NCBI GenBank assembly: GCA_028686425.1
Contig: JAQUBZ010000014.1
Span: forward strand, 1 to 60,736
DNA: 60,736 nt
DNA from: Bacteroidales bacterium
Lineage (GTDB): Bacteria > Bacteroidota > Bacteroidia > Bacteroidales > UBA932
Reading direction: 5' to 3'
Positions 1-60,736 of the stretch are shown here, one piece after another. The translations under genes and the position numbers were made by a program. Positions within the stretch are counted from its first letter, which is position 1. The number at the start of each line of letters is the position of its first letter. The notes below the pieces were generated by a model. That model saw only the letters and a list, made by a program, of their open reading frames with translations. It did not search any database and had not been told where the DNA came from.

Positions 1-2424
1 ATTAGCATTTTCGGCGCGTTCCATGTAAGTAGCAACGCCACCTACAGTTACACAATCGAGCAGTTCTTCTTTCTTCACACCCATCACATCCATCGACATC
101 TGGCAGGCTATAAATTCCACACCATTATTGACGGCCTGCTGGCGTAGCTCCTCAAGAGAAGCAATATTCTTACGTTTCATGATAAGCCGCATCATCTTGT
201 CACCCATTCCGAACATGCTCATTTTTGAAAGATGGAGCTTGCGTGAGTGAGACGGGAGCATCATGGAGAACATCTTTCCAAAGAAATCTTTTTGAACATG
301 AGGCTTTTTTCTCTTCTTTATCACATTCAGCCCCCAGAATGTGAAGAAAATGGTAGTCTTATGACCTGTCGCGGCAGCTCCGTTGGCAAGAACGAATGTC
401 GCGAGAGCCTTATCAAGGTCGTCGCTGAACATGATCAGCGTCTTGGCCTTGTTATCGCATGACGTCGTGAGAGCGCACTCCTTATCTCCCCCTTTTTCAA
501 CCACCACTTTGAATTTCCCTTTCTCCTCACTCATAGAGACATACTTGTTGCCGGTAGTATTGCACCATGCCTGAGAATCTCTTGCAAAACCGGGGTCGGT
601 TGCAACTATCTCGAGACGGTCCCCTTCAGATGCAATATCGACAGCTTGTTTCAGTTTCATAATCGGTCCCGGACATTGCAATCCGCATGCATCAATTTTT
701 AAAATTCTGACATTCGAGGCTGCTTTCAAAGCAGCAGTCGGTGTTGACGTTGGTGTCTGCGCCGGTGTTGACGTAATCGGAGCCGTTGCCGCAGAATATG
801 TCTTATAACCTCCGGTAAGGTTCTTTACATTCTTGAAACCCTTTGCTGTCAATATCTTGAGCGCAAGATATCCACGTAATCCTACAGCGCAGAAAAGATA
901 TATCTCCTTATCGTCCGGTATTTCAGAAAGTCTGTCCCTTAAATCATCGAGAGGAATGTTGACCGCACCCGCTATGCTCCCCATCTTGAATTCTTCCTCA
1001 GTACGTACATCCAGCAAAAGCACCTTATCAGGGTCGGCAGCAGCCATCTCTCTCCATGTAACAATCGGCATTGTCCCGTTTATCACATTAGAAGCCACAT
1101 AGCCTGCAATTGCGGCCGGGTCCTTTGCCGATGAATATGGAGGAGCATACGCATGCTCTATCTGCATGAGATCATATACAGTCCCGTTGTGCTTGATGAT
1201 GGTCGCGATTTCATCTATACGCTTATCAACACCATCAGCCCCGATACACTGTGCACCATATAATTGTCCAGAATGAGGATTATATACAAGCTTGATTGTC
1301 AATGGATAGGAATCAGGATAATATCCGGCGTGTGAAGCAGAATGAGTAGTTGTACTCGCATATTCAATCCCCAGTCGTTTAAGACGTTTCGCAGCAAGAC
1401 CGGTAGCCCCGGCTGTCAGATCGAACACCTTGGCAATCGATGTCCCGATCGCCCCTTCGTATTTAACCTTATTTCCGAATACCATATTGTCTGCAACGAT
1501 CCTCCCCTGTCTGTTCGCCGGATTTGCCAGAAAATTAAGATAAGGTATTCCTGTCAGAGGATGCGGATATTCAATAGCATCACCCACAGCATACACATCA
1601 GAAACAGATGTTTCAAGAAACTCATTTACCAGGATACCACCCGCTTCACCGATTTTCAGTCCGGACTTCTGTGCCAGAGTCGTATTTGCCCTGACCCCGA
1701 TTGAGAGAATCACCATGTCGCTCTCAATCTCTGTTCCGGAGGTGAGATGGAGGACAACCTTGCTTCCATTCTTAGAAAAGCTTTCAACACCCTGCTTCAG
1801 GTATAGCGACACTCCTTTGCGGAGCAGATGCTGATGAACATGTGATGCGATGGAATAGTCAAGCGGAGCCATCACCTGGTCTCCCATCTCGACAATAGCG
1901 ACACGTGCCCCGATATTGTGAAGATTTTCGGCCATTTCAAGTCCTATAAAGCCGCCGCCGACCACGATGGCGCTCTCAACCTTCCGAGTTGAAATAAAGT
2001 GTTTGATGCTATCTGTATCATCTACATTCCGAAGTGTGAAAATCGCCTCGTCATCTATCCCTTTCAAAGGAGGACGTACAGGAACGGCTCCGGGAGACAA
2101 AAGCAGCTTGTCGTATTTTTCAAAATATTCTACGCCTTCCTCCTGCCTTACCCTCACTTGCTTTGATTCAGTATCAATCTCGATGACTTCACTCTGAATC
2201 CTCACATCTATATTAAATCTTTTCCCGAAAGATGAAGGTGTCTGTACAAAAAGTTTATCCCTGTCCGTAATCGTACCGCCTATATAATAAGGCAGTCCGC
2301 AGTTGGCATAAGAGATATATCTTCCCTTTTCAAAAAGGATGATCTCTCCGGATTCGTCAATTCGTCTGATTCTGGCAGCTGCAGTTGCTCCGCCTGCTAC
2401 ACCACCAATTATTAAGTACTTCAT
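1..2424 (-). CDS. CoA-disulfide reductase / rhodanese / TusA / DsrE four-part fusion protein (3' end off the window)
   Basis: Reading leftward from ATG at 2424-2422 the frame stays open to base 1 (808 codons), so only the last few residues should be missing. The first ~430 residues are an FAD/NAD(P)H disulfide oxidoreductase of the CoA-disulfide reductase type, with a GGVAGGATAAAR FAD loop and a single active-site Cys in SYANCGLPYYIGG near residue 42. A rhodanese domain follows (LFCAVGLRG, DNA about 800-1100). A Pro/Thr-rich linker leads to a TusA/SirA domain with CGLQCPGPIMKLK (about 540-700). The end is a DsrE-like domain (FIACQMSMDVMG, GGVATYMERAENAN). All four catalytic Cys positions are kept. 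The likely role is reduction of CoA- or protein-bound disulfide/persulfide with sulfur relay between domains in the cytoplasm. This architecture is known from anaerobes; the physiological substrate is not settled by the sequence. It is divergent from a TauE/SafE exporter. Confidence 0.9.
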   Translation of the reverse strand, partial: MKYLIIGGVAGGATAAARIRRIDESGEIILFEKGRYISYANCGLPYYIGGTITDRDKLFVQTPSSFGKRFNIDVRIQSEVIEIDTESKQVRVRQEEGVEYFEKYDKLLLSPGAVPVRPPLKGIDDEAIFTLRNVDDTDSIKHFISTRKVESAIVVGGGFIGLEMAENLHNIGARVAIVEMGDQVMAPLDYSIASHVHQHLLRKGVSLYLKQGVESFSKNGSKVVLHLTSGTEIESDMVILSIGVRANTTLAQKSGLKIGEAGGILVNEFLETSVSDVYAVGDAIEYPHPLTGIPYLNFLANPANRQGRIVADNMVFGNKVKYEGAIGTSIAKVFDLTAGATGLAAKRLKRLGIEYASTTTHSASHAGYYPDSYPLTIKLVYNPHSGQLYGAQCIGADGVDKRIDEIATIIKHNGTVYDLMQIEHAYAPPYSSAKDPAAIAGYVASNVINGTMPIVTWREMAAADPDKVLLLDVRTEEEFKMGSIAGAVNIPLDDLRDRLSEIPDDKEIYLFCAVGLRGYLALKILTAKGFKNVKNLTGGYKTYSAATAPITSTPAQTPTSTPTAALKAASNVRILKIDACGLQCPGPIMKLKQAVDIASEGDRLEIVATDPGFARDSQAWCNTTGNKYVSMSEEKGKFKVVVEKGGDKECALTTSCDNKAKTLIMFSDDLDKALATFVLANGAAATGHKTTIFFTFWGLNVIKKRKKPHVQKDFFGKMFSMMLPSHSRKLHLSKMSMFGMGDKMMRLIMKRKNIASLEELRQQAVNNGVEFIACQMSMDVMGVKKEELLDCVTVGGVATYMERAENAN

Positions 2425-2437
2425 ATTATATATTTAT

Positions 2438-2518
2438 TTTCCATCATTAATTATTTCCATAAGAAATAATATGCAAATATAGTACCATTTTCCAAAAGAA
2501 CAAATTTCCAATGGAAAA
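2438..2518. promoter_or_regulatory. Four TTTCCA repeats, candidate operator array
   Basis: TTTCC(A) occurs at 2438, 2454, 2489 and 2505, that is, as two pairs each 16 nt apart. The last copy forms a dyad TTTCC-aat-GGAAA at 2505-2517, touching the -33 box of the leftward promoter. The third lies inside that promoter's spacer. A related copy in the opposite orientation (ATGGAAAA, 3311-3318) precedes the flavin reductase gene. A transcription factor could bind here; no regulator gene is adjacent. Confidence 0.4.
2474..2504 (-). promoter_or_regulatory. Bacteroidota -33/-7 promoter for the CoA-disulfide reductase fusion
   Basis: On the minus strand TTTG (2504-2501), a 19-nt spacer and TATATTTG (2481-2474) match the Bacteroidota sigma factor consensus, about 50 nt upstream of the start codon. 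This is one of the best promoter matches in the window. Confidence 0.75.
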
Positions 2519-2565
2519 TATCTGCAATAATCGAATCAACCGTACATTATTTTTTGAATTAGTCA

Positions 2566-2573
2566 TATCTTTG
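2566..2573 (+). promoter_or_regulatory. -7 promoter element for the TauE/SafE gene
   Basis: TATCTTTG lies 10 nt before the ATG at 2584, so transcripts would have a very short leader. No clear -33 TTTG is seen at the right distance. Confidence 0.5.
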
Positions 2574-2583
2574 CAAAAAAACA

Positions 2584-3294
2584 ATGCACTGGTCTCTCAT
2601 ATTGTTAGGATTTATTGCCGGAATTTTTTCGGGCGCCGTGGGTTTTGGCGGAGGAATGATTATTCTTCCCATCATCACCTATTTTTACGGAGTTGAAGTT
2701 GCAGTTCCTATCTCGACCATAGCCCAGCTGATGAGTAATCTTTCAAAAGTGGGAATGGGATTTAAGGAGATTAAATGGAAGCAGGTGGGTATGTTTCTTA
2801 TTCTGGCCGCCCCGTTTACAGCTTTGGGTGCTCTCGGTTTTGCTAAAGTTGACAAGCAGCTGATGACTAAGATATTGTGCGTTTTTCTAATCATTTTTGC
2901 AATACTTAAACTGACAGGTAAGTTCAAGTTGCCTCAAAAGAGGGGAACCATGTTGATCGGAGGCGGCATTACGGGGCTTATCAACGGATTGCTCGGCATT
3001 TCGGGACCGCTCAGCAGTGCTGTATTTCTAACCCTCGAACTCGCCCCTGTAGCCTATATTGCTTCGGAAGCGGCAGCTGCCTCTGCCATGCACATTATCA
3101 AGACTATAGTTTATGGAAAGCTCAACCTGATGAACGGCAACATATTTCTTGTCGGATTGTGTATCGGGGCAGCAATGATTATAGGCAATTATATTGCGCT
3201 TAAAACTATCAAAAAGGTCAAAAACAAGTTATATCAGCGAATTGTGGTTGTGGTGATGATTGGTGTCTCAATCTGGCTCTTCTTTTCCGTATAG
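2584..3294 (+). CDS. TauE/SafE family sulfite/sulfonate exporter-like permease
   Basis: A 236-residue membrane protein with about seven to eight hydrophobic segments and the family glycine signature GAVGFGGGMIILPIIT near the N-terminus. A second, similar half begins around residue 120 (GGGITGLINGLLGISG), as expected for the internally duplicated TauE/SafE fold. The family exports or takes up small sulfur oxyanions and sulfonates (sulfite, sulfoacetate, taurine-related compounds), but many members have unknown substrates. Divergence from the rhodanese/TusA/DsrE fusion supports a sulfur substrate. The ORF starts close to the -7 box. Length is normal for the short form of the family. Confidence 0.85.
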   Translation: MHWSLILLGFIAGIFSGAVGFGGGMIILPIITYFYGVEVAVPISTIAQLMSNLSKVGMGFKEIKWKQVGMFLILAAPFTALGALGFAKVDKQLMTKILCVFLIIFAILKLTGKFKLPQKRGTMLIGGGITGLINGLLGISGPLSSAVFLTLELAPVAYIASEAAAASAMHIIKTIVYGKLNLMNGNIFLVGLCIGAAMIIGNYIALKTIKKVKNKLYQRIVVVVMIGVSIWLFFSV

Positions 3295-3332
3295 ACATCT
3301 TTGAATTGTCATGGAAAATTAATATTTTGTCA

Positions 3333-3340
3333 TAAATTTG
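3333..3340 (+). promoter_or_regulatory. -7 promoter element for the flavin reductase gene
   Basis: TAAATTTG sits 25 nt before the ATG at 3366. Only a loosely spaced TTG (3306-3308) is seen upstream. Confidence 0.4.
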
Positions 3341-3365
3341 TATTTATCAATTAAAATCTGAAAAA

Positions 3366-3935
3366 ATGAAAGAAAATTGGAAACCGGGAACCATGATATA
3401 TCCTCTGCCTGCCGTACTTGTCAGTTGTGGAGAAACTCCCGAAGAGTATAACATAATGACCGCTTCATGGACCGGCACTATATGCAGCGACCCTCCGATG
3501 TGCTATATTTCTCTTCGCAAAGAGAGACATTCTTACGAAATCATCAAAAGAACAGGCGAATTTGTAATAAATATCACCACAGAAGAGCTTGCACGCGCCA
3601 CAGATTGGTGCGGAGTCCGTTCAGGAAGAGAGTATAACAAATTTGAAGAGATGAAGCTCACCCCTGCCCCTTCACTGCATCTGAAAGCTCCGATTATTGA
3701 GCAATCCCCTATCTCAATAGAATGTAAAGTAAAGAATATCATTGAACTCGGTTCTCACGATATGTTTATGGCAGATGTTGTGAATGTTCAGATCGACAGT
3801 AAATACATAGATAAGAGTACAGGCAAATTCGATCTTTCAAAAGCGGCTCCATTAGCCTATTCACACGGAGAATATTTTACTCTCGGACAATATATCGGCA
3901 ATTTCGGATGGTCTGTCAAATCGCGTAAAAAATAG
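3366..3935 (+). CDS. Flavin reductase family (FMN-binding split-barrel) protein
   Basis: A 189-residue cytoplasmic protein of the flavin reductase-like/flavoredoxin family. The N-terminal segment (PLPAVLVSCG, then NIMTASWTGTICSDPPMCYISLR at residues ~12-47) is the typical FMN-binding split barrel, and the E-x-T-G-E-F-V-I-N-I motif follows at ~61-70. Such proteins bind FMN and transfer electrons between NAD(P)H, ferredoxin-type donors and acceptors. The exact partner cannot be told. It follows the TauE/SafE gene by 71 nt with its own putative promoter and ends one base before the convergent relic toxin gene. Confidence 0.85.
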   Translation: MKENWKPGTMIYPLPAVLVSCGETPEEYNIMTASWTGTICSDPPMCYISLRKERHSYEIIKRTGEFVINITTEELARATDWCGVRSGREYNKFEEMKLTPAPSLHLKAPIIEQSPISIECKVKNIIELGSHDMFMADVVNVQIDSKYIDKSTGKFDLSKAAPLAYSHGEYFTLGQYIGNFGWSVKSRKK

Positions 3936-3936
3936 G

Positions 3937-4305
3937 TCAGACAGCCACTCTCATTATAATTCCGAGAAAATTTTTGATTTTGGTATCGGAAACTGCTGTT
4001 TGTGTATCAAGTCTTATACTCAATGGCTCTCCGGTAAGGTTGCCTTTTATTACGAATATGGGGCCCGAATTTGTCATGGCTTCGTCTATAATCCTATCCG
4101 AGAGCATGGAGCGTATCTGATCGGAGACGGCTTTGGCAATAGTGCAATCCATGAGAGATAAATCTATAGTGTTTGTACTCCATTTTCCCGATCCGAAAAG
4201 AAGAGAGACAACCGGACCTGTCACAACTGCACCGGAGGCAATCAACAAGTCTGAAAATAATTCTTTCAGAATTGTTACTATCAAAAATTTGTTATTGTTC
4301 CCCAT
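3937..4305 (-). pseudogene. Truncated AbiEii-type nucleotidyltransferase toxin relic
   Basis: The 122-residue frame resembles the N-terminal half of AbiEii/AbiGii toxins. It has the leader VTILKELFSDLLIASG, the segment where the family has GG(T/S) and S-x-D-x-D, and the later stretch DEAMTNSGPIFVIKG...NFLGIIMRVAV. The family GG(T/S) turn reads TGPVVS here, and the DLD-type catalytic acidic motif reads STNTIDLSL, so at least one metal-binding Asp appears lost. The frame stops right after GIIMRVAV, roughly half the usual length, abutting the flavin reductase stop by one base. Its start overlaps the AbiEi-like stop by 14 nt, as in functional pairs. I read it as a decayed, inactive toxin; a repurposed small protein is possible. 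Confidence 0.65.
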
Positions 4306-4879
4306 CTTTCAATAATTGTTTTGCCCTTTTTGCAATAGTTTTTGAACCGTATAACGGAAGCATTTCGCATATTTTTTTCTTGTTCAACCCGGACAAATTG
4401 TCAAAATGTGCATTGGAATCAATATATAAAGTATCAAGGAATGCCCTTTCCGGAGTTGCAATATTGATGTCGTTTTTAATGGCTACTCCGTATGTCGAAA
4501 CGAGAATTTCACCCTTCAACTTTGTAATTCTTATATTTTTGTCGTCAATATTGATATTTCTGCTCAAATATCCTGCAAGTGTGACGGTTCCATCGTGACG
4601 GGCGATTACGCCACTCCTGTAGAGAACCGACTGAAACGAAATATAGACCGGAGTGTAGAGCAGACATGCAAGCTCTTCAAACTTGTATTCAGGCTTGGTG
4701 TAAATCCCTTTTCGAGGATTGAGCAATTTGCCGGTTCTGACAGCATAATTCAGGCGGTAATTGATTGAATCGAAATCAAATTCGTTGACAAGCATTGCCA
4801 CGTCCGACAAACGGAAGACACTCCTCTTATCGGTTTCTATGGCTGAAATGATGCTGTTATTGCGTTTTATTTCATTCAT
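4292..4879 (-). CDS. AbiEi-like antitoxin / transcriptional regulator of a type IV toxin-antitoxin pair
   Basis: 195 residues. Residues ~15-60 look like the winged-helix domain (FRLSDVAMLV, then LNYAVRTGKLLNPRKGIYTKPEY), which matches the AbiEi N-terminal DNA-binding domain with its G-K-L-x-x-P-x-x-G-x-Y signature. The remainder (YTPVYISFQSVLYRSGVI; TLAGYLSR; ATPERAFLDTLYI) matches the AbiEi C-terminal antitoxin domain. AbiEi proteins repress their own operon and neutralise the AbiEii nucleotidyltransferase by a type IV mechanism. The downstream partner is a truncated relic, so this gene may persist as an orphan regulator. It is divergent from the zinc metallopeptidase gene with a promoter between them. 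Confidence 0.8.
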   Translation of the reverse strand: MNEIKRNNSIISAIETDKRSVFRLSDVAMLVNEFDFDSINYRLNYAVRTGKLLNPRKGIYTKPEYKFEELACLLYTPVYISFQSVLYRSGVIARHDGTVTLAGYLSRNINIDDKNIRITKLKGEILVSTYGVAIKNDINIATPERAFLDTLYIDSNAHFDNLSGLNKKKICEMLPLYGSKTIAKRAKQLLKDGEQ

Positions 4880-4904
4880 TTTGGCAAATCATACGTATAG
4901 TTCT

Positions 4905-4936
4905 CAAAGATAGTGATAAAAATATTATATGCCAAA
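4905..4936 (-). promoter_or_regulatory. -33/-7 promoter of the AbiE-like pair
   Basis: On the minus strand TTTG (4936-4933), a 20-nt spacer and TATCTTTG (4912-4905) lie about 25 nt upstream of the AbiEi start. Confidence 0.65.
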
Positions 4937-4945
4937 TTAATTAGG

Positions 4946-4953
4946 TATATTTG
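4946..4953 (+). promoter_or_regulatory. -7 promoter element for the zinc metallopeptidase gene
   Basis: TATATTTG is located 47 nt before the ATG at 5001, within the divergent spacer; the -33 box is weak. Confidence 0.5.
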
Positions 4954-5000
4954 CACAATAAATCACATATACTAAATAATTATTATAAACACTTAATTAT

Positions 5001-5861
5001 ATGAAACTTGATGGAAGAAGAGTCAGCAGTAATGTTGATGATCGCCGCGGCAGACGCGGAGCAAAAGTCGGTGGATTCGGCATCGGCGGTCTCATTATCA
5101 TCGGACTCATAACATGGCTTATGGGAGGTAACCCTCTTGAAGTAATCGGTGACCAGGCTGCCGTTTCAGGCAATGCCTCACAACAGACAGAATATGTTCC
5201 TGATGCACAGGAGGAAGAATTAGCCACTTTCTCCAAGCAGATACTTGCCGGTACAGAAGATATCTGGAGCGATATTTTCAGAGAAATGGGACGTACTTAT
5301 CAACCCCCTAAGTTGGTGTTGTTTACAGATGCAGTACAGTCAGGATGCGGTTATGCATCGGCACAGACAGGTCCGTTCTATTGTTCGGGGGATCAATGTG
5401 TGTATATTGACCTCTCATTTTTCAGGGATATGAAAAACCAGCTCGGAGCCGATGGAGATTTTGCGTATGCTTACGTAATCGCACACGAAGTGGGGCATCA
5501 TGTACAATATCTGCTCGGCACACTCTCGGAAGCTCATAATCAGATGCGCGGCCTAAGTGAGTCCAAAAGCAATAAGATACAAGTAAGACTTGAATTGCAA
5601 GCCGATTTTTATGCAGGCGTATGGGCATACAACGACAACAAACGCTTCAGGTCACTCGAAGATGGAGACATTGCCGAAGGGATGAATGTCGCATCGAAGA
5701 TTGGAGATGACTACCTTCAGAAAAAGGCCAGAGGCTATTCCGTTCCCGATTCATTCAATCACGGTACATCGGCTCAACGCATGCGCTGGCTTAAAAAAGG
5801 ACTCAGCACAGGCAATATCAACGACGGTGATACTTTTTCGCCAAGATATAGCGACTTATAA
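5001..5861 (+). CDS. YpfJ-family neutral zinc metallopeptidase, membrane anchored
   Basis: 286 residues. An Arg-rich N-terminus (KLDGRRVSSNVDDRRGRRG) precedes one transmembrane helix (~27-41), matching the YpfJ/zinc_peptidase family layout. Residues ~80-260 are the catalytic domain, with AHEVGHHVQ at 161-169, where H162, E163 and H166 form the HExxH zinc site. GCGYASAQTGPFYC and DQCVYIDLSFF are family signatures, and the late ELQADFYAGVWA supplies the third-ligand region. The active domain would face the periplasm. The biological substrate is unknown. Length is standard. Confidence 0.92.
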   Translation: MKLDGRRVSSNVDDRRGRRGAKVGGFGIGGLIIIGLITWLMGGNPLEVIGDQAAVSGNASQQTEYVPDAQEEELATFSKQILAGTEDIWSDIFREMGRTYQPPKLVLFTDAVQSGCGYASAQTGPFYCSGDQCVYIDLSFFRDMKNQLGADGDFAYAYVIAHEVGHHVQYLLGTLSEAHNQMRGLSESKSNKIQVRLELQADFYAGVWAYNDNKRFRSLEDGDIAEGMNVASKIGDDYLQKKARGYSVPDSFNHGTSAQRMRWLKKGLSTGNINDGDTFSPRYSDL

Positions 5862-5915
5862 CATCTTTGGAACCGTTTTTGCTAAGAAGCTGTTCGTTGC
5901 ACAATAACAATTAAA

Positions 5916-7250
5916 ATGAAAAAATACTTACTACTACTCGTACTTATTTCTGCTGTTTCATGTACTAAAATGACTCCTGAAAAGCAGATTGCCCGCATTT
6001 TCAATTATTTCGACAAAAATACTTCCGCTGTTTCAACACTTGAAACAGTATGCAATAATTATCCTGCACGTATGTCAGGCAGTCAGAACAATTCTGATGC
6101 GATTGACTATTTTACCCTTGTTTTGGGAAAATATGTCAAACCCGATAATCTTTGGACACAGGATGTCACAGTTCCCAATTGGAATCCGGGTGAGACGAAA
6201 GTCACCTGTATCCCATCAAAAGGGGAGCCCTTTAATCTTAATTCCGTTCCTTTGGGGCTTTCCATAGGCACGGATGGCCAAACCATTACGGCAGATGTTG
6301 TGGAAGTATCCTCAAGAGAAGATTTCGATAAAGCTGCAATCAAAGATAAAATAGTTTTTTTCAATGAAGCGATGAGTGATGAAAATGGCTATGGCAAGGC
6401 CGGATGGCAACGCAGACAGGGAGCAGCCATGGCCGCAAAGAGAGGTGCTGTCGGTGTGATTGTACGTTCTCTGACCAAACTCACCAATGATGACCCTCAT
6501 ACAGGCGTTACCAACTATGAAGATTCGGTAAAGCAGATTCCTGCAATAGCCATTTCGACTATGGGGGCCGACAAGCTCTCTGCGGAGCTGAAAAATGACA
6601 AACGTATGAAACTTTCCATAAGTTCAACTTCAAAAAGACTTCCTGATGCCATTGGACGCAATCTTGTCGCCGAATTTACGGGCAGAGAGCATCCTGAACA
6701 CATTATCCTCCTTTCCGCCCATATCGATTGCTGGTTCAACAGTCAGGGAGCACAGGACAATGCCGCAAGTTGCGTGGCTGCCATCGAGACACTGAGAGCA
6801 TTCAAAAAGCTTGGAATAAAGCCTAAAAATACCATTCGCATCGTTCTTTATCAAGACGAAGAGACAGGTTTGGCCGGAATGAAGGAATATGCAAAGATTG
6901 CAAAGGAAAAAGATGAACAATATCTGTTCAATATGGAAATGGACAGCGGTGCAGGCGGACCTAAGACATTTATGGTAAGCGAGCCGGAGGGATTCTATAT
7001 AAAAATGAAAGATATTGTCAACCAATATCTTTCAAGTTACGGAGTAGAAGAAATACAATCTTTGAAAGGCGGTCGTGCCAATTGGCCTCTGACCGAAAAA
7101 GTACATGCTCCATTCTATCTGTACAGATCAAATACCGAAAAGTACTTCGATATTCACCATTCTTCTTCCGATAATTTTGACAAGGTGGATCAGGCAGCCT
7201 TCAAAAAAGGAATAGCTGCCATCACCTCCTTTGTCTATTTGATGGATTAA
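5916..7250 (+). CDS. M28 family zinc peptidase lipoprotein (carboxypeptidase Q-like)
   Basis: 444 residues with a lipoprotein signal (lipobox AVSC, Cys16), so probably anchored in the outer or inner membrane facing the periplasm. The N-terminal part contains a PA-like insert (ADVVEVSS...AIKDKIVFFNEA...AAKRGAVGVIVRS). The catalytic domain carries the co-catalytic zinc ligands in sequence: LSAHIDCW, QDNAAS, QDEETGLAGMKEYA and NMEMDSG, with a late HHSSSDNFDKV. This is the layout of secreted M28 aminopeptidases/dipeptidases of the carboxypeptidase Q type. The likely job is trimming peptides in the periplasm. The gene follows the YpfJ-like peptidase by 54 nt and converges on the patatin gene. Confidence 0.9.
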   Translation: MKKYLLLLVLISAVSCTKMTPEKQIARIFNYFDKNTSAVSTLETVCNNYPARMSGSQNNSDAIDYFTLVLGKYVKPDNLWTQDVTVPNWNPGETKVTCIPSKGEPFNLNSVPLGLSIGTDGQTITADVVEVSSREDFDKAAIKDKIVFFNEAMSDENGYGKAGWQRRQGAAMAAKRGAVGVIVRSLTKLTNDDPHTGVTNYEDSVKQIPAIAISTMGADKLSAELKNDKRMKLSISSTSKRLPDAIGRNLVAEFTGREHPEHIILLSAHIDCWFNSQGAQDNAASCVAAIETLRAFKKLGIKPKNTIRIVLYQDEETGLAGMKEYAKIAKEKDEQYLFNMEMDSGAGGPKTFMVSEPEGFYIKMKDIVNQYLSSYGVEEIQSLKGGRANWPLTEKVHAPFYLYRSNTEKYFDIHHSSSDNFDKVDQAAFKKGIAAITSFVYLMD

Positions 7251-7282
7251 CCACTATATGGATGTCCTTAATGATTAGTGAA

Positions 7283-8173
7283 TTATAATTCAGCTTTTTT
7301 AAGTGCAGTAATAGTAGCCTGACGCCCCATTTCCACGATTTCGTCAAATTTGTAGAATTCCATGGTACTGTATGCGTTTTTAGGGATGCTTACCACTACC
7401 TCCGGCTTGTATAAGGCTATAGAGCGCTCGGAATTGGTTTGAAGCATCATGGAAAACGAGTCGGAAAGAAGCGTATAATAATTAAGTGACTCCTTTTCCT
7501 CTTTGGAAAGCGACTTTTTCTCTTCAAAGCTCATCAGATGGTGGATTGGAATCTTTAGCTTTTCAAAAAAAGATTTCTCCTCTTCTTTCTGAAATGTACT
7601 CTTCGGTGTTTTACGCTTGAATGCAAATGGAGCATTAAGGTCAACACATACCAATATGTCTCCGTCTGTCCTCTGAACTCTGTCGAGAGGAATCGGATTT
7701 GACACTCCTCCGTCTATAAGTATCATATCCCCTATTTTATACGGTTTGAACAGAGAGGGAATGGAGATTGAGGCGCGAATGGCATCAAACAGATTGCCAC
7801 TGTTGAAGACCACCTCTTTTCTGTGTTTTATGTCTGTTGAAACTGCCGTAAACGGGACATTCAAATCTTCAATATTCTTGTTTGGAACAAATTTCTTTAA
7901 TTCGGTGATAATCTTCTGTCCTTTTACAAATCCATCCATACTTACCGTAAAATCGAGCAATGTAAAGACTTTCATCTTATCAACGCTCTTCATCCATTCT
8001 TTAAAGGCATTTAATCCACCGGCGGCATAAATACCGCCTATCAATGCTCCCATAGAGGCTCCGGAAATGGAAGTTATTTCAAACCCCCTTTTTTCAAGTT
8101 CTTCTATGGCGCCAATATGGGCAAGTCCCCGTGCTCCACCGCTGGCAAGGACAAGTGCAACTTTTCTACTCAT
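7283..8173 (-). CDS. Patatin-like phospholipase (RssA/NTE type)
   Basis: 296 residues. The oxyanion loop SGGARGLAHIGAIEEL (~11-26), nucleophile elbow GASMG (Ser40) and the Asp of the catalytic dyad in LIDGGVSNPIP (~153) are all present. It resembles small cytoplasmic RssA-like patatins, which act as lipid acyl hydrolases; physiological substrates are usually unknown. No signal peptide or beta-barrel domain is visible, so this is not the secreted PlpD form. The C-terminal ~90 residues are Lys/Glu-rich and poorly conserved. It is convergent with the M28 peptidase gene and divergent from the DUF2461 gene. Confidence 0.9.
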   Translation of the reverse strand: MSRKVALVLASGGARGLAHIGAIEELEKRGFEITSISGASMGALIGGIYAAGGLNAFKEWMKSVDKMKVFTLLDFTVSMDGFVKGQKIITELKKFVPNKNIEDLNVPFTAVSTDIKHRKEVVFNSGNLFDAIRASISIPSLFKPYKIGDMILIDGGVSNPIPLDRVQRTDGDILVCVDLNAPFAFKRKTPKSTFQKEEEKSFFEKLKIPIHHLMSFEEKKSLSKEEKESLNYYTLLSDSFSMMLQTNSERSIALYKPEVVVSIPKNAYSTMEFYKFDEIVEMGRQATITALKKAEL

Positions 8174-8202
8174 TTGTTTAAGTTTGTTAAATAGTTATCA
8201 TC

Positions 8203-8210
8203 CAAAGTTA
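8203..8210 (-). promoter_or_regulatory. -7 promoter element for the patatin gene
   Basis: Minus-strand TAACTTTG lies 30 nt upstream of the start. A TTTG (8237-8234) is 23 nt farther, slightly longer than the usual spacing. Confidence 0.45.
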
Positions 8211-8220
8211 AGAATATTTT

Positions 8221-8228
8221 TAATTTTG
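8221..8228 (+). promoter_or_regulatory. -7 promoter element for the DUF2461 gene
   Basis: TAATTTTG is 20 nt before the ATG at 8249, in the divergent spacer. Confidence 0.4.
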
Positions 8229-8248
8229 TACCACAAAATAGCAATTTC

Positions 8249-8929
8249 ATGAAACAAGTATTATCATTTCTTTCGGAATTAGTTGAAAATAACAATAAGA
8301 TATGGTTTGATGCTCACAAACAGGATTATCTTAAAGCACAGGCCACATTTAACCGGATTGCAGCCGAAATTATAGAAGGAGTCGGACAATTTGACCCTTC
8401 AGTCAGGGGGTTACGATTAAAAGACTGTACCTATAGGTTTTACAGAGATATAAGATTTTCAAAAGACAAATCTCCCTACAAAACCCATTTCGGAGTATTC
8501 GTTGCCCAGGGAGGCAAATGCAGCGGACATTCAGGTTACTATTTCCACATAGAGCCGAATGGAGCCAATTATTTGCAGCACAGCTTATTATGTTGTGGAG
8601 CATACGCTCCTGAACCCATAGTACTCAAGAGCATCAGAGAAGAATTCATGCTTAATGGCGATGGTCTTGCAGAGAGTATAAAAGAGGCCGAAGGGTTTGA
8701 ACTTGACAGAAGTTATGCCCTCAAAAATATCCCTAAAGGGTTTCCGGCAGACTCGGAGTATGCCGAATATTTCAAACTCAAAAATGTGCTGCTTAACAAG
8801 TACATTGATGAAGATTATATTTTCAGCGAAAATCTTGTAAAAAATGTAGTCGCCGACTTCAGATTATGTTACAAATTCAACACAATCATCAACGCTGCGG
8901 TGGATTTTGCCTACCGGGAAATGACATAG
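8249..8929 (+). CDS. DUF2461 domain protein (TIGR02453 family)
   Basis: 226 residues matching the DUF2461 family over its whole length. Visible family features are the NNKIWFDAHKQDY start (~15-27), the YRFYRDIRFSKDKSPYKTHFGVF core (~62-84), SGYYFHIEPNG (~95-105) and the ending YKFNTIINAAVDF. No catalytic residues or biochemical function are established for the family. No signal peptide or membrane helix is present, so it is probably cytoplasmic. Its last 41 bases are read in the opposite direction as the end of the GH20 gene. Confidence 0.88.
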   Translation: MKQVLSFLSELVENNNKIWFDAHKQDYLKAQATFNRIAAEIIEGVGQFDPSVRGLRLKDCTYRFYRDIRFSKDKSPYKTHFGVFVAQGGKCSGHSGYYFHIEPNGANYLQHSLLCCGAYAPEPIVLKSIREEFMLNGDGLAESIKEAEGFELDRSYALKNIPKGFPADSEYAEYFKLKNVLLNKYIDEDYIFSENLVKNVVADFRLCYKFNTIINAAVDFAYREMT

Positions 8930-11252
8930 AGTATCCGGCCTCTATCTCATCTATAAAGATAAATGCAGGCTGTCCCGCTCCCCAATTTGATTGCCATTCA
9001 GGCATTGAATGTTCGTGAAGCAGCACAACTCTCAATACGTTGAAGTCAACCGGAGGAAACATTACAGTATGATTTATAATTTCGCTATTGGGGCTTTCTC
9101 GATTCATCGGAGGATAATCTGCTGATGCAATAAGAGAAAACTCATCTGAAGGAACTCTGCGTCCGTAAACTCTTATGCCGCGTATGTCAAAGCACCCATC
9201 TCCTTTGTTGACACATACATTGACCGACACATAACTGATTTCGGCATTGGTGGTCAGGTCCGCTTCAAAATCTTGTGCATAGTATCCTATCCATCGACCT
9301 GTTCTGTAATTGATATTTCCTCTCAATCCGTCAACAAGTGTATTTGGTCCACCAAATCCGTATTGTCTGTGTGGTGGTGTCTTTACGTTGATGGGCTTGC
9401 CTGTTGTTTCGGATACGGTAAAAACCTCTTTTGATACTTTACTTATTTTTTCTCCCCTTATGGCAACTGCTCTCAACTCACAATTGCGCTGTATCCTGAT
9501 CGGAGCAGAATATTTCTCGGAGTTTATGTCTGGATCGGTTCCATCAAGAGTGTAATAAATATCTGCATTGTCTATCGTGGACATTGTAACAGATACTGTT
9601 CCATTTTTACTTTTGAGATCCATCCTCACGTCAAGCAATTGAGTGGCATAATTGTAGCCCAAATGAGAGTAAATCTTGAATTGGCGAAATATCCTCTTCA
9701 AGAAGCCATGGTAACTCTTATTTTCAGGGTTACACCATTGAACCTCAGACAAAGCCGCCATTCTCGGCAACACCATATATTCCACAAGTGATTCATCTCC
9801 AATATATTCAGTCCAAAGATTAGCCTGAAGCCCTATTATGTTGTCTTTTGCCTCCTGAGGAAGATCCACAGGCACCGGTTCCAGATTGTAAACATTTTCA
9901 ATAGGAACATATCCGCCAATGGCGAGCGGTTCATTGTCTATTTCAAGTGTCTGATAATAATTAAAATAAAGATCCTGATTGGGGACCATTATGACTTTAT
10001 TCCCCATTTTGGCAGCTTCAATCCCACCGCTTGTACTTCTCCATGACATAACGGTGGCTGTCGGAGAAAGGCCTCCTTCAAGTATTTCATCCCAACCTAT
10101 AATCGAACGTCCGTGTTCGTTCAGATATTGTTCGATTCGCCTCATGAACCAGCTTTGAAGCCCCTGTTCTTTGGTAAACTGCTCCGTGGCTTTGATATTT
10201 TCGTTCTTTATTCTCTGCTGACAGGCAGGACACTGTTCCCAACGAATTTTAGGACATTCGTCACCACCTATATGAATATATTCAGACGGAAACAACTCCA
10301 TGATTTCTGATAGTACGTCCTCTACAAATCCGACTGTAGTGTCATTTCCCGCACAAAGAACATCATCCGAGATCCCCCACTGCTGCCACACTTTGTAAGG
10401 TCCTTTTGTACAACCCAACTCAGGGTATGCCGAAAGTGCAGCCTGCATGTGCCCAGGCATATCTATTTCAGGAATGATGGTAACATACCTTTCTGCTGCA
10501 TATTTAACAATATCCCTGATCTGTTCCTGCGTATAATAGCCGCTATATGGAATACCATCATACTTGCCGGTATTCTGACCGATGACGGTCTGCTCCCGTT
10601 TTGAGCCTATTGATGTCAGTTTCGGATATTTTTTAATCTCCACTCTCCACCCCTGATCATCACTCAGATGCCAGTGAAAAGTATTGATATTGTGCAACAC
10701 CATAATATCTATATACCTCTTTACAAAATCGGCTGAAAAGAAGTGACGTGATACATCAAGCATCATTCCTCTATATTCAAACCTCGGACAATCGGTTATT
10801 TCCACTGCAGGGCAGGAAATCTCTGCAAATCTACCGGCTGGAAGCGATTTGCGTAAAGTCTGGATTCCGTAAAATACTCCGGAATGGGAGTTGCCGGAGA
10901 TTGTGATTGAGGAGCTGTCTGCAACCATACTGTATGCATCCCTGCTTTGATTGTCCTGCTCTGAAATCGTAAGTCTTATTATGTTTTTTGATTTTGACCC
11001 CTTGGTGGTCATACCTACTCTTATTCCTGTCATCTCACTGATATAATCGGAAAGAAAGCGTGCATTACGAGCCATTACGGTATCTTGAGAGTCATACACA
11101 ATTGAAGTGTGTCTGTTCAATACGAAAGCTGCCTCTGAAGAGATTGCAACATGATTCGGCAAAGGAATTATCTGATAATCCGAATATCCTTTAGAACAAG
11201 ACAATACGGATAAAAAAGCTAAAATGGACAAGATTATTGCAGGTGATTTCAT
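8889..11252 (-). CDS. GH20 beta-N-acetylhexosaminidase lipoprotein
   Basis: 787 residues from the ATG at 11252, chosen because it begins a lipoprotein signal (MKSPAIILSILAFLSVLSC); a longer frame to 11336 has no signal-like start. After a small N-terminal GH20b domain (~30-150), the TIM barrel shows HWHLSDDQGWRVEIKKYP and the catalytic pair in IHIGGDECP. A chitobiase-C-like segment follows (IYYTLDGTDPD), then an F5/8-type carbohydrate-binding region (FGGPNTLVDGLRG...GRWIGYYAQDF). The enzyme would remove terminal GlcNAc or GalNAc from glycans at the cell surface or in the periplasm. It stands alone with no SusCD-like neighbours. The tail overlaps the convergent DUF2461 gene by 41 bases. Confidence 0.92.
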   Translation of the reverse strand: MKSPAIILSILAFLSVLSCSKGYSDYQIIPLPNHVAISSEAAFVLNRHTSIVYDSQDTVMARNARFLSDYISEMTGIRVGMTTKGSKSKNIIRLTISEQDNQSRDAYSMVADSSSITISGNSHSGVFYGIQTLRKSLPAGRFAEISCPAVEITDCPRFEYRGMMLDVSRHFFSADFVKRYIDIMVLHNINTFHWHLSDDQGWRVEIKKYPKLTSIGSKREQTVIGQNTGKYDGIPYSGYYTQEQIRDIVKYAAERYVTIIPEIDMPGHMQAALSAYPELGCTKGPYKVWQQWGISDDVLCAGNDTTVGFVEDVLSEIMELFPSEYIHIGGDECPKIRWEQCPACQQRIKNENIKATEQFTKEQGLQSWFMRRIEQYLNEHGRSIIGWDEILEGGLSPTATVMSWRSTSGGIEAAKMGNKVIMVPNQDLYFNYYQTLEIDNEPLAIGGYVPIENVYNLEPVPVDLPQEAKDNIIGLQANLWTEYIGDESLVEYMVLPRMAALSEVQWCNPENKSYHGFLKRIFRQFKIYSHLGYNYATQLLDVRMDLKSKNGTVSVTMSTIDNADIYYTLDGTDPDINSEKYSAPIRIQRNCELRAVAIRGEKISKVSKEVFTVSETTGKPINVKTPPHRQYGFGGPNTLVDGLRGNINYRTGRWIGYYAQDFEADLTTNAEISYVSVNVCVNKGDGCFDIRGIRVYGRRVPSDEFSLIASADYPPMNRESPNSEIINHTVMFPPVDFNVLRVVLLHEHSMPEWQSNWGAGQPAFIFIDEIEAGYSMSFPGRQNPPQR

Positions 11253-11279
11253 ATTTGTTTTTATTTTAAGTTTGGAGAA

Positions 11280-11287
11280 CAAAGTTA
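11280..11287 (-). promoter_or_regulatory. -7 promoter element for the GH20 gene
   Basis: Minus-strand TAACTTTG lies 27 nt upstream of the GH20 start. It forms a perfect 8-nt inverted repeat with the plus-strand -7 box at 11300-11307. Confidence 0.5.
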
Positions 11288-11299
11288 CAATTATTATTA

Positions 11300-11307
11300 T
11301 AACTTTG
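11300..11307 (+). promoter_or_regulatory. -7 promoter element for the small lipoprotein gene
   Basis: TAACTTTG is located 20 nt before the ATG at 11328, facing away from the GH20 -7 box with 12 nt between them. Confidence 0.5.
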
Positions 11308-11327
11308 CGAAAACCTATGTAAGCTTT

Positions 11328-11648
11328 ATGAAACACACTATTTTATTATTAATTGCATCTCTTCTGTTATTGAGCGGATGCAATAGAGAGCGCAGTGACA
11401 GAGGGGTTATTCTTTCCACTAAAGACAACGGGCTTATTATCCGGACTGATGAAGGTAAAGTGTTGAGTTTCAATACTGAAAATGCAAAGACGATTACTAT
11501 CGGAGAAATCAGGCCTGATGATACCGCCACTGTCTTTTATACGGTACCATTTGCATCAAATGTAAATAAAGCCATCGTTTCCAAAGTAATCATAATTCCC
11601 GTACAAGGCCTTGAGTACAATCCTAAACAAGATGACGTTCAACGTTGA
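11328..11648 (+). CDS. Small lipoprotein of unknown function
   Basis: 106 residues with a clear lipoprotein signal (LLLLSGC, Cys18). The mature part is about 88 residues, predicted mostly beta (RGVILSTKDNGLIIRTDEGKVLSFNTENAKTI...DTATVFYTV), which could be a small OB- or SH3-like barrel. I do not recognise a family. It is a single gene between the divergent GH20 and the convergent tamL-like gene, 12 bases from the latter's stop. It has its own -7 promoter element. Confidence 0.75.
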   Translation: MKHTILLLIASLLLLSGCNRERSDRGVILSTKDNGLIIRTDEGKVLSFNTENAKTITIGEIRPDDTATVFYTVPFASNVNKAIVSKVIIIPVQGLEYNPKQDDVQR

Positions 11649-11660
11649 TACAGAATATCA

Positions 11661-13838
11661 TCAGAAAGGGTATCCTATTCCGAAGTGGAAAGCATAACCT
11701 CCCTTGTCAAACCACATTTTGGGGGAGTGCCATTGTTGAGTTACAGGATTATAGGCTTTGATACCAAGGTCTAATCTTACCAATAACAGATTGAAATCGA
11801 GGCGTAAACCCAATCCCCAGTCAACAGCGATACTTTTGCCGAGATTTGCGAAAGAGAACAGACCATCTGCATCGCGTTCTGTCTGAGGAAGGCTTTCTCG
11901 CTTGATGTTCCAGATATTTCCGGCATCTGCAAACAAAGCCCCCTGCAATTTCCAAAACATCGGAAAACGAAACTCCAGATTGGCTTCCATGCGCATATCT
12001 CCGGATTGATTGGCTATCGAAAACGTTGAATCTATAGGAGCACATCCCGGGCCGACAGATCTGGACTGCCATCCTCTCAAGCTGTTGGCTCCACCTGCAT
12101 AAAAGAATTTTTCAAAAGGAAGAGCGTATGAATTGCCGTAGGCGTAACCTGCACCGGCAACAACCCTGCCCGCCAAACCGAATTTGTCGGATTTGCCGAA
12201 GCGAAGTGTCTGAACCAAAGAAACTTCGCTCCTCACATACTGCGAATACGGTATTCCCCATATCAGGTGTTTCCCCATCTTGTCGGTTTCCATTGTGTTG
12301 TTGAAGAGGCTCAATAAGTTTCCGGCAATGTCGGTCTGCCATCTGAGGTAGAAATAAGAGTGTTTGGGGTTGATTGATGGATCCGTAGTATAAAACATAA
12401 TGGCCCCGGCTCCAAAATCGAAGTGATTCTGGTAGGCATTAATAAGATAGGGGTCTTTAAGATTTTCATAAAAATCGGGACTCATATCGAAAATCCTGAC
12501 AATATTCATTTGGATCGGATACAGCTGGTAGAAAAACTTGTTTTTCATGCTCCAATTATATCCGTATGAGGTGGAAACGATATTTCTCGTATATTCCGGA
12601 CGGCTCTGATAATTGTATGAAAGAGATATGTCTGTACGCGGAACATTGGTCGTAAACAATCTCTCCGGCAAAAGCAGAAACTGTGGAAATGAGATGGACG
12701 AAGATATTGCAAATTCATTGGAATGAATAGGGTCATTCAATTTAAACTGAAAATTACCTCTGAAACCGAGGGTAAGCATCTCTCCTCCCCCGAAAATATT
12801 TTTATGGTAATACGATAGTGACGGCGTGATTCCGAACAATGCGGAAGAGTTGAATGAACTTTCAAGATTGAATTTCACCCCCTGCAACTTGGATGGAGAG
12901 AGCAGAATCCTGCAATCCACGAGAGCCGAATCCACTTGTTCCAACTGAATATTCACCGTACTGAAGAGCCTTATGCTTGTAAAGCGCTGATAAGTATTAT
13001 TGATATTCGTCTCATTGTACAACGTTCCAGGCTTGACGGTATTAAGGTTCTCAAGAAATTTGGCGCGAACAGAAAGGCCGTTTTGAGGCAATATTGCCAC
13101 ATTATTGATATAAAACTGCTTATGGGGTTCAGCCGATGCAGCCGATTCGTTTCTTGTGTAGTTTTCAAGGTTTACGACAAGATTTGCCATATTCTTCACG
13201 GCATTGGTGTCGGCATAATAGAAAAAGTAGTTTTTTGTAAAACCGTAGTACCCATTCTTCCTGAATAGCGTAGCAAGACGGTCGGACTCAAATTCCAATG
13301 CCTCCTGAGAGAGGGGATCTCCCTTGAAAAGGGTAAAGTTGGCTGAATCTTTGGCAACTATACCTGCAAGTACGCTATCTTTGATGATATAATCAATATC
13401 GTGTATCAGGTATTGTTTACCGAGAGTTACATCATATCTTACTTTTGCCTTCTTATTGTCCTTTATGATGGTATAATCCACTTTGGAATCATAGTAACCC
13501 ATATATTCAAGGTGGGTCTGCATGCCTTTAACAGTACTTTGAACGAGTGTCGAATCAAATACAACAGGCTCTACCCCAAGCTTTTCCACAAATTTATCCC
13601 ACTTGGTCCCACGACCGGAACTCCAATTATAGACGTAAAGAAACGGATTCCATCCCCCGATATAATACGAATTGGGCTTCTGCTTGATGTATGGTTGTAA
13701 ATCGGCGGCAGTATAATCTTTGGAATTAAGTATGACCACTTTATTCTCTGCAAGGCGGTATTCATCATCACGCAATAGCTTGGTGGTACTGCAAGATGCT
13801 GTTATAAAGCAAAGTATAACAATGATGATTTTTTTCAT
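11661..13838 (-). CDS. tamL: TamL-type Omp85 outer-membrane assembly lipoprotein
   Basis: 725 residues from the ATG at 13838, chosen because it gives a lipoprotein signal (MKKIIIVILCFITASC); upstream codons to 13865 have no signal character. Residues ~20-330 hold POTRA-like repeats. Residues ~340-725 form an Omp85 16-strand barrel, with aromatic-alternating strands and the conserved ending FHFGIGYPF. The region FFYAGGANSLRGWQSRSVGPG contains the family-wide R-G-W/F lid-lock motif. Bacteroidota TamA homologues are typically lipoproteins (TamL) and act in outer-membrane protein or lipid homeostasis, usually with TamB; no tamB gene is in this window. Convergent with the small lipoprotein gene. 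Confidence 0.88.
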   Translation of the reverse strand: MKKIIIVILCFITASCSTTKLLRDDEYRLAENKVVILNSKDYTAADLQPYIKQKPNSYYIGGWNPFLYVYNWSSGRGTKWDKFVEKLGVEPVVFDSTLVQSTVKGMQTHLEYMGYYDSKVDYTIIKDNKKAKVRYDVTLGKQYLIHDIDYIIKDSVLAGIVAKDSANFTLFKGDPLSQEALEFESDRLATLFRKNGYYGFTKNYFFYYADTNAVKNMANLVVNLENYTRNESAASAEPHKQFYINNVAILPQNGLSVRAKFLENLNTVKPGTLYNETNINNTYQRFTSIRLFSTVNIQLEQVDSALVDCRILLSPSKLQGVKFNLESSFNSSALFGITPSLSYYHKNIFGGGEMLTLGFRGNFQFKLNDPIHSNEFAISSSISFPQFLLLPERLFTTNVPRTDISLSYNYQSRPEYTRNIVSTSYGYNWSMKNKFFYQLYPIQMNIVRIFDMSPDFYENLKDPYLINAYQNHFDFGAGAIMFYTTDPSINPKHSYFYLRWQTDIAGNLLSLFNNTMETDKMGKHLIWGIPYSQYVRSEVSLVQTLRFGKSDKFGLAGRVVAGAGYAYGNSYALPFEKFFYAGGANSLRGWQSRSVGPGCAPIDSTFSIANQSGDMRMEANLEFRFPMFWKLQGALFADAGNIWNIKRESLPQTERDADGLFSFANLGKSIAVDWGLGLRLDFNLLLVRLDLGIKAYNPVTQQWHSPKMWFDKGGYAFHFGIGYPF

Positions 13839-13844
13839 ACGATG

Positions 13845-13852
13845 CAAAGTTA
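13845..13852 (-). promoter_or_regulatory. -7 promoter element for tamL
   Basis: Minus-strand TAACTTTG lies 6 nt upstream of the chosen TamL start, implying a nearly leaderless transcript if it is used. Confidence 0.4.
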
Positions 13853-13905
13853 GTAAAAAAGTCACTAAAGATTATGCTGCATCACATTATATCAATATAT
13901 TTTTT

Positions 13906-13913
13906 TACATTTG
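13906..13913 (+). promoter_or_regulatory. -7 promoter element for the arginine decarboxylase gene
   Basis: TACATTTG lies 69 nt before the ATG at 13983. Transcription starting shortly after would include the hairpin at 13924-13944. Confidence 0.45.
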
Positions 13914-13923
13914 CGCTCTAAAT

Positions 13924-13956
13924 CAATCCGACTGAGTCGGATTGACATATTTTTTA
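13924..13956 (+). promoter_or_regulatory. Leader hairpin followed by a T-run: candidate attenuator or operator
   Basis: A perfect dyad covers 13924-13944. As RNA it makes an 8-bp stem CAATCCGA/TCGGATTG with loop CTGAG, and is followed by ACATATTTTTTAG (13945-13957). It lies between the predicted promoter and the start codon of the decarboxylase gene, where a simple end-of-gene terminator has no gene to serve. Premature termination or binding by a dimeric regulator are both possible. Confidence 0.45.
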
Positions 13957-13982
13957 GAAAGTAACAAACTTACATTTGAAAA

Positions 13983-15377
13983 ATGAAAAACAAGTACATC
14001 GATTTGATTGAACAAACTTTCGAGTTTCCACAAGATGAATTCAAGGTAGAAGAGAATGAACTTCAGTTCCATAATATTCCTATTATGGATGTAATTGAAC
14101 AATATGGCACACCGCTCAAAATCACATATCTGCCGAAGATTTCACAACAGATACAGAGAGCCAAGAGGATGTTTAATGTGGCGATGGCCAAGGTTGATTA
14201 TCAAGGTGATTATCACTATTGTTATTGTACCAAGAGTTCTCATTTTTCATTTGTTATGCAAGAAGCACTTAAAAATGATATTCATATAGAGACATCGTCT
14301 GCTTTTGATTTGAATCTGATTGAAGCGCTTTATGATGAAGGAATCATCAACAAAGACCTCTATATTATATGTAACGGATTCAAGAAAGAAAGTTATATAG
14401 AGAACATCGCCAACTTCATAAATGACGGATGGTACAATACTATTCCTGTTCTCGACAACATGAGGGAATTTGACGATTTGGATGCAAAAGTCGAACAGCC
14501 GACAAGAATAGGAATCAGAATTGCAGCCGAAGAAGAGCCTAAATTTGAGTTCTATACCAGCCGTCTCGGCATCAGATACAGCGACATCATTCCGTTCTAT
14601 GAGGATAAAATCAAGAACAACGGCAAATTCAGTTTGAAGATGCTCCACTTCTTTATAAATACAGGGATAAGGGACAATGCCTACTATTGGAACGAGCTGG
14701 CCAAGTGTGTTAATGTATATTGCGATTTGAAACAATTGTCACCTGAGCTCGATTCGCTCAACATCGGAGGGGGATTCCCTATTAAAAACACTTTGGCCCA
14801 GACATACGAATATGAATATATGGCTGAAGAAATTGTTGCTCAGGTTAAAAGTATTTGTGAATCGAGAGGAGTGCGCGAACCAAATATTTTTACCGAATTC
14901 GGAAGCTTTACAGTCGGTGAAAGCGGTGCCACTATCTTCCAGATATTGGATGTAAAGCAACAAAATGACCGTGAGAGATGGTATATGGTTGACAGCTCTT
15001 TCATGACCACTTTGCCTGACACATGGGGTATCAAGCAGAGATTCATACTGCTTCCTATAAATAAATGGGACAGTCAGTATCAAAGAGTATTTCTCGGAGG
15101 ACTTACTTGTGACAGTCAGGATTATTACAATGCTGAAGCCCATGCAAATGCAATATTCCTCCCAACCATCAACGGAAGAGAGGATCCGCTGTACATCGGA
15201 TTCTTCCATACAGGTGCTTATCAGGAATCTATTTCAGGATATGGAGGTATTCAGCACTGTTTGCAACCTGCGCCAAAGCATGTCATTATCGACTTGGATG
15301 AAGATGGAGAATATACAACCAAGTTGTTCAGTAAGGAACAAACATACAAATCCATGTTGAAAATATTGGGTTATTAA
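13983..15377 (+). CDS. speA: Fold-type III PLP decarboxylase, probable biosynthetic arginine decarboxylase
   Basis: 464 residues. The alanine-racemase-like barrel carries the PLP lysine in YHYCYCTKSSHF (K84) and the phosphate-binding Gly loop LNIGGGFP. In the C-terminal beta domain LTCDSQDYYN is the C-D-S-x-D signature, where the Cys and Asp contact the substrate. The sequence matches the short Bacteroidota group usually annotated as arginine decarboxylase, which makes agmatine for polyamine synthesis. It is much shorter than the ~630-residue E. coli SpeA. Substrate (arginine versus another basic or carboxylated amino acid) is not proven by sequence alone. The trmH-like gene follows 14 nt downstream. 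A hairpin in the leader suggests control. Confidence 0.8.
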   Translation: MKNKYIDLIEQTFEFPQDEFKVEENELQFHNIPIMDVIEQYGTPLKITYLPKISQQIQRAKRMFNVAMAKVDYQGDYHYCYCTKSSHFSFVMQEALKNDIHIETSSAFDLNLIEALYDEGIINKDLYIICNGFKKESYIENIANFINDGWYNTIPVLDNMREFDDLDAKVEQPTRIGIRIAAEEEPKFEFYTSRLGIRYSDIIPFYEDKIKNNGKFSLKMLHFFINTGIRDNAYYWNELAKCVNVYCDLKQLSPELDSLNIGGGFPIKNTLAQTYEYEYMAEEIVAQVKSICESRGVREPNIFTEFGSFTVGESGATIFQILDVKQQNDRERWYMVDSSFMTTLPDTWGIKQRFILLPINKWDSQYQRVFLGGLTCDSQDYYNAEAHANAIFLPTINGREDPLYIGFFHTGAYQESISGYGGIQHCLQPAPKHVIIDLDEDGEYTTKLFSKEQTYKSMLKILGY

Positions 15378-15391
15378 CAACTATCAGAGTT

Positions 15392-16120
15392 ATGATTTCC
15401 AAAAACGATATTAAATTTATCCGTTCCCTTTCTCAGAAAAAATTCAGAGATGAGAACGGATTATTTATTGCCGAAGGTGAGAAAATTGTCAATGAAGCCA
15501 TATCGTCCCGATTTGAAATAGCCGGCATTTACAAAACATCGGAGATTGGAGAAGACAATATGTCTCGGATATCGCAACTTAACACCCCTTCCCCTATTCT
15601 TGCCGTAATCAGAAAGCCTGACAGTATTACCAAAGATGAAATCAATTCACTTATCTCGCGCAAACCTCTCTCTCTTGCTCTCGACGGGTTAAGAGACCCC
15701 GGTAATGTAGGTACTATCATACGTCTTGCCGACTGGTTCGGAATCGATGCAATATTTGCCTCAAAAGATACTGTAGAGATATTTAATCCGAAAGTTGTTC
15801 AGGCCACAATGGGTGCAATCTTTCGTATTAAGTTTATTTATTGCGATTTAAATGATATTATTTCAAGTTTTACTTTAGCAAAAATACCGATATACGGAAC
15901 TTTTCTTGACGGTGATTCGATATATTCTACAGATTTGAGCTCTTCGGGACTTATTGTCATGGGGTCGGAATCTAACGGAATATCCAATGAGGTTGCTTCT
16001 ATGATTACGCAGCGATTGTTCATTCCGCCATATCCTGCCGATGCACACACATCGGAATCTCTCAACGTAGCGATAGCCACATCGATAGTGTGTTCCGAAT
16101 TCAGGCGCAGAAATTATTAG
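15392..16120 (+). CDS. TrmH/SpoU family RNA 2'-O-methyltransferase
   Basis: 242 residues. An N-terminal substrate-binding domain (KKFRDENGLFIAEGEKIVNEA, ~16-36) precedes the SPOUT catalytic domain. Its three motifs are visible: GLRDPGNVGTIIRLADWFGI, LIVMGSESNGIS and LNVAIATSIVCSEF, which form the trefoil-knot SAM site. The family methylates 2'-OH groups of rRNA or tRNA; the exact target is unknown. It is downstream of the decarboxylase gene and close to tamL, an arrangement I associate with other Bacteroidales. It converges on rfbB with 11 bases between stops. Confidence 0.9.
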   Translation: MISKNDIKFIRSLSQKKFRDENGLFIAEGEKIVNEAISSRFEIAGIYKTSEIGEDNMSRISQLNTPSPILAVIRKPDSITKDEINSLISRKPLSLALDGLRDPGNVGTIIRLADWFGIDAIFASKDTVEIFNPKVVQATMGAIFRIKFIYCDLNDIISSFTLAKIPIYGTFLDGDSIYSTDLSSSGLIVMGSESNGISNEVASMITQRLFIPPYPADAHTSESLNVAIATSIVCSEFRRRNY

Positions 16121-16131
16121 TCCCCTTACTT

Positions 16132-17187
16132 TTATCGGTTGGAATACATCTTCTCGTAATACTTTTCATACTCTCCGGAAGTGACATTGTCTAACCATTC
16201 CTGATTGTCAAGATACCATCTGACGGTCTGCTCAATTCCCTCTTCAAACTGAAGTGACGGCTCCCATCCGAGTTCTTTTTTGAGTTTGGTTGAGTCTATT
16301 GCATATCTCAAGTCGTGTCCGGCTCTGTCCTTTACGTATGTAATCAGATGATCGGATGTACCGGCAGGACGACCAAGCAGCTTGTCTGTAACCTTTATCA
16401 TGACTTTTATCAGGTCGATATTCTTCCATTCGTTAAATCCGCCGATGTTGTATGTTTCGGCGACACGACCTTTATGAAAGATGACATCTATTGCACGAGC
16501 ATGATCTACGACATACAGCCAATCGCGAACATTTTCCCCTTTTCCATACACAGGTAATGGTTTATTATGACGTATATTGTTGATAAACAGAGGTATGAGC
16601 TTTTCGGGGAATTGATATGGACCGTAATTATTAGAGCAGTTGGTAACTATGACAGGCATACCGTAGGTATCATGAAAAGCTCTCACAAAGTGATCAGAAG
16701 ATGCTTTTGAGGCAGAATACGGAGAGTGCGGATCATATTTATTGGTTTCCCTGAACAATTCACCATCGAAAGCCAGACTTCCATATACTTCATCGGTCGA
16801 TATATGATAAAATAATTTGTCATCATAATTGCCATCCCAATATTCGCGTGCGGCCTGCAATAGAGACAACGTTCCGAGTACATTTGTCTTTGCAAAAGTA
16901 AACGGGTCTTTGATACTTCTGTCCACATGACTTTCAGCTGCAAGATGTATCACTCCGTTAATATCATACTTCACGAATAAATTTCTGACACTCTCAAAAT
17001 CGCATATATCTCCCCTTACAAATGTATAATTGGGCTTATTCTCAATATCTTTCAGATTGGCAAGATTGCCGGCATAAGTAAGTTTATCGAAATTAACTAT
17101 ATGATAATCAGGATATTTAGTAACAAATAACCTTACTACGTGAGATCCTATAAATCCTGCGCCACCTGTTATTAGAATATTTCTCAT
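16132..17187 (-). CDS. rfbB: dTDP-glucose 4,6-dehydratase
   Basis: 351 residues, normal for RmlB/RfbB. The Rossmann NAD motif GGAGFIGSH is at 8-16. The Thr-Asp-Glu catalytic triplet is in ISTDEVYGSL, and the Y-x-x-x-K pair in SPYSASKASSDH. NCSNNYGPYQFPEKLIPLFI and YGKGENVRDWLYVVDH are signature segments of this enzyme rather than of generic epimerases. It makes dTDP-4-keto-6-deoxyglucose from dTDP-glucose for rhamnose and other deoxysugars of surface polysaccharides. It is not accompanied by rmlA, rmlC or rmlD in this window. A -7 box lies within the end of the upstream hydrolase gene, so it can be expressed on its own. Confidence 0.95.
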   Translation of the reverse strand: MRNILITGGAGFIGSHVVRLFVTKYPDYHIVNFDKLTYAGNLANLKDIENKPNYTFVRGDICDFESVRNLFVKYDINGVIHLAAESHVDRSIKDPFTFAKTNVLGTLSLLQAAREYWDGNYDDKLFYHISTDEVYGSLAFDGELFRETNKYDPHSPYSASKASSDHFVRAFHDTYGMPVIVTNCSNNYGPYQFPEKLIPLFINNIRHNKPLPVYGKGENVRDWLYVVDHARAIDVIFHKGRVAETYNIGGFNEWKNIDLIKVMIKVTDKLLGRPAGTSDHLITYVKDRAGHDLRYAIDSTKLKKELGWEPSLQFEEGIEQTVRWYLDNQEWLDNVTSGEYEKYYEKMYSNR

Positions 17188-17209
17188 GACTTTTATGTTT
17201 ACAATGATG

Positions 17210-17217
17210 CAAAGTTA
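17210..17217 (-). promoter_or_regulatory. -7 promoter element for rfbB
   Basis: Minus-strand TAACTTTG lies 22 nt upstream of the rfbB start and overlaps the stop codon of the upstream hydrolase gene. Confidence 0.45.
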
Positions 17218-18573
17218 CAAATTATTGATAAAATCCGCTATCATTTGAAGTACTGCCGGAGAGATTGTCTCCTCAATAGTGGAATATTCTGTCGGAGCCC
17301 CTGTCTGACAATGTTGAAACAAATGATTCAGATCGGGGATTTCACAAATGGTCATATTCGTCTTTCCGTATTTTTCGGCAATGGCCTTATATGCCGGAAT
17401 ATTTATTTCCGCAACCACCTGTCTGTCTTTAGAACCGTTGAGTAAAAGTGCCGGACAATTGACTTTTATGATATTGTCCGAAGGATCGTATTTCAGGAAG
17501 TAATACATCCACGGATTGGTATATTCAGAGACCATTTTAGCAGCCTGATCTTCGGGAAGTCCTACCGACAACAATTTATCTTTGATACTTTTCTGAAGTT
17601 CCGGAGTATTATCTGATGAAGACTCAATCATATCCAGAACGGTATAATACAATCCGAGATAAGATTGCTGCGCTTCGGGAGCAAGGCCACTCACCTCCAA
17701 CAGTTTTTTCAATTGCACTCGAAGTGTCTGAATACCGGTTATTGAAGGACCGGCAAGCGAAACAATGAAAGCGACATCACTTCTGCGTTCTGCCACCATA
17801 TAATTGATTACACCACCTTCACTATGCCCTATCAGACCTATCTTGGAGGTGTTAATATCCTTATTGGATTTCAAATAATCAAAAGCTGCTTCTGCATCAT
17901 AAGACAAATCGAGCGAATTTCCGCCGGGATTTCCGTTTCCGGACTCTCCCACTCCCCTGTCATCATATCTTAAAACAGCTATTCCATTGCGAGTCAGGTA
18001 GTCTGATAACACAGCAAATGGTTTGTGTCCCATCAATTCTTCATCCCTGTTTTGCGAACCGCTACCGCTGATTAACACAACTGCAGGGAATGGCCCTTTT
18101 CCTTGCGGTACGGTAAGGGTTCCGGCAAGAGTGAAGTTCTCTTTTGTATTTGTAAATATCACCTTTTCAGAATGATAAGGAAATGGAGGCTGCGGTGTCT
18201 GAGGCCTTTTCAGTGCTTCCCTTTCCCCTTTTGCAAGGTTTAGCGGAAAAGACATTCCATTTTGAGTATATTTTCCGGCAAAGCTGTTGATTACAAACAT
18301 ACCTTCATATATGGCATTAAACTGCTTCATCTCAATCTTGAGATTTAATGAATCAAATGTCACTGTCACAGGCATCTTATATAAGCTTTGTTGTGGAACA
18401 TCAAGCGTTGCCGTATAACCGTCTGCTGTGGCAGAAATATCAAAACCGAGCACAAGTTCCGTTCCTGCGGCATTCAGTGTTCCTTTCCAATATCCTTCAA
18501 TATTTTGAGCCGTAAGTGAGGTTATACCTATTAAAAGAAATAAACTCGAGAAAATAAGTCGCATTGTCTTCAT
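17215..18573 (-). CDS. Secreted alpha/beta-hydrolase (serine esterase/acyl hydrolase type)
   Basis: 452 residues with a Sec signal peptide (~1-22, ending TAQ). Residues ~25-120 are a beta-rich N-terminal domain (IEGYWKGTLNAAGTELVLGFDIS) seen in Bacteroidota hydrolases. Residues ~135-450 are an alpha/beta-hydrolase: oxyanion region VLISGSGSQNRDEELMGHKPF, R-Y-D-D-R-G-V-G-E-S, nucleophile elbow GHSEGG, and an Asp in LLLNGSKDRQV plus a His in DLNHLFQHC. The fold and the G-x-S-x-G site are clear, but the ester or amide substrate is not. It is 15 nt downstream of the amylase gene and probably co-transcribed with it from the phosphofructokinase promoter. Confidence 0.85.
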   Translation of the reverse strand: MKTMRLIFSSLFLLIGITSLTAQNIEGYWKGTLNAAGTELVLGFDISATADGYTATLDVPQQSLYKMPVTVTFDSLNLKIEMKQFNAIYEGMFVINSFAGKYTQNGMSFPLNLAKGEREALKRPQTPQPPFPYHSEKVIFTNTKENFTLAGTLTVPQGKGPFPAVVLISGSGSQNRDEELMGHKPFAVLSDYLTRNGIAVLRYDDRGVGESGNGNPGGNSLDLSYDAEAAFDYLKSNKDINTSKIGLIGHSEGGVINYMVAERRSDVAFIVSLAGPSITGIQTLRVQLKKLLEVSGLAPEAQQSYLGLYYTVLDMIESSSDNTPELQKSIKDKLLSVGLPEDQAAKMVSEYTNPWMYYFLKYDPSDNIIKVNCPALLLNGSKDRQVVAEINIPAYKAIAEKYGKTNMTICEIPDLNHLFQHCQTGAPTEYSTIEETISPAVLQMIADFINNL

Positions 18574-18588
18574 GTTATTGAGTATTAA

Positions 18589-20082
18589 TTATTTATCTGA
18601 AATATCCATTCTCATATAATCGCGAGCCGATACCTTTAAATGCACCGTCTGCTCTTTTTTCCTTATTCCGAGGTAATCAAATGCAAGTTGCGGCACAAAC
18701 ACATCAACTTCAACTGGTTCGTATGCAAAATTTGCAACAATTACCATTGCGGCCCCATCATACCCACGCATAAATGCAAACTGTTTTTCAGAATCGAAAT
18801 GGTCCGATGTTGGGTTGACATACATCAAATCAAATGTCTTTCCTTTTGAAAACATGGCATCTGCCGTGGCGATTTTCATCAGTCTGCAATATTCTTTATA
18901 AACCACAAGTTCATCCACTTTCGTCTTGTTTTCAAGCCATCTTTTAATGGAAGGAACTATACAATAGTCATAAATAGAGGTCCTTCCGTCTATCTGGCTG
19001 AATCCTTCCTGTTCCATTCCTCTCTCTCCAAATTCCTGACCGAAATAGATCATGAACGGAGATGTGTTGAACAATAATGATACCGCAAGTGCAGGAAAGG
19101 CAGCTCTTCCGGCCCCTGCATAATAATCTGAAGCAACTCTCTGCTCGTCGTGGTTTTCAAGAAAATTCAACATTTTAGATTGCAAATCTCCAAGATACTG
19201 CCACTCGGCGGTAATCGCAGAGGCCGGACCTGTTCCGGTAAGAATCTTTCTCAAAGTGTCGTAGAATCCCGATTTATCATACAGATAGTCAAACCCGCCT
19301 ATCTCGGAATACTTTCTGTAATTATCTTTTTGATATACCTCTGCTATAAAATAGATATTTGGAAAAAACACTTTCAGCTCACTGAACGCCCAACCAAAAA
19401 ATTCGGCAGGAACCATTTCCACCATATCGCACCTGAATCCGTCAACTCCCTTTTTAGCCCAGAAAAAGAGGATTTCCAACATTTTATGCCATGTGTTTTT
19501 ATTGTCGTAATTCAACTTTACGGTATCGTACCAGTCGTTGAGTGTCGGATCCGGTCTGAAACAATCGTTGCCGGTGGCTTTTGCGGGGTTTTCGATATAA
19601 TCGCTTTTCAGCTCTTTCGGAAGTGAAAGGGGCTTATCCAAAAAATAAAAATTGTCTTTGGTGAAATATGATGTATATTCTCTGTAAACGTGATTAGGTA
19701 CAAAATCGATGATGACATCAATTCCTGCATTGTGAGTTCTTTCGACCATTGATTGAAATTCGGCCATTCTGTTGTCCATATTGACAGCAAGTGCGGGATC
19801 GACATCGAAATAGTTTCTTATTGCGTAAGGAGAGCCGGCTTCACCCTTGACTATGGATTTATTGCATGAAGGTATCGTCTTGAAGTCGGTTTTGGTTGCA
19901 TGGGATATTATACCGGTGTACCAAATGGCGCTTACTGACAGTTTTTTAATCTTTTTGAGCACATCGGCAGTAATATCATTGAATTTACCGCTGCCGTTTT
20001 TCAAATAAGAGCCTCCGGAAACACAGTCTCTTTTTCCGAAAGCTCTCAATAACAATTGATATATTATAACTTTACCCTCCAT
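18589..20082 (-). CDS. GH13 alpha-amylase family glycosidase, probably intracellular
   Basis: 497 residues with no signal peptide. The four GH13 conserved regions are present: DFVPNH (region I), GFRCDMVEM with the nucleophile Asp (II), FIAEVY with the acid/base Glu (III), and FLENHDEQR with the transition-state Asp (IV). A small C-terminal beta domain begins near residue 430. The start (KVIIYQLLLRAFGKRD) indicates a cytoplasmic maltodextrin- or glycogen-degrading enzyme. It follows the PPi-type phosphofructokinase gene by 16 nt, consistent with feeding sugar from storage polysaccharide into glycolysis. Confidence 0.9.
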   Translation of the reverse strand: MEGKVIIYQLLLRAFGKRDCVSGGSYLKNGSGKFNDITADVLKKIKKLSVSAIWYTGIISHATKTDFKTIPSCNKSIVKGEAGSPYAIRNYFDVDPALAVNMDNRMAEFQSMVERTHNAGIDVIIDFVPNHVYREYTSYFTKDNFYFLDKPLSLPKELKSDYIENPAKATGNDCFRPDPTLNDWYDTVKLNYDNKNTWHKMLEILFFWAKKGVDGFRCDMVEMVPAEFFGWAFSELKVFFPNIYFIAEVYQKDNYRKYSEIGGFDYLYDKSGFYDTLRKILTGTGPASAITAEWQYLGDLQSKMLNFLENHDEQRVASDYYAGAGRAAFPALAVSLLFNTSPFMIYFGQEFGERGMEQEGFSQIDGRTSIYDYCIVPSIKRWLENKTKVDELVVYKEYCRLMKIATADAMFSKGKTFDLMYVNPTSDHFDSEKQFAFMRGYDGAAMVIVANFAYEPVEVDVFVPQLAFDYLGIRKKEQTVHLKVSARDYMRMDISDK

Positions 20083-20098
20083 AGCAAAGTTAATGCAA

Positions 20099-21331
20099 TT
20101 ACCAATTCAAAATTTTATGAAAATCGTAATTTTCAGGATCCGGAAGGTATTTCTTGGCTGCTTCGTAATCTGCAGGGATAATGTAATGAACCAGATGTTT
20201 GTAAATACCTTGCGCAAGATCTCCCTCTATATCAACCATGCGAGGCAGAATTTTACCTGTATTTGGGTCCTGGAAATCTTTCAGATACAAAGGTCTGATA
20301 CGTCCGATGGTGTCAACATATACCATACATCCTGTTTCTCCGCGGGCAAACAATTCATACACGCCGAATCCGAGCTGTGAGCAGTACATAAGGTCGTATG
20401 AAATAGGAGCCTGACATCTGATATCGTATCCTATCTCGATAGGACGGGTTTTAATCTTGATGCCGAGTTCGCTAAGTTTGATTTCGAGAATATCGTTGAA
20501 CAATTGGGCTTTGGAAATCTTGCCGAGTTCGGGATGTCCGTGTTCGTCGTATGTAAATTTAACTCCTGTAGCCTTAAGTTCCTCTTCGTCAAGAAGATGA
20601 AATACACCTTCCGAAAGCATGATACCGCCGTAAGGAATACCCATCAACTTTCTTTTGATGATTGATGATACCGACAGCTTGATAATCTTGTCAACAGTGA
20701 TTTCTGTTTTGTTGAACATTTCAGGGATGATAATCATCGGATAGTGACATGAAGCCCCGATACCGAGTGCAAGATGCCCTGCACTACGACCCATGGCTGA
20801 AACGATAAACCAATTGCCTGAAGTACGTGCATCTTCGTAAACCGTTGTGGCAATACGAGTTCCCTCTGCCTTTGCCGAATTGTACCCGAATGTAGGGGTA
20901 TTCAGCGGAAGCGGAAGGTCGTTATCAATGGTTTTTGGAACATGTATGTTCTTAATAGAATAATTCCTTGCTGTCAGGAACTTTGCGATTCTGTTGGCTG
21001 TTGAAGCCGTATCATCACCACCGACAGTCACAAGCAATTTGATATTGTTTTCCTCAAATAATTTCAGATTAAAATTCTCCGCATAATCCTTATCTGTGGG
21101 TTTATAACGACTCATCATCAGATAGGAACCACCTCTGTTGAATATTGAATCCGCCATCACAAAATCGAGTTCGCAATAAGATGGATTTGGTAAAAAAAGG
21201 CCTTTATAGCCACCATGAAGACCGAGCACTCTGTATCCTTGAGCAATAAACGCTTTAGTTATGCTTCCCACAACCGTATTCATTCCCGGAGCAGGTCCTC
21301 CACCCGTTAAAATAATAATTGATTCTTTCAT
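20099..21331 (-). CDS. pfp: 6-phosphofructokinase, pyrophosphate-dependent type by signature
   Basis: 410 residues from the ATG at 21331, chosen because it places GGGPAPGMN at 9-17 as in homologues; the frame extends to 21379 without recognisable sequence. The diagnostic positions are TVGGDDTAS (Asp where ATP enzymes have Gly in GGDGS) and PKTIDNDLPLP (Lys where ATP enzymes have Gly in PGTIDND). Both favour PPi over ATP as phosphoryl donor. Other active-site segments are VSAMGRSAGHLALGIG and PEMFNKTE. A PPi enzyme is reversible and pairs well with the pyruvate phosphate dikinase at 56217. It leads a three-gene minus-strand run with the amylase and hydrolase. Confidence 0.9.
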   Translation of the reverse strand: MKESIIILTGGGPAPGMNTVVGSITKAFIAQGYRVLGLHGGYKGLFLPNPSYCELDFVMADSIFNRGGSYLMMSRYKPTDKDYAENFNLKLFEENNIKLLVTVGGDDTASTANRIAKFLTARNYSIKNIHVPKTIDNDLPLPLNTPTFGYNSAKAEGTRIATTVYEDARTSGNWFIVSAMGRSAGHLALGIGASCHYPMIIIPEMFNKTEITVDKIIKLSVSSIIKRKLMGIPYGGIMLSEGVFHLLDEEELKATGVKFTYDEHGHPELGKISKAQLFNDILEIKLSELGIKIKTRPIEIGYDIRCQAPISYDLMYCSQLGFGVYELFARGETGCMVYVDTIGRIRPLYLKDFQDPNTGKILPRMVDIEGDLAQGIYKHLVHYIIPADYEAAKKYLPDPENYDFHKILNW

Positions 21332-21376
21332 TGTTTTATGATAATAAATAACTGATTTCCTATTTTTTTCCAGCTG

Positions 21377-21384
21377 CAAAAGTA
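21377..21384 (-). promoter_or_regulatory. -7 promoter element for the phosphofructokinase-amylase-hydrolase run
   Basis: Minus-strand TACTTTTG lies 45 nt upstream of the phosphofructokinase start, in the divergent spacer with ligA. Confidence 0.45.
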
Positions 21385-21406
21385 GTACTTTTTCATAAAA
21401 AAAGCG

Positions 21407-21414
21407 TATTTTTG
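21407..21414 (+). promoter_or_regulatory. -7 promoter element for ligA
   Basis: TATTTTTG is 15 nt before the ligA ATG at 21430. Confidence 0.45.
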
Positions 21415-21429
21415 TAATATTTATAATGT

Positions 21430-23463
21430 ATGGAAAAAGTTACACGAACACACGCACGGGAGCGCATCAGCGAGTTGAAAAAAGAACTGAATTTTCACAA
21501 CCACAATTATTACGTTTTAAACGCTCCTGTTATATCTGATTTTGAATATGATATATTAATGCAGGAGCTGCAGGGGCTTGAAAAGAAGTTTCCGGAGCTA
21601 ATCACGCCTGACTCTCCTTCACAAAAAGTGGGCAGCGATCTGGATGCCTCCTCTGCAGGAGCCGACACCGAATTTGCACAAGTGGCTCATAAATATCCAA
21701 TGCTCTCACTTGGAAATACTTACAATCGGGGAGAATTGATAGATTTCAATCAGAGAATCGCTAAAACCGTATCACAGCCATACACATTTTCATGTGAACT
21801 CAAGTTTGACGGAACAGCCATCTGCCTTACTTACATTGACGGGAAGCTATCGCGTGCCTTAACTCGCGGAGATGGCACAAAAGGAGATGATGTCACACGT
21901 AATGTGCTAAAAATAAAGACTATTCCCACCATTCTACATGGAAGCGACATTCCCGAAGAATTTGAAATAAGAGGCGAAATATTCATGCCGTACAAAGATT
22001 TTGACAGGCTCAATGCTGAAAGACTTGAAGATGAAGAGGCTCCGTTTGCCAATCCGCGGAATGCCGCCTCAGGCTCTCTTAAATTGCTCAATCCATCCCT
22101 CATGGCGGAGCGGGGACTGGATTGTGTCCTTTACCATATAATTGGTGATAATCTCCCTTTCAAAACACATATTGAAGCAATTGAGGCAGCATGCAGATGG
22201 GGATTGCCTGTTTCCGAATACAGCAAGAAGGCTTATTCCATAGAAGAGGCTCTCGAATATATTGATGTCTGGGATGAAAAACGAAAGTTCCTCCCATTTG
22301 CAACCGATGGTATTGTCATCAAAGTCAATGAGTTGGATCTCCAAAAGCAGCTTGGGTTCACCTCCAAATCTCCGCGATGGGCCACAGCTTTCAAATTCAA
22401 GCCTGAACAGGCCCTTACTCCATTGTTATCTATTGATTATCAGGTAGGAAGGACCGGAGCTATCACCCCTGTTGCCAATCTTGAACCGGTTCAACTTTCC
22501 GGAACAGTAGTCAAAAGGGCCTCTCTTCACAATAAAGACCAAATGGATATGCTCGACATTCACATTGGCGATTATGTTTATGTCGAAAAAGGTGGTGAAA
22601 TCATCCCTAAAATTACAGCCGTAGAGGTGAGCAAACGCCCACAAAGCGCCACAATCCCGGCATTTCCCGTAATTTGTCCCGATTGCGGAACTCCTCTTGT
22701 AAGAGATGAGGATCAGGCTAAGCACTATTGTCCCAATTACGAGCACTGTCCGACACAAATCAAAAGCAAATTCATCCATTTTGTGTCCCGCAAGGCAATG
22801 GATATTCTTGCAGGTGAAGCAACCATCAACATGTTGTATAACAAGGGATATATCAAAGATTTACCCGATCTTTACAAACTGACCGGTGAGCAGCTGCTCA
22901 CACTTGACGGATGGAAGCGGAAATCTGCGGACAATTTTCTTGCAAGCATTGAGCGCTCTAAGAGCGTTCCGTTTGAGAGGGTCCTTTTCGCTTTGGGAAT
23001 AAGATATATTGGGGAAACTACGGCAAAGATGTTATCTTTGCACTTTAAAAATATTGACAATTTGCGAGTGGCAACAAAGGAAGATTTGCTTCAAGTCGAT
23101 GAGATTGGAGAGACAATGGCAGATTCAATGGCTGAATATTTCAAGGATGCCGCCCACATAGACACCATTGAGCAATTGAGAAATTTCGGACTTCACTTTG
23201 AAATCAATGAAAGTGCAATCGGTAAGCTGTCGGACAATCTTGGAGGTGCCGTAATTGTCATAACAGGCGTATTTTCCGTTTCAAGGGAAGAGATGAAGCA
23301 TCTTATTGATGCTCACGGCGGTAAAAATGCCGGTTCCATCAGCGGAAATACGACATATTTGATTGCCGGAGATAAGTCCGGACCGGAAAAGATTAAGAAA
23401 GCCGAGAAACTCGGAACAACTGTACTGACCGAACAACAATTTTATGAACTAATTAAAAAATAA
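21430..23463 (+). CDS. ligA: NAD-dependent DNA ligase
   Basis: 677 residues, normal for LigA. Order of domains: Ia NAD-binding (HNHNYYVLNAPVISDFEYD), adenylation with the KxDG lysine at K125 (ELKFDG), GEIFMP, DGIVIKVN, and an OB fold (YQVGRTGAITPVANLEPV). These are followed by the four-Cys zinc finger (CPDCGTP...CPNYEHCP), the helix-hairpin-helix domain (~500-590) and the C-terminal BRCT (~595-677). It seals nicks in replication and repair using NAD. It heads a tightly packed run with the flavodiiron gene 6 nt downstream. Confidence 0.97.
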   Translation: MEKVTRTHARERISELKKELNFHNHNYYVLNAPVISDFEYDILMQELQGLEKKFPELITPDSPSQKVGSDLDASSAGADTEFAQVAHKYPMLSLGNTYNRGELIDFNQRIAKTVSQPYTFSCELKFDGTAICLTYIDGKLSRALTRGDGTKGDDVTRNVLKIKTIPTILHGSDIPEEFEIRGEIFMPYKDFDRLNAERLEDEEAPFANPRNAASGSLKLLNPSLMAERGLDCVLYHIIGDNLPFKTHIEAIEAACRWGLPVSEYSKKAYSIEEALEYIDVWDEKRKFLPFATDGIVIKVNELDLQKQLGFTSKSPRWATAFKFKPEQALTPLLSIDYQVGRTGAITPVANLEPVQLSGTVVKRASLHNKDQMDMLDIHIGDYVYVEKGGEIIPKITAVEVSKRPQSATIPAFPVICPDCGTPLVRDEDQAKHYCPNYEHCPTQIKSKFIHFVSRKAMDILAGEATINMLYNKGYIKDLPDLYKLTGEQLLTLDGWKRKSADNFLASIERSKSVPFERVLFALGIRYIGETTAKMLSLHFKNIDNLRVATKEDLLQVDEIGETMADSMAEYFKDAAHIDTIEQLRNFGLHFEINESAIGKLSDNLGGAVIVITGVFSVSREEMKHLIDAHGGKNAGSISGNTTYLIAGDKSGPEKIKKAEKLGTTVLTEQQFYELIKK

Positions 23464-23469
23464 TCATAT

Positions 23470-24657
23470 ATGAAGCAGATAAAAATAGATGAAAATGTTT
23501 TTTATGTAGGAACGAATGATCGAAAGAAATCCCTTTTTGAAAACAACTGGCCACTTCCGTTCGGTGTGTCATATAATTCGTATCTCGTGGCAGACAAGCA
23601 TACCGCACTAATCGATACTTTGGAGTACGGTTCTAAAAGCGACTATTTTGACACCATAAATGCACTTCTTGACGGAAGACCATTGGATTACCTGATTATC
23701 AACCATTTGGAGCCGGACCATTCAAGTATGATTGGAGAAGTCATGAATCGTTATCCTCAAGTAAAAGTTGTGGGCAGCAGGCAGTGTCAACGCCTCCTGA
23801 CTTCATATTATTCAGTGCCTGAGGAGCAAGTCGTTGAGATTAAAGATGAGGATATTCTTGATTTGGGTACTCACAAACTCTCATTCGTTATGATTCCGTG
23901 GGTTCACTGGCCTGAAACAATGGTAACTTATGATACAACCGCCAAAATAGCCTTTACATGCGATGCTTTCGGCTCTTTCGGAACGCTTGACGGCGCTATA
24001 TTTGATGATGAGACAGACAGTTCCAAATATGAAGATGAGATGCGCAGATATTACTCCAATATCGTGGGTAAATACTCCGTAAACGTCCAAAAAGCATTTG
24101 AGAAGTTGAAAGATGTGGAAATCGGGACAATTTGTCCTTCCCACGGCCTTATATGGAGATCGAATCCACAAAAGGTACTCTCTCTCTACAACAAATGGTG
24201 CAATTGGCAAAGTGAAGATGGAGTGGTCATCGTATATGCTTCAATGTACGGCAATACCGAAAAGATGGCCGACTATGTAGCGAGAGTTCTTGCAGAAGAA
24301 GGGGTCAGACAGATTAGAATATTTGATGTTTCAAAAACCCACCCTTCTTTTATTTTGAGTGAAATCTGGAAATATAAAGGTCTTATCCTCGGCACTTGCG
24401 CATATAACGGAGAGATGCATCCTCAGATGGGACTGCTTTGCAGCGAGCTTCATATTTCGGCTCCTAAAAATAAAATTGTCGCCTTGTTCGGATCATCCAC
24501 TTGGAATGGTGCGGGAGGAAAAGCCCTGACTGCATTTGCACAGCAGGAAGGATTTGAAACTATAGCCGAGTGTGTTCAGATTTCAGGCAAAGCAGAAGAT
24601 GGTAAATTCGCACAATTGGAAGAAATGGCAAAGTTATTTGCCTCTAAAATGAAATAA
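23470..24657 (+). CDS. Flavodiiron protein (A-type flavoprotein, O2/NO reductase)
   Basis: 395 residues. The N-terminal metallo-beta-lactamase-like domain carries the di-iron ligands H79, E81, D83 and H84 in NHLEPDHSS, His in MIPWVHWPE, Asp in FTCDAFGSFG and His in CPSHGLIW. The C-terminal flavodoxin domain starts near residue 255 with VIVYASMYGNTEKMA (FMN loop). No rubredoxin domain is attached. Such enzymes reduce O2 to water or NO to N2O in the cytoplasm and protect anaerobes. Which gas is preferred cannot be told. It is packed between ligA and the thioesterase gene. Confidence 0.93.
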   Translation: MKQIKIDENVFYVGTNDRKKSLFENNWPLPFGVSYNSYLVADKHTALIDTLEYGSKSDYFDTINALLDGRPLDYLIINHLEPDHSSMIGEVMNRYPQVKVVGSRQCQRLLTSYYSVPEEQVVEIKDEDILDLGTHKLSFVMIPWVHWPETMVTYDTTAKIAFTCDAFGSFGTLDGAIFDDETDSSKYEDEMRRYYSNIVGKYSVNVQKAFEKLKDVEIGTICPSHGLIWRSNPQKVLSLYNKWCNWQSEDGVVIVYASMYGNTEKMADYVARVLAEEGVRQIRIFDVSKTHPSFILSEIWKYKGLILGTCAYNGEMHPQMGLLCSELHISAPKNKIVALFGSSTWNGAGGKALTAFAQQEGFETIAECVQISGKAEDGKFAQLEEMAKLFASKMK

Positions 24658-24658
24658 T

Positions 24659-25036
24659 ATGGGTGAAGAGTTAAAGGTTGGACAAAAATATAGTGTAGAG
24701 CACATCGTTAGGGATAATGAAACGGCAATTGCTTATGATTCCGGGGCACAGAATGTATATTCTACTCCCGCCCTTGTTGCAATTATGGAGTGTGCTGCTT
24801 TCAATATGGCCCGCGATGCCGGTCATGAAACTGTCGGCACAATTGTCAACATAGAGCATAAAAGGGCTTGCAAACCGGGGTCAAAAGTGATTTCCACCGC
24901 AGAACTTACAGTTATTGACGGCAACAAGTTGTCATTCAATGTCACAGTTACCGATGACGGTGGCAACATCCTCGGAACAGGAACACACGGAAGATATATT
25001 ATCGATCCCGCCAAATTTCTAAAAAAGTTGGAATAG
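24659..25036 (+). CDS. Hotdog-fold thioesterase (FlK-like)
   Basis: 125 residues. The single hotdog domain has YSTPALVAIMECAAFN (~34-49, Thr and Glu at FlK-like catalytic positions) and NIEHKRACKPGSKVISTAEL (~64-83, with the catalytic His). Family members hydrolyse acyl-CoA thioesters; FlK itself acts on fluoroacetyl-CoA, but most homologues have unknown substrates, so a general acyl-CoA housekeeping role is likelier. It starts one base after the flavodiiron stop and its stop directly abuts the next ATG. Confidence 0.85.
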   Translation: MGEELKVGQKYSVEHIVRDNETAIAYDSGAQNVYSTPALVAIMECAAFNMARDAGHETVGTIVNIEHKRACKPGSKVISTAELTVIDGNKLSFNVTVTDDGGNILGTGTHGRYIIDPAKFLKKLE

Positions 25037-25981
25037 ATGGCACGTTTGAAAGATAGGGCTTTGCAGACATACAATGATGTCAGACAATTTATCACCATAG
25101 ATATATGGCGGCTTGACTTCTCCAAGTTGAGCAAGGTCAAAGCCAATCTTATCAAACATTTGAAAATACTGATTATCACACTGCATAAGTTTTTCTCCCA
25201 GAGAATCGGGCGCGAAGCTGTAGCACTCAGCTATTTCGGAATGATGGCTTTAGTGCCGATGGTTGCGGTAATTTTGTTCGTTTCCAACGGATTCGGACTT
25301 GACAAGGCACTTTCGGATATGCTGTTCAAATCATTTCCTACAAGTACACAGTTGATCAATGTAATCCTCGGATGGGCCAATAATATCATAGTGTCAACCA
25401 ATAAGGGAGCTTTCGGATGGATAAGCTTCCTTACATTTGTCTGGCTCGTTATTTGGTTAATGTTAAACATTGAGCAGGCATTTAACAGAATTTGGAATGT
25501 GGAGAAGTCGAGAAGCATACTAAAGAGAGTTGCCGTTTATTTTACAATTCTCTTCCTTGCGCCTTTCGTACTGCTGCTTTTCCTTTACGGATGGGCTTAC
25601 TACGCGAGGTTTGTTAATGACATTCAGATATATCTCGGATTTTTCAGTTTTTTGACGACCAATCTGTTCTGGGTGATATTTTACGGTGTGGCATTACTTG
25701 TGCTCTCACTCATTTACAAGTTCATACCGCATGCAAAAGTGAGTTACAGGGCTGCCTTGAAAGGAGCAATTGTCTCTGCCGCCGCATTTATTGTATTACA
25801 GTACTTGTACATGGAGACACAGTTGATGGTCACACGATTAAGTGCCGTTTACGGAGCATTTGCCGCCGTACCTTTATTTATGGTCTGGATGAATTTCTGC
25901 TGGTTTATCATTTTATTCGGAGCAGAACTTTCATACGGCTTCCAACACGTTGAAAATTATGACTTTACAAAGAAAATATAA
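25037..25981 (+). CDS. YihY/BrkB family inner-membrane protein
   Basis: 314 residues with about six hydrophobic helices. Family features include the entry LHKFFSQRIGREAVALSYFGMMALVPMVAVIL (~50-81), FGWISFLTFVWLVIWLMLNIEQAFNRIWNVE (~117-147), and the late IYKFIPHAKVSYRAALKGAIVSAAAF and AVYGAFAAVPLFMVWMNFCWFIILFGAELSYGF. The old name RNase BN is a misannotation for this family; its transport or envelope role is not established. The ATG follows the thioesterase stop with no gap. Confidence 0.92.
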   Translation: MARLKDRALQTYNDVRQFITIDIWRLDFSKLSKVKANLIKHLKILIITLHKFFSQRIGREAVALSYFGMMALVPMVAVILFVSNGFGLDKALSDMLFKSFPTSTQLINVILGWANNIIVSTNKGAFGWISFLTFVWLVIWLMLNIEQAFNRIWNVEKSRSILKRVAVYFTILFLAPFVLLLFLYGWAYYARFVNDIQIYLGFFSFLTTNLFWVIFYGVALLVLSLIYKFIPHAKVSYRAALKGAIVSAAAFIVLQYLYMETQLMVTRLSAVYGAFAAVPLFMVWMNFCWFIILFGAELSYGFQHVENYDFTKKI

Positions 25982-26029
25982 GCTAAAATATAATTATTGA
26001 AGAGAGATTTGCACTATTAATACCGATAT

Positions 26030-28276
26030 ATGTTTACAGAAGAAGATTATAATCTTATCAACAAAGAGTTTGAAGGTCTGAGACTTGCAAGTTTGAAGCG
26101 CTGTGCCGATCAGGAGCAGTACGAACTTGTCCTCAAAGCCTTTGATTTTGCCAACGAAGCCCATAAAGGGGTCAGAAGACGCTCCGGAGAGCCGTACATC
26201 CTCCACCCTATTTCCGTATCCAAAATTGTGGTACAGGAGATCGGACTCGGATGTAAATCAATTTGTGCTGCACTGCTCCACGATGTAGTCGAAGACACAG
26301 ATTACACTGTCGAAGATATAAGACGTCTTTTTGGTGACAAAATTGCTTCTTTAGTTGACGGACTTACCAAAATAAAGACAGCTCTCGACAATGACAGCAA
26401 AAACGAAACCAAGAGTATTCAGGCTGAAAATTTCAAACGTATCCTGCTCACCCTCAATGATGATGTAAGGATAGTATTGATAAAGCTCGCAGACAGATTG
26501 CACAATATGCGTACAATTCAATTTATGCCCGACTACAAACGAGACAAGATACTCAGCGAGACGATGTATATATTCATTCCGTTGGCATACCGCCTCGGAT
26601 TGTACAGCATAAAGTCCGAAATGGAGAACATCTGGCTTCAATACAGAGAGCCGGATGCTTACGCGGAGATAGAGGACAAACTTGACGAAGTGATGAAAGA
26701 GCGGTCCGATTCGATTGAAAAATTTATAGAACCTATTAATGAAGCACTTGTTGCGGCACATTTTAAGGTAAGAATACTCAAAAGGCTTAAAACCCCATAC
26801 TCCATCTGGAAAAAAATGGAAACAAAGCACATCCCTTTCGAGCAGATCTACGATATTTATGCCGTCAGAATCATTTTTGAGGCAAAACAGGGAATAAGCG
26901 AGGCAGACCAGTGCTCTCAAATCAAAAATCTGATTACCGACAAATATTATATAAAGCCCGACAGAACTCGAGATTGGATTACCAACCACAAATCCAACGG
27001 ATATGAAGCTCTGCATATCACCATAATGGGGCCTGGGGGCAACTGGATTGAGGTTCAGATAAGGAGTGAAAGGATGGATGCAATAGCCGAACGTGGCGTT
27101 GCTGCACACTGGCTCTATAAGAGAGGCAATGATGCGAAAGAAGAAAGTGACCGGGAAATAGATATCTGGCTTAAGCACGTCCGTGAAATTCTTGAGAATC
27201 CTGATGCCAATGCACTTCAGTTTCTCGACGATTTTCATAAAGAACTTATAACATCCGATATTTATGTCTTCACCCCTAAAGGTGAGTCAAAAAGCATGAT
27301 TAAAGGGGCTACAGCACTCGATTTTGCCTATAGCATACATAGTCATATCGGAAATAAGGCCATTGCCGCAAAAGTAAACCAGAAGCTTCAACCCCTCTCC
27401 TACGTCCTTTCAAGCGGAGACCAGATTGAGATTATAACTTCCGAAACGGGGAAACCCAAGAGAGCATGGCTTGATTTTCTAAAGACCAACAAGGCCAAAA
27501 ATATGGTTATGGATGCCCTCAAGGATGATACGAAAAATAATATCAAAGAGGGGATGATACTTCTCAAAAACAAATTGGAGGAGCACAAAGTATCCGTCCA
27601 AAATCGTGTCTTGAAGAAACTTCTTGATTACTACAAGATTACGAGTGGAAAAGAGGAGCTTTACAACAAAATAGGCATGGGTATCATAGACCTTTCCGAT
27701 ATAGAAAAGGCCCTGAAGACCAATGCCGAGCGCAGAAATGTTCAGATGTGGGGTGTCAAGTTGCTCAGTCCGATAATCAACCTCGGTAAAATCGATAAAA
27801 AACAGGATTACGAATTGAAGGAAAATATTGACGATGGCACAATTTCATTTGTCACCGCCGAATGCTGCTCCCCTATTCCGGGAGACAAAGTAGTCGGATT
27901 TATCGGAGATGAAGGACGTGTGATTATCCACAAAAAGAGCTGTCCTGTTGCAACCAATATAGCTGCCAAAGAGGGAGATCGTATCGTTTCCGTCAAATGG
28001 AGCAAACATTATATGATGTCGTACCTTGCCAGAATTTCAGTTAATGGTATTGACAGAGTAGGTGTAATAAATGAACTGACACGTGTCATCTCTCTTGTAC
28101 TGGGTGTCAATATGCGCAAAATATTTATCGAAACCCATGATGAAATATTTGAAGGCTATATTGATTTGTATGTACACACCACTGACGACCTTGACAAACT
28201 GATTAAGGACTTGAACCGAATTAAAGGGGTTGAAAGTGTCAAACGAATAGATATTAATGCAAATGAGACAAAGTAA
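26030..28276 (+). CDS. rsh: Bifunctional RelA/SpoT-type (p)ppGpp synthetase/hydrolase
   Basis: 748 residues. The HD hydrolase domain (~40-190) has PYILHPISVSKIV and LLHDVVEDTDYT, with IKLADRLHNMRT at ~145-156. The synthetase domain (~240-360) has RLKTPYSIWKKM and SNGYEALHITI. TGS (~400-460) begins VFTPKGESKSMIKGATALDFAYSIH, and a C-terminal ACT domain ends at ~740. Both catalytic domains look intact, so this is the bifunctional long RSH of Bacteroidota that sets (p)ppGpp levels in starvation. Its last 20 bases overlap the start of the next gene, indicating translational coupling to an envelope lipoprotein. Confidence 0.95.
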   Translation: MFTEEDYNLINKEFEGLRLASLKRCADQEQYELVLKAFDFANEAHKGVRRRSGEPYILHPISVSKIVVQEIGLGCKSICAALLHDVVEDTDYTVEDIRRLFGDKIASLVDGLTKIKTALDNDSKNETKSIQAENFKRILLTLNDDVRIVLIKLADRLHNMRTIQFMPDYKRDKILSETMYIFIPLAYRLGLYSIKSEMENIWLQYREPDAYAEIEDKLDEVMKERSDSIEKFIEPINEALVAAHFKVRILKRLKTPYSIWKKMETKHIPFEQIYDIYAVRIIFEAKQGISEADQCSQIKNLITDKYYIKPDRTRDWITNHKSNGYEALHITIMGPGGNWIEVQIRSERMDAIAERGVAAHWLYKRGNDAKEESDREIDIWLKHVREILENPDANALQFLDDFHKELITSDIYVFTPKGESKSMIKGATALDFAYSIHSHIGNKAIAAKVNQKLQPLSYVLSSGDQIEIITSETGKPKRAWLDFLKTNKAKNMVMDALKDDTKNNIKEGMILLKNKLEEHKVSVQNRVLKKLLDYYKITSGKEELYNKIGMGIIDLSDIEKALKTNAERRNVQMWGVKLLSPIINLGKIDKKQDYELKENIDDGTISFVTAECCSPIPGDKVVGFIGDEGRVIIHKKSCPVATNIAAKEGDRIVSVKWSKHYMMSYLARISVNGIDRVGVINELTRVISLVLGVNMRKIFIETHDEIFEGYIDLYVHTTDDLDKLIKDLNRIKGVESVKRIDINANETK

Positions 28277-30050
28277 AGTTACCATAGTGCTGATAGGTTT
28301 TATAGCTTGCTGCCTGATTTCCAAATCATGTGCAAACACAACCACCGCTCCGAGCGGCGGACCTAAAGACACGCTTGCTCCCGTGCTGATCAAACTCACG
28401 CCGGACAATAATTCGACAAACTTTCCCGTTTACGGAGGACAGATTGCCATTCAATATGATGAATACACCATCATCAAAAATGCAACCGACATCTATCTGT
28501 CACCTCCTCACAAAAAGAGACCTGTCGCCAAGATAAAAGGTAAAAACATAATTGTTACATTCCCCGATACACTGCGTTCCAACACCACTTATTCACTCGA
28601 CTTCGGTCAATCCCTCGCAGACAACAACGAGGGTAATCCTGCCAATCGTCTTGTGTATAGTTTCTCAACGGGAGACGTTGTGGACTCGCTTTACTGCACA
28701 GGAAAAGTCATTGATTGCAAAACTCTCAAACCTGTCAAAAACATACTTGTCGCATTCTTTTCGGACATGTCCGACTCGGCATGCTTCAACACCTATCCGG
28801 ACATGGCTGTAAAGAGTGACGAATGGGGATTTTTTGCAATGAGAAATCTCAAACCTATCCCATACAAAGTATATGCCTACACAGATGGCGATTCGGACAG
28901 CAAGTACTCCCCTGCCGGAGATCAGATAGCTTTTCTCGATTCTACATATACCCCTTCAAAAGTGATCAGGGATTCAATCTATGAACTCGGCTATTTTTTG
29001 ATGAAAGATACGTTGCTCTGTCAGAAAAGAGTAGCTGACTTCACCCTTTCTCTGTTTACCGAGCTGCAGGCATCTCAAAGCCTTCAAAATAGCGGCAGAA
29101 TCAACGAGAAGATGGGATTTTTGAAATTCAGCGCTCCCGATGTCAAGATCAACTCCATGGAAATCTTCGGAGTGGACTCATCAGCCTTAATCGTTCAGTA
29201 CAATCAGGCAAGAGATAGTTTGAATTTCTGGATCAATACTCAATATAAGTTGGAAGACAGTCTTTTAGTCAAGATTAATTACCTTAAGACCGATTCGCTT
29301 GGCAATCTCTCTCCTTTCACCGAAGATATTGCAATGGGACTGCCTGAAGCTCTCGTTGCAGCCATCAAAAAGAAAGAAACCGACAAAACCAAACAAGATA
29401 CCGCTTTTTCATTGAAACTTGCTGCTGCAAGTGAAACAGTTGAGCAGGATGGCATTTCTCTCACATTTGACACTCCTATAGTCGCTTCTACTCCAGACTC
29501 AATCAAATTGACAAGCACAAATCCTAAAAATCAAACCTCCGAGATGAAGTATTCCATCAGACAGGACTCAACCGAAATAAGAAGGATGATACTTCGCCCT
29601 GAAGGAAAATTGCAGGTGGGATATAACTATGAGCTGACTGTACCTCACGGCACATTTACCAATTTGAATTTCCTTCCGAACAACGAGGAGAAAGTCAAAT
29701 TTGCCATACCTAACAGCGAACAGCTCAGTTCTCTGACCCTCCACCTGACAGATGTCTCTTCAAGATACATCGTGGAGCTTGTAAATGAAAAAATGGACAA
29801 GGTATTTCGCACATATTATGCAGAACAGGATACATCTTTGGTATTCCCTTATCTGAAAGCAGACAGATATTCAATCCGAATTACCGAAGATCTCAATAAA
29901 AACAATATTTTCGATACAGGTAATCTGCTGTTGAGACGTCAGCCTGAAAAAGTGCTCATGTATAAACTCGAAGAAGACAATCAGGTAATCGAAATACCGG
30001 AATCCACGGATTTGGAACAGACAATCAACATAAAAGAAATGTTCAAATGA
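28257..30050 (+). CDS. Ig-like (Big_5) domain lipoprotein of Bacteroidota
   Basis: 597 residues; a second in-frame ATG at 28263 is equally possible. A lipoprotein signal is visible (ACCLISKSC, Cys ~25), followed by TAPSGGPKDTLAPVLIKLTPDNNSTNF, the standard opening of Bacteroidota proteins with an N-terminal Big_5-type Ig domain (~30-135). A carboxypeptidase-regulatory-like segment follows (YCTGKVIDCKTLKPVKNILVAFF, ~145-167), then EWGFFAMRNLKPIPYKVYAY and further beta-rich repeats. It is presumably an exposed outer-membrane lipoprotein; function unknown. It overlaps the rsh stop upstream, and its stop overlaps the next start (ATGA). Confidence 0.85.
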   Translation: MQMRQSKVTIVLIGFIACCLISKSCANTTTAPSGGPKDTLAPVLIKLTPDNNSTNFPVYGGQIAIQYDEYTIIKNATDIYLSPPHKKRPVAKIKGKNIIVTFPDTLRSNTTYSLDFGQSLADNNEGNPANRLVYSFSTGDVVDSLYCTGKVIDCKTLKPVKNILVAFFSDMSDSACFNTYPDMAVKSDEWGFFAMRNLKPIPYKVYAYTDGDSDSKYSPAGDQIAFLDSTYTPSKVIRDSIYELGYFLMKDTLLCQKRVADFTLSLFTELQASQSLQNSGRINEKMGFLKFSAPDVKINSMEIFGVDSSALIVQYNQARDSLNFWINTQYKLEDSLLVKINYLKTDSLGNLSPFTEDIAMGLPEALVAAIKKKETDKTKQDTAFSLKLAAASETVEQDGISLTFDTPIVASTPDSIKLTSTNPKNQTSEMKYSIRQDSTEIRRMILRPEGKLQVGYNYELTVPHGTFTNLNFLPNNEEKVKFAIPNSEQLSSLTLHLTDVSSRYIVELVNEKMDKVFRTYYAEQDTSLVFPYLKADRYSIRITEDLNKNNIFDTGNLLLRRQPEKVLMYKLEEDNQVIEIPESTDLEQTINIKEMFK

Positions 30051-30727
30051 AACGATTGATAATCAGCATATTTGCCACACTACTGTTTTATCCTGTATTT
30101 GCTCAGGACGTTATAGCCAACCTGCATAACGACTTTGCAGACATAGATACCGTTGCTCCTCCCCCAAAATACAAAAGCGTACACATGTTGGGAGTAAAGT
30201 ATGCGTACAATATAAGCGGAATAAGTGTAAATCCGAGTATCGGTGAAGAATATGCATACATTCCCATGAATATATCCCTGCTATATACATATTATCATGC
30301 ATTATGGGATTATATGCCCAATTTCGGCGTTCAGTGCGGGATAAAATACGGACAAGAAGGTTATAGCTCCACAAATGAAAAATACGGGGAGATTTGCAAA
30401 ATTGTGGAAGTACCCCTAATATCCCAATTCCGAATCGATTTTTCGAGGTTCAGACTGCTCGTCGATCTCGGTACATATTACGGATACCGTCTCTCCACCG
30501 ACAAACCCGGAGGATTCGATCAGTATGACCTGCGACACGATTACGGCATAATTGCCGGAGCCGGACTTGCCGTGATATTCAAACCTCTTGAAATACAGAT
30601 AGAGGGAAGCTATAAATATTCACTTTGCAGTATGTATCAGACCAATAAGATCAGCGATATGTATTGGATATTTGCTTATCCGCGCAATATTATGCTTAGT
30701 GTATCGATGTTCGTCCATTTATGGTAA
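30047..30727 (+). CDS. Outer-membrane beta-barrel protein, unknown function
   Basis: 226 residues with a Sec signal (cleavage after VFAQ, ~20). The mature part has alternating hydrophobic/aromatic strands (VKYAYNISGISVN, NISLLYTYYHALW, FRLLVDLGTYYGYRL, GAGLAVIFKPLEIQIEGSYKYSL) and ends in a strand with terminal Trp (MLSVSMFVHLW), typical of a small PorT/OmpW-like barrel that is inserted by BAM. It is translationally coupled (ATGA overlap) to the Ig-like lipoprotein, suggesting a two-protein envelope unit. No family-level function is assigned. Confidence 0.82.
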   Translation: MKRLIISIFATLLFYPVFAQDVIANLHNDFADIDTVAPPPKYKSVHMLGVKYAYNISGISVNPSIGEEYAYIPMNISLLYTYYHALWDYMPNFGVQCGIKYGQEGYSSTNEKYGEICKIVEVPLISQFRIDFSRFRLLVDLGTYYGYRLSTDKPGGFDQYDLRHDYGIIAGAGLAVIFKPLEIQIEGSYKYSLCSMYQTNKISDMYWIFAYPRNIMLSVSMFVHLW

Positions 30728-30731
30728 AATC

Positions 30732-32015
30732 ATGAGGCAGATTCATTTTAAAATAGGAAATTGTGTCGAGATCGGGGCCGGAGCCCCTATTTCAGTGCAA
30801 ACCATGTGCAATACCTCCACAACCGATATTGACGCAAGTGTAGAACAATGCAAAAATATTTACCGTGCAGGTGCTTCTCTTATAAGGCTGACAACTCAGG
30901 GAATGAAGGAAGTTGAAGCGCTAAAAGAAATAAAAGCCAAACTCAGAGAGAAAGGCATAAACACTCCACTCGTTGCAGACGTCCATTTTTCGGCAGATGT
31001 AGCCATCGCGGCAGCCAAAGTTGCAGATAAGGTGCGCATCAACCCCGGCAACTTTGCACCCGACCACGAAACCGCCTCTAAAAAATTTTCGGAACTCATT
31101 CAAGTCTGTAAAGTCCACGGTACGGCAATTCGCATAGGACTTAACCACGGCTCTCTGGGAGAGAGGATTACATCACTCTACGGCAACTCTCCTCTTGCCA
31201 TGAAAGAGGCTGTAATGGAGTGGCTTCAGAGCTGCATCGAACACGATTTCTACAACGTGGTCGTATCTCTCAAAGCAAGCAACACGCGTGTCATGGTGGA
31301 TGCCTACAGACTTCTGTACAAAGCCATGGAAGATAAAGGTGTAATGTTTCCGCTCCATCTCGGTGTAACGGAGGCAGGTAACGGCGATGAAGGGAGGATT
31401 AAATCGGCTGTCGGCATTTCAGCTCTCCTTTCGGAGGGAATCGGAGACACAATACGTGTTTCCCTTACGGAAAATCCTGTAAATGAAATATCTGCTGGCA
31501 ATTTTATAGTAGAAGCCATTAGAAATGGGGTCTCTTTGCCTCTCCATGCCCATACATGGGAAGAATTCATCATAAAAATAGCATCTGCGTATGGTCCCGC
31601 CATCCTCGATTCCAAGATTGATGACATCGATTTGAGCGGTTGCACCGTTGATGACTGCAATATCTCCCCTGCCAAAATAGCAGATTTTAAGGATACACTG
31701 ATGCAGGCCTGCCGCAGAAAGTTCACAAAACCGGAATACATTGCATGCCCCGGATGCGGAAGAACCCTATACGACCTTGAAAAGACATTCAACGAAGTCA
31801 AAAAGAGGACATCACACCTGAGCGGTGTGAAAATAGCGATTATGGGATGTATCGTCAACGGCCCGGGAGAAATGGCCGATGCCGATTACGGATACGTAGG
31901 AGAAGGACGGGGAAAGGTCACCCTCTACAAGGGCAGGACACCAGTCCTGCGGTCTATACCGCAGGAAGAAGCCATCGACCGCCTGTTGGAGCTCATCGAG
32001 GTGGATATTAAGTAA
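30732..32015 (+). CDS. ispG: 4-hydroxy-3-methylbut-2-enyl diphosphate synthase, short form
   Basis: 427 residues from the ATG at 30732, five bases after the upstream stop. The frame reaches back to 30672 inside the barrel gene, but homology starts at RQIHFKIG. The TIM-barrel segments GAPISVQTMCNTSTTD, VADVHFSADVA, KVRINPGNF and HLGVTEAGNGDEGRIKSAVGI are clear. The reductase domain has the [4Fe-4S] ligands CPGCGRTLYDLE and IMGCIVNGPGEMADADYGYVG. It makes HMBPP in the MEP isoprenoid pathway. The HLGVTEAGNGDEGRIKS...RVSLTENP style is that of the Bacteroidota/Chlamydia/plant group, which as I recall has a ~200-residue insert (total ~600). Here only about 90 residues separate the TIM barrel from the Fe-S domain. 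Confidence 0.93.
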   Translation: MRQIHFKIGNCVEIGAGAPISVQTMCNTSTTDIDASVEQCKNIYRAGASLIRLTTQGMKEVEALKEIKAKLREKGINTPLVADVHFSADVAIAAAKVADKVRINPGNFAPDHETASKKFSELIQVCKVHGTAIRIGLNHGSLGERITSLYGNSPLAMKEAVMEWLQSCIEHDFYNVVVSLKASNTRVMVDAYRLLYKAMEDKGVMFPLHLGVTEAGNGDEGRIKSAVGISALLSEGIGDTIRVSLTENPVNEISAGNFIVEAIRNGVSLPLHAHTWEEFIIKIASAYGPAILDSKIDDIDLSGCTVDDCNISPAKIADFKDTLMQACRRKFTKPEYIACPGCGRTLYDLEKTFNEVKKRTSHLSGVKIAIMGCIVNGPGEMADADYGYVGEGRGKVTLYKGRTPVLRSIPQEEAIDRLLELIEVDIK

Positions 32016-32059
32016 GATGTGTAGCAGATAAATAATAAAAAACATAAACTATTTTAAGT

Positions 32060-33169
32060 ATGAATAAAACAATAATAGCTTCATTTACAATTATTTGCAT
32101 AATTTGCACTGTTTCGTGCTCCAATCATGAAACAGGAGAAGGGATGACCATAGATGTTACGACAGACTTAAATAATGTACTGCCTTCATCTGAGCTTGGT
32201 TATAATATTGATTATAAAATTATTAAATTAGACAGTGATGTTGAAGCTTTTGTAAAGGCAGAGTCAGGAATGAGATTTGAGGCTTATCTTGATTATCTCT
32301 ATATAGCATCAATGGGAACTGTTAAAATATTCCACAAAAACGGTGATTATATAACCTCCCTTCCTATCGGGAATGGTCCGGGTGAAATACCTATTGTATC
32401 AGGTATGTCTGTAAACAGACTCAACAAGACACTTGAGGTGACCACCCCAAAATTTTTAATAATTTACGACCTTGTAGGAATTTATATAGAAACAAGAGAA
32501 CTCCCGGCAATTAAAAAAACCGAATTTGCAGCGTTTGGAGATAAACACATCTTCCTTCAGTCCAATACTTTTGCGACAAATACCAATTTTGTAATCCTCG
32601 ACAACGACGATTCCCAATATGAATTTGAGGCTAAAACCTGCATTACAAAAGACAAAATTCATTTTCCCAGACATTTCAATTATAGTCAAGACGATAAAAC
32701 TATTTATTTTACAGGTTATTCTGACAAAGTCTATTTATTAAAGGAAGGAGAAGAAAGACCTCAGGTTATTGCTACCGTCACAAATATGGCTAAAGAAAGC
32801 CTTCCTGAGATGACAAGTGATGATTATTGGGATTATTGCAAAAAGCACAACTATTTCTGGATGATTAAAAACTTCTATCAGTACAATGACGAGCTTTACG
32901 GGTTTGAATTGGATAGAGAAAGATTGTTATACAACTCTGCTACTGACAAATACTATTTCCATCCGATGAACAAAGTCATGCTGACATTTGGTGCAAGATG
33001 TGAAGACAATAACGAAGACTTCTTTATTTTTCCTCAAGATTTGCTTAATGATCAGATACTTGACAAGATCAAAGAGAAAAACCTTCAATTTTACAATCTG
33101 ATTACCACCGAGTTGACCGATAACGAAGAAAACACATGGGTAATCAAGCTCACCTACACCAAAAAATAA
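32060..33169 (+). CDS. Six-bladed beta-propeller lipoprotein (BF3164-like)
   Basis: 369 residues with a lipoprotein signal (ICTVSC, Cys20). Repeated blade-like motifs start with MRFEAYLDYLYIAS-MGTVKIFHKNGDYITSLPIGNGPGEIP (~71-115), the G-x-G-P-G-E hallmark of the Bacteroidales 6-bladed propeller family. Further strands carry LIIYDLVGIYIETREL and TIYFTGYSDKVYLL. Members are surface or periplasmic proteins of unknown function. A rho-independent terminator follows 17 nt downstream of the stop, so the gene probably closes the operon. Confidence 0.85.
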   Translation: MNKTIIASFTIICIICTVSCSNHETGEGMTIDVTTDLNNVLPSSELGYNIDYKIIKLDSDVEAFVKAESGMRFEAYLDYLYIASMGTVKIFHKNGDYITSLPIGNGPGEIPIVSGMSVNRLNKTLEVTTPKFLIIYDLVGIYIETRELPAIKKTEFAAFGDKHIFLQSNTFATNTNFVILDNDDSQYEFEAKTCITKDKIHFPRHFNYSQDDKTIYFTGYSDKVYLLKEGEERPQVIATVTNMAKESLPEMTSDDYWDYCKKHNYFWMIKNFYQYNDELYGFELDRERLLYNSATDKYYFHPMNKVMLTFGARCEDNNEDFFIFPQDLLNDQILDKIKEKNLQFYNLITTELTDNEENTWVIKLTYTKK

Positions 33170-33186
33170 ATCATAGTCATTTATTC

Positions 33187-33221
33187 AAAAAGGCCCTGCA
33201 GTATCCCGCAAGGCCTTTTTT
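33187..33221. terminator. Bidirectional rho-independent terminator
   Basis: AAAAAGGCC (33187-33195) pairs with GGCCTTTTT (33212-33220) and is followed by a T-run; the A-run on the other side gives a T-run for the minus strand. It sits between the convergent propeller and C69 dipeptidase genes. Confidence 0.85.
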
Positions 33222-33270
33222 GATATTTCAAACATTCAACTGAGGCGTACAAACGCACGCAATATTCAGT

Positions 33271-34893
33271 TTACATGCTTCTGATGAAGAGTTCCCAAAG
33301 GCTGGCTTTCAGCTCTTTCCAGCGGTTCATGGTCATCGTGGCGAAATTGCGCGTATGGTTGGTAATAAGCGTTTTAGCCTCATCAACCTTGCCCTCTTTG
33401 ATAAGAGCGGCAGCCTGAGCTTCAACCTGCTTGTTCTGATCCATCATCAACTTCTCAAACATGGCGCGTTCAGGTTCAAGAATCTTGCGGGACTTGTCCC
33501 AATTGATGGTAGCAATACGATTAGTCTCCCTGAAAGACCATATTGCGGCATCCTCACGATACCTGTGCTGACCGCAGATGTTGAAACTTGCAGGAAGAGA
33601 GGTCGTACCCGCATAAATAGGAATACGGGGACTCTGGGCAGGATTGTCAAAAGCAAAATATGCGACACCGCCAATCTCGTCCGGAAGCCAATTCCTAAGT
33701 TGAATAATGTGAGAATAAGAACATTGAATAACAGCAATAGTACGCTGTCTCTCAACAACTCCAGGTTTGACCTGATTAAGCATGTCCATCAAATCCCTCG
33801 GCATGAAATTGGACAAAGGATATACAGTCTCTTTGTACTGTTTATAAGTACCATCTGCCTGCTTTACCCGGCGGCTTGCCTCGTAAGAGAGATTTTTGAC
33901 CATATTATACTCGGTCCCCTCGTATGTGGCGCGATAAAGTTCAAACATCTTTTCAGGAGATACTTTCTGTTCAGGTTTGACGGAGAAAGGCAACTCCTCT
34001 GCATCATATTTCAGATTTAAAGACGGAGCAAGGGTTGATAATACATAAAACTCTCTGATAGAGAAAGGTTTTCTTCCTGAAACAACCTTATGAAATATAT
34101 AAGGCTCTTTCCCGTCCCAATAACCTGTCTTCTTTGAACGCTCCTTCAAATCGGAACTTGTCATAAAATTGTCCTTATCCTTGAAATCCACTTTTCCGAT
34201 ACGCGGAATATTGGCAGAAATGCCGACGTGATCGTCAGGAATCCTCTGAGCTACCCAAAGGGCACCCGGATTGCCTGCGCCGGTTCCATAAATCTCAAAA
34301 TGCCATACTTCATTTTTATCGGCAACTGTAAGGCACTCTCCCCAATCACCGTAACCATACTGCTCTGCCAACTTGCCCATAAGTGCAATAGCTTCACGAG
34401 CAGTGGTACAATATTGAAGCGCCATACGTTCAAGCTCTTCTATCTGAAACATGCCGTTCTTGTTGACAAGTTCCGGACGTCCTTCGGTAGTGGTCTCCCC
34501 TATTGCAAGCTGCTTTTCATTAAGACACGGATAAGCCACATTCAGAAATTGGTAGGTATTTTCAGCCTTTACGGGAATCCTCCCTTTCTCAACTACATTA
34601 CGCATGTCCCAAGGCTCTTCATTATGGAGAAGACCGACATAGACAGGCTCTGTGCTGCCGATTGTAAAAGATTTGCGCGGTTCGATAGTGACGTATGTGC
34701 GATAGTTGGCATCACAGGTGTGAGCTGTCATTACAGAGCCATCCACAGAGGCTTTTTTGCCAACCATAATGGAAGTACAACTCTCTTTGTACTGATCATC
34801 CATTCGGTCATAAACATCATTTTGAGCGGTGAGAAGTGGCACGGAAGCAAATAGCATCAACACCGAAACGATAGAAAGAGTTTTAATTTTCAT
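33271..34893 (-). CDS. C69 family dipeptidase, exported
   Basis: 540 residues with a Sec signal (~1-23, ending TAQ). A short pro-segment precedes the presumed catalytic Cys39 (ESCTSIMVGKKASVDGSVMTAHTCD), the N-terminal nucleophile of the PepD/C69 (Ntn) group, which would be exposed by processing. Later family segments are ETTTEGRPELVNKNG, GDWGECLTVADKNEVWHFEIYG and PAQSPRIPIYAG. It would cleave dipeptides in the periplasm or outside the cell, fitting the peptide-fermenting style of many Bacteroidales. Standalone gene. Confidence 0.92.
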   Translation of the reverse strand: MKIKTLSIVSVLMLFASVPLLTAQNDVYDRMDDQYKESCTSIMVGKKASVDGSVMTAHTCDANYRTYVTIEPRKSFTIGSTEPVYVGLLHNEEPWDMRNVVEKGRIPVKAENTYQFLNVAYPCLNEKQLAIGETTTEGRPELVNKNGMFQIEELERMALQYCTTAREAIALMGKLAEQYGYGDWGECLTVADKNEVWHFEIYGTGAGNPGALWVAQRIPDDHVGISANIPRIGKVDFKDKDNFMTSSDLKERSKKTGYWDGKEPYIFHKVVSGRKPFSIREFYVLSTLAPSLNLKYDAEELPFSVKPEQKVSPEKMFELYRATYEGTEYNMVKNLSYEASRRVKQADGTYKQYKETVYPLSNFMPRDLMDMLNQVKPGVVERQRTIAVIQCSYSHIIQLRNWLPDEIGGVAYFAFDNPAQSPRIPIYAGTTSLPASFNICGQHRYREDAAIWSFRETNRIATINWDKSRKILEPERAMFEKLMMDQNKQVEAQAAALIKEGKVDEAKTLITNHTRNFATMTMNRWKELKASLWELFIRSM

Positions 34894-34959
34894 ATAAATT
34901 CGATTAGTTTAAATTGTGTGTTATTAATTCTAAAAATATTAATTCTGAAATACAAAAGA

Positions 34960-34967
34960 CAAATCTA
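34960..34967 (-). promoter_or_regulatory. -7 promoter element for the C69 dipeptidase gene
   Basis: Minus-strand TAGATTTG lies 66 nt upstream of the start codon; the surrounding 110-nt spacer is very A+T-rich. Confidence 0.35.
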
Positions 34968-35007
34968 ATAAAAATTAGTATATTTAAAAGTTAAAAAAAT
35001 AGGTCAA

Positions 35008-36348
35008 ATGAAGAAAATAATCACGATACTCTCATTTATATTATTGTGCATAAGCGCATTACATGCTGAAAATATTATTTACAAATTTGAAATCAGACAG
35101 GATATAGACAAATCGGCTGCCAAAAAAGTGACAATGGCCATCAGTGAATCCGAACGATTAGATGCAAAATATATAGTGATAGAAATCGACACCTACGGTG
35201 GAGCCGTGGATGCGGCCGACAAGATAAGAACATCGCTCATACGCACCCCCATCCCCACAATCGCGTTCATCAACCCACAAGCCGCATCAGCCGGAGCATT
35301 AATCTCAATTGCCTGTGATTCAATATATATGAGCAAAGGGTCATCTATCGGAGCTGCCACAGTGGTCAATCAGAACGGTGAAGTAATGCCCGATAAATAT
35401 CAGTCGTTCATGAGAGCCATGATGAGGACCACAGCGGAGTCTCACGGCAAGGTCATTATCAACGGCAAAGAGGTATGGCATCGCGACCCGAAGATTGCGC
35501 AACAGATGTGCGATACATCCAACGTATTGAGTTTCACTCAGGAAGAGGCCATCAATGCCAATTATTGTGAGGGGAAAGCCGAAAATATTGAAGAAGTAAT
35601 AGATAATCTCGATATTGACAATTATGTCATTAAAGAGCAGAAACTCAGTACTCTCGACAAGATTATCCTCTTTCTTATGAGTCCATTGCTTCAAGGTATT
35701 TTCATTATGATGATAATAGGAGGTATTTATTTTGAAATTCAGAGCCCGGGAATAGGTTTTGCACTCGTTGTGGCTATCTTTGGAGCCGTTCTCTACTTTG
35801 CTCCCCTCTATCTCGGCGGACTTGCCCAATATTGGGAGATTGCCTTGTTCGTAATAGGTATAGGATTGTTGATTGTGGAAATTTTTGTCACGCCTGGATT
35901 CGGCGTTGCCGGAGTCTCCGGAATAATCCTCATGCTCACCTCTTTTGTATTTGCAATGATTGACAATAATCTCTTTTATTTTGAGGGAAACATTAATTTC
36001 GCTATCCTGTTCAAACCGCTTGCAATAGTAGCCATAGCAGGATTTTCATCCGTATGTCTGTGCATATATCTTGCCCATAAATTATATCCTGGCAAAGCTT
36101 TCGATTATATTGCTCTTCGCACTGAACTTAAAGATAATGAGGGGTGTGTGGGAGTCGAAACCAATCTTTCATCCCATATCGGCAGGGAAGCAACTGTTGT
36201 GAGCGACCTCCATCCGAGCGGTAAAATAGACATAGACGGCAAGCTGTACGAAGCCACTTTGACTATAGGAATGGCTCAAAAAGGTGAAAAAGTTACAATA
36301 ATTCGTGTAGAAGGTGGAAGATTATATTGTGAGAAAACGATGAAATAA
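35008..36348 (+). CDS. NfeD family membrane serine protease (ClpP-like)
   Basis: 446 residues. After a signal peptide (~1-20), the ClpP-like domain (~22-210) has IVIEIDTYGGAVDAADKIR and the nucleophile in NPQAASAGALI (Ser94), with a candidate Lys partner in the ~MRTTAESHGK helix. Four to five transmembrane helices follow (~225-375). The C-terminal NfeD OB-fold domain is ~385-446 (GREATVVSDLHPSGKIDIDGKLYEA). Long NfeD proteases are linked to stomatin-like partners and membrane protein quality control; no stomatin gene is next to it here. Confidence 0.92.
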   Translation: MKKIITILSFILLCISALHAENIIYKFEIRQDIDKSAAKKVTMAISESERLDAKYIVIEIDTYGGAVDAADKIRTSLIRTPIPTIAFINPQAASAGALISIACDSIYMSKGSSIGAATVVNQNGEVMPDKYQSFMRAMMRTTAESHGKVIINGKEVWHRDPKIAQQMCDTSNVLSFTQEEAINANYCEGKAENIEEVIDNLDIDNYVIKEQKLSTLDKIILFLMSPLLQGIFIMMIIGGIYFEIQSPGIGFALVVAIFGAVLYFAPLYLGGLAQYWEIALFVIGIGLLIVEIFVTPGFGVAGVSGIILMLTSFVFAMIDNNLFYFEGNINFAILFKPLAIVAIAGFSSVCLCIYLAHKLYPGKAFDYIALRTELKDNEGCVGVETNLSSHIGREATVVSDLHPSGKIDIDGKLYEATLTIGMAQKGEKVTIIRVEGGRLYCEKTMK

Positions 36349-36357
36349 TTATCTTTG
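36327..36357 (+). promoter_or_regulatory. -33/-7 promoter for carAB
   Basis: TTG (36327-36329), a 20-nt spacer and TATCTTTG (36350-36357) lie 26 nt upstream of the carA ATG; the -33 box is inside the end of the NfeD gene. Confidence 0.6.
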
Positions 36358-36383
36358 CACAATCTTTAATAGCATCAGATACA

Positions 36384-37472
36384 ATGCAAATACTTAACAG
36401 AACCGAATCAGTACTTCAACTTCAGAATGGCCTTGAATTTCAGGGCTTTTCGTTTGGTTATGAGGCACCCTCAGACGGAGAAACGGTATTTTCCACCGCC
36501 ATGGTGGGATATCCGGAATCTCTGACGGACCCTTCCTATTCCGGACAGATTTTATGCGTAACATACCCTCTTATAGGGAATTACGGCGTACCGGAAAATA
36601 AAACAATCAATGGTATTTCAGAAAATTTCGAGTCTGAAAATATCTATGTGCGCGGATTGATTATTTCAGACTACTCCTTTGAATACAGTCACTGGAGTGC
36701 AGTCAAGAGTCTCGACCAATGGCTTAAGGAGAATAAGATTCCGGGGATTTACGGAATCGACACACGTGAATTGACAAAGGTCCTGCGTGAAGGGGGGTCT
36801 CTTCTCGGCAAAATTATTCCTGCCGGATGCAAGAGCGATTGGAACATAGAGGATCCGAATACCGTCAATCAGGTCGGAGTAGTCAGCTGCAAAGAAGTAA
36901 TTCGTTACGGAAGCGGTGATAAAAAGATAGTTCTTGTCGATTGCGGTGTTAAACACAATATATTAAGATGTTTTGTCAAGAGAGGGATAGAGATTATACG
37001 CGTTCCGTGGGATTACAATTTCAATGACGGCTCGATTGGAAATTATGACGGACTGTTCATTTCAAACGGCCCCGGCAATCCCGAATTCTGCGATGTCACA
37101 GTGCAGCATATAAGAGAGACCATGAATCTTGATAAACCGATCTTCGGAATATGCATGGGCAACCAGCTGCTATGCCGTGCAGGCGGAGCGAAAACCTTCA
37201 AACTGAAATACGGCCACAGAAGCCACAATCAGCCTGTGATGATGGTCGGAAGCAACAGATGCTTCATCACTTCTCAAAATCACGGCTATGCCGTCGATAA
37301 TAATACTCTCGGAAAAGATTGGGAACCGTATTTCATCAATATGAATGATGGCACAAACGAGGGAATCAGGCACAAGAGCAAGCCGTTCTTCTCCGCCCAG
37401 TTCCACCCTGAAGCTTCAAGCGGTCCTGTTGATACTGAATTTTTGTTTGACGAATTTATAAAATTGTTATGA
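36384..37472 (+). CDS. carA: Carbamoyl-phosphate synthase small (glutaminase) subunit
   Basis: 362 residues. The N-terminal CarA domain has TVFSTAMVGYPESLTDPSYSGQI (~33-55) and the C-terminal class I glutaminase domain starts near residue 178. The nucleophile Cys is in IFGICMGNQLLC, with a His pair region SQNHGYAV and the catalytic HPE in AQFHPEASSGP. It supplies ammonia from glutamine to CarB for arginine and pyrimidine synthesis. The stop codon overlaps the carB ATG by 4 bases. Confidence 0.97.
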   Translation: MQILNRTESVLQLQNGLEFQGFSFGYEAPSDGETVFSTAMVGYPESLTDPSYSGQILCVTYPLIGNYGVPENKTINGISENFESENIYVRGLIISDYSFEYSHWSAVKSLDQWLKENKIPGIYGIDTRELTKVLREGGSLLGKIIPAGCKSDWNIEDPNTVNQVGVVSCKEVIRYGSGDKKIVLVDCGVKHNILRCFVKRGIEIIRVPWDYNFNDGSIGNYDGLFISNGPGNPEFCDVTVQHIRETMNLDKPIFGICMGNQLLCRAGGAKTFKLKYGHRSHNQPVMMVGSNRCFITSQNHGYAVDNNTLGKDWEPYFINMNDGTNEGIRHKSKPFFSAQFHPEASSGPVDTEFLFDEFIKLL

Positions 37473-40400
37473 TTGATCAATCCATTAAAAAAGTCCTGCT
37501 TTTAGGTTCCGGCGCTCTGAAAATCGGTGAGGCCGGCGAATTTGACTATTCCGGCTCTCAGGCTCTCAAGGCTATGAGAGAAGAGGGTATCTCCACTGTT
37601 CTGATCAATCCAAATATCGCGACAGTTCAGACTTCGGAAGGTGTGGCCGACAAGATATATTTCCTTCCGGTCACCCCCTATTTTGTAGAGAAAGTCATCA
37701 AGAAAGAGAAGCCTCAAGGCATTCTCCTTGCATTCGGGGGACAGACGGCCCTCAATTGCGGTGTAAACCTCTACAAAAACGGCATTTTTGAAAAATACGG
37801 AATCAAAGTGCTCGGCACTCCTGTTCAATCCATAATAGATACTGAAGACAGAGATTATTTTGTCAAGAAGCTTGACCAGATTGATGTCAAGACCATCAAA
37901 AGTCATGCTGTCGAAACTATTGAAGATGCCCGCAAAGCTGCTGCAGAGCTTGGCTATCCTGTCATTTTGAGGGCTGCTTATGCTCTCGGAGGACTTGGCA
38001 GCGGCTTCTGTGACAATGAAGAAGAGTTGAACATTCTTGCCGAAAAATCGTTTTCATATTCGCCTCAGGTGCTCGTAGAGAAATCCCTCAAGGGATGGAA
38101 AGAGATTGAATATGAGGTAGTAAGGGATAAGTTCAATAACTGCATCACAGTCTGCAACATGGAGAATTTCGACCCGCTCGGCATCCACACCGGAGAGAGT
38201 ATCGTCGTAGCCCCTTGTCAGACACTTAACAATCATGATATAAATCTTTTAAGAGAGCTTGCAATACGTATTGTAAGACATATCGGCATTGTAGGCGAGT
38301 GCAATGTGCAATTTGCTTACGACACCGAATCGGATGATTACCGCGTTATCGAAGTCAATGCACGCCTTTCTCGTTCATCGGCTCTTGCTTCAAAAGCCAC
38401 AGGATACCCTCTCGCATTTGTTGCAGCCAAACTCGGTCTCGGTTACGCATTGTTCGAGTTGAAAAATTCGGTGACAAAGACTACTCCCGCATTCTTTGAA
38501 CCCGCTTTGGACTATGTTGTATGCAAGATTCCGCGCTGGGATCTTTCCAAATTCCACGGAGTATCGCGTGAGATAGGAAGCAGCATGAAAAGTGTCGGGG
38601 AAGTAATGGCCATCGGTCGTAATTTTGAAGAGGCCATGCAAAAAGGGTTGAGAATGATCGGGCAGGGTGCTCATGGATTCGTTGCCAATAAGGAGATTGT
38701 GGTACCCGACATAGATAAGGCCCTGAGAGAGCCTACCGACAACCGTATCTTTGTAATATCCAAGGCTTTCCAGAAAGGTTATACTGTAGATGACATTTGC
38801 AGGCTCACAAAGATTGACAAATGGTTTCTCGACAAGCTCTACAATATTATAGTTGTGGCTCGAGAGATTGAAAAGCTCAATACCAAAGAAGAACTCACTC
38901 CTACTCTTCTGAAGCTCGCCAAACAGCTCGGATTTTCAGATTTTCAGATAGGACGTCTGATATTTAAAGACAAGATAGATACCGACCTTGCAGTCAATAA
39001 GATACGCGAATACCGCAAAGGGCTTGGCATCGTCCCTGTAGTCAAGCAGATAGATACTTTGGCAGCCGAATATCCGGCTCAGACCAACTACCTCTATCTG
39101 ACCTACAACGGAGATAAAAACGATTTTGATTACTATGGAGATAAGAAATCTATCATCGTACTCGGTTCGGGAGCATATCGTATCGGAAGTTCGGTAGAAT
39201 TTGACTGGTGCAGTGTCAATGCACTCCAAACCATACGCAAATCGGGATGGAGAGGTGTAATGATCAACTATAACCCTGAAACCGTCTCAACGGACTATGA
39301 TATGTGCGACAGACTCTATTTTGACGAGTTGACATTTGAAAGAGTTATGGATATATACGACCTTGAACAGCCTCACGGCCTCGTGGTATCTGTCGGAGGC
39401 CAGATTCCGAATAACCTCGCCTTGAGACTTGATGAAAACGGGGTAAATATCCTTGGAACAACCGCAGAAAGCATCGATAACGCTGAAGACAGACACAAAT
39501 TCTCATCAATGCTCGATTCTCTCGGTGTAGATCAACCTAAATGGAAAGAGCTGACCACCCTTTCGGATGTTTACAAATTCGTCGATTCGGTTGGATTCCC
39601 TGTATTGGTAAGGCCTTCATACGTCCTTTCGGGGGCTGCAATGAATGTATGTTCCAACAACAACGAACTTGAACAATTTCTTAAGCTCGCCGCCAATGTC
39701 TCTCATAAGCATCCTGTGGTTGTAAGTTCATTCATCCAGAATGCCAAAGAGATTGAATTTGATGCTGTTGCAGATAAGGGAGAAGTAGTTGCATACGCTA
39801 TTTCGGAACATATCGAATTTGCAGGAGTTCACTCCGGAGATGCAACCATTCAGTTCCCTCCTCAAAAGCTATACGTCGAAACTGTCCGCCGTATCAAGAA
39901 GATTGCCAGAAAGATCGCGGGGGCTCTGAACATTTCCGGACCATTCAACATCCAATTTCTTGCAAAAGAGAACGATATTAAGGTCATCGAATGTAATCTG
40001 AGAGCTTCCAGAAGCTTCCCTTTCGTCTCAAAGGTATTGAAAATCAATTTTATAGAGTTGGCAACAAAGATTATGATCGGCGAGAAGGTCACCCCTCCTT
40101 CCAAGAATGCATTTGATCTTGATTATGTGGGAGTCAAGGCTTCTCAATTCTCATTTTCAAGGTTGCAGAAAGCCGACCCTGTCCTCGGTGTCGATATGGC
40201 ATCGACAGGTGAAGTTGGATGTATCGGAGACGATACAAATGAAGCTATTTTGAAAGCGATGCTTTCTGTAGGTTATTCAATCCCTAAAAAGAACATCCTC
40301 CTTTCAACCGGTGACGCCAAGCAGAAAGCCGAGATGTTAAAAGCATCCAAACTATTGATTGACAATGGGTACAATATTTTTGCAACCGGTGGTACATACA

Positions 40401-40696
40401 AATACTGCGTTGAAAACAATATTCCTGCCACCAAGGTGTTATGGCCTAATGAAGAGGGCAAAGAGAAGAATGCACTGCAGATGATTCATGACAAAGAGAT
40501 AGATTTTGTAGTGAACATTCCTAAAAACCTCACACAGGATGAGCTTGATAACGGCTATAAAATCAGACGTGCAGCCATTGATTTCAATATTCCTCTGATT
40601 ACAAATACAAGACTTGCAACCGCATTTATCATCTCATTCTGTAATCTGCCTATTGATGAGATTCAGATTAAGAGTTGGGACGAATATACATCATAG
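37469..40696 (+). CDS. carB: Carbamoyl-phosphate synthase large subunit
   Basis: 1075 residues, standard for CarB. Two homologous ATP-grasp halves are visible: GSGALKIGEAGEFDYSGSQALKA (residues ~11-33) and its counterpart GSGAYRIGSSVEFDWCSVNALQT (~565-587). Each is followed by ATP-grasp loops (PVILRAAYALGGLGSGF and PVLVRPSYVLSGAAMNV) and a metal-binding E-x-N-x-R (VIEVNARLSRSSALASK and VIECNLRASRSFPFVSK). The C-terminal MGS-like regulatory domain occupies ~935-1075 (LLSTGDAKQKAEML, IFATGGTYKY). It condenses bicarbonate, ammonia and two ATP. Co-transcribed with carA. Confidence 0.98.
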   Translation: MIDQSIKKVLLLGSGALKIGEAGEFDYSGSQALKAMREEGISTVLINPNIATVQTSEGVADKIYFLPVTPYFVEKVIKKEKPQGILLAFGGQTALNCGVNLYKNGIFEKYGIKVLGTPVQSIIDTEDRDYFVKKLDQIDVKTIKSHAVETIEDARKAAAELGYPVILRAAYALGGLGSGFCDNEEELNILAEKSFSYSPQVLVEKSLKGWKEIEYEVVRDKFNNCITVCNMENFDPLGIHTGESIVVAPCQTLNNHDINLLRELAIRIVRHIGIVGECNVQFAYDTESDDYRVIEVNARLSRSSALASKATGYPLAFVAAKLGLGYALFELKNSVTKTTPAFFEPALDYVVCKIPRWDLSKFHGVSREIGSSMKSVGEVMAIGRNFEEAMQKGLRMIGQGAHGFVANKEIVVPDIDKALREPTDNRIFVISKAFQKGYTVDDICRLTKIDKWFLDKLYNIIVVAREIEKLNTKEELTPTLLKLAKQLGFSDFQIGRLIFKDKIDTDLAVNKIREYRKGLGIVPVVKQIDTLAAEYPAQTNYLYLTYNGDKNDFDYYGDKKSIIVLGSGAYRIGSSVEFDWCSVNALQTIRKSGWRGVMINYNPETVSTDYDMCDRLYFDELTFERVMDIYDLEQPHGLVVSVGGQIPNNLALRLDENGVNILGTTAESIDNAEDRHKFSSMLDSLGVDQPKWKELTTLSDVYKFVDSVGFPVLVRPSYVLSGAAMNVCSNNNELEQFLKLAANVSHKHPVVVSSFIQNAKEIEFDAVADKGEVVAYAISEHIEFAGVHSGDATIQFPPQKLYVETVRRIKKIARKIAGALNISGPFNIQFLAKENDIKVIECNLRASRSFPFVSKVLKINFIELATKIMIGEKVTPPSKNAFDLDYVGVKASQFSFSRLQKADPVLGVDMASTGEVGCIGDDTNEAILKAMLSVGYSIPKKNILLSTGDAKQKAEMLKASKLLIDNGYNIFATGGTYKYCVENNIPATKVLWPNEEGKEKNALQMIHDKEIDFVVNIPKNLTQDELDNGYKIRRAAIDFNIPLITNTRLATAFIISFCNLPIDEIQIKSWDEYTS

Positions 40697-40708
40697 CAAA
40701 TCGGAAAA

Positions 40709-41674
40709 ATGGAGATATTATTGTTTATAGTCGGAATATTACTGATTCTTCTCGGAGCCACATGGTTGGTTGACGGAGCATCGGGGATTGCACGCAAATT
40801 CGGTCTGTCGGAATTTCTGATTGGTGTAACTATCGTAGGAATAGGCACTTCCACCCCTGAAATGGTAGTCAGTTTTATAGCGGCAATCAAAGGCAATGCC
40901 GACATATCAATTGGTAACATTACCGGTTCAAATATCTTCAACACTTTGTTTATTCTCGGAGCCACAGCATTGGTGGCCCCGATCACTTTTACATCAGGCA
41001 ATATCAAAAGGGATGTTCCGATTGCAATGGGTGCCTCATTTTTAGTATTGTTGATGGCTCTTGATACTGTAATCTGGGGCGGAAATGTTAATATGATAGG
41101 AAGATTTGACGGAATTATTCTGCTTATCTGCTTCGGAATATTTTTGCTCCACTCTTTCAGACATGACGACAAAAATGTTTCCGTCATCGAAGATACACAA
41201 ATTTCAGATAAATCTAAAGATAGAAAACCTATTGCCAATATTATCCTCATTATAATAGGACTTGCCGGATTGATATACGGGGGTAATCTTTTTGTAGATT
41301 CCGCAACAGTCATTGCCGGAAAGCTTGGTGTATCCGATGCTATAATAGCAGTCACCATCATGGCCGGAGGAACGTCGCTTCCCGAACTTGCCACTTGTAT
41401 TGTTGCAGCCCTCAAGAAGAGGGGTCAGATGGCCCTCGGCAATGTATTGGGCTCAAATGTATCCAACATTCTGTTAATTATCGGCGGAAGTGCTGTAATT
41501 ACTCCGCAGACAATGGGAAAAGTTACATTTTTAAGTCTGTTTGTGATGGCATTTGTATCGATTCTGATATTTGTCACCGCATTTACTTTTAAAAAGAAAC
41601 AGCTTGACAGATGGGAAGGTCTCTTGTTTCTTATCCTGTACATCGCCTACATTTATGCAATAATTCAAATATGA
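40709..41674 (+). CDS. Calcium/sodium antiporter (CaCA family, YrbG-like)
   Basis: 321 residues with about ten membrane helices in two inverted halves. Each half carries an alpha-repeat: GVTIVGIGTSTPEMVVSFIAAIKGNADISIGNITGSNIFN (~40-79) and AVTIMAGGTSLPELATCIVAALKKRGQMALGNVLGSNVSN (~212-251). The acidic residues in S/T-x-P-E are the ion-binding glutamates. It exchanges Ca2+ for Na+ or H+ at the inner membrane. It follows carB by 12 nt and its stop overlaps the HAD gene start (ATGA). Confidence 0.95.
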   Translation: MEILLFIVGILLILLGATWLVDGASGIARKFGLSEFLIGVTIVGIGTSTPEMVVSFIAAIKGNADISIGNITGSNIFNTLFILGATALVAPITFTSGNIKRDVPIAMGASFLVLLMALDTVIWGGNVNMIGRFDGIILLICFGIFLLHSFRHDDKNVSVIEDTQISDKSKDRKPIANIILIIIGLAGLIYGGNLFVDSATVIAGKLGVSDAIIAVTIMAGGTSLPELATCIVAALKKRGQMALGNVLGSNVSNILLIIGGSAVITPQTMGKVTFLSLFVMAFVSILIFVTAFTFKKKQLDRWEGLLFLILYIAYIYAIIQI

Positions 41675-42276
41675 CACTTCGTAACATAATATTTGACTTT
41701 GGCGGAGTTTTGATTGATTGGAACCCGCGTCATCTTTATAAGGGATATTTCAAAAGCGATGAGCAGATGGAATATTTTCTAAATAATATCTGTACCAACC
41801 AATGGAATGGCGAAACAGACCGCGGAAGGCCGTTCCGGGAGAGTATTTCTATTCTTCAGGCGCAATATCCGGAGTATCGCGATGCCATTCAGCTCTATAT
41901 GGACGGATGGACGACAATGATAAAAGGGGCCATATCTCCCACTGTGGAAATTTTAAAAGCCCTGAAAGCCAAGGAATATCACTTGTACGGCCTTACCAAT
42001 TGGTCAGCCGAGACATTTCCATACGCTTACAACAGATTTGAGTTTTTGCATATTCTGGAAGGTATTGTTGTATCGGGAGAAGAAAAACTGCTTAAACCGG
42101 ATCCTGCAATTTATAACAGGTTGATTGAAAGGTATCATCTGAAACCCGAAGAATCGTTGTTCATTGATGACAATAATGTCAATGTGGAAGCAGCTGCAGC
42201 TTTGGGAATGAAAGGCATCCATTTTACCGGTGCGGAGGAATTGCTGAATCAATTATCACTTCTCAAGGTATTGTAA
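41671..42276 (+). CDS. HAD family phosphatase (YihX/haloacid dehalogenase type IA)
   Basis: 201 residues from the ATG at 41671, which overlaps the antiporter stop as ATGA; the frame reaches back to 41611 but the HAD fold starts here. Motif I is FDFGGVLIDW (catalytic Asp nucleophile at residue 9, with Gly-Gly instead of the acid/base Asp-x-Asp spacing, as in the YihX group). Motif II is GLTNWS, motif III Lys in SGEEKLLKPDPAIY, and motif IV LFIDDNNVNVEAA. It probably dephosphorylates a sugar phosphate such as glucose-1-phosphate; the substrate is not defined by sequence. Confidence 0.9.
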   Translation: MTLRNIIFDFGGVLIDWNPRHLYKGYFKSDEQMEYFLNNICTNQWNGETDRGRPFRESISILQAQYPEYRDAIQLYMDGWTTMIKGAISPTVEILKALKAKEYHLYGLTNWSAETFPYAYNRFEFLHILEGIVVSGEEKLLKPDPAIYNRLIERYHLKPEESLFIDDNNVNVEAAAALGMKGIHFTGAEELLNQLSLLKVL

Positions 42277-42508
42277 CGGTAAATGCAGCCCCACTGCTAT
42301 CTCGTATGGGGCATCCTGCCAAGCCGGCAATCACATTAAGCGCGGTTATGATTTGATGATTCATATAGGAAAGAAAGGCAGATTGCATTACTGCAGTCGT
42401 TCCATTTTCATCCGGCCATTAAATAAAAATTAAAGAATATAAAGTTCATAACGAATATAGTAATTTTTAGACAAATTATTACTAATTTTGAACATCAATT
42501 TATAAAAA
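42277..42508. other. 232-nt spacer upstream of the Hdr-like operon; contains an unexplained G+C-richer segment
   Basis: The first ~140 bases are richer in G and C than the following A+T-rich promoter region. Both strands are open: a minus frame from 42388 to 42263 would encode 41 residues beginning MQSAFLSYMN, and a plus frame without a good ATG is open to about 42426. I recognise neither. The plus strand has CCCCACTG (42292-42299), a GGGG pairing partner and CCTGCC (42316-42321), which weakly recall the core of a cobalamin riboswitch. It may be a gene relic or a structured leader. Confidence 0.3.
42483..42490 (+). promoter_or_regulatory. -7 promoter element for the Hdr-like/cysteate synthase operon
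   Basis: TAATTTTG is 18 nt before the ATG at 42509, in an A+T-rich stretch; no convincing -33 box at 19-21 nt. Confidence 0.4.
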
Positions 42509-43210
42509 ATGGGAATACTCTATCAAAAACTCACTCAGGATTATCGCATCAAGGAGGGGCTGAAGGCGTGTATTAATTGCGGAACATGCACAGCAATATG
42601 CCCGGCAGCCGAATTTTACAAATACAACCCCAAAACGATAGTAAATATCGTACAAAGTCAGGACGATGACCAGATTGAAGAATTGTTGAAAGGTGAACAA
42701 ATCTGGTATTGCGGAGAATGTATGTCGTGCGTTACAAGATGTCCGCGCAAGAACGCCCCCGGTTTGGTAATAATGGCGCTCCGTTCTTTATCGATTGACA
42801 TGGGATATTTTGTAGAGAGCGAAAAAGGGAGACAGCAACTGCCTCTTACACGTGCCATGTGCGGCAATATTCTCAATTACGGATACTGTGTATATCCGAG
42901 AACCTACAAATACGAAGACCATCCCGAATCGGGACCTGTCGGTAAATGGATCGGAGAGAATCTCGATGCAGTACATGAAAGGCTCGGATCCAACCTTGAC
43001 GGCAAGGGTCCGGGAGTATTAAGAAAAATTCCTCAGGAATCGCTTGATGAGCTGAAAGCCATCTTTGACGTTACGGGTGCCACGCGCAGAATGAAAGTTG
43101 TTGAAGAGGCTTCGAAGCGTAAGGCTGAAGAAATGGGGCTTTCGATGGAGGAATATGAAAAACGTGCATTCAACGTCACAGGTACCCAACACCTGAACCA
43201 TAAAATATAA
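42509..43210 (+). CDS. HdrC-like 4Fe-4S dicluster protein, first gene of the Hdr-like operon
   Basis: 233 residues. Two [4Fe-4S] motifs are intact: C21, C24, C27, C31 (CINCGTCTAICP) and C68, C71, C74, C78 (CGECMSCVTRCP), as in HdrC of heterodisulfide reductase. The remaining ~150 residues (TRAMCGNILNYGYCVYPRTYKYEDHPESGPVG and a charged helical tail) are an extension absent from the minimal ~190-residue HdrC. It would pass electrons between the HdrA-like flavoprotein and an HdrB/D-like subunit in the cytoplasm. The next gene starts 21 nt downstream. Confidence 0.88.
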   Translation: MGILYQKLTQDYRIKEGLKACINCGTCTAICPAAEFYKYNPKTIVNIVQSQDDDQIEELLKGEQIWYCGECMSCVTRCPRKNAPGLVIMALRSLSIDMGYFVESEKGRQQLPLTRAMCGNILNYGYCVYPRTYKYEDHPESGPVGKWIGENLDAVHERLGSNLDGKGPGVLRKIPQESLDELKAIFDVTGATRRMKVVEEASKRKAEEMGLSMEEYEKRAFNVTGTQHLNHKI

Positions 43211-43231
43211 TAACAGAAAACTACTATATCT

Positions 43232-44302
43232 ATGATATTTCAAGGTAAACAAAAGATATGGTCCGACTATCAAAAGGACATTCCGGATGATCACTATTTT
43301 TATGTCAGAAGCTGCATCCGCCAAAACTTCTTTCCTGCTTCAGAGCAGACATTTTTAGATATTGTCCACAACCGTCTCGGCAAGGATTTTTATGAGACAC
43401 CGCATCACACCACCTGCGGAGGTATTGCATATCACGGGGAAGCCATTCCTCAAGAGACCGTGATGACCATTATTGCCCGTCAGTTTGCCCTCATGACCGA
43501 ATCGGGATATGAAAATTATGTATGTTCGTGCATCACCTCTTTCGGATTATATACTGAAACCATGGATGATTGGAGGAATTTTCCCGAACTTGAGGCCAAA
43601 ATACGAGAAGACCTCTGGAAAGCGTGCCGCAGGGAGTTCAAGGTGCCGAAATATCTTGCACACGCCAGCGATGTTATCTATAAATTCCGTAATGAAATAG
43701 CCGAGCGTGCCAAGTTCAGACTCGTCAATAAAGAGACAGGCGAGCCGCTGAGAGTGGTCGAACATATAGGATGTCACTATTCCAAAATGTTCCCGTCCAA
43801 AGGGATTGGCGGCGCCGAATACCCTTACGTACTTGCAGGAATGATTGAATCGTGGGGAGGAGAAGTCATTGATTATCCTGAAAGGAGACATTGCTGCGGA
43901 TTCGGTTTCCGGCAATATCTTGTCAAAGCCAATCGTGGATATTCGATATCCAATACCTATAAGAAGTTTGAATCTATGGAGCCGTACAAGCCTGACATGA
44001 TCATAACCAATTGCCCAGGATGCCCGTTTTTTATGGACAGATGGCAGTATGTGATAGCAGAACAGACAGGCAAGACTTACGGAGAGAACGGATACGGAAT
44101 ACCGGTGTTCACTTACGAAGAGGTGGCGGGACTTGTACTCGGATACAATCCGTGGGATCTGGGACTTCAGATTCATCAGGTCGCAGTCGAGCCGCTGCTC
44201 GACAAAATCGGGATTCCGTATGACAAAGCCGACAAATATAAAGGCAAAAACGGTAAACTTTTGAGGGTTCCTGAATATCCTATGAATATAAAATGTTGCT
44301 AA
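43232..44302 (+). CDS. HdrB-like CCG-domain protein
   Basis: 356 residues. The C-terminal CCG motif is canonical: C181, C221-C222, C261-x-x-C264 (spacing 39 and 38), which in HdrB holds a noncubane [4Fe-4S] cluster at the disulfide-reducing site. The N-terminal motif is modified: C28, then only C62 where a CC pair is expected (TTCGG), then C98-S-C100 instead of CxxC. The region between (residues ~100-175) and the tail (PEYPMNIKCC) are unlike methanogen HdrB. It is likely the thiol/disulfide-active subunit of the complex encoded by this operon. The natural substrate is unknown. Confidence 0.85.
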   Translation: MIFQGKQKIWSDYQKDIPDDHYFYVRSCIRQNFFPASEQTFLDIVHNRLGKDFYETPHHTTCGGIAYHGEAIPQETVMTIIARQFALMTESGYENYVCSCITSFGLYTETMDDWRNFPELEAKIREDLWKACRREFKVPKYLAHASDVIYKFRNEIAERAKFRLVNKETGEPLRVVEHIGCHYSKMFPSKGIGGAEYPYVLAGMIESWGGEVIDYPERRHCCGFGFRQYLVKANRGYSISNTYKKFESMEPYKPDMIITNCPGCPFFMDRWQYVIAEQTGKTYGENGYGIPVFTYEEVAGLVLGYNPWDLGLQIHQVAVEPLLDKIGIPYDKADKYKGKNGKLLRVPEYPMNIKCC

Positions 44303-44312
44303 ATATAGACTT

Positions 44313-45329
44313 ATGAAAGAAAATGTAGTTATAATAGGCGGTGGTCCGAGCGGAATTGAAGCTGCCCGCCGGATAAGAAATTTCGGATACACCCCTATTC
44401 TGATTGAGAAAGAATTACGTCTTGGAGGGCATCTTGCACAATGGGACAGACTTTTTCCGGAAGGTGTATATGCAAAAGAGGTATTGCAGACTCTGCTTTC
44501 CGATATGGACGGAATCAAATGGTTTACAGATGTCCAGATACTCACAATCAACAGATTGAAAGACACTTACGTCATCAAGTTGACCAATGGTATCTCTGTT
44601 CAGTCCAAGGCGGTGCTGATAACTACGGGGTTCCAGCTTTTCCAGGCAGAAAAGAAAGAAGAATACGGTTACGGCATTTATAATCACGTCATTACAAATG
44701 CAGATCTGGAACGTTATTTTCAGAACAGAAAAGATTCGAGAATCGATGATCCGAAAGTGATAGGATTTGTTCACTGTGTCGGTTCGAGAGACGAAAAGGC
44801 CGGAAACAGACAGTGTTCAAAGGTATGCTGTGCCACTGCCGTCAAACAAGCTTGTGAAATCAAACAATTATATCCGGATGCCACCGTGTATTGCTTTTAT
44901 ATGGATTTGCGCATGTTCGGAAGGAGATATGAAGATATGTATCTTGAAGCCCAACAGAAATACGGCATACGTTTTATTCGCGGAAGAGTTTCGGAAGTAT
45001 CCGAAAATCACGAAGGAAGACTTGTCGTGAAGGCTGAAGACACTTTGTTTGGCAGACCTTTGAGACTTTCGATGGACCTGCTTGTCCTCATGTCGGGAAT
45101 AGTATCAAGCCACCAAAGTCAGGAACTTGCCAAGATGATTAAACTTCCTGTGGGAGAAGACGGATTTTTTCTTCCTCAAAACACAATCCTTGAGCCTTGC
45201 AAATCCCAGAAACAGGGTATTTTCTTTGCCGGAGCATGTACGGGACCAAAGACCATTCCCGAATCACTTAGTGAAGCAAGAGCAGCCGCTGTAGCTATAA
45301 ATGATTACTTTAATACCATGACAGAATGA
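44313..45329 (+). CDS. HdrA-like FAD-dependent oxidoreductase, short form
   Basis: 338 residues. The FAD/NAD loop VVIIGGGPSGIEAARR is at 5-20. The HdrA signature cluster is C155 (FVHCVGSRD), C168 (QCSKVCC) and C172-C173. The ending GIFFAGACTGPKTIPESLSEARAAA is the conserved HdrA FAD C-terminal segment. It is about half the length of methanogen HdrA (~650) and lacks both the N-terminal domain and the C-terminal ferredoxin domains, so it resembles the compact HdrA of sHdr and Qmo-type complexes. It is the electron-sorting flavin subunit. Its stop overlaps the next ATG by 4 bases. Confidence 0.88.
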   Translation: MKENVVIIGGGPSGIEAARRIRNFGYTPILIEKELRLGGHLAQWDRLFPEGVYAKEVLQTLLSDMDGIKWFTDVQILTINRLKDTYVIKLTNGISVQSKAVLITTGFQLFQAEKKEEYGYGIYNHVITNADLERYFQNRKDSRIDDPKVIGFVHCVGSRDEKAGNRQCSKVCCATAVKQACEIKQLYPDATVYCFYMDLRMFGRRYEDMYLEAQQKYGIRFIRGRVSEVSENHEGRLVVKAEDTLFGRPLRLSMDLLVLMSGIVSSHQSQELAKMIKLPVGEDGFFLPQNTILEPCKSQKQGIFFAGACTGPKTIPESLSEARAAAVAINDYFNTMTE

Positions 45330-45652
45330 TTGATTTCGGATTTGCATTAACACCAAGCGCAACTCTTCAAATCGATAATCTTGACAACAAACTTTTTGAA
45401 CAATTGCGCAATATCGAACCTGACGTCGCAAAATGTATGGCGTGTGGATCCTGTACCGCAAGCTGCTCAGCCGGCAATTATACTGAGTTGAATCTCAGGA
45501 AAGTGATTTTGAGCCTCCAGAGAGGACGGGAACAAGACACCCTCAACTCCCTCAAATCGTGTATGCTCTGTGGTAAATGTAATATTGTATGCCCGCGCGG
45601 CATCAATACAAGGCATCTGATCTTAAGTATTTGTAAAGTTTATAATATTTAA
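45326..45652 (+). CDS. Second HdrC-like 4Fe-4S dicluster ferredoxin
   Basis: 108 residues. Two [4Fe-4S] motifs: C37, C40, C43, C47 (CMACGSCTASCSAG) and C79, C82, C85, C89 (CMLCGKCNIVCPRG). In the first, Ser replaces Pro after the fourth Cys; the second is classic. It is the minimal HdrC form. It starts inside the last codons of the HdrA-like gene (ATGA overlap) and lies 5 nt before the membrane subunit gene, so it probably links HdrA to the membrane cytochrome/HdrD protein. Confidence 0.88.
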   Translation: MIDFGFALTPSATLQIDNLDNKLFEQLRNIEPDVAKCMACGSCTASCSAGNYTELNLRKVILSLQRGREQDTLNSLKSCMLCGKCNIVCPRGINTRHLILSICKVYNI

Positions 45653-45657
45653 AGGCC

Positions 45658-47478
45658 ATGATGAGAGAACGATTTTTATCAGGATATGACAGTTTTGTCC
45701 TTCCATTCATGATAGGGATGGCTTTTATTCTTGTTTACTGCATAGCGGGCATGATTAAGGTTATCATGCAACTCAACAAAGAGGACAAAATCAAACTCGC
45801 AAAATCCCTGTTTTACCCCGCCAATGCTTTCAAGAACCTCAGGGATATATTTGCAGACTGTATTTTTCACGTAAAAATATGGAAAAGAAACAAACTTCTC
45901 GGATACATGCACTCGAGTATAGCTTTCGGATGGCTTATGCTTATCGTCATAGGTCATATTGAGACATGGATTTACATCCCTCAAAGAAGCGGACTTCTCT
46001 ATTATCCCGTATTTTTCAGGTACTTCATGTCGGTGGAGAGTTATACGTTGAGAGGAAGTTTCTTCTTCTTTCTGATGGACTTTTTCCTTCTGATGGTTCT
46101 GAGCGGCATATTTTTAGCTATTTTCAAACGTTTCAGATCCAAGATTCTCGGAATGAGGAGAACCACCAAACTCACTCTGTTGGATTATATAGGGCTATAC
46201 AGCTTGTGGGCGATTTTTCCACTCAGACTCATTTCTGAAGGTTTTACTGCCGGAATCAGCGGAGGAAGTTTTTTAACAATACCTGTCAACTGGTTGTTTG
46301 CCAATTTTTTGAGCAAGCCTGAAAATTTCGACTATACATGGTGGGCTTATTCTATAGTGCTTGGAGTTTTCTTTATTGTACTTCCTTTTACAAGATATAT
46401 GCACATTCCCGCCGAAATACTGCTTATTCCTATGAAAAATGCGGGTATCAAAGTAAGACATCCGCGAAAAGGGATGGCCCTTGCGCAGCTCTATTCCTGC
46501 TCAAGTTGCGGACTCTGTATCGATGCATGTCCTATGGGTACACAAAAGAAGAATCTGAAAGATTCAACCGTATATCTTGTAAGGCAGATTAAAAGACGGA
46601 ATGAGACAAGAACGAGGGAAATCTCCGATAAATGCCTTATGTGCGGCAAATGTGCGGCAATCTGCCCTGTCGGGGTTGCAGCTTGTGATTTGAGACTTGC
46701 CGTAAGAGAGGAGCAAAAGTGCAACATACATGGTGATTACACTTATCTCAAAAGTGTTGTCCCTGATTTGAACAAGCAGAACGACAGGGGAGAGGACAAA
46801 GTGCTCTATTATGCCGGCTGTATGAGTTCTCTAACACCTGTCATCTCCAGATCGGTTGTCAAGATTCTTGACAAGGCCGGTGTCAACTATGAGTTGATGG
46901 ACAAGGATGGAAGTATATGCTGCGGCAGACCTCTGCTTCTTGCAGGCAAAAAAGAGGAAGCTGAAGCGTTAATAGCCAAAAATAGGGAGATTATACACAA
47001 TTCGGGAGCAACAACACTCCTTGTGTCATGTGCCATCTGCTACAAAATATTCTCTGAAGAATATAGCTTGGAGGGTATAAAAGTAATTCACTACACGGAA
47101 TACTTTGAATCTCTTGCCAAACAAGGTAAAATAACATTGACGAAAGGGTCATCCAGATATGTATATCACGATCCTTGCGAGCTTGGTCGCGGATGCGGCA
47201 TCTATGATGCTCCGCGCGAAGCCATTTCCCGTATCGGAGAGCTGGTTCCTGCCGAAAAAGAGAAGAAGGATAGCATCTGTTGCGGAGGTTCCATCGGAAG
47301 TCTCACACTTTCATACACGGAGCGCGGACATATCACCCAATATGCTGTCAACAATCTGATAATCAATACACCGGACAAAATTGTCACAGCCTGCCCTCTC
47401 TGTCTTAAAACTTTCTCCAAATACTCTGATGTAAAAGTGATTGACTTTGCCGAAGCATTGTCTCAACAAATGGAATAA
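45658..47478 (+). CDS. Membrane-anchored cytochrome b-like / ferredoxin / HdrD-like fusion subunit
   Basis: 606 residues. Residues ~1-260 are a NarI/HdrE-like membrane domain with about five helices; H85 (GYMHSS), H100 (GHIETW) and H249 (YMHIP) are candidate heme-b ligands. Residues 281-291 (CSSCGLCIDAC) and 326-336 (CLMCGKCAAIC) bind two [4Fe-4S] clusters. Residues ~385-605 contain two complete CCG motifs: C388, C421-C422, C458/C461 and C507, C541-C542, C579/C582. This combines HdrE, HdrC and HdrD in one chain, so the complex can exchange electrons with the menaquinone pool. It is the likely quinone-linked terminus of the operon's complex. Confidence 0.88.
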   Translation: MMRERFLSGYDSFVLPFMIGMAFILVYCIAGMIKVIMQLNKEDKIKLAKSLFYPANAFKNLRDIFADCIFHVKIWKRNKLLGYMHSSIAFGWLMLIVIGHIETWIYIPQRSGLLYYPVFFRYFMSVESYTLRGSFFFFLMDFFLLMVLSGIFLAIFKRFRSKILGMRRTTKLTLLDYIGLYSLWAIFPLRLISEGFTAGISGGSFLTIPVNWLFANFLSKPENFDYTWWAYSIVLGVFFIVLPFTRYMHIPAEILLIPMKNAGIKVRHPRKGMALAQLYSCSSCGLCIDACPMGTQKKNLKDSTVYLVRQIKRRNETRTREISDKCLMCGKCAAICPVGVAACDLRLAVREEQKCNIHGDYTYLKSVVPDLNKQNDRGEDKVLYYAGCMSSLTPVISRSVVKILDKAGVNYELMDKDGSICCGRPLLLAGKKEEAEALIAKNREIIHNSGATTLLVSCAICYKIFSEEYSLEGIKVIHYTEYFESLAKQGKITLTKGSSRYVYHDPCELGRGCGIYDAPREAISRIGELVPAEKEKKDSICCGGSIGSLTLSYTERGHITQYAVNNLIINTPDKIVTACPLCLKTFSKYSDVKVIDFAEALSQQME

Positions 47479-47489
47479 CGAATTTAAAC

Positions 47490-48776
47490 ATGATAACTAA
47501 TTTTAAACCAACAGAATACTCTCTTAAAAATGTAGCTTCAGGCAGAGTATTCAATGATTCCGGATGGCTGCTGAATGATCCCGAAGGGTCAGAACCGTCA
47601 CTCATAAGGGCAGAATATGCCGCAAAACAGATAAATTTCAAATCTTCCGAATTCGGGATATACAAATTTGCCGACTGGCTTCCGGTCAGCCATTTGCTGG
47701 AAGGGTCATCCCCTACTGTAACATACAAGAGCAAAGGGCTTGCGAAAGAACTCGGTTTAAGCAATCTATATATCTCATTTTCAGGATATTGGCCTAAAAT
47801 TGGAGCAAATATGACTACCTGCTCCTTCAAAGAGACTGAAGCCTATTCTGTTTGTGCAAGACTATCTTCCAAAAGCGACAGAGTACTTGTTGTCGCTTCT
47901 GCGGGAAATACGGCTCGTGCTTTTGCCAAAGTCTGTTCACAAAACAGTATTCCTCTGATTATCAGTGTACCGGAAGATAATATTGATGCTCTCTGGTTTG
48001 ACAAACCACTCAACGACTGTGTCAAACTGATTTGCTCTCCCAAAGGAAGTGACTATTTCGATGCGATTGCTCTGGCCGACAAAATATGCACATCTCCAAA
48101 ATTTTTTGCCGAGGGGGGAGCAAAAAATATAGCAAGAAGAGATGGTATGGGAACTACAGTTCTCTCTGCTGCCGAAGCTATCGGTCGCATTCCCGATTGC
48201 TATTTTCAGGCTATAGGAAGCGGTACAGGGACAATTGCCGCATGGGAAGCCAACCTGCGCCTGATAGAAGACGGGCGATTCGGCTCTCACAAGATGAAAT
48301 TGTTCCCTTCTCAAAATATTCCGTTCACGCCGATGTATGATGCGTGGAAAGCGTCAAGCCGACCACTTCTCCCTATGAATGATGAAGAGGCTCGTGTAAA
48401 AGCTCTTGAAATTGATGCCAAAGTGCTCTCAAACAGAAGACCTCCATACAGTATCAAAGGTGGAGTGTATGATGCTTTAAGCGATGCGGGGGGAGACATT
48501 GAGGTAGCGGACAATAGAGACATCCGGCAGATGCAGGAATTGTTTTTGAGGAGCGAGGGAATTGATATACATCCTGCTGCCGCTGTGGCCTTAAAAGGGA
48601 TGCAAAACGCTTTCGATGCGGGAAAGATGCCGCGCGAAAGCATTGCAATGCTCAATATTACCGGTGGAGGAGAACAACTATTCAAGCGCGAGCATAAAAT
48701 ATGTTTCCTTAAGCCATCGTTAATTGCAAATGCCGCAGATGATGGAATTGTGGAGAAAGCAGAACGCCTGTTTTAG
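47490..48776 (+). CDS. Cysteate synthase homologue (threonine-synthase-like PLP enzyme)
   Basis: 428 residues of PLP fold type II. The PLP lysine is K114 in TTCSFKETEA. The phosphate-binding loop ASAGNTARAFA (136-146), AIGSGTGTIAAWEA (241-254) and LNITGGGEQLF (near the end) follow. The segment YKSKGLAKELGLSNLYISFSGYWPKIGA (~79-106) is the hallmark I associate with methanosarcinal cysteate synthase, which makes L-cysteate from O-phosphoserine and sulfite, rather than with threonine synthase. Cysteate feeds coenzyme M in those archaea and sulfonolipids in some Bacteroidota. It starts 11 nt after the Hdr-like membrane subunit, so it is almost certainly in the same operon. An ordinary threonine synthase role is less likely. 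Confidence 0.82.
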   Translation: MITNFKPTEYSLKNVASGRVFNDSGWLLNDPEGSEPSLIRAEYAAKQINFKSSEFGIYKFADWLPVSHLLEGSSPTVTYKSKGLAKELGLSNLYISFSGYWPKIGANMTTCSFKETEAYSVCARLSSKSDRVLVVASAGNTARAFAKVCSQNSIPLIISVPEDNIDALWFDKPLNDCVKLICSPKGSDYFDAIALADKICTSPKFFAEGGAKNIARRDGMGTTVLSAAEAIGRIPDCYFQAIGSGTGTIAAWEANLRLIEDGRFGSHKMKLFPSQNIPFTPMYDAWKASSRPLLPMNDEEARVKALEIDAKVLSNRRPPYSIKGGVYDALSDAGGDIEVADNRDIRQMQELFLRSEGIDIHPAAAVALKGMQNAFDAGKMPRESIAMLNITGGGEQLFKREHKICFLKPSLIANAADDGIVEKAERLF

Positions 48777-48806
48777 AAAAAATATAACTTAACTAAAAAT
48801 AAATTT

Positions 48807-50168
48807 ATGCTTAGAAAAGCCGTAAATGCGAGTGTACATGTTGTGCAGAAGTATCTCCCGGAGCCATTCATTTTCGCCATATTGCTCACCTTTGTAGCTT
48901 TTATTGTAGCCATGCCTGTGGGGCATCAGACTCCGGTTGAAGTACTGTCCAATTGGGGAAACGGAGTGTGGGGGCTTCTCGCCTTTTCGATGCAGATGGC
49001 TTTGGTATTGGTCTGCGGTTCTACTCTCGCCGATGCACCTTCCATCAAAAAAGGTCTCGACAAATTGTCCTCACTTCCTAAAAAACCTGTCGGAGCTATC
49101 GCTCTGGTATCGTTTGTATCGGCCGTTGCATGCTGGATCAATTGGGGATTCGGGCTCATAATAGGTGTAATTTTTGCCAAGTCGATTGCCCGCAAGCTCC
49201 GGGGAGTAGATTACAGATTGCTTATAGCATCGGCCTACAGCGGATTTGTAGTGTGGCACGGCGGTATATCGGGATCGATTCCGCTGGCACTTGCCACACC
49301 GGGAGAAGCTCTGACCGACACTACCATGGGAGTTGTGACCGCTCCTATTCCTATCAGTCAGACTATTCTGTCTCTCGATAACATAGTATTGTCCATAGTC
49401 ATTATAATTGCTCTTGTGACAGTCAATTCTTTGATGCATCCGAAAGGAAAAGGTGTCGTGGAAATAGATCCGGATCTTTTGAAAGAAGATGAGACAGAAG
49501 ATAAATTTACCCCCTCCACCCCCGCCGAAAAAGCGGAAAACAGCATGGTTATCAGCATTCTGATCGCCATAATGGGATTTGGATATCTGATTATAAAGTT
49601 GTTTGTCAATGGCGAATCCCTTGATCTCAATTCTGTCATAATGTTATTTCTTTTCCTCGGAATAGTATTGCACAAGACACCTATCGCTTACGTAAAGTCC
49701 ATGACCAAAGCTGCAACAGGCAGTGCCGGTATTTTACTTCAATTTCCGTTTTATGCAGGAATAATGGGAATCATGACCGGTGTTTCTGCTGATGGAGTAT
49801 CGCTTGCAGGAGAAATCAGCCGCGTATGTGTGGCAATATCAAATGAACATACTTTTCCGCTTCTGACATTTCTGAGTGCCGGTATTGTCAATATATTCAT
49901 TCCGTCCGGAGGCGGTCAATGGGCAGTCCAGGCTCCTATTATGATGCCTGCCGGAGCCGCAATAGGCGTTTCGCCTGCAATCACAGGCATGGCAATAGCA
50001 TGGGGAGATGCATGGACCAATCTTATTCAGCCATTTTGGGCTATCCCTGCACTTGCCATAGCTAAACTCGGGGCTAAAGACATAATGGGATTCTGCATAA
50101 TCAATCTGATAGTGACAGGAGTGATTATTTGTACAAGCTTCTATGTCCGGACTTTTATAGGTATCTAA
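48807..50168 (+). CDS. AtoE/short-chain fatty acid transporter family permease
   Basis: 453 residues with about 11-12 hydrophobic helices. Family segments are YLPEPFIFAILLTFVAFI (~15-32), GFVVWHGGISGSIPLALATPG (~145-165) and the conserved late part IFIPSGGGQWAVQAPIMMPA...MAIAWGDAWTNLIQPFWAIPAL. The AtoE family carries short-chain carboxylates, but substrate range is poorly known. It follows the cysteate synthase gene by 30 nt, so a sulfonate, cysteate or related small organic acid is a reasonable alternative substrate. It ends 3 bases from the convergent folC stop. Confidence 0.88.
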   Translation: MLRKAVNASVHVVQKYLPEPFIFAILLTFVAFIVAMPVGHQTPVEVLSNWGNGVWGLLAFSMQMALVLVCGSTLADAPSIKKGLDKLSSLPKKPVGAIALVSFVSAVACWINWGFGLIIGVIFAKSIARKLRGVDYRLLIASAYSGFVVWHGGISGSIPLALATPGEALTDTTMGVVTAPIPISQTILSLDNIVLSIVIIIALVTVNSLMHPKGKGVVEIDPDLLKEDETEDKFTPSTPAEKAENSMVISILIAIMGFGYLIIKLFVNGESLDLNSVIMLFLFLGIVLHKTPIAYVKSMTKAATGSAGILLQFPFYAGIMGIMTGVSADGVSLAGEISRVCVAISNEHTFPLLTFLSAGIVNIFIPSGGGQWAVQAPIMMPAGAAIGVSPAITGMAIAWGDAWTNLIQPFWAIPALAIAKLGAKDIMGFCIINLIVTGVIICTSFYVRTFIGI

Positions 50169-50171
50169 TTG

Positions 50172-51443
50172 CTAAATAAAACGTTCGAGTACTTCGGCAA
50201 CAACAAAATTGCTGCCTCCGATAAAGATCAGATCTGAAGCTTCCGCTTGTTGCCCGGCCATGTCGAGTGCCTCTTGTACGGAAGTCGATACCTGTCCTGT
50301 AATACCATAATCGGAGAGTATTCCTGCAAGTTTTGCAGCAGGCAGGGCCCTCGGGCTGTCGGCATTTGTAAATATATAATGAACATCGTGAGGCAGATAG
50401 TGGGCTATTGCATCTATATCCTTATCTGCCACAACACCGAAAATCATGAAAATATGGTCGTAATCGCACGATATTTTATCGATTTGCTCTCTTACCCATC
50501 TGATACCATGAGCATTATGTCCTGTATCACAAATAATGCGTGCTTTGCCCGGTTCATTGGAAAGGGTCTCCCATCTGCCGTGCAGTGCCGTATTGGCGGC
50601 AGCATGACAAATTCCGTCAATCAATTGATTGGAATCGAGCCTGAGCAATCCTTCCCTCAATATGTTCAGGACCGCAAACAGGGTATTCAGGTTTTTCTGC
50701 TGATAATCTCCCGGCAAATCAAGGTCATGATAAGTAATGCCGTGCAAAGGCTCTTTCAAATCTTCTGCAAATACAATCCGGCTGCCCCTGTCTGCTGCAA
50801 TCTTTTCAAATACAGGTTTGGTCTCAGGCAGGGCCTCTCCTATCACCACCGGCACTCCCGGCTTGATAATGCCCCCTTTTTCAAATGCGATTTCTTCAAG
50901 GGTATATCCAAGATGCTCGCAATGTTCCAGACCTATATTGGTTATCACACTCAAAATGGGAGTAATGACATTTGTACTGTCCAACCTTCCGCCAAGTCCT
51001 GTCTCAATTACGGCAATATCCACTTTTTTCTCTCTGAAATAATCAAAAGCCATTGCAGTGGTAATTTCAAAAAATGAAGGGTTCTCCTCCTCGAAAAAAT
51101 GTTTCCATTTTACCATAAAATCGGAAACAGCCTCCTTGGAAATCATTTTGTAAGAGTTTTTCTCAATTATCTTGATTCTCTCCCTGAAATCAATCAGGTG
51201 AGGAGATGTATATAGACCGACTTTCAGATTATTGGCGGCAAGTGCCGAAGCCAACATGTGAGACACGGATCCTTTGCCGTTGGTACCTGCCACATGGATT
51301 GTCCTGAAACAATGATGAGGCATTCCCAAAACTGTATCAAAGCGTGTCATGGTCTCTATTCCCGGCTTGTAAGCTCTTTTTCCAACTTTTTGATATGATG
51401 GGAACTGAGTAAACAGCCACTCCAATTGTTGTTCGTAATTCAT
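50172..51443 (-). CDS. folC: Bifunctional folylpolyglutamate/dihydrofolate synthase
   Basis: 423 residues. The Mur-ligase-like ATP-binding loop is HVAGTNGKGSVSHML (~50-64); other motifs are LYTSPHLIDFRERI, FFEITTAMAFDYF, ETGLGGRLDSTNV and CDTGHNAHGI. It adds glutamate to dihydropteroate and folates in the cytoplasm. Length is typical. It is a single minus-strand gene, convergent with the AtoE-like gene and divergent from purL. Confidence 0.96.
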   Translation of the reverse strand: MNYEQQLEWLFTQFPSYQKVGKRAYKPGIETMTRFDTVLGMPHHCFRTIHVAGTNGKGSVSHMLASALAANNLKVGLYTSPHLIDFRERIKIIEKNSYKMISKEAVSDFMVKWKHFFEEENPSFFEITTAMAFDYFREKKVDIAVIETGLGGRLDSTNVITPILSVITNIGLEHCEHLGYTLEEIAFEKGGIIKPGVPVVIGEALPETKPVFEKIAADRGSRIVFAEDLKEPLHGITYHDLDLPGDYQQKNLNTLFAVLNILREGLLRLDSNQLIDGICHAAANTALHGRWETLSNEPGKARIICDTGHNAHGIRWVREQIDKISCDYDHIFMIFGVVADKDIDAIAHYLPHDVHYIFTNADSPRALPAAKLAGILSDYGITGQVSTSVQEALDMAGQQAEASDLIFIGGSNFVVAEVLERFI

Positions 51444-51506
51444 TGTATTGTTAAAAACTTATATGCAAATGTGCAAAATAATCCCCAATATCATCCAAAA
51501 AAGCAC

Positions 51507-51514
51507 TAATTTTG
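51507..51514 (+). promoter_or_regulatory. -7 promoter element for purL
   Basis: TAATTTTG lies 43 nt before the purL ATG at 51558, in the divergent folC/purL spacer. Confidence 0.45.
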
Positions 51515-51557
51515 CGAATTATTAATTTCATTGCCATAATTAAGAAAAAGTACTGAT

Positions 51558-54500
51558 ATGATACTGTTTTTTCAATGCACAAAGGGCACTATAATTGCCT
51601 TGCAAAGCAATTCCGAATTTTCCAACAACGATATTGAATCTCTGCAATGGCTTTTTTCAAATGCCGCAATCATAAGAGAGGAGTCGATAAAAGGTTATTT
51701 TGTGGGACCGCGCCGCGAAATGGTCACACCATGGAGTACTACAGCCACCGAAATCACTCACAACATGAATATTAAGGGAGTTGTACGCATTGAAGAGTAT
51801 TTTCCGGTACAAAGCATGGATGCCGATTATGACAAGATGCTTCAACGCCTTTATAATGGTCTCGACCAAAACATATTCAAAGTTGACAGACAGCCCGAAT
51901 CTATTATATATATTACTGATTTTGAGGAATATAACACAAAGGAAGGATTGGCATTGTCCAAGGAGGAGATCAAATATCTTAAGGATTTGAGTTCCAAACT
52001 CGGCCGTCCTCTCACAGACTCGGAAGTATTCGGATTTTCACAGGTTAATTCGGAGCATTGCAGACACAAGATATTCAACGGTACTTTCATTATTGATGGC
52101 AGACAGATGCAATCATCTCTATTTAAGATGATTAAAAAGACTTCCGAGATTAATCGCAATAGAATAGTATCGGCATATAAAGATAATTGTGCATTTATCG
52201 ACGGTCCGACCATCAATATGTTTCATCCTCAAACTGCCACAAAACCCGATTTTTTCAAGACTGTAAAGGAGGAAACAGTTATTTCGCTAAAAGCCGAAAC
52301 GCATAATTTTCCAACCACCGTAGAGCCTTTCAACGGAGCAGCTACAGGATCGGGAGGGGAGATACGAGACAGAATCGCAGGGGGAAAAGGGTCGTTTCCA
52401 ATCGCAGGAACGGCTGTATATATGACATCATATCCGAGATTTTCAAAAGAAGAGCAATTGACTCTCTGCCGTGAGGCGCCTCTTCGCACATGGGAAGACC
52501 GTCCTCCTCGCAAGTGGCTCTATCAGACACCACAGGAGATTCTGATAAAGGCTTCCAACGGAGCTTCCGATTTCGGAAACAAATTCGGACAACCGCTGAT
52601 CTGCGGCTCTCTATACACATTTGAACACTCCGAAAATGGTACCGATTACGGATATGACAAAGTGATTATGCTTGCAGGCGGAGTAGGTTACGCCAAAAGA
52701 AAAGACTCTCTGAAAGAGAGACCTGAAGCGGGAGATTCCGTAATTTTACTGGGAGGAGACAACTATAGAATCGGAATGGGCGGAGGGGCTGTATCTTCCG
52801 TTGCCACAGGAGAATACACTAATTCCATCGAGCTTAATGCCATCCAGCGTTCCAATCCTGAAATGCAGAAAAGAGCATATAATGCCATTAGGGCAATAGC
52901 CGAAAATGACGTAAATACCATTATTTCAGTACACGATCACGGTGCAGGAGGTCATCTGAACTGTCTTTCCGAGCTTGTCGAAGAGACAGGCGGCACTATC
53001 GATATAAGCAGACTTCCTATCGGAGACCCTACCCTTTCATCCAAAGAGATCATAGGTAACGAATCCCAGGAGAGAATGGGGCTTGTAATGAAGAGCAAAG
53101 ATGCAGATGAACTCAAATACATCGCCGAAAGAGAAAGAGCACCGTTTTACGCTATCGGTGTCACCACATCGGAACATAATTTCACATTGAAAGATAGTAA
53201 GAGCGGAGAAGTTCCTATAGATTTGCAGATAGAAGATATGCTTGGATCGACACCTAAAACCATCATGGAAGACAAGAGTATATCAAGAGATTTCAAACAC
53301 ATCGACTCAACAGCACATCTATCTGATAAAGAGATTGAAAAGAGTATCGAATCATTGCTTCAACTTGAATCTGTCGCATGTAAGGACTGGCTTACCAATA
53401 AGGTTGACCGCTCCGTGACGGGGCTGATTGCCTGCCAGCAATGCGCAGGAGAGATACAACTTCCGATTAATGACCTTGGAGCCACAGCCATCGGATATAA
53501 TGACAATGAAGGTATTGCCACCTCTCTTGGACATGCCCCTGCAATAGCGCTCATCGACACAGCGGCAGGCTCGCGAATGTCGATAGCGGAAGCACTTACC
53601 AACCTCGTATGGGCACCGATTGACGGTAATCTTAAAGGCGTTTCTCTCAGTGCCAACTGGATGTGGCCGTGCAGGAACGAAGGTGAAAACGCACGTCTGT
53701 ACAGTGCAGTAAGTGCCGCAAGCGAATTTGCCATCTCACTCGGTATCAATATCCCTACCGGAAAAGACTCGATGTCCATGACTCAGAAATACCCTGACGG
53801 AAATAAGATTCTCTCTCCGGGTACACTGATTATCTCTACCGTAGGACAGGTTAAGGACCTGCGTAAAATCGTCCGCGCATGTATAGTCCCGAAAAAGAGT
53901 GACATACTCTATATTCCTTTCGACAAAAATGATAAATATCCGTTGGGAGGATCTGCATATTCACAAGTTACAGGACACTTGGGAGATGAAGTTCCAGACA
54001 TCAGAGATTCGGCATACTTTGCAAAGTGCTTCAATGCCGTTCAGAAACTTGTTCTCGACGGAGAGATCCTCTCGGGGCACGATATTTCTGCAGGAGGTCT
54101 TGTAACAACACTCCTTGAAATGTGCTTTGCAAACAGTACCGGAGGCTTGAGAATCGATGCAAGTTTTGCAGGAAATGATATTCTTTTCTGTGAAAAAAGT
54201 GGCATTGTGATACAAACCAACAATTACAATGCCATCAAACACCTTGAAAAAGAATCGATTACGTTCTATGAAATCGGTGAATATCACGAAGATCGTACAC
54301 TTGACATAACACTCGCCGATTCACATATAATATTGGATATAGACAAGATGCGCGACATCTGGTATAAAACTTCGTACCTGTTTGACAAGCAGCAGTCGGG
54401 AATCAAAAAAGCAACCGAAAGATATGAGAACTACAAATTGCAACCTCTCAAATATCTGTTTCCTAACGGATTTTCAGGCAGACTCCCTCTATCAAGCAGA

Positions 54501-55286
54501 GAATCAACCCCTTCCATCAAAGAAAACGAAAGGCCTGTTGCCGCCATCATAAGAGAAAAAGGCTCCAACGGAGACAGAGAGATGGCATGGGCTCTTTATT
54601 TAGCAGGATTTGCAGTCAAAGATGTCCACATGACGGACCTTATTTCGGGAAGGGAAACCCTTGAAGAAGTAAGACTGATTGTATTTGTAGGCGGATTTTC
54701 CAATGCAGATACTCTCGGTTCCGCAAAGGGATGGGCAGGAGCATTTTTGTACAACAAAAAAGCTAAAGAAGCCATAGAAGCATTTTATCAGAGAAAAGAC
54801 ACTTTGAGCCTCGGCATTTGTAACGGATGTCAGCTGATGGGAGAACTCGGATTCATAACACCTTCAGACAGAAGCAAATCACCAAAATTACAACATAATG
54901 ATTCCCACAAATTCGAGAGCGGATTTGTAGGAGTTACCATACAATCCTCCCCTTCAATTATGCTTAAATCGCTTGAAGAATGCAAGTTAGGTGTATGGAT
55001 TGCTCACGGAGAGGGTAAATTTGCATTTCCACGCCCTATTTCGGAATACAACATTGCGGTCAGATTCAGTTACGATGCCTACCCTGCCAATCCGAACGGA
55101 TCCCCTGACGGAATTGCAGGCGTGTGCAGCGAAGACGGACGTCACCTCGCAATGATGCCGCATCCAGAACGCTGTATCAGACCGTGGAATTGGGCATACT
55201 ACTCACCTGCCCACAAAAAAGACATTGTATCACCTTGGATGAATATGTTTGAAAATGCGTACATCTGGTGTACTGTCAATAAATGA
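51558..55286 (+). CDS. purL: Phosphoribosylformylglycinamidine synthase, large single-chain form
   Basis: 1242 residues, the long PurL of Proteobacteria and Bacteroidota with the synthetase and glutaminase in one chain. Signatures in order: FGFSQVNSEHCRHKIFNGTF (~154-173), SLKAETHNFPTTVEPFNGAATGSGGEIRD (~238-266), GHDISAGGLVTTLLEMCFAN (~837-856), and the glutaminase nucleophile in LGICNGCQLMGELG (~1086-1099) with the late MMPHPERCIRPWNW. It makes FGAM from FGAR, glutamine and ATP in de novo purine synthesis. It has its own promoter and no pur neighbours in the window. Confidence 0.97.
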   Translation: MILFFQCTKGTIIALQSNSEFSNNDIESLQWLFSNAAIIREESIKGYFVGPRREMVTPWSTTATEITHNMNIKGVVRIEEYFPVQSMDADYDKMLQRLYNGLDQNIFKVDRQPESIIYITDFEEYNTKEGLALSKEEIKYLKDLSSKLGRPLTDSEVFGFSQVNSEHCRHKIFNGTFIIDGRQMQSSLFKMIKKTSEINRNRIVSAYKDNCAFIDGPTINMFHPQTATKPDFFKTVKEETVISLKAETHNFPTTVEPFNGAATGSGGEIRDRIAGGKGSFPIAGTAVYMTSYPRFSKEEQLTLCREAPLRTWEDRPPRKWLYQTPQEILIKASNGASDFGNKFGQPLICGSLYTFEHSENGTDYGYDKVIMLAGGVGYAKRKDSLKERPEAGDSVILLGGDNYRIGMGGGAVSSVATGEYTNSIELNAIQRSNPEMQKRAYNAIRAIAENDVNTIISVHDHGAGGHLNCLSELVEETGGTIDISRLPIGDPTLSSKEIIGNESQERMGLVMKSKDADELKYIAERERAPFYAIGVTTSEHNFTLKDSKSGEVPIDLQIEDMLGSTPKTIMEDKSISRDFKHIDSTAHLSDKEIEKSIESLLQLESVACKDWLTNKVDRSVTGLIACQQCAGEIQLPINDLGATAIGYNDNEGIATSLGHAPAIALIDTAAGSRMSIAEALTNLVWAPIDGNLKGVSLSANWMWPCRNEGENARLYSAVSAASEFAISLGINIPTGKDSMSMTQKYPDGNKILSPGTLIISTVGQVKDLRKIVRACIVPKKSDILYIPFDKNDKYPLGGSAYSQVTGHLGDEVPDIRDSAYFAKCFNAVQKLVLDGEILSGHDISAGGLVTTLLEMCFANSTGGLRIDASFAGNDILFCEKSGIVIQTNNYNAIKHLEKESITFYEIGEYHEDRTLDITLADSHIILDIDKMRDIWYKTSYLFDKQQSGIKKATERYENYKLQPLKYLFPNGFSGRLPLSSRESTPSIKENERPVAAIIREKGSNGDREMAWALYLAGFAVKDVHMTDLISGRETLEEVRLIVFVGGFSNADTLGSAKGWAGAFLYNKKAKEAIEAFYQRKDTLSLGICNGCQLMGELGFITPSDRSKSPKLQHNDSHKFESGFVGVTIQSSPSIMLKSLEECKLGVWIAHGEGKFAFPRPISEYNIAVRFSYDAYPANPNGSPDGIAGVCSEDGRHLAMMPHPERCIRPWNWAYYSPAHKKDIVSPWMNMFENAYIWCTVNK

Positions 55287-55305
55287 CACTTCTGGTGATT
55301 GCGAT

Positions 55306-55330
55306 ACTCCGGATAAATTCTGAACGGAGT
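55306..55330. terminator. Weak bidirectional hairpin between purL and the CBM9-like gene
   Basis: ACTCCG (55306-55311) can pair with CGGAGT (55325-55330) around a 13-nt loop between two convergent stops. There is no clear T-run, so termination is uncertain. Confidence 0.25.
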
Positions 55331-55332
55331 TG

Positions 55333-56079
55333 TTACTCAAAATATACGTTCCCAAAATATTCGGGTGTGTGGAAGTTCGGCTTCTCACACCCGACTTTAT
55401 TCCAGCTCAAAAAGTGGGGAACTTTCATATCGTCGCCGCATTTGTAGAAATTGGCTCTGACAGTTCGTTTGGAAAAATCCTCAATATCAGCCATGTAGCT
55501 ATATAGCGATTTGGGTATTGCTATAGTCAGAGTCCACTCGACAATCCCATCTCTGTCTCCGAAAGGTTCTGCTCCGAGAGAAGACTCGCGCCTGATTTGA
55601 GACAGAATTTCATCTCCGAAACGTGTTCTCGCCTTTCTATCAGCACCACAGGCAAACGTGCCATACCCGATACAATTCATTTCGAGATTATAATAAACCG
55701 AATCTTTTGATGATGGTATCATAAAAAACTCCACACACGAATCAGTATATGGCCTTGAACCTGCATCCTGACCAAAAGTCGCACGTGAACCCTCTTCCCT
55801 GACTACATATTGAATATAAATCTCATTAATGGAATGAGCAATCCTGAATTTTACATCCGGTTTATACGGATACGTTTTCCAATTGACCTCGTCAATGGGA
55901 TTAAACTCGATATTCTCGGCCTCCAATACTTCTCTGACTTGAGATATGGTCGGGACTGCCTGCGGCATTGTTACTTTTTGAACGGTTATGGTCTTCATCT
56001 GATTATTATTTGAGTAGTTGTTGATGCAATTTGCCAAAACAGGCAGAATCAAGCATAAAACAAAAATGAATTTTTTCAT
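55333..56079 (-). CDS. CBM9/DOMON-like carbohydrate-binding protein, exported
   Basis: 248 residues from the ATG at 56079, chosen because it starts a signal (MKKFIFVLCLILPVLANC), possibly a lipoprotein with Cys18; an ATG at 56094 is also in frame. The rest is one CBM9-like beta-sandwich (VKFRIAHSINEIYIQYVVREEGSR, PYTDSCVEFFMIPSSKDSVYYNLEMNCIGYGTFACG, IVEWTLTIAIPKSLY, and the closing NFHTPEYFGNVYFE). Such proteins in Bacteroidota are often next to glycosidases, but here the gene is isolated between purL and ppdK. Ligand unknown. Confidence 0.82.
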   Translation of the reverse strand: MKKFIFVLCLILPVLANCINNYSNNNQMKTITVQKVTMPQAVPTISQVREVLEAENIEFNPIDEVNWKTYPYKPDVKFRIAHSINEIYIQYVVREEGSRATFGQDAGSRPYTDSCVEFFMIPSSKDSVYYNLEMNCIGYGTFACGADRKARTRFGDEILSQIRRESSLGAEPFGDRDGIVEWTLTIAIPKSLYSYMADIEDFSKRTVRANFYKCGDDMKVPHFLSWNKVGCEKPNFHTPEYFGNVYFE

Positions 56080-56103
56080 AAAAATAAGTTTCATTTGTTA
56101 TTA

Positions 56104-56111
56104 CAAACTTA
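56104..56111 (-). promoter_or_regulatory. -7 promoter element for the CBM9-like gene
   Basis: Minus-strand TAAGTTTG lies 24 nt upstream of the chosen start. Confidence 0.4.
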
Positions 56112-56172
56112 TAAAATAATCTCAAATATTAAATGAGTTTGTCACATTTATAGATGATTAATATTTTTTTAT

Positions 56173-56180
56173 TATTTTTG
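56173..56180 (+). promoter_or_regulatory. -7 promoter element for ppdK
   Basis: TATTTTTG followed by CAC lies 36 nt before the ppdK ATG at 56217; no well-spaced TTTG upstream. Confidence 0.5.
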
Positions 56181-56216
56181 CACTTTGACAAATCATTAAT
56201 TATTAATCACATTTAT

Positions 56217-58973
56217 ATGACGAAAAGAGTATATCGTTTTGGTGGAAAAAGTGCTGAGGGTAATGGCACTATGAGAAATTTATTAGGAGGGAAGGGGGCA
56301 AACCTTGCCGAAATGTGCACATTGGGAATACCGGTTCCTGCGGGATTCACTATAACAACAGATTGTTGCACCGAATATTTTAATTTGGGAGGGAAATACC
56401 CTGCCGAACTCAATGATGAAGTCCTAAGTGCCTTAAAAGCAACCGAACAAATCATGGAAATGAAATTCGGAGACGTAAAAGATCCTTTATTGGTTTCATG
56501 CCGTTCGGGTGCAAGAAGTTCTATGCCCGGAATGATGGAAACAGTATTGAACATCGGTCTTTGCTCGGCTACAATTCCGGGGCTTATTGCAAAAACAAAT
56601 AACCCTCGCTTTGTGTATGATGCATATCGCCGTTTGATTATGATGTACTCGGATGTCGTTATGGAAAAAGCTGAAGGTATCGAACCTGAAGATGGAAAAG
56701 GCATTCGCGTTCAGCTTGACAATATGCTTCACGAACTTAAAGTTGCAAAAGGATACAAGAGTGATACCGATCTGACTGAAGATGACCTGAAAGGTCTGTG
56801 CAACGATTTTAAAAAGAAAGTAAAAGATGTCCTCGGACACGACTTCCCTGATGATGCATACGCTCAGTTATGGGGTGGCATCGGAGCCGTATTCAAATCA
56901 TGGAACGGCAAGAGGGCAATTTCATACAGACGCATTGAAAATATCCCTGACGAATGGGGAACAGCCGTTACAGTACAATCGATGGTATTCGGCAATATGG
57001 GTGAAAATTCTGCAACAGGTGTCGCTTTCTCGAGAAACCCCGCTACAGGAGAGAACAAGTTTTACGGAGAATGGCTTATCAACGCTCAGGGAGAAGATGT
57101 CGTGGCAGGTATCCGCACTCCGAACCCGCTGAATGAAGCCACAAAGAACAATCAGAACAAAAATCTTCCTTCACTTGAAACGGCAATGCCTACCGTTTAT
57201 AAAGAATTGGATGACATTCAAAATAACCTTGAACACCATTTTTCAGATATGCAGGACATCGAATTTACCATTCAGGACGGTAAATTGTGGATGCTTCAAT
57301 GCCGCGTAGGAAAAAGGACCGGACTTGCAGCACTGAATATGGCAATGGACATGTTACAGGAAGGATTGATTGATGAAAAGACAGCTGTTTTGAGAGTAGC
57401 TCCCAATCAGTTGGATGAAATCCTCCACCCTATCCTCGATCCTAAATCTGAAAAAGAGGCCACTGTAATTGCAAAAGGTCTTCCTGCGGGTCCAGGTGGC
57501 GCGGTAGGAAAGATTGTATTCACAGCTGAAGCCGCAGTGGAAGCTGCTGCAAGAGGAGAAAAAGTGATTTTAGTCAGAGAAGAGACCAACCCTGAAGATG
57601 TAGAAGGGATGCGTGCTGCAGAAGGTTTGCTTACAGCCCGCGGAGGTATGACTTCACATGCTGCCCTTGTTGCACGCGGTTGGGGTAAATGCTGCATAGT
57701 AGGTTGTGAGGCGGTACATTTTCAGAATGTAGAGATCTCAACCATGCTGAAAGGAAAGAATCCTATGAAAATAATGGCCAAACAGCTTGTCATCAATGGA
57801 AAAGAATACAACGAAGGCGACATATTCTCACTGAATGGAACTAAAGGTCATGTTTACGACCAAGCCATCAAGACAATGGATGCATCTGAGAATCAGCGCT
57901 TTGTCGAATACATGAAAATGGTTGATAAATATCGTGTAATCGGTGTTCGCACCAATGCCGACAATCCTGATGATGCCAAACAGGCAATGGACTTCGGCGC
58001 AGAGGGAATCGGTCTGTTCCGTATAGAACACATGTTTTATGGAAAAAATTCCGAAGCCCCTCTTGCCAAATTGCGTAAAATGATTCACGCAGCGACCATT
58101 CAAGAGAGAATTACTGCATTGAACGAACTTGAACCATACGTCAAAAACTCGGCTAAGGCTACCATGAAAGTTATGGACGGCAAGCCTGTCACATTCCGTC
58201 TGTTGGATCCTCCTTTGCATGAATTTGTTCCTCAAACTCCTGAAAAACAGGAAGAACTTGCTCAAGAACTTGGTATCACCATCTCCGAGATCAAGAAAAG
58301 GGGCGAATCTCTTCACGAAGTTAACCCTATGATGGGACACCGCGGAGTACGTCTCGGCATTACATATCCGGAAATCAGTGAAATGCAATTCAAGGCAATA
58401 TTCACTGCTACTGCCGAATTATTAAAAGAGGGTTTACATCCGCAGCCGGAAATCATGATTCCTGTGACTGTATCTGTTAAAGAACTTGATTTTCAGAAAG
58501 CTATATGCAATAAAGTACACGCACAGATTCAGAAAGAGACCGGAATTGACATCAAATACCTCTATGGTACAATGATTGAAATTCCGCGTGCGGCATTGCT
58601 TGCCTCAGAAATGGCACAAACCGCACAATTCTTCTCATTCGGAACCAATGACCTTACCCAGATGACATACGGTTTCTCAAGAGACGATATCGGGGCATTC
58701 ATGAATGACTACTTATCCAATAAGATCATTTCAGCCGACCCGTTCCAGACATTGGACCAAAGTTCAGTCGGCAAACTTATTGAATTAGGTGTTTCCGGCG
58801 GTCGTTCAACTAATCCTAAACTTAAAATAGGAATATGCGGAGAACACGGAGGAGATCCTGAATCTGTCAAATTCTGTCACAAGATTGGTATGAATTATGT
58901 ATCATGTTCACCATTCCGTGTACCAATCGCAAGATTAGCCGCTGCACAGGCTGCTATTTTGTGCCAAAATTAA
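56217..58973 (+). CDS. ppdK: Pyruvate, phosphate dikinase
   Basis: 918 residues from the ATG at 56217; the frame extends to 56154 but MTKRVYRFGGKSAEG is the conserved start. The N-terminal ATP-grasp domain has LLGGKGANLAEM and VSCRSGARSSMPGMMETVLNIG. The phosphohistidine swivel domain has GGMTSHAALVARGWGKCCIVGC (catalytic His and the Thr target of regulatory kinases). The C-terminal PEP/pyruvate TIM barrel ends with ICGEHGGDPESVKFC and NYVSCSPFRVPIARLAAAQA (catalytic Cys). It interconverts PEP + AMP + PPi with pyruvate + ATP + Pi. Together with the PPi-type phosphofructokinase this suggests PPi-linked glycolysis. No PPDK regulatory protein gene is adjacent. Confidence 0.97.
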   Translation: MTKRVYRFGGKSAEGNGTMRNLLGGKGANLAEMCTLGIPVPAGFTITTDCCTEYFNLGGKYPAELNDEVLSALKATEQIMEMKFGDVKDPLLVSCRSGARSSMPGMMETVLNIGLCSATIPGLIAKTNNPRFVYDAYRRLIMMYSDVVMEKAEGIEPEDGKGIRVQLDNMLHELKVAKGYKSDTDLTEDDLKGLCNDFKKKVKDVLGHDFPDDAYAQLWGGIGAVFKSWNGKRAISYRRIENIPDEWGTAVTVQSMVFGNMGENSATGVAFSRNPATGENKFYGEWLINAQGEDVVAGIRTPNPLNEATKNNQNKNLPSLETAMPTVYKELDDIQNNLEHHFSDMQDIEFTIQDGKLWMLQCRVGKRTGLAALNMAMDMLQEGLIDEKTAVLRVAPNQLDEILHPILDPKSEKEATVIAKGLPAGPGGAVGKIVFTAEAAVEAAARGEKVILVREETNPEDVEGMRAAEGLLTARGGMTSHAALVARGWGKCCIVGCEAVHFQNVEISTMLKGKNPMKIMAKQLVINGKEYNEGDIFSLNGTKGHVYDQAIKTMDASENQRFVEYMKMVDKYRVIGVRTNADNPDDAKQAMDFGAEGIGLFRIEHMFYGKNSEAPLAKLRKMIHAATIQERITALNELEPYVKNSAKATMKVMDGKPVTFRLLDPPLHEFVPQTPEKQEELAQELGITISEIKKRGESLHEVNPMMGHRGVRLGITYPEISEMQFKAIFTATAELLKEGLHPQPEIMIPVTVSVKELDFQKAICNKVHAQIQKETGIDIKYLYGTMIEIPRAALLASEMAQTAQFFSFGTNDLTQMTYGFSRDDIGAFMNDYLSNKIISADPFQTLDQSSVGKLIELGVSGGRSTNPKLKIGICGEHGGDPESVKFCHKIGMNYVSCSPFRVPIARLAAAQAAILCQN

Positions 58974-58979
58974 TTAAAA

Positions 58980-59510
58980 ATGTCGATAAGGTTTAATAAA
59001 GGCAAAACAAACATTATTGAAATATCTCAGCCTCAATCGAGAGATGTAAAAATAATTCCTATTGAGGAAGTGAATATCATTAATGTTGCCATTAACCTTG
59101 ACAACCCGAATTGTAATGAAAGCGTTGATTTTTTGGACAGTGAAGCTCGAAAAGTCAACGCTTTAGTTCATTATCTTCTTATAAATCAGGCAAAAACCCC
59201 GATTCCATCATGGTGCCTGAGAAAGAATATGACTGTGCTGAACAATAAAATTGATTTTAGTGCAGATTCGTTTCTTTCGACAAAGGCCAAAAGTTTCATT
59301 GATGAGAAATGTGAACTATATCTCTCTGTATCAAATGAATATTGCCCTATTATAGAGAAGATAGCATCGTTATCAAATGCTTCATTCAAGATTGGAAGAG
59401 AATTTACAAAGGATAATCCTTACGATTTATCCCTTAAGTATAATGAATGGGAAAGAAATGACGAATTGGCATACGAATACATTGCAAACCTTTATATCCT
59501 TACACACTAA
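58980..59510 (+). CDS. Conserved Bacteroidota protein of unknown function (possibly DUF6913)
   Basis: 176 residues, no signal peptide or membrane helix. The sequence begins MSIRFNKGKTNIIEI and has a Rossmann-like alternation (INVAINLDNPNCNESVDFL; VNALVHYLLINQ; ELYLSVSNEYCPIIEKIASLSNASFKIG), ending in a helical LAYEYIANLYILTH. It resembles the small family I know as DUF6913, but I could not verify it. It starts 6 nt after the ppdK stop and is 2 nt before the DUF368 gene, so the three are probably co-transcribed. Confidence 0.7.
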   Translation: MSIRFNKGKTNIIEISQPQSRDVKIIPIEEVNIINVAINLDNPNCNESVDFLDSEARKVNALVHYLLINQAKTPIPSWCLRKNMTVLNNKIDFSADSFLSTKAKSFIDEKCELYLSVSNEYCPIIEKIASLSNASFKIGREFTKDNPYDLSLKYNEWERNDELAYEYIANLYILTH

Positions 59511-59512
59511 AT

Positions 59513-60397
59513 ATGAAAAAAATAGCAGACTATCTGATAGTCACCCTCAAAGGAATAGGTATGGGAGCCGCTGATGTGATTCCCGGAGTTTCCGGAGGCA
59601 CAATAGCTTTTCTTACAGGTATATATACCGAACTTATCGAATCTATCAAGCAGATTGATTTAAAAGCATTCAAACTCCTCCTGACAGGCAAAATAGGTCA
59701 GTTCTGGAAAAAAATAAACGGAAATTTCCTTATTTCGCTTATCATAGGTATTGCAATAAGCTTCTTTTCTCTTGCCAAACTTATGATATATCTGATGGAT
59801 AATCACCCGATTCCATTATGGTCGTTTTTCTTCGGCCTTATTATATCCTCGGCCATATTCATTCTGAGAGATGTCAAACATTGGAAATTCAGTTACTTTA
59901 TTTTTATGACGATAGGTATTGCCATAGGTGCTGTAATATGTCTTATATCTCCATCCGACACACCGTCAGGATATTGGTTCATCTTTCTGTGCGGGGCAAT
60001 TGCCATTTGCGCCATGATTCTTCCTGGAATATCGGGAAGTTTTATCCTGCTGCTTATGGGTAAATACCATTATATGATGGATGCTCTCAGTAATATGGAA
60101 ATTGTCACACTGATTATATTTGCTTTAGGGGCGGCTATAGGAATTATAGGATTTTCACATGTTCTTTCTTGGTTGCTCAAGAAATTTTATTCAATGGCAA
60201 TCTGCCTTTTGTCCGGTTTTATGATAGGATCGCTTATCAAGATATGGCCATGGCAGCAATTACTTGCCGATGAGACATCTCGCCCCAAACTGCCTGACGA
60301 ACAGATACCTATCGCTATTTTATTCATCATAATCGGAGTTACATTGGTCTTTGTTATAGAATTGCTTGCAAAAAAGATGAAATCTTCACAGAAATAA
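59513..60397 (+). CDS. popT: DUF368 membrane protein, undecaprenyl-phosphate translocase (PopT-like)
   Basis: 294 residues with about eight to nine membrane helices. The two family repeats are MGAADVIPGVSGGTIAFLTGIY (~17-38) and CAMILPGISGSFILLLMGKY (~165-184), each with the P-G-x-S-G motif. DUF368 proteins recycle undecaprenyl phosphate (C55-P) across the inner membrane for peptidoglycan and surface glycan synthesis. It follows the unknown gene by 2 nt and is the last gene before the tRNA. Confidence 0.9.
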   Translation: MKKIADYLIVTLKGIGMGAADVIPGVSGGTIAFLTGIYTELIESIKQIDLKAFKLLLTGKIGQFWKKINGNFLISLIIGIAISFFSLAKLMIYLMDNHPIPLWSFFFGLIISSAIFILRDVKHWKFSYFIFMTIGIAIGAVICLISPSDTPSGYWFIFLCGAIAICAMILPGISGSFILLLMGKYHYMMDALSNMEIVTLIIFALGAAIGIIGFSHVLSWLLKKFYSMAICLLSGFMIGSLIKIWPWQQLLADETSRPKLPDEQIPIAILFIIIGVTLVFVIELLAKKMKSSQK

Positions 60398-60421
60398 ATT
60401 TATTTCAAACAAAATTTTGAC

Positions 60422-60429
60422 TATATTTG
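60422..60429 (+). promoter_or_regulatory. -7 promoter element for tRNA-Arg
   Basis: TATATTTG lies 22 nt before the 5' end of the tRNA. Confidence 0.5.
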
Positions 60430-60451
60430 CACCCTAAAATAAAAAATGGAC

Positions 60452-60528
60452 GGTTCCGTAGCTCAGTTGGATAGAGCAACAGATTTCTAATCTGTGGGTC
60501 AAGGGTTCGAATCCCTTCGGGATCACCA
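60452..60528 (+). tRNA. tRNA-Arg(TCT)
   Basis: A complete cloverleaf. The acceptor GGTTCCG pairs with CGGGATC (with G-T and T-G wobbles). The D arm contains GCTCAGTTGGATAGAGC. The anticodon stem ACAGA/TCTGT encloses the loop TTTCTAA with anticodon TCT, and the T arm is GGGTTCGAATCCC. The CCA end is encoded (60526-60528). It reads AGA/AGG codons. Confidence 0.97.
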
Positions 60529-60535
60529 AATACGG

Positions 60536-60561
60536 AAAAAGTCGGCGAAAGCCGACTTTTT
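60536..60561 (+). terminator. Rho-independent terminator after tRNA-Arg
   Basis: AAAAAGTCGGC-GAAA-GCCGACTTTTT: a perfect 11-bp hairpin with a GNRA tetraloop and T-run, 7 nt after the tRNA. It would also terminate leftward transcription coming from the insertion sequence. Confidence 0.95.
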
Positions 60562-60594
60562 GCATTTCAACTCACCGTTGAAAGCGGTAATGAT

Positions 60595-60628
60595 GGCTCA
60601 CCCGTAAAAACGGCTCACCCGTAAAAAC
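60595..60628. repeat. Two tandem 17-nt repeats at the insertion-sequence end
   Basis: GGCTCACCCGTAAAAAC occurs at 60595-60611 and again, identical, at 60612-60628. It lies between the terminator and the transposase stop, so it is probably part of, or beside, the element's terminal inverted repeat. Confidence 0.85.
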
Positions 60629-60634
60629 CTGTGT

Positions 60635-60736
60635 TCAGGCATATAATTTTGTCAATCTGAACAAGAAGAATTTTACATCAACAACGCCTCGTAATTGAGC
60701 TCTGAAAGATTTGATTTTAGAATTAAATGATTCGGC
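60635..60736 (-). mobile_element. 3' end of an insertion-sequence transposase, cut by the window edge
   Basis: The minus-strand frame is open from the right edge to TGA at 60637-60635. It reads AESFNSKIKSFRAQLRG, then VVDVKFFLFRLTKLYA. This A-E-x-F-N-x-K-I-K-x-F-R-x-x-x-R-G-V ending followed by F-F-x-F-R-L is typical of ISL3/ISAon1-type DDE transposases of Bacteroidota. Only 33 residues are in the window, so the family is a moderate-confidence call and intactness cannot be judged. Confidence 0.75.

Follow-up and report, generated by a model that had tools for sequence, protein, structure and literature searches.

Genes for an Hdr-like complex, hdrC1-B1-A-C2-D, directly precede a cysteate synthase gene in the window (the whole stretch of 60,736 nucleotides of Bacteroidales DNA analyzed here) and in many genomes of its family, and it is somewhat probable that together they form a conserved sulfonolipid module, in which sulfane sulfur would be oxidized to sulfite, the sulfite captured as cysteate and the electrons passed to menaquinone. 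This view is built on the genes and their motifs, on a protein fold, on how widely the cluster is conserved and on operons of relatives that include CFAT-like and SDR genes.

In the window, seven plus-strand open reading frames occupy positions 42509-50168 with gaps of 21, 10, -4, 5, 11 and 30 nt, exactly the genes and spacing given in a preliminary description of this DNA, whose product calls (HdrC, HdrB, HdrA, HdrC, an HdrD-like protein, cysteate synthase and an SCFA permease) agree with NCBIfam, Pfam and PDB searches. The same description noted a promoter-like element. The sequence TAATTTTG (42483..42490, plus strand), in the non-coding stretch ahead of hdrC1, matches TAnnTTTG, which we take to be the Bacteroidota-type -7 promoter motif. 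From 42200 to 50400 this motif occurs on the plus strand just once more, at 45846 inside the HdrD gene; since the whole window contains 41 plus-strand matches, the motif at 42483 is weak evidence for a promoter.

The first three genes, recognized as open reading frames and by family searches, encode the soluble core. HdrC1 (42509..43210, 233 aa) is HdrC-like and carries two [4Fe-4S] motifs of the form CX2CX2CX3C, the cysteines of which have a conserved fraction of 1.0 in 85 sequences. HdrB1 (43232..44302, 356 aa) is HdrB-like and combines an intact C-terminal CCG motif (C181, C221, C222, C261, C264) with a degenerate N-terminal one (C28, C62, C100); this cysteine pattern is likewise conserved at a fraction of 1.0 (87 sequences), and the N-terminal motif is degenerate in the same way in plasmid-encoded proteins of Picosynechococcus and A. 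ferrooxidans. The structure model of HdrB1 itself is poor (mean pLDDT 58.6). The third gene, hdrA (44313..45329), encodes a short FAD-binding HdrA-like protein of 338 aa, residues 5-328 of which align in one stretch with PDB 6tjr (349 aa, 201 bits), which we take to be the sHdrA of H. denitrificans. A short FAD-binding HdrA without ferredoxin domains is a trait of sHdr, seen here in this full-length match, and a Pfam search found no Fer4 domain in the protein; by score, HdrA is no nearer to 6tjr than to methanogen HdrA chains, which score as high as 212 bits in alignments that cover chiefly the C-terminal two thirds. Membership in the methanogen HdrABC was rejected, all three curated cut-offs being missed (HdrC 81 vs 350, HdrB 128 vs 450 and HdrA2 259 vs 1100 bits). 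A Picosynechococcus plasmid cluster has the order C1-B1-A-C2-B2 followed by an SQR-like gene, and its C1, B1 and A proteins share 49% (over 206 residues), 42% and 43% identity with those of the window.

The products of the next two genes would connect this core to the membrane. The small HdrC-like protein HdrC2 (45326..45652, 108 aa), assigned from its reading frame, family searches and motif conservation, carries two [4Fe-4S] motifs, and the HdrD/TfrB/LdhH-like HdrD (45658..47478, 606 aa) carries membrane helices, two [4Fe-4S] and two CCG motifs. Four conserved histidines of HdrD, H71, H85, H100 (95%) and H249, lie in its helical membrane domain (82 sequences), and the best PDB fold match of its structure model (mean pLDDT 86.4) is EtfD 9ojn (E 3e-19, TMq 0.70, 16% identity). 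Judged by conserved residues and fold, HdrD thus has the features of an EtfD/HdrDE-type membrane module, namely a haem-type domain, in which haem binding is predicted, two [4Fe-4S] and two CCG. EtfD is described as connecting to menaquinone (PMC13083937), and the modeled EtfD-like fold lends support to the earlier suggestion of a membrane exit of the menaquinone-serving kind.

The protein starting at 47490 (47490..48776, 428 aa) is, from its sequence, a cysteate synthase, predicted to convert O-phosphoserine and sulfite to cysteate. It scores 466 bits against the cysteate synthase model TIGR03844 (cut-off 324.9) and matches PDB 9k3c at E 4e-176; threonine synthase, the identity that could have overturned the original call, was rejected, as the 32.8 bits against TIGR00260 are far under the cut-off of 167.1.

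The pairing with the hdr genes recurs among relatives. The bacteria of this family are uncultured, and many come from animal guts. Among 249 family genomes, 138 of which are <90% complete or >5% contaminated, 141 have cysteate synthase, 121 hdrB1 and 106 both. Where both occur, they share strand and order in 78 genomes, with cysteate synthase just behind the hdr block and starts 3.9-4.8 kb apart. Of the named loci, 72 could be judged from neighbor lists made with tblastn and an ORF caller, and 49 of them show same-strand adjacency (48 by script, plus L168, where the hdrD match is split). The pairing is far beyond chance; chance adjacency is ruled out by the family and named-loci counts, while a Fisher test on the co-occurrence of hdrB1 and cysteate synthase ignores kinship and is descriptive only. 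The link between the two, proposed from the window, therefore holds in relatives as far as sequence can show. On an HdrB1 tree (a quick tree with long outer branches), adjacency to cysteate synthase requires 11 changes, where shuffling gives a mean of 22.7; it is thus clustered, yet has been gained or lost several times. A class-level draw (E up to 1e-80) found hdrB1 in 1 of 246 other genomes, the same genome having cysteate synthase on a different contig, and is little informative.

What the cysteate may be used for is suggested by genes in front of the block. The full operon CFAT-SDR-hdrC1-B1-A-C2-D-cysteate synthase is present in six of the 80 named loci (L130, L141, L147, L166, L171, L176) and in three further genomes (L055, L207, L208), with gaps of -8 to 21 nt (L130, L207, L208), and the window genome has a tandem pair of CFAT-like and SDR genes on a contig other than that of the hdr block. 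Both proteins are assigned by family and context, the acyltransferase reaching 299 bits where the nearest model requires 640, and the SDR proteins of L130 and the window genome sharing 32% identity. A CFAT search at 1e-60 matched 215 of the 249 genomes, many only at 1e-61 to 1e-75 and probably through a paralogue; because it is so unspecific, its matches are relied on in two settings alone, the window genome and loci with neighbors. The operons of relatives and the pair in the window genome suggest that the hdr block belongs with capnine/sulfonolipid synthesis, in line with the initial proposal that cysteate may serve sulfonolipids. At L173 a different PLP enzyme lies between CFAT and SDR, and a search of that genome at E up to 1e-10 gave no match to cysteate synthase.

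In the mechanism we propose, HdrC1B1A, kin of the sulfur-oxidizing Hdr core, would oxidize the sulfane sulfur of a persulfide, its presumed substrate, to sulfite at the iron-sulfur site bound by the CCG motif in HdrB1. Electrons would flow, in this assumed direction and through predicted subunit contacts, from HdrA and HdrC2 to the EtfD-like membrane protein HdrD and on to menaquinone; cysteate synthase would make cysteate from the sulfite and O-phosphoserine, and CFAT and a ketoreductase, the activities presumed for the CFAT-like protein and the SDR, would turn cysteate into capnine. The proposed oxidation of sulfane sulfur to sulfite is plausible, and sHdr is reported to release sulfite (PMC12423496). 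Assimilatory sulfate reduction via CysH is, from gene content, unlikely to be how sulfite is usually supplied: the window genome gave no CysH, and above the cut-off the protein occurs in only 8 family genomes out of 249, including 2 of the 141 that have cysteate synthase. Two findings count against the mechanism. TusA was found in 7 genomes out of 37, including 2 within the window's genus, and an LbpA-type partner, for which the preliminary description suggested a search, did not appear: the PF01597 search of 37 genomes found no lipoate-binding protein gene beside the hdr block, and none of the matches listed is on the hdrB1 contig. GcvH matches (PF01597) are present in 32 of the 37, including the window genome (a clear match on contig C34 and another, under the threshold, on C18; the hdr block is on C45), and GcvH may act from elsewhere in the genome. 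Whether this amounts to a lipoate-independent membrane Hdr-like oxidase that feeds biosynthesis in anaerobic Bacteroidales, turning sulfane sulfur into sulfite with menaquinone as acceptor and pulled by cysteate capture for sulfonolipids, with a different PLP enzyme now forming the cysteate in one species or more, is close to an even call, which we put forward tentatively.

The pairing is incomplete, and this bears on an alternative in which the complex yields no sulfite and meets another redox need (e.g., thiol-disulfide balance), sulfite being imported via FNT/SulP or otherwise made. It draws on the absence of hdrB1 from 35 of the 141 genomes with cysteate synthase, among which six fetched loci, all from one genus, have the gene between FNT-type channel and SulP-type transporter genes; on the 15 of 121 hdrB1 genomes in the family that have the Hdr block without cysteate synthase; and on other families, where the block is mostly without it, the 24 same-order genomes outside the family having hdrB1 in 6, cysteate synthase in 4 and both in 1, on different contigs. 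We nevertheless regard this alternative as unlikely, as in the full operons only the Hdr genes are without a known lipid step and they directly precede cysteate synthase, and relatives of the Hdr core are clustered with an SQR-like gene.

Less likely still, the complex would run in the reducing direction, menaquinol electrons and the membrane potential cleaving thiosulfate or an S-sulfothiol at CCG, and sulfite, formed along with sulfide or a thiol, feeding cysteate synthase. CCG clusters are indeed where Hdr enzymes break S-S bonds (PMC13083937), the modeled HdrD resembles a membrane quinone module, and the sulfite that cysteate synthase needs would still be the product; gut and rumen samples in many record titles also make anaerobic life likely. 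The resemblance of C1, B1 and A to a plasmid cluster ending in an SQR-like gene nevertheless implies an oxidative setting, and no sulfurtransferase gene was recognized among the recurrent neighbors. Moreover, thiosulfate reduction by menaquinol is strongly uphill.

That the seven genes form a unit for cysteate production and export through the AtoE-family (SCFA_trans) permease (48807..50168; PF02667, 562 bits), is very improbable. Export through the permease was one of two fates for cysteate in the preliminary description, and the 30 nt gap behind cysteate synthase would favor it, but the CFAT-like and SDR genes imply an internal use for cysteate and the gene order already weakens the idea. 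Of 81 loci only 6 have AtoE near the block, four with the gene behind a SulP gene of opposite strand and two with AtoE itself on the opposite strand, and in none does it directly follow cysteate synthase, which makes it a local neighbor and excludes it from the core of the module.

Sulfonolipids of gut Bacteroidota are studied for their effects on inflammation (PMC9304779), and we found no account of the origin of their sulfite in anaerobes in the open-access literature, as far as its accessible text extends. The hdr-cysteate synthase operon is a candidate source, which makes the question testable. If the complex indeed oxidizes sulfane sulfur for sulfonolipids, Hdr-like sulfur oxidation would reach from energy metabolism into biosynthesis, and the lipoate-dependent soluble type would be extended to a membrane-anchored version; the conserved operon could also mark likely sulfonolipid producers in genomes of uncultured bacteria.

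Among known systems, sHdr (hdrC1B1A-hyp-hdrC2B2 with lbpA) shares with the window block the C1-B1-A-C2 order, a short FAD-binding HdrA, related C1, B1 and A proteins and, likely, sulfite as product. Full sHdr membership was rejected because hyp and a nearby lbpA are missing; sHdr genes are described as "inevitably" accompanied by lbpA (PMC6067878), whereas the window block is without hyp and an adjacent lipoate-binding gene, has a membrane EtfD-like HdrD in place of B2 and belongs to a type that sits among lipid biosynthesis genes. The EtfD of mycobacteria and HdrDE of Methanosarcina resemble HdrD in having haem-type histidines in their membrane helices, along with a pair of [4Fe-4S] motifs and a pair of CCG domains, but EtfD takes electrons from ETF and HdrDE serves CoM-S-S-CoB, whereas HdrD comes with a soluble HdrC1B1A-C2. 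The parallel with coenzyme M metabolism drawn in the preliminary description is probably coincidental, sulfur oxidation being the better one. QmoABC is an HdrA-like, membrane quinone-linked complex of a sulfur pathway, a design shared with the window complex, which differs in scoring only 47.9 bits with the QmoC model (cut-off 300) and in having no APS reductase gene among the seven. As regards the capnine pathway (cysteate synthase, CFAT/SulA and 3-ketocapnine reductase), a review reports a homologue of archaeal cysteate synthase in Alistipes and Odoribacter (PMC10191378), and the main text of a paper it cites (PMC9304779) contains neither "archaeal" nor "cysteate synth". The window's family, too, has an archaeal-type cysteate synthase, a CFAT-like protein and an SDR, and, unlike in A. 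finegoldii, where the kcr genes are reported as unclustered with cfat and Cys (PMC11211663), its candidate capnine-pathway genes form, in the full operons, one cluster that also encodes an Hdr-like complex.

The seven-gene layout of the preliminary description is confirmed: the plus-strand genes hdrC1, hdrB1, hdrA, hdrC2, hdrD and cysteate synthase (42509 to 48776) and the permease gene atoE (48807 to 50168) are separated by 21, 10, -4, 5, 11 and 30 nt, and family searches of their products return two HdrC-like, one HdrB-like, one HdrA-like and one membrane HdrD-like protein, cysteate synthase and an SCFA_trans (AtoE) permease. The sixth product is a cysteate synthase (TIGR03844, 466 bits, cut-off 324.9; PDB 9k3c, a solved cysteate synthase, E 4e-176), and threonine synthase is ruled out by 33 bits to TIGR00260 against a cut-off of 167. 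This part is already known for Alistipes and Odoribacter, which according to a review (PMC10191378) employ a homologue of archaeal cysteate synthase; the main text of the source cited there (PMC9304779) contains neither 'archaeal' nor 'cysteate synth'.

The proposed link between the Hdr genes and cysteate synthase holds in relatives. The family sample comprises 249 genomes taken evenly from a larger group; 111 of them reach at least 90% completeness with no more than 5% contamination. At E up to 1e-60, 141 of the 249 have cysteate synthase and 121 have hdrB1: both genes occur in 106, cysteate synthase alone in 35, hdrB1 alone in 15 and neither in 93. In 78 of these 106 the starts of the two genes are separated by 3.9 to 4.8 kb on the same strand, which places cysteate synthase directly behind hdrD; three more keep the orientation at a distance of 7.7 to 11.7 kb, another three have the genes far apart on one contig, and in 22 they lie on different contigs. 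An HdrB1-alignment scan of the genome collection confirmed at least 583 relatives, of which the best 80 were kept, all nearest to the window and overlapping with the family sample, and hence not independent of it; many of their record titles point to sampling from animal guts or the rumen, and Candidatus Cryptobacteroides is named in several. Within these best 80 of 583, cysteate synthase lies right behind hdrD in 49 of 72 judgeable loci (48 by script, plus L168, whose hdrD matches in two pieces), the other eight ending too early for adjacency to be judged. A search of 26 genomes, covering all 23 non-adjacent loci and three of the eight unjudgeable ones, located cysteate synthase elsewhere in 22 (one a fragment) and a weak 25% match only in one; the remaining three gave no match.

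The connection extends to candidate genes for later steps of capnine synthesis, in which step two is catalysed by CFAT and step three by 3-ketocapnine reductase (PMC11211663). Six of the best 80 of 583 loci (L130, L141, L147, L166, L171, L176) and three further genomes (L055, L207, L208) carry a complete one-strand set, in all nine in the order CFAT-like, SDR, hdrC1, hdrB1, hdrA, hdrC2, hdrD, cysteate synthase, with gaps of -8 to 21 nt in L130, L207 and L208. CFAT and 3-ketocapnine reductase are candidate assignments, made from family and gene context: the L130 acyltransferase has serine palmitoyltransferase as its best model (299 bits, cut-off 640), and its SDR is generic by family search and 32% identical to that of the window genome. 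PMC9304779 assigns the Alistipes finegoldii CFAT (alfi_1224) to the Spt subgroup of that enzyme family. Two loci of genus g45 (L177, L178) lack the Hdr block and have cysteate synthase next to an SDR and an alpha-oxoamine synthase-type acyltransferase; a 73% match to this acyltransferase, followed immediately by an SDR gene, lies on another contig (C36) of the window genome, the search being non-specific at its threshold (matches in 215 of 249 family genomes, many weak).

A separate argument that the operon needs cysteate comes from Candidatus Cryptobacteroides choladohippi (L173), where another PLP enzyme is encoded between CFAT and SDR, with a 3-nt gap and then a 4-nt overlap, and the hdr genes follow. 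It stays below the cut-off of both a threonine synthase model (149 bits, cut-off 303) and the cysteate synthase model (127 bits, cut-off 325), the window cysteate synthase finds no match in this draft genome at E up to 1e-10, and the enzyme looks like a candidate second cysteate-forming enzyme.

Outside the family, 24 genomes of the same order include six with hdrB1 (plus one fragment), four with cysteate synthase and one with both, on different contigs; the Hdr complex thus has a wider role and is joined to sulfonolipid synthesis in the window's family. Variant arrangements were also observed. Four loci (L206, L209, L210, L088) carry an hdrC1-hdrB1 pair of a second type, with an HdrB1 62-66% to that of the window, and no hdrA, hdrC2 or hdrD within the retrieved stretch. 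L195 has a MarR-type gene, hdrA, hdrC2, hdrD and cysteate synthase without hdrC1B1, whose relative is encoded on a different contig. In a same-order genome (L085) the Hdr block follows further HdrA-like genes and precedes a gene that by eye resembles methionine gamma-lyase.

The Hdr block is the leading candidate for the sulfite source within the operon. CysH is above cut-off in 8 of 249 family genomes, only two of which (G103, G227) belong to the 141 that carry cysteate synthase, and is unmatched in the window genome. Sulfite import may be an additional route, since 35 of the 141 lack hdrB1 and in six loci of genus g35 cysteate synthase has an FNT-family channel gene on one side and a SulP gene on the other (one of each verified by family search).

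HdrD contains two [4Fe-4S] motifs, two CCG motifs and conserved H71, H85, H100 (95%) and H249 (82 sequences). The best fold match of its AlphaFold model (mean pLDDT 86.4) is Mycobacterium smegmatis EtfD (E 3e-19, TM 0.70 by query length, 16% identity), in which His78 and His241 are the haem b ligands and a cluster chain leads to menaquinone (PMC13083937). Similar spacing suggests that H85 and H249 are the counterparts of His78 and His241, and electrons would, by analogy, flow through HdrD towards menaquinone. Judged by midpoint potentials, menaquinone-coupled oxidation of sulfane sulfur to sulfite is about thermoneutral. If the complex oxidises sulfane sulfur in this way, cysteate synthase, by keeping sulfite low, would pull this near-thermoneutral reaction and limit sulfite toxicity, a candidate reason for the tight coupling of the genes.

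Export through AtoE, also proposed in the preliminary description, is not supported: as a conserved module part AtoE is rejected, being a local neighbour. Of 81 loci, 6 have it close to the block, with an opposite-strand SulP gene between in four and AtoE on the other strand in two. In many loci, including L109, L110 and L121, the module or an isolated cysteate synthase gene has a CaCA-type antiporter-like gene upstream and an MscS channel-like gene downstream (both by eye); the window has a similar antiporter gene at 40709-41674, two genes upstream of hdrC1. An alpha-N-acetylglucosaminidase-like gene (by eye; cluster c6) directly follows cysteate synthase in L035, L041, L043, L048 and other loci of the genus.

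Open-access papers containing both 'cysteate synthase' and 'heterodisulfide reductase' concern, by title and abstract, methanogenic or methane-oxidising archaea, and none among those listed combines 'heterodisulfide reductase' with 'sulfonolipid'; this open-access literature, which mostly excludes subscription journals, yielded no account that connects an Hdr-like complex with sulfonolipids. The Hdr core resembles, in sequence, sulfur-oxidation proteins. The window C1, B1 and A proteins are 49, 42 and 43% identical to those of a Picosynechococcus plasmid, where C1-B1-A-C2-B2 precede the gene of an SQR-like protein (83 bits to the type III SQR model, cut-off 525). This cluster occupies L211:8242-13982 in Picosynechococcus sp. 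PCC 7003, and the annotation of the 19-kb stretch around it includes neither lbpA nor GcvH. The N-terminal CCG motif is degenerate in the window HdrB1 and likewise in the HdrB1 proteins of the Picosynechococcus plasmid and of an A. ferrooxidans plasmid; the C-terminal motif is intact in the window and Picosynechococcus proteins and one Cys short in that of A. ferrooxidans. Across 87 sequences C28, C62, C100, C181, C221, C222, C261 and C264 are fully conserved (fraction 1.0). HdrA matches 6tjr, the H. denitrificans sHdrA, over its full length (201 bits), methanogen HdrA chains scoring slightly higher (212 bits). TusA matches were obtained in 7 of 37 genomes; within the window's genus (23 genomes, the window genome included) the window genome and G005 hold the only two. 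At about 1-2433 on the minus strand, an 811-aa open frame running off the left edge of the window contains a TusA domain (493-699) and appears by eye CoA-disulfide-reductase-like with rhodanese, TusA and DsrE-like parts. An LbpA partner is called inevitable in sHdr systems (PMC6067878); the genome search for lipoate-binding proteins, raised in the preliminary description, returned GcvH matches in 32 of 37 genomes, never on the contig of hdrB1 where both were found. The block is thus unlike sHdr in having no lipoate-binding protein gene beside it, and GcvH may act from elsewhere in the genome.
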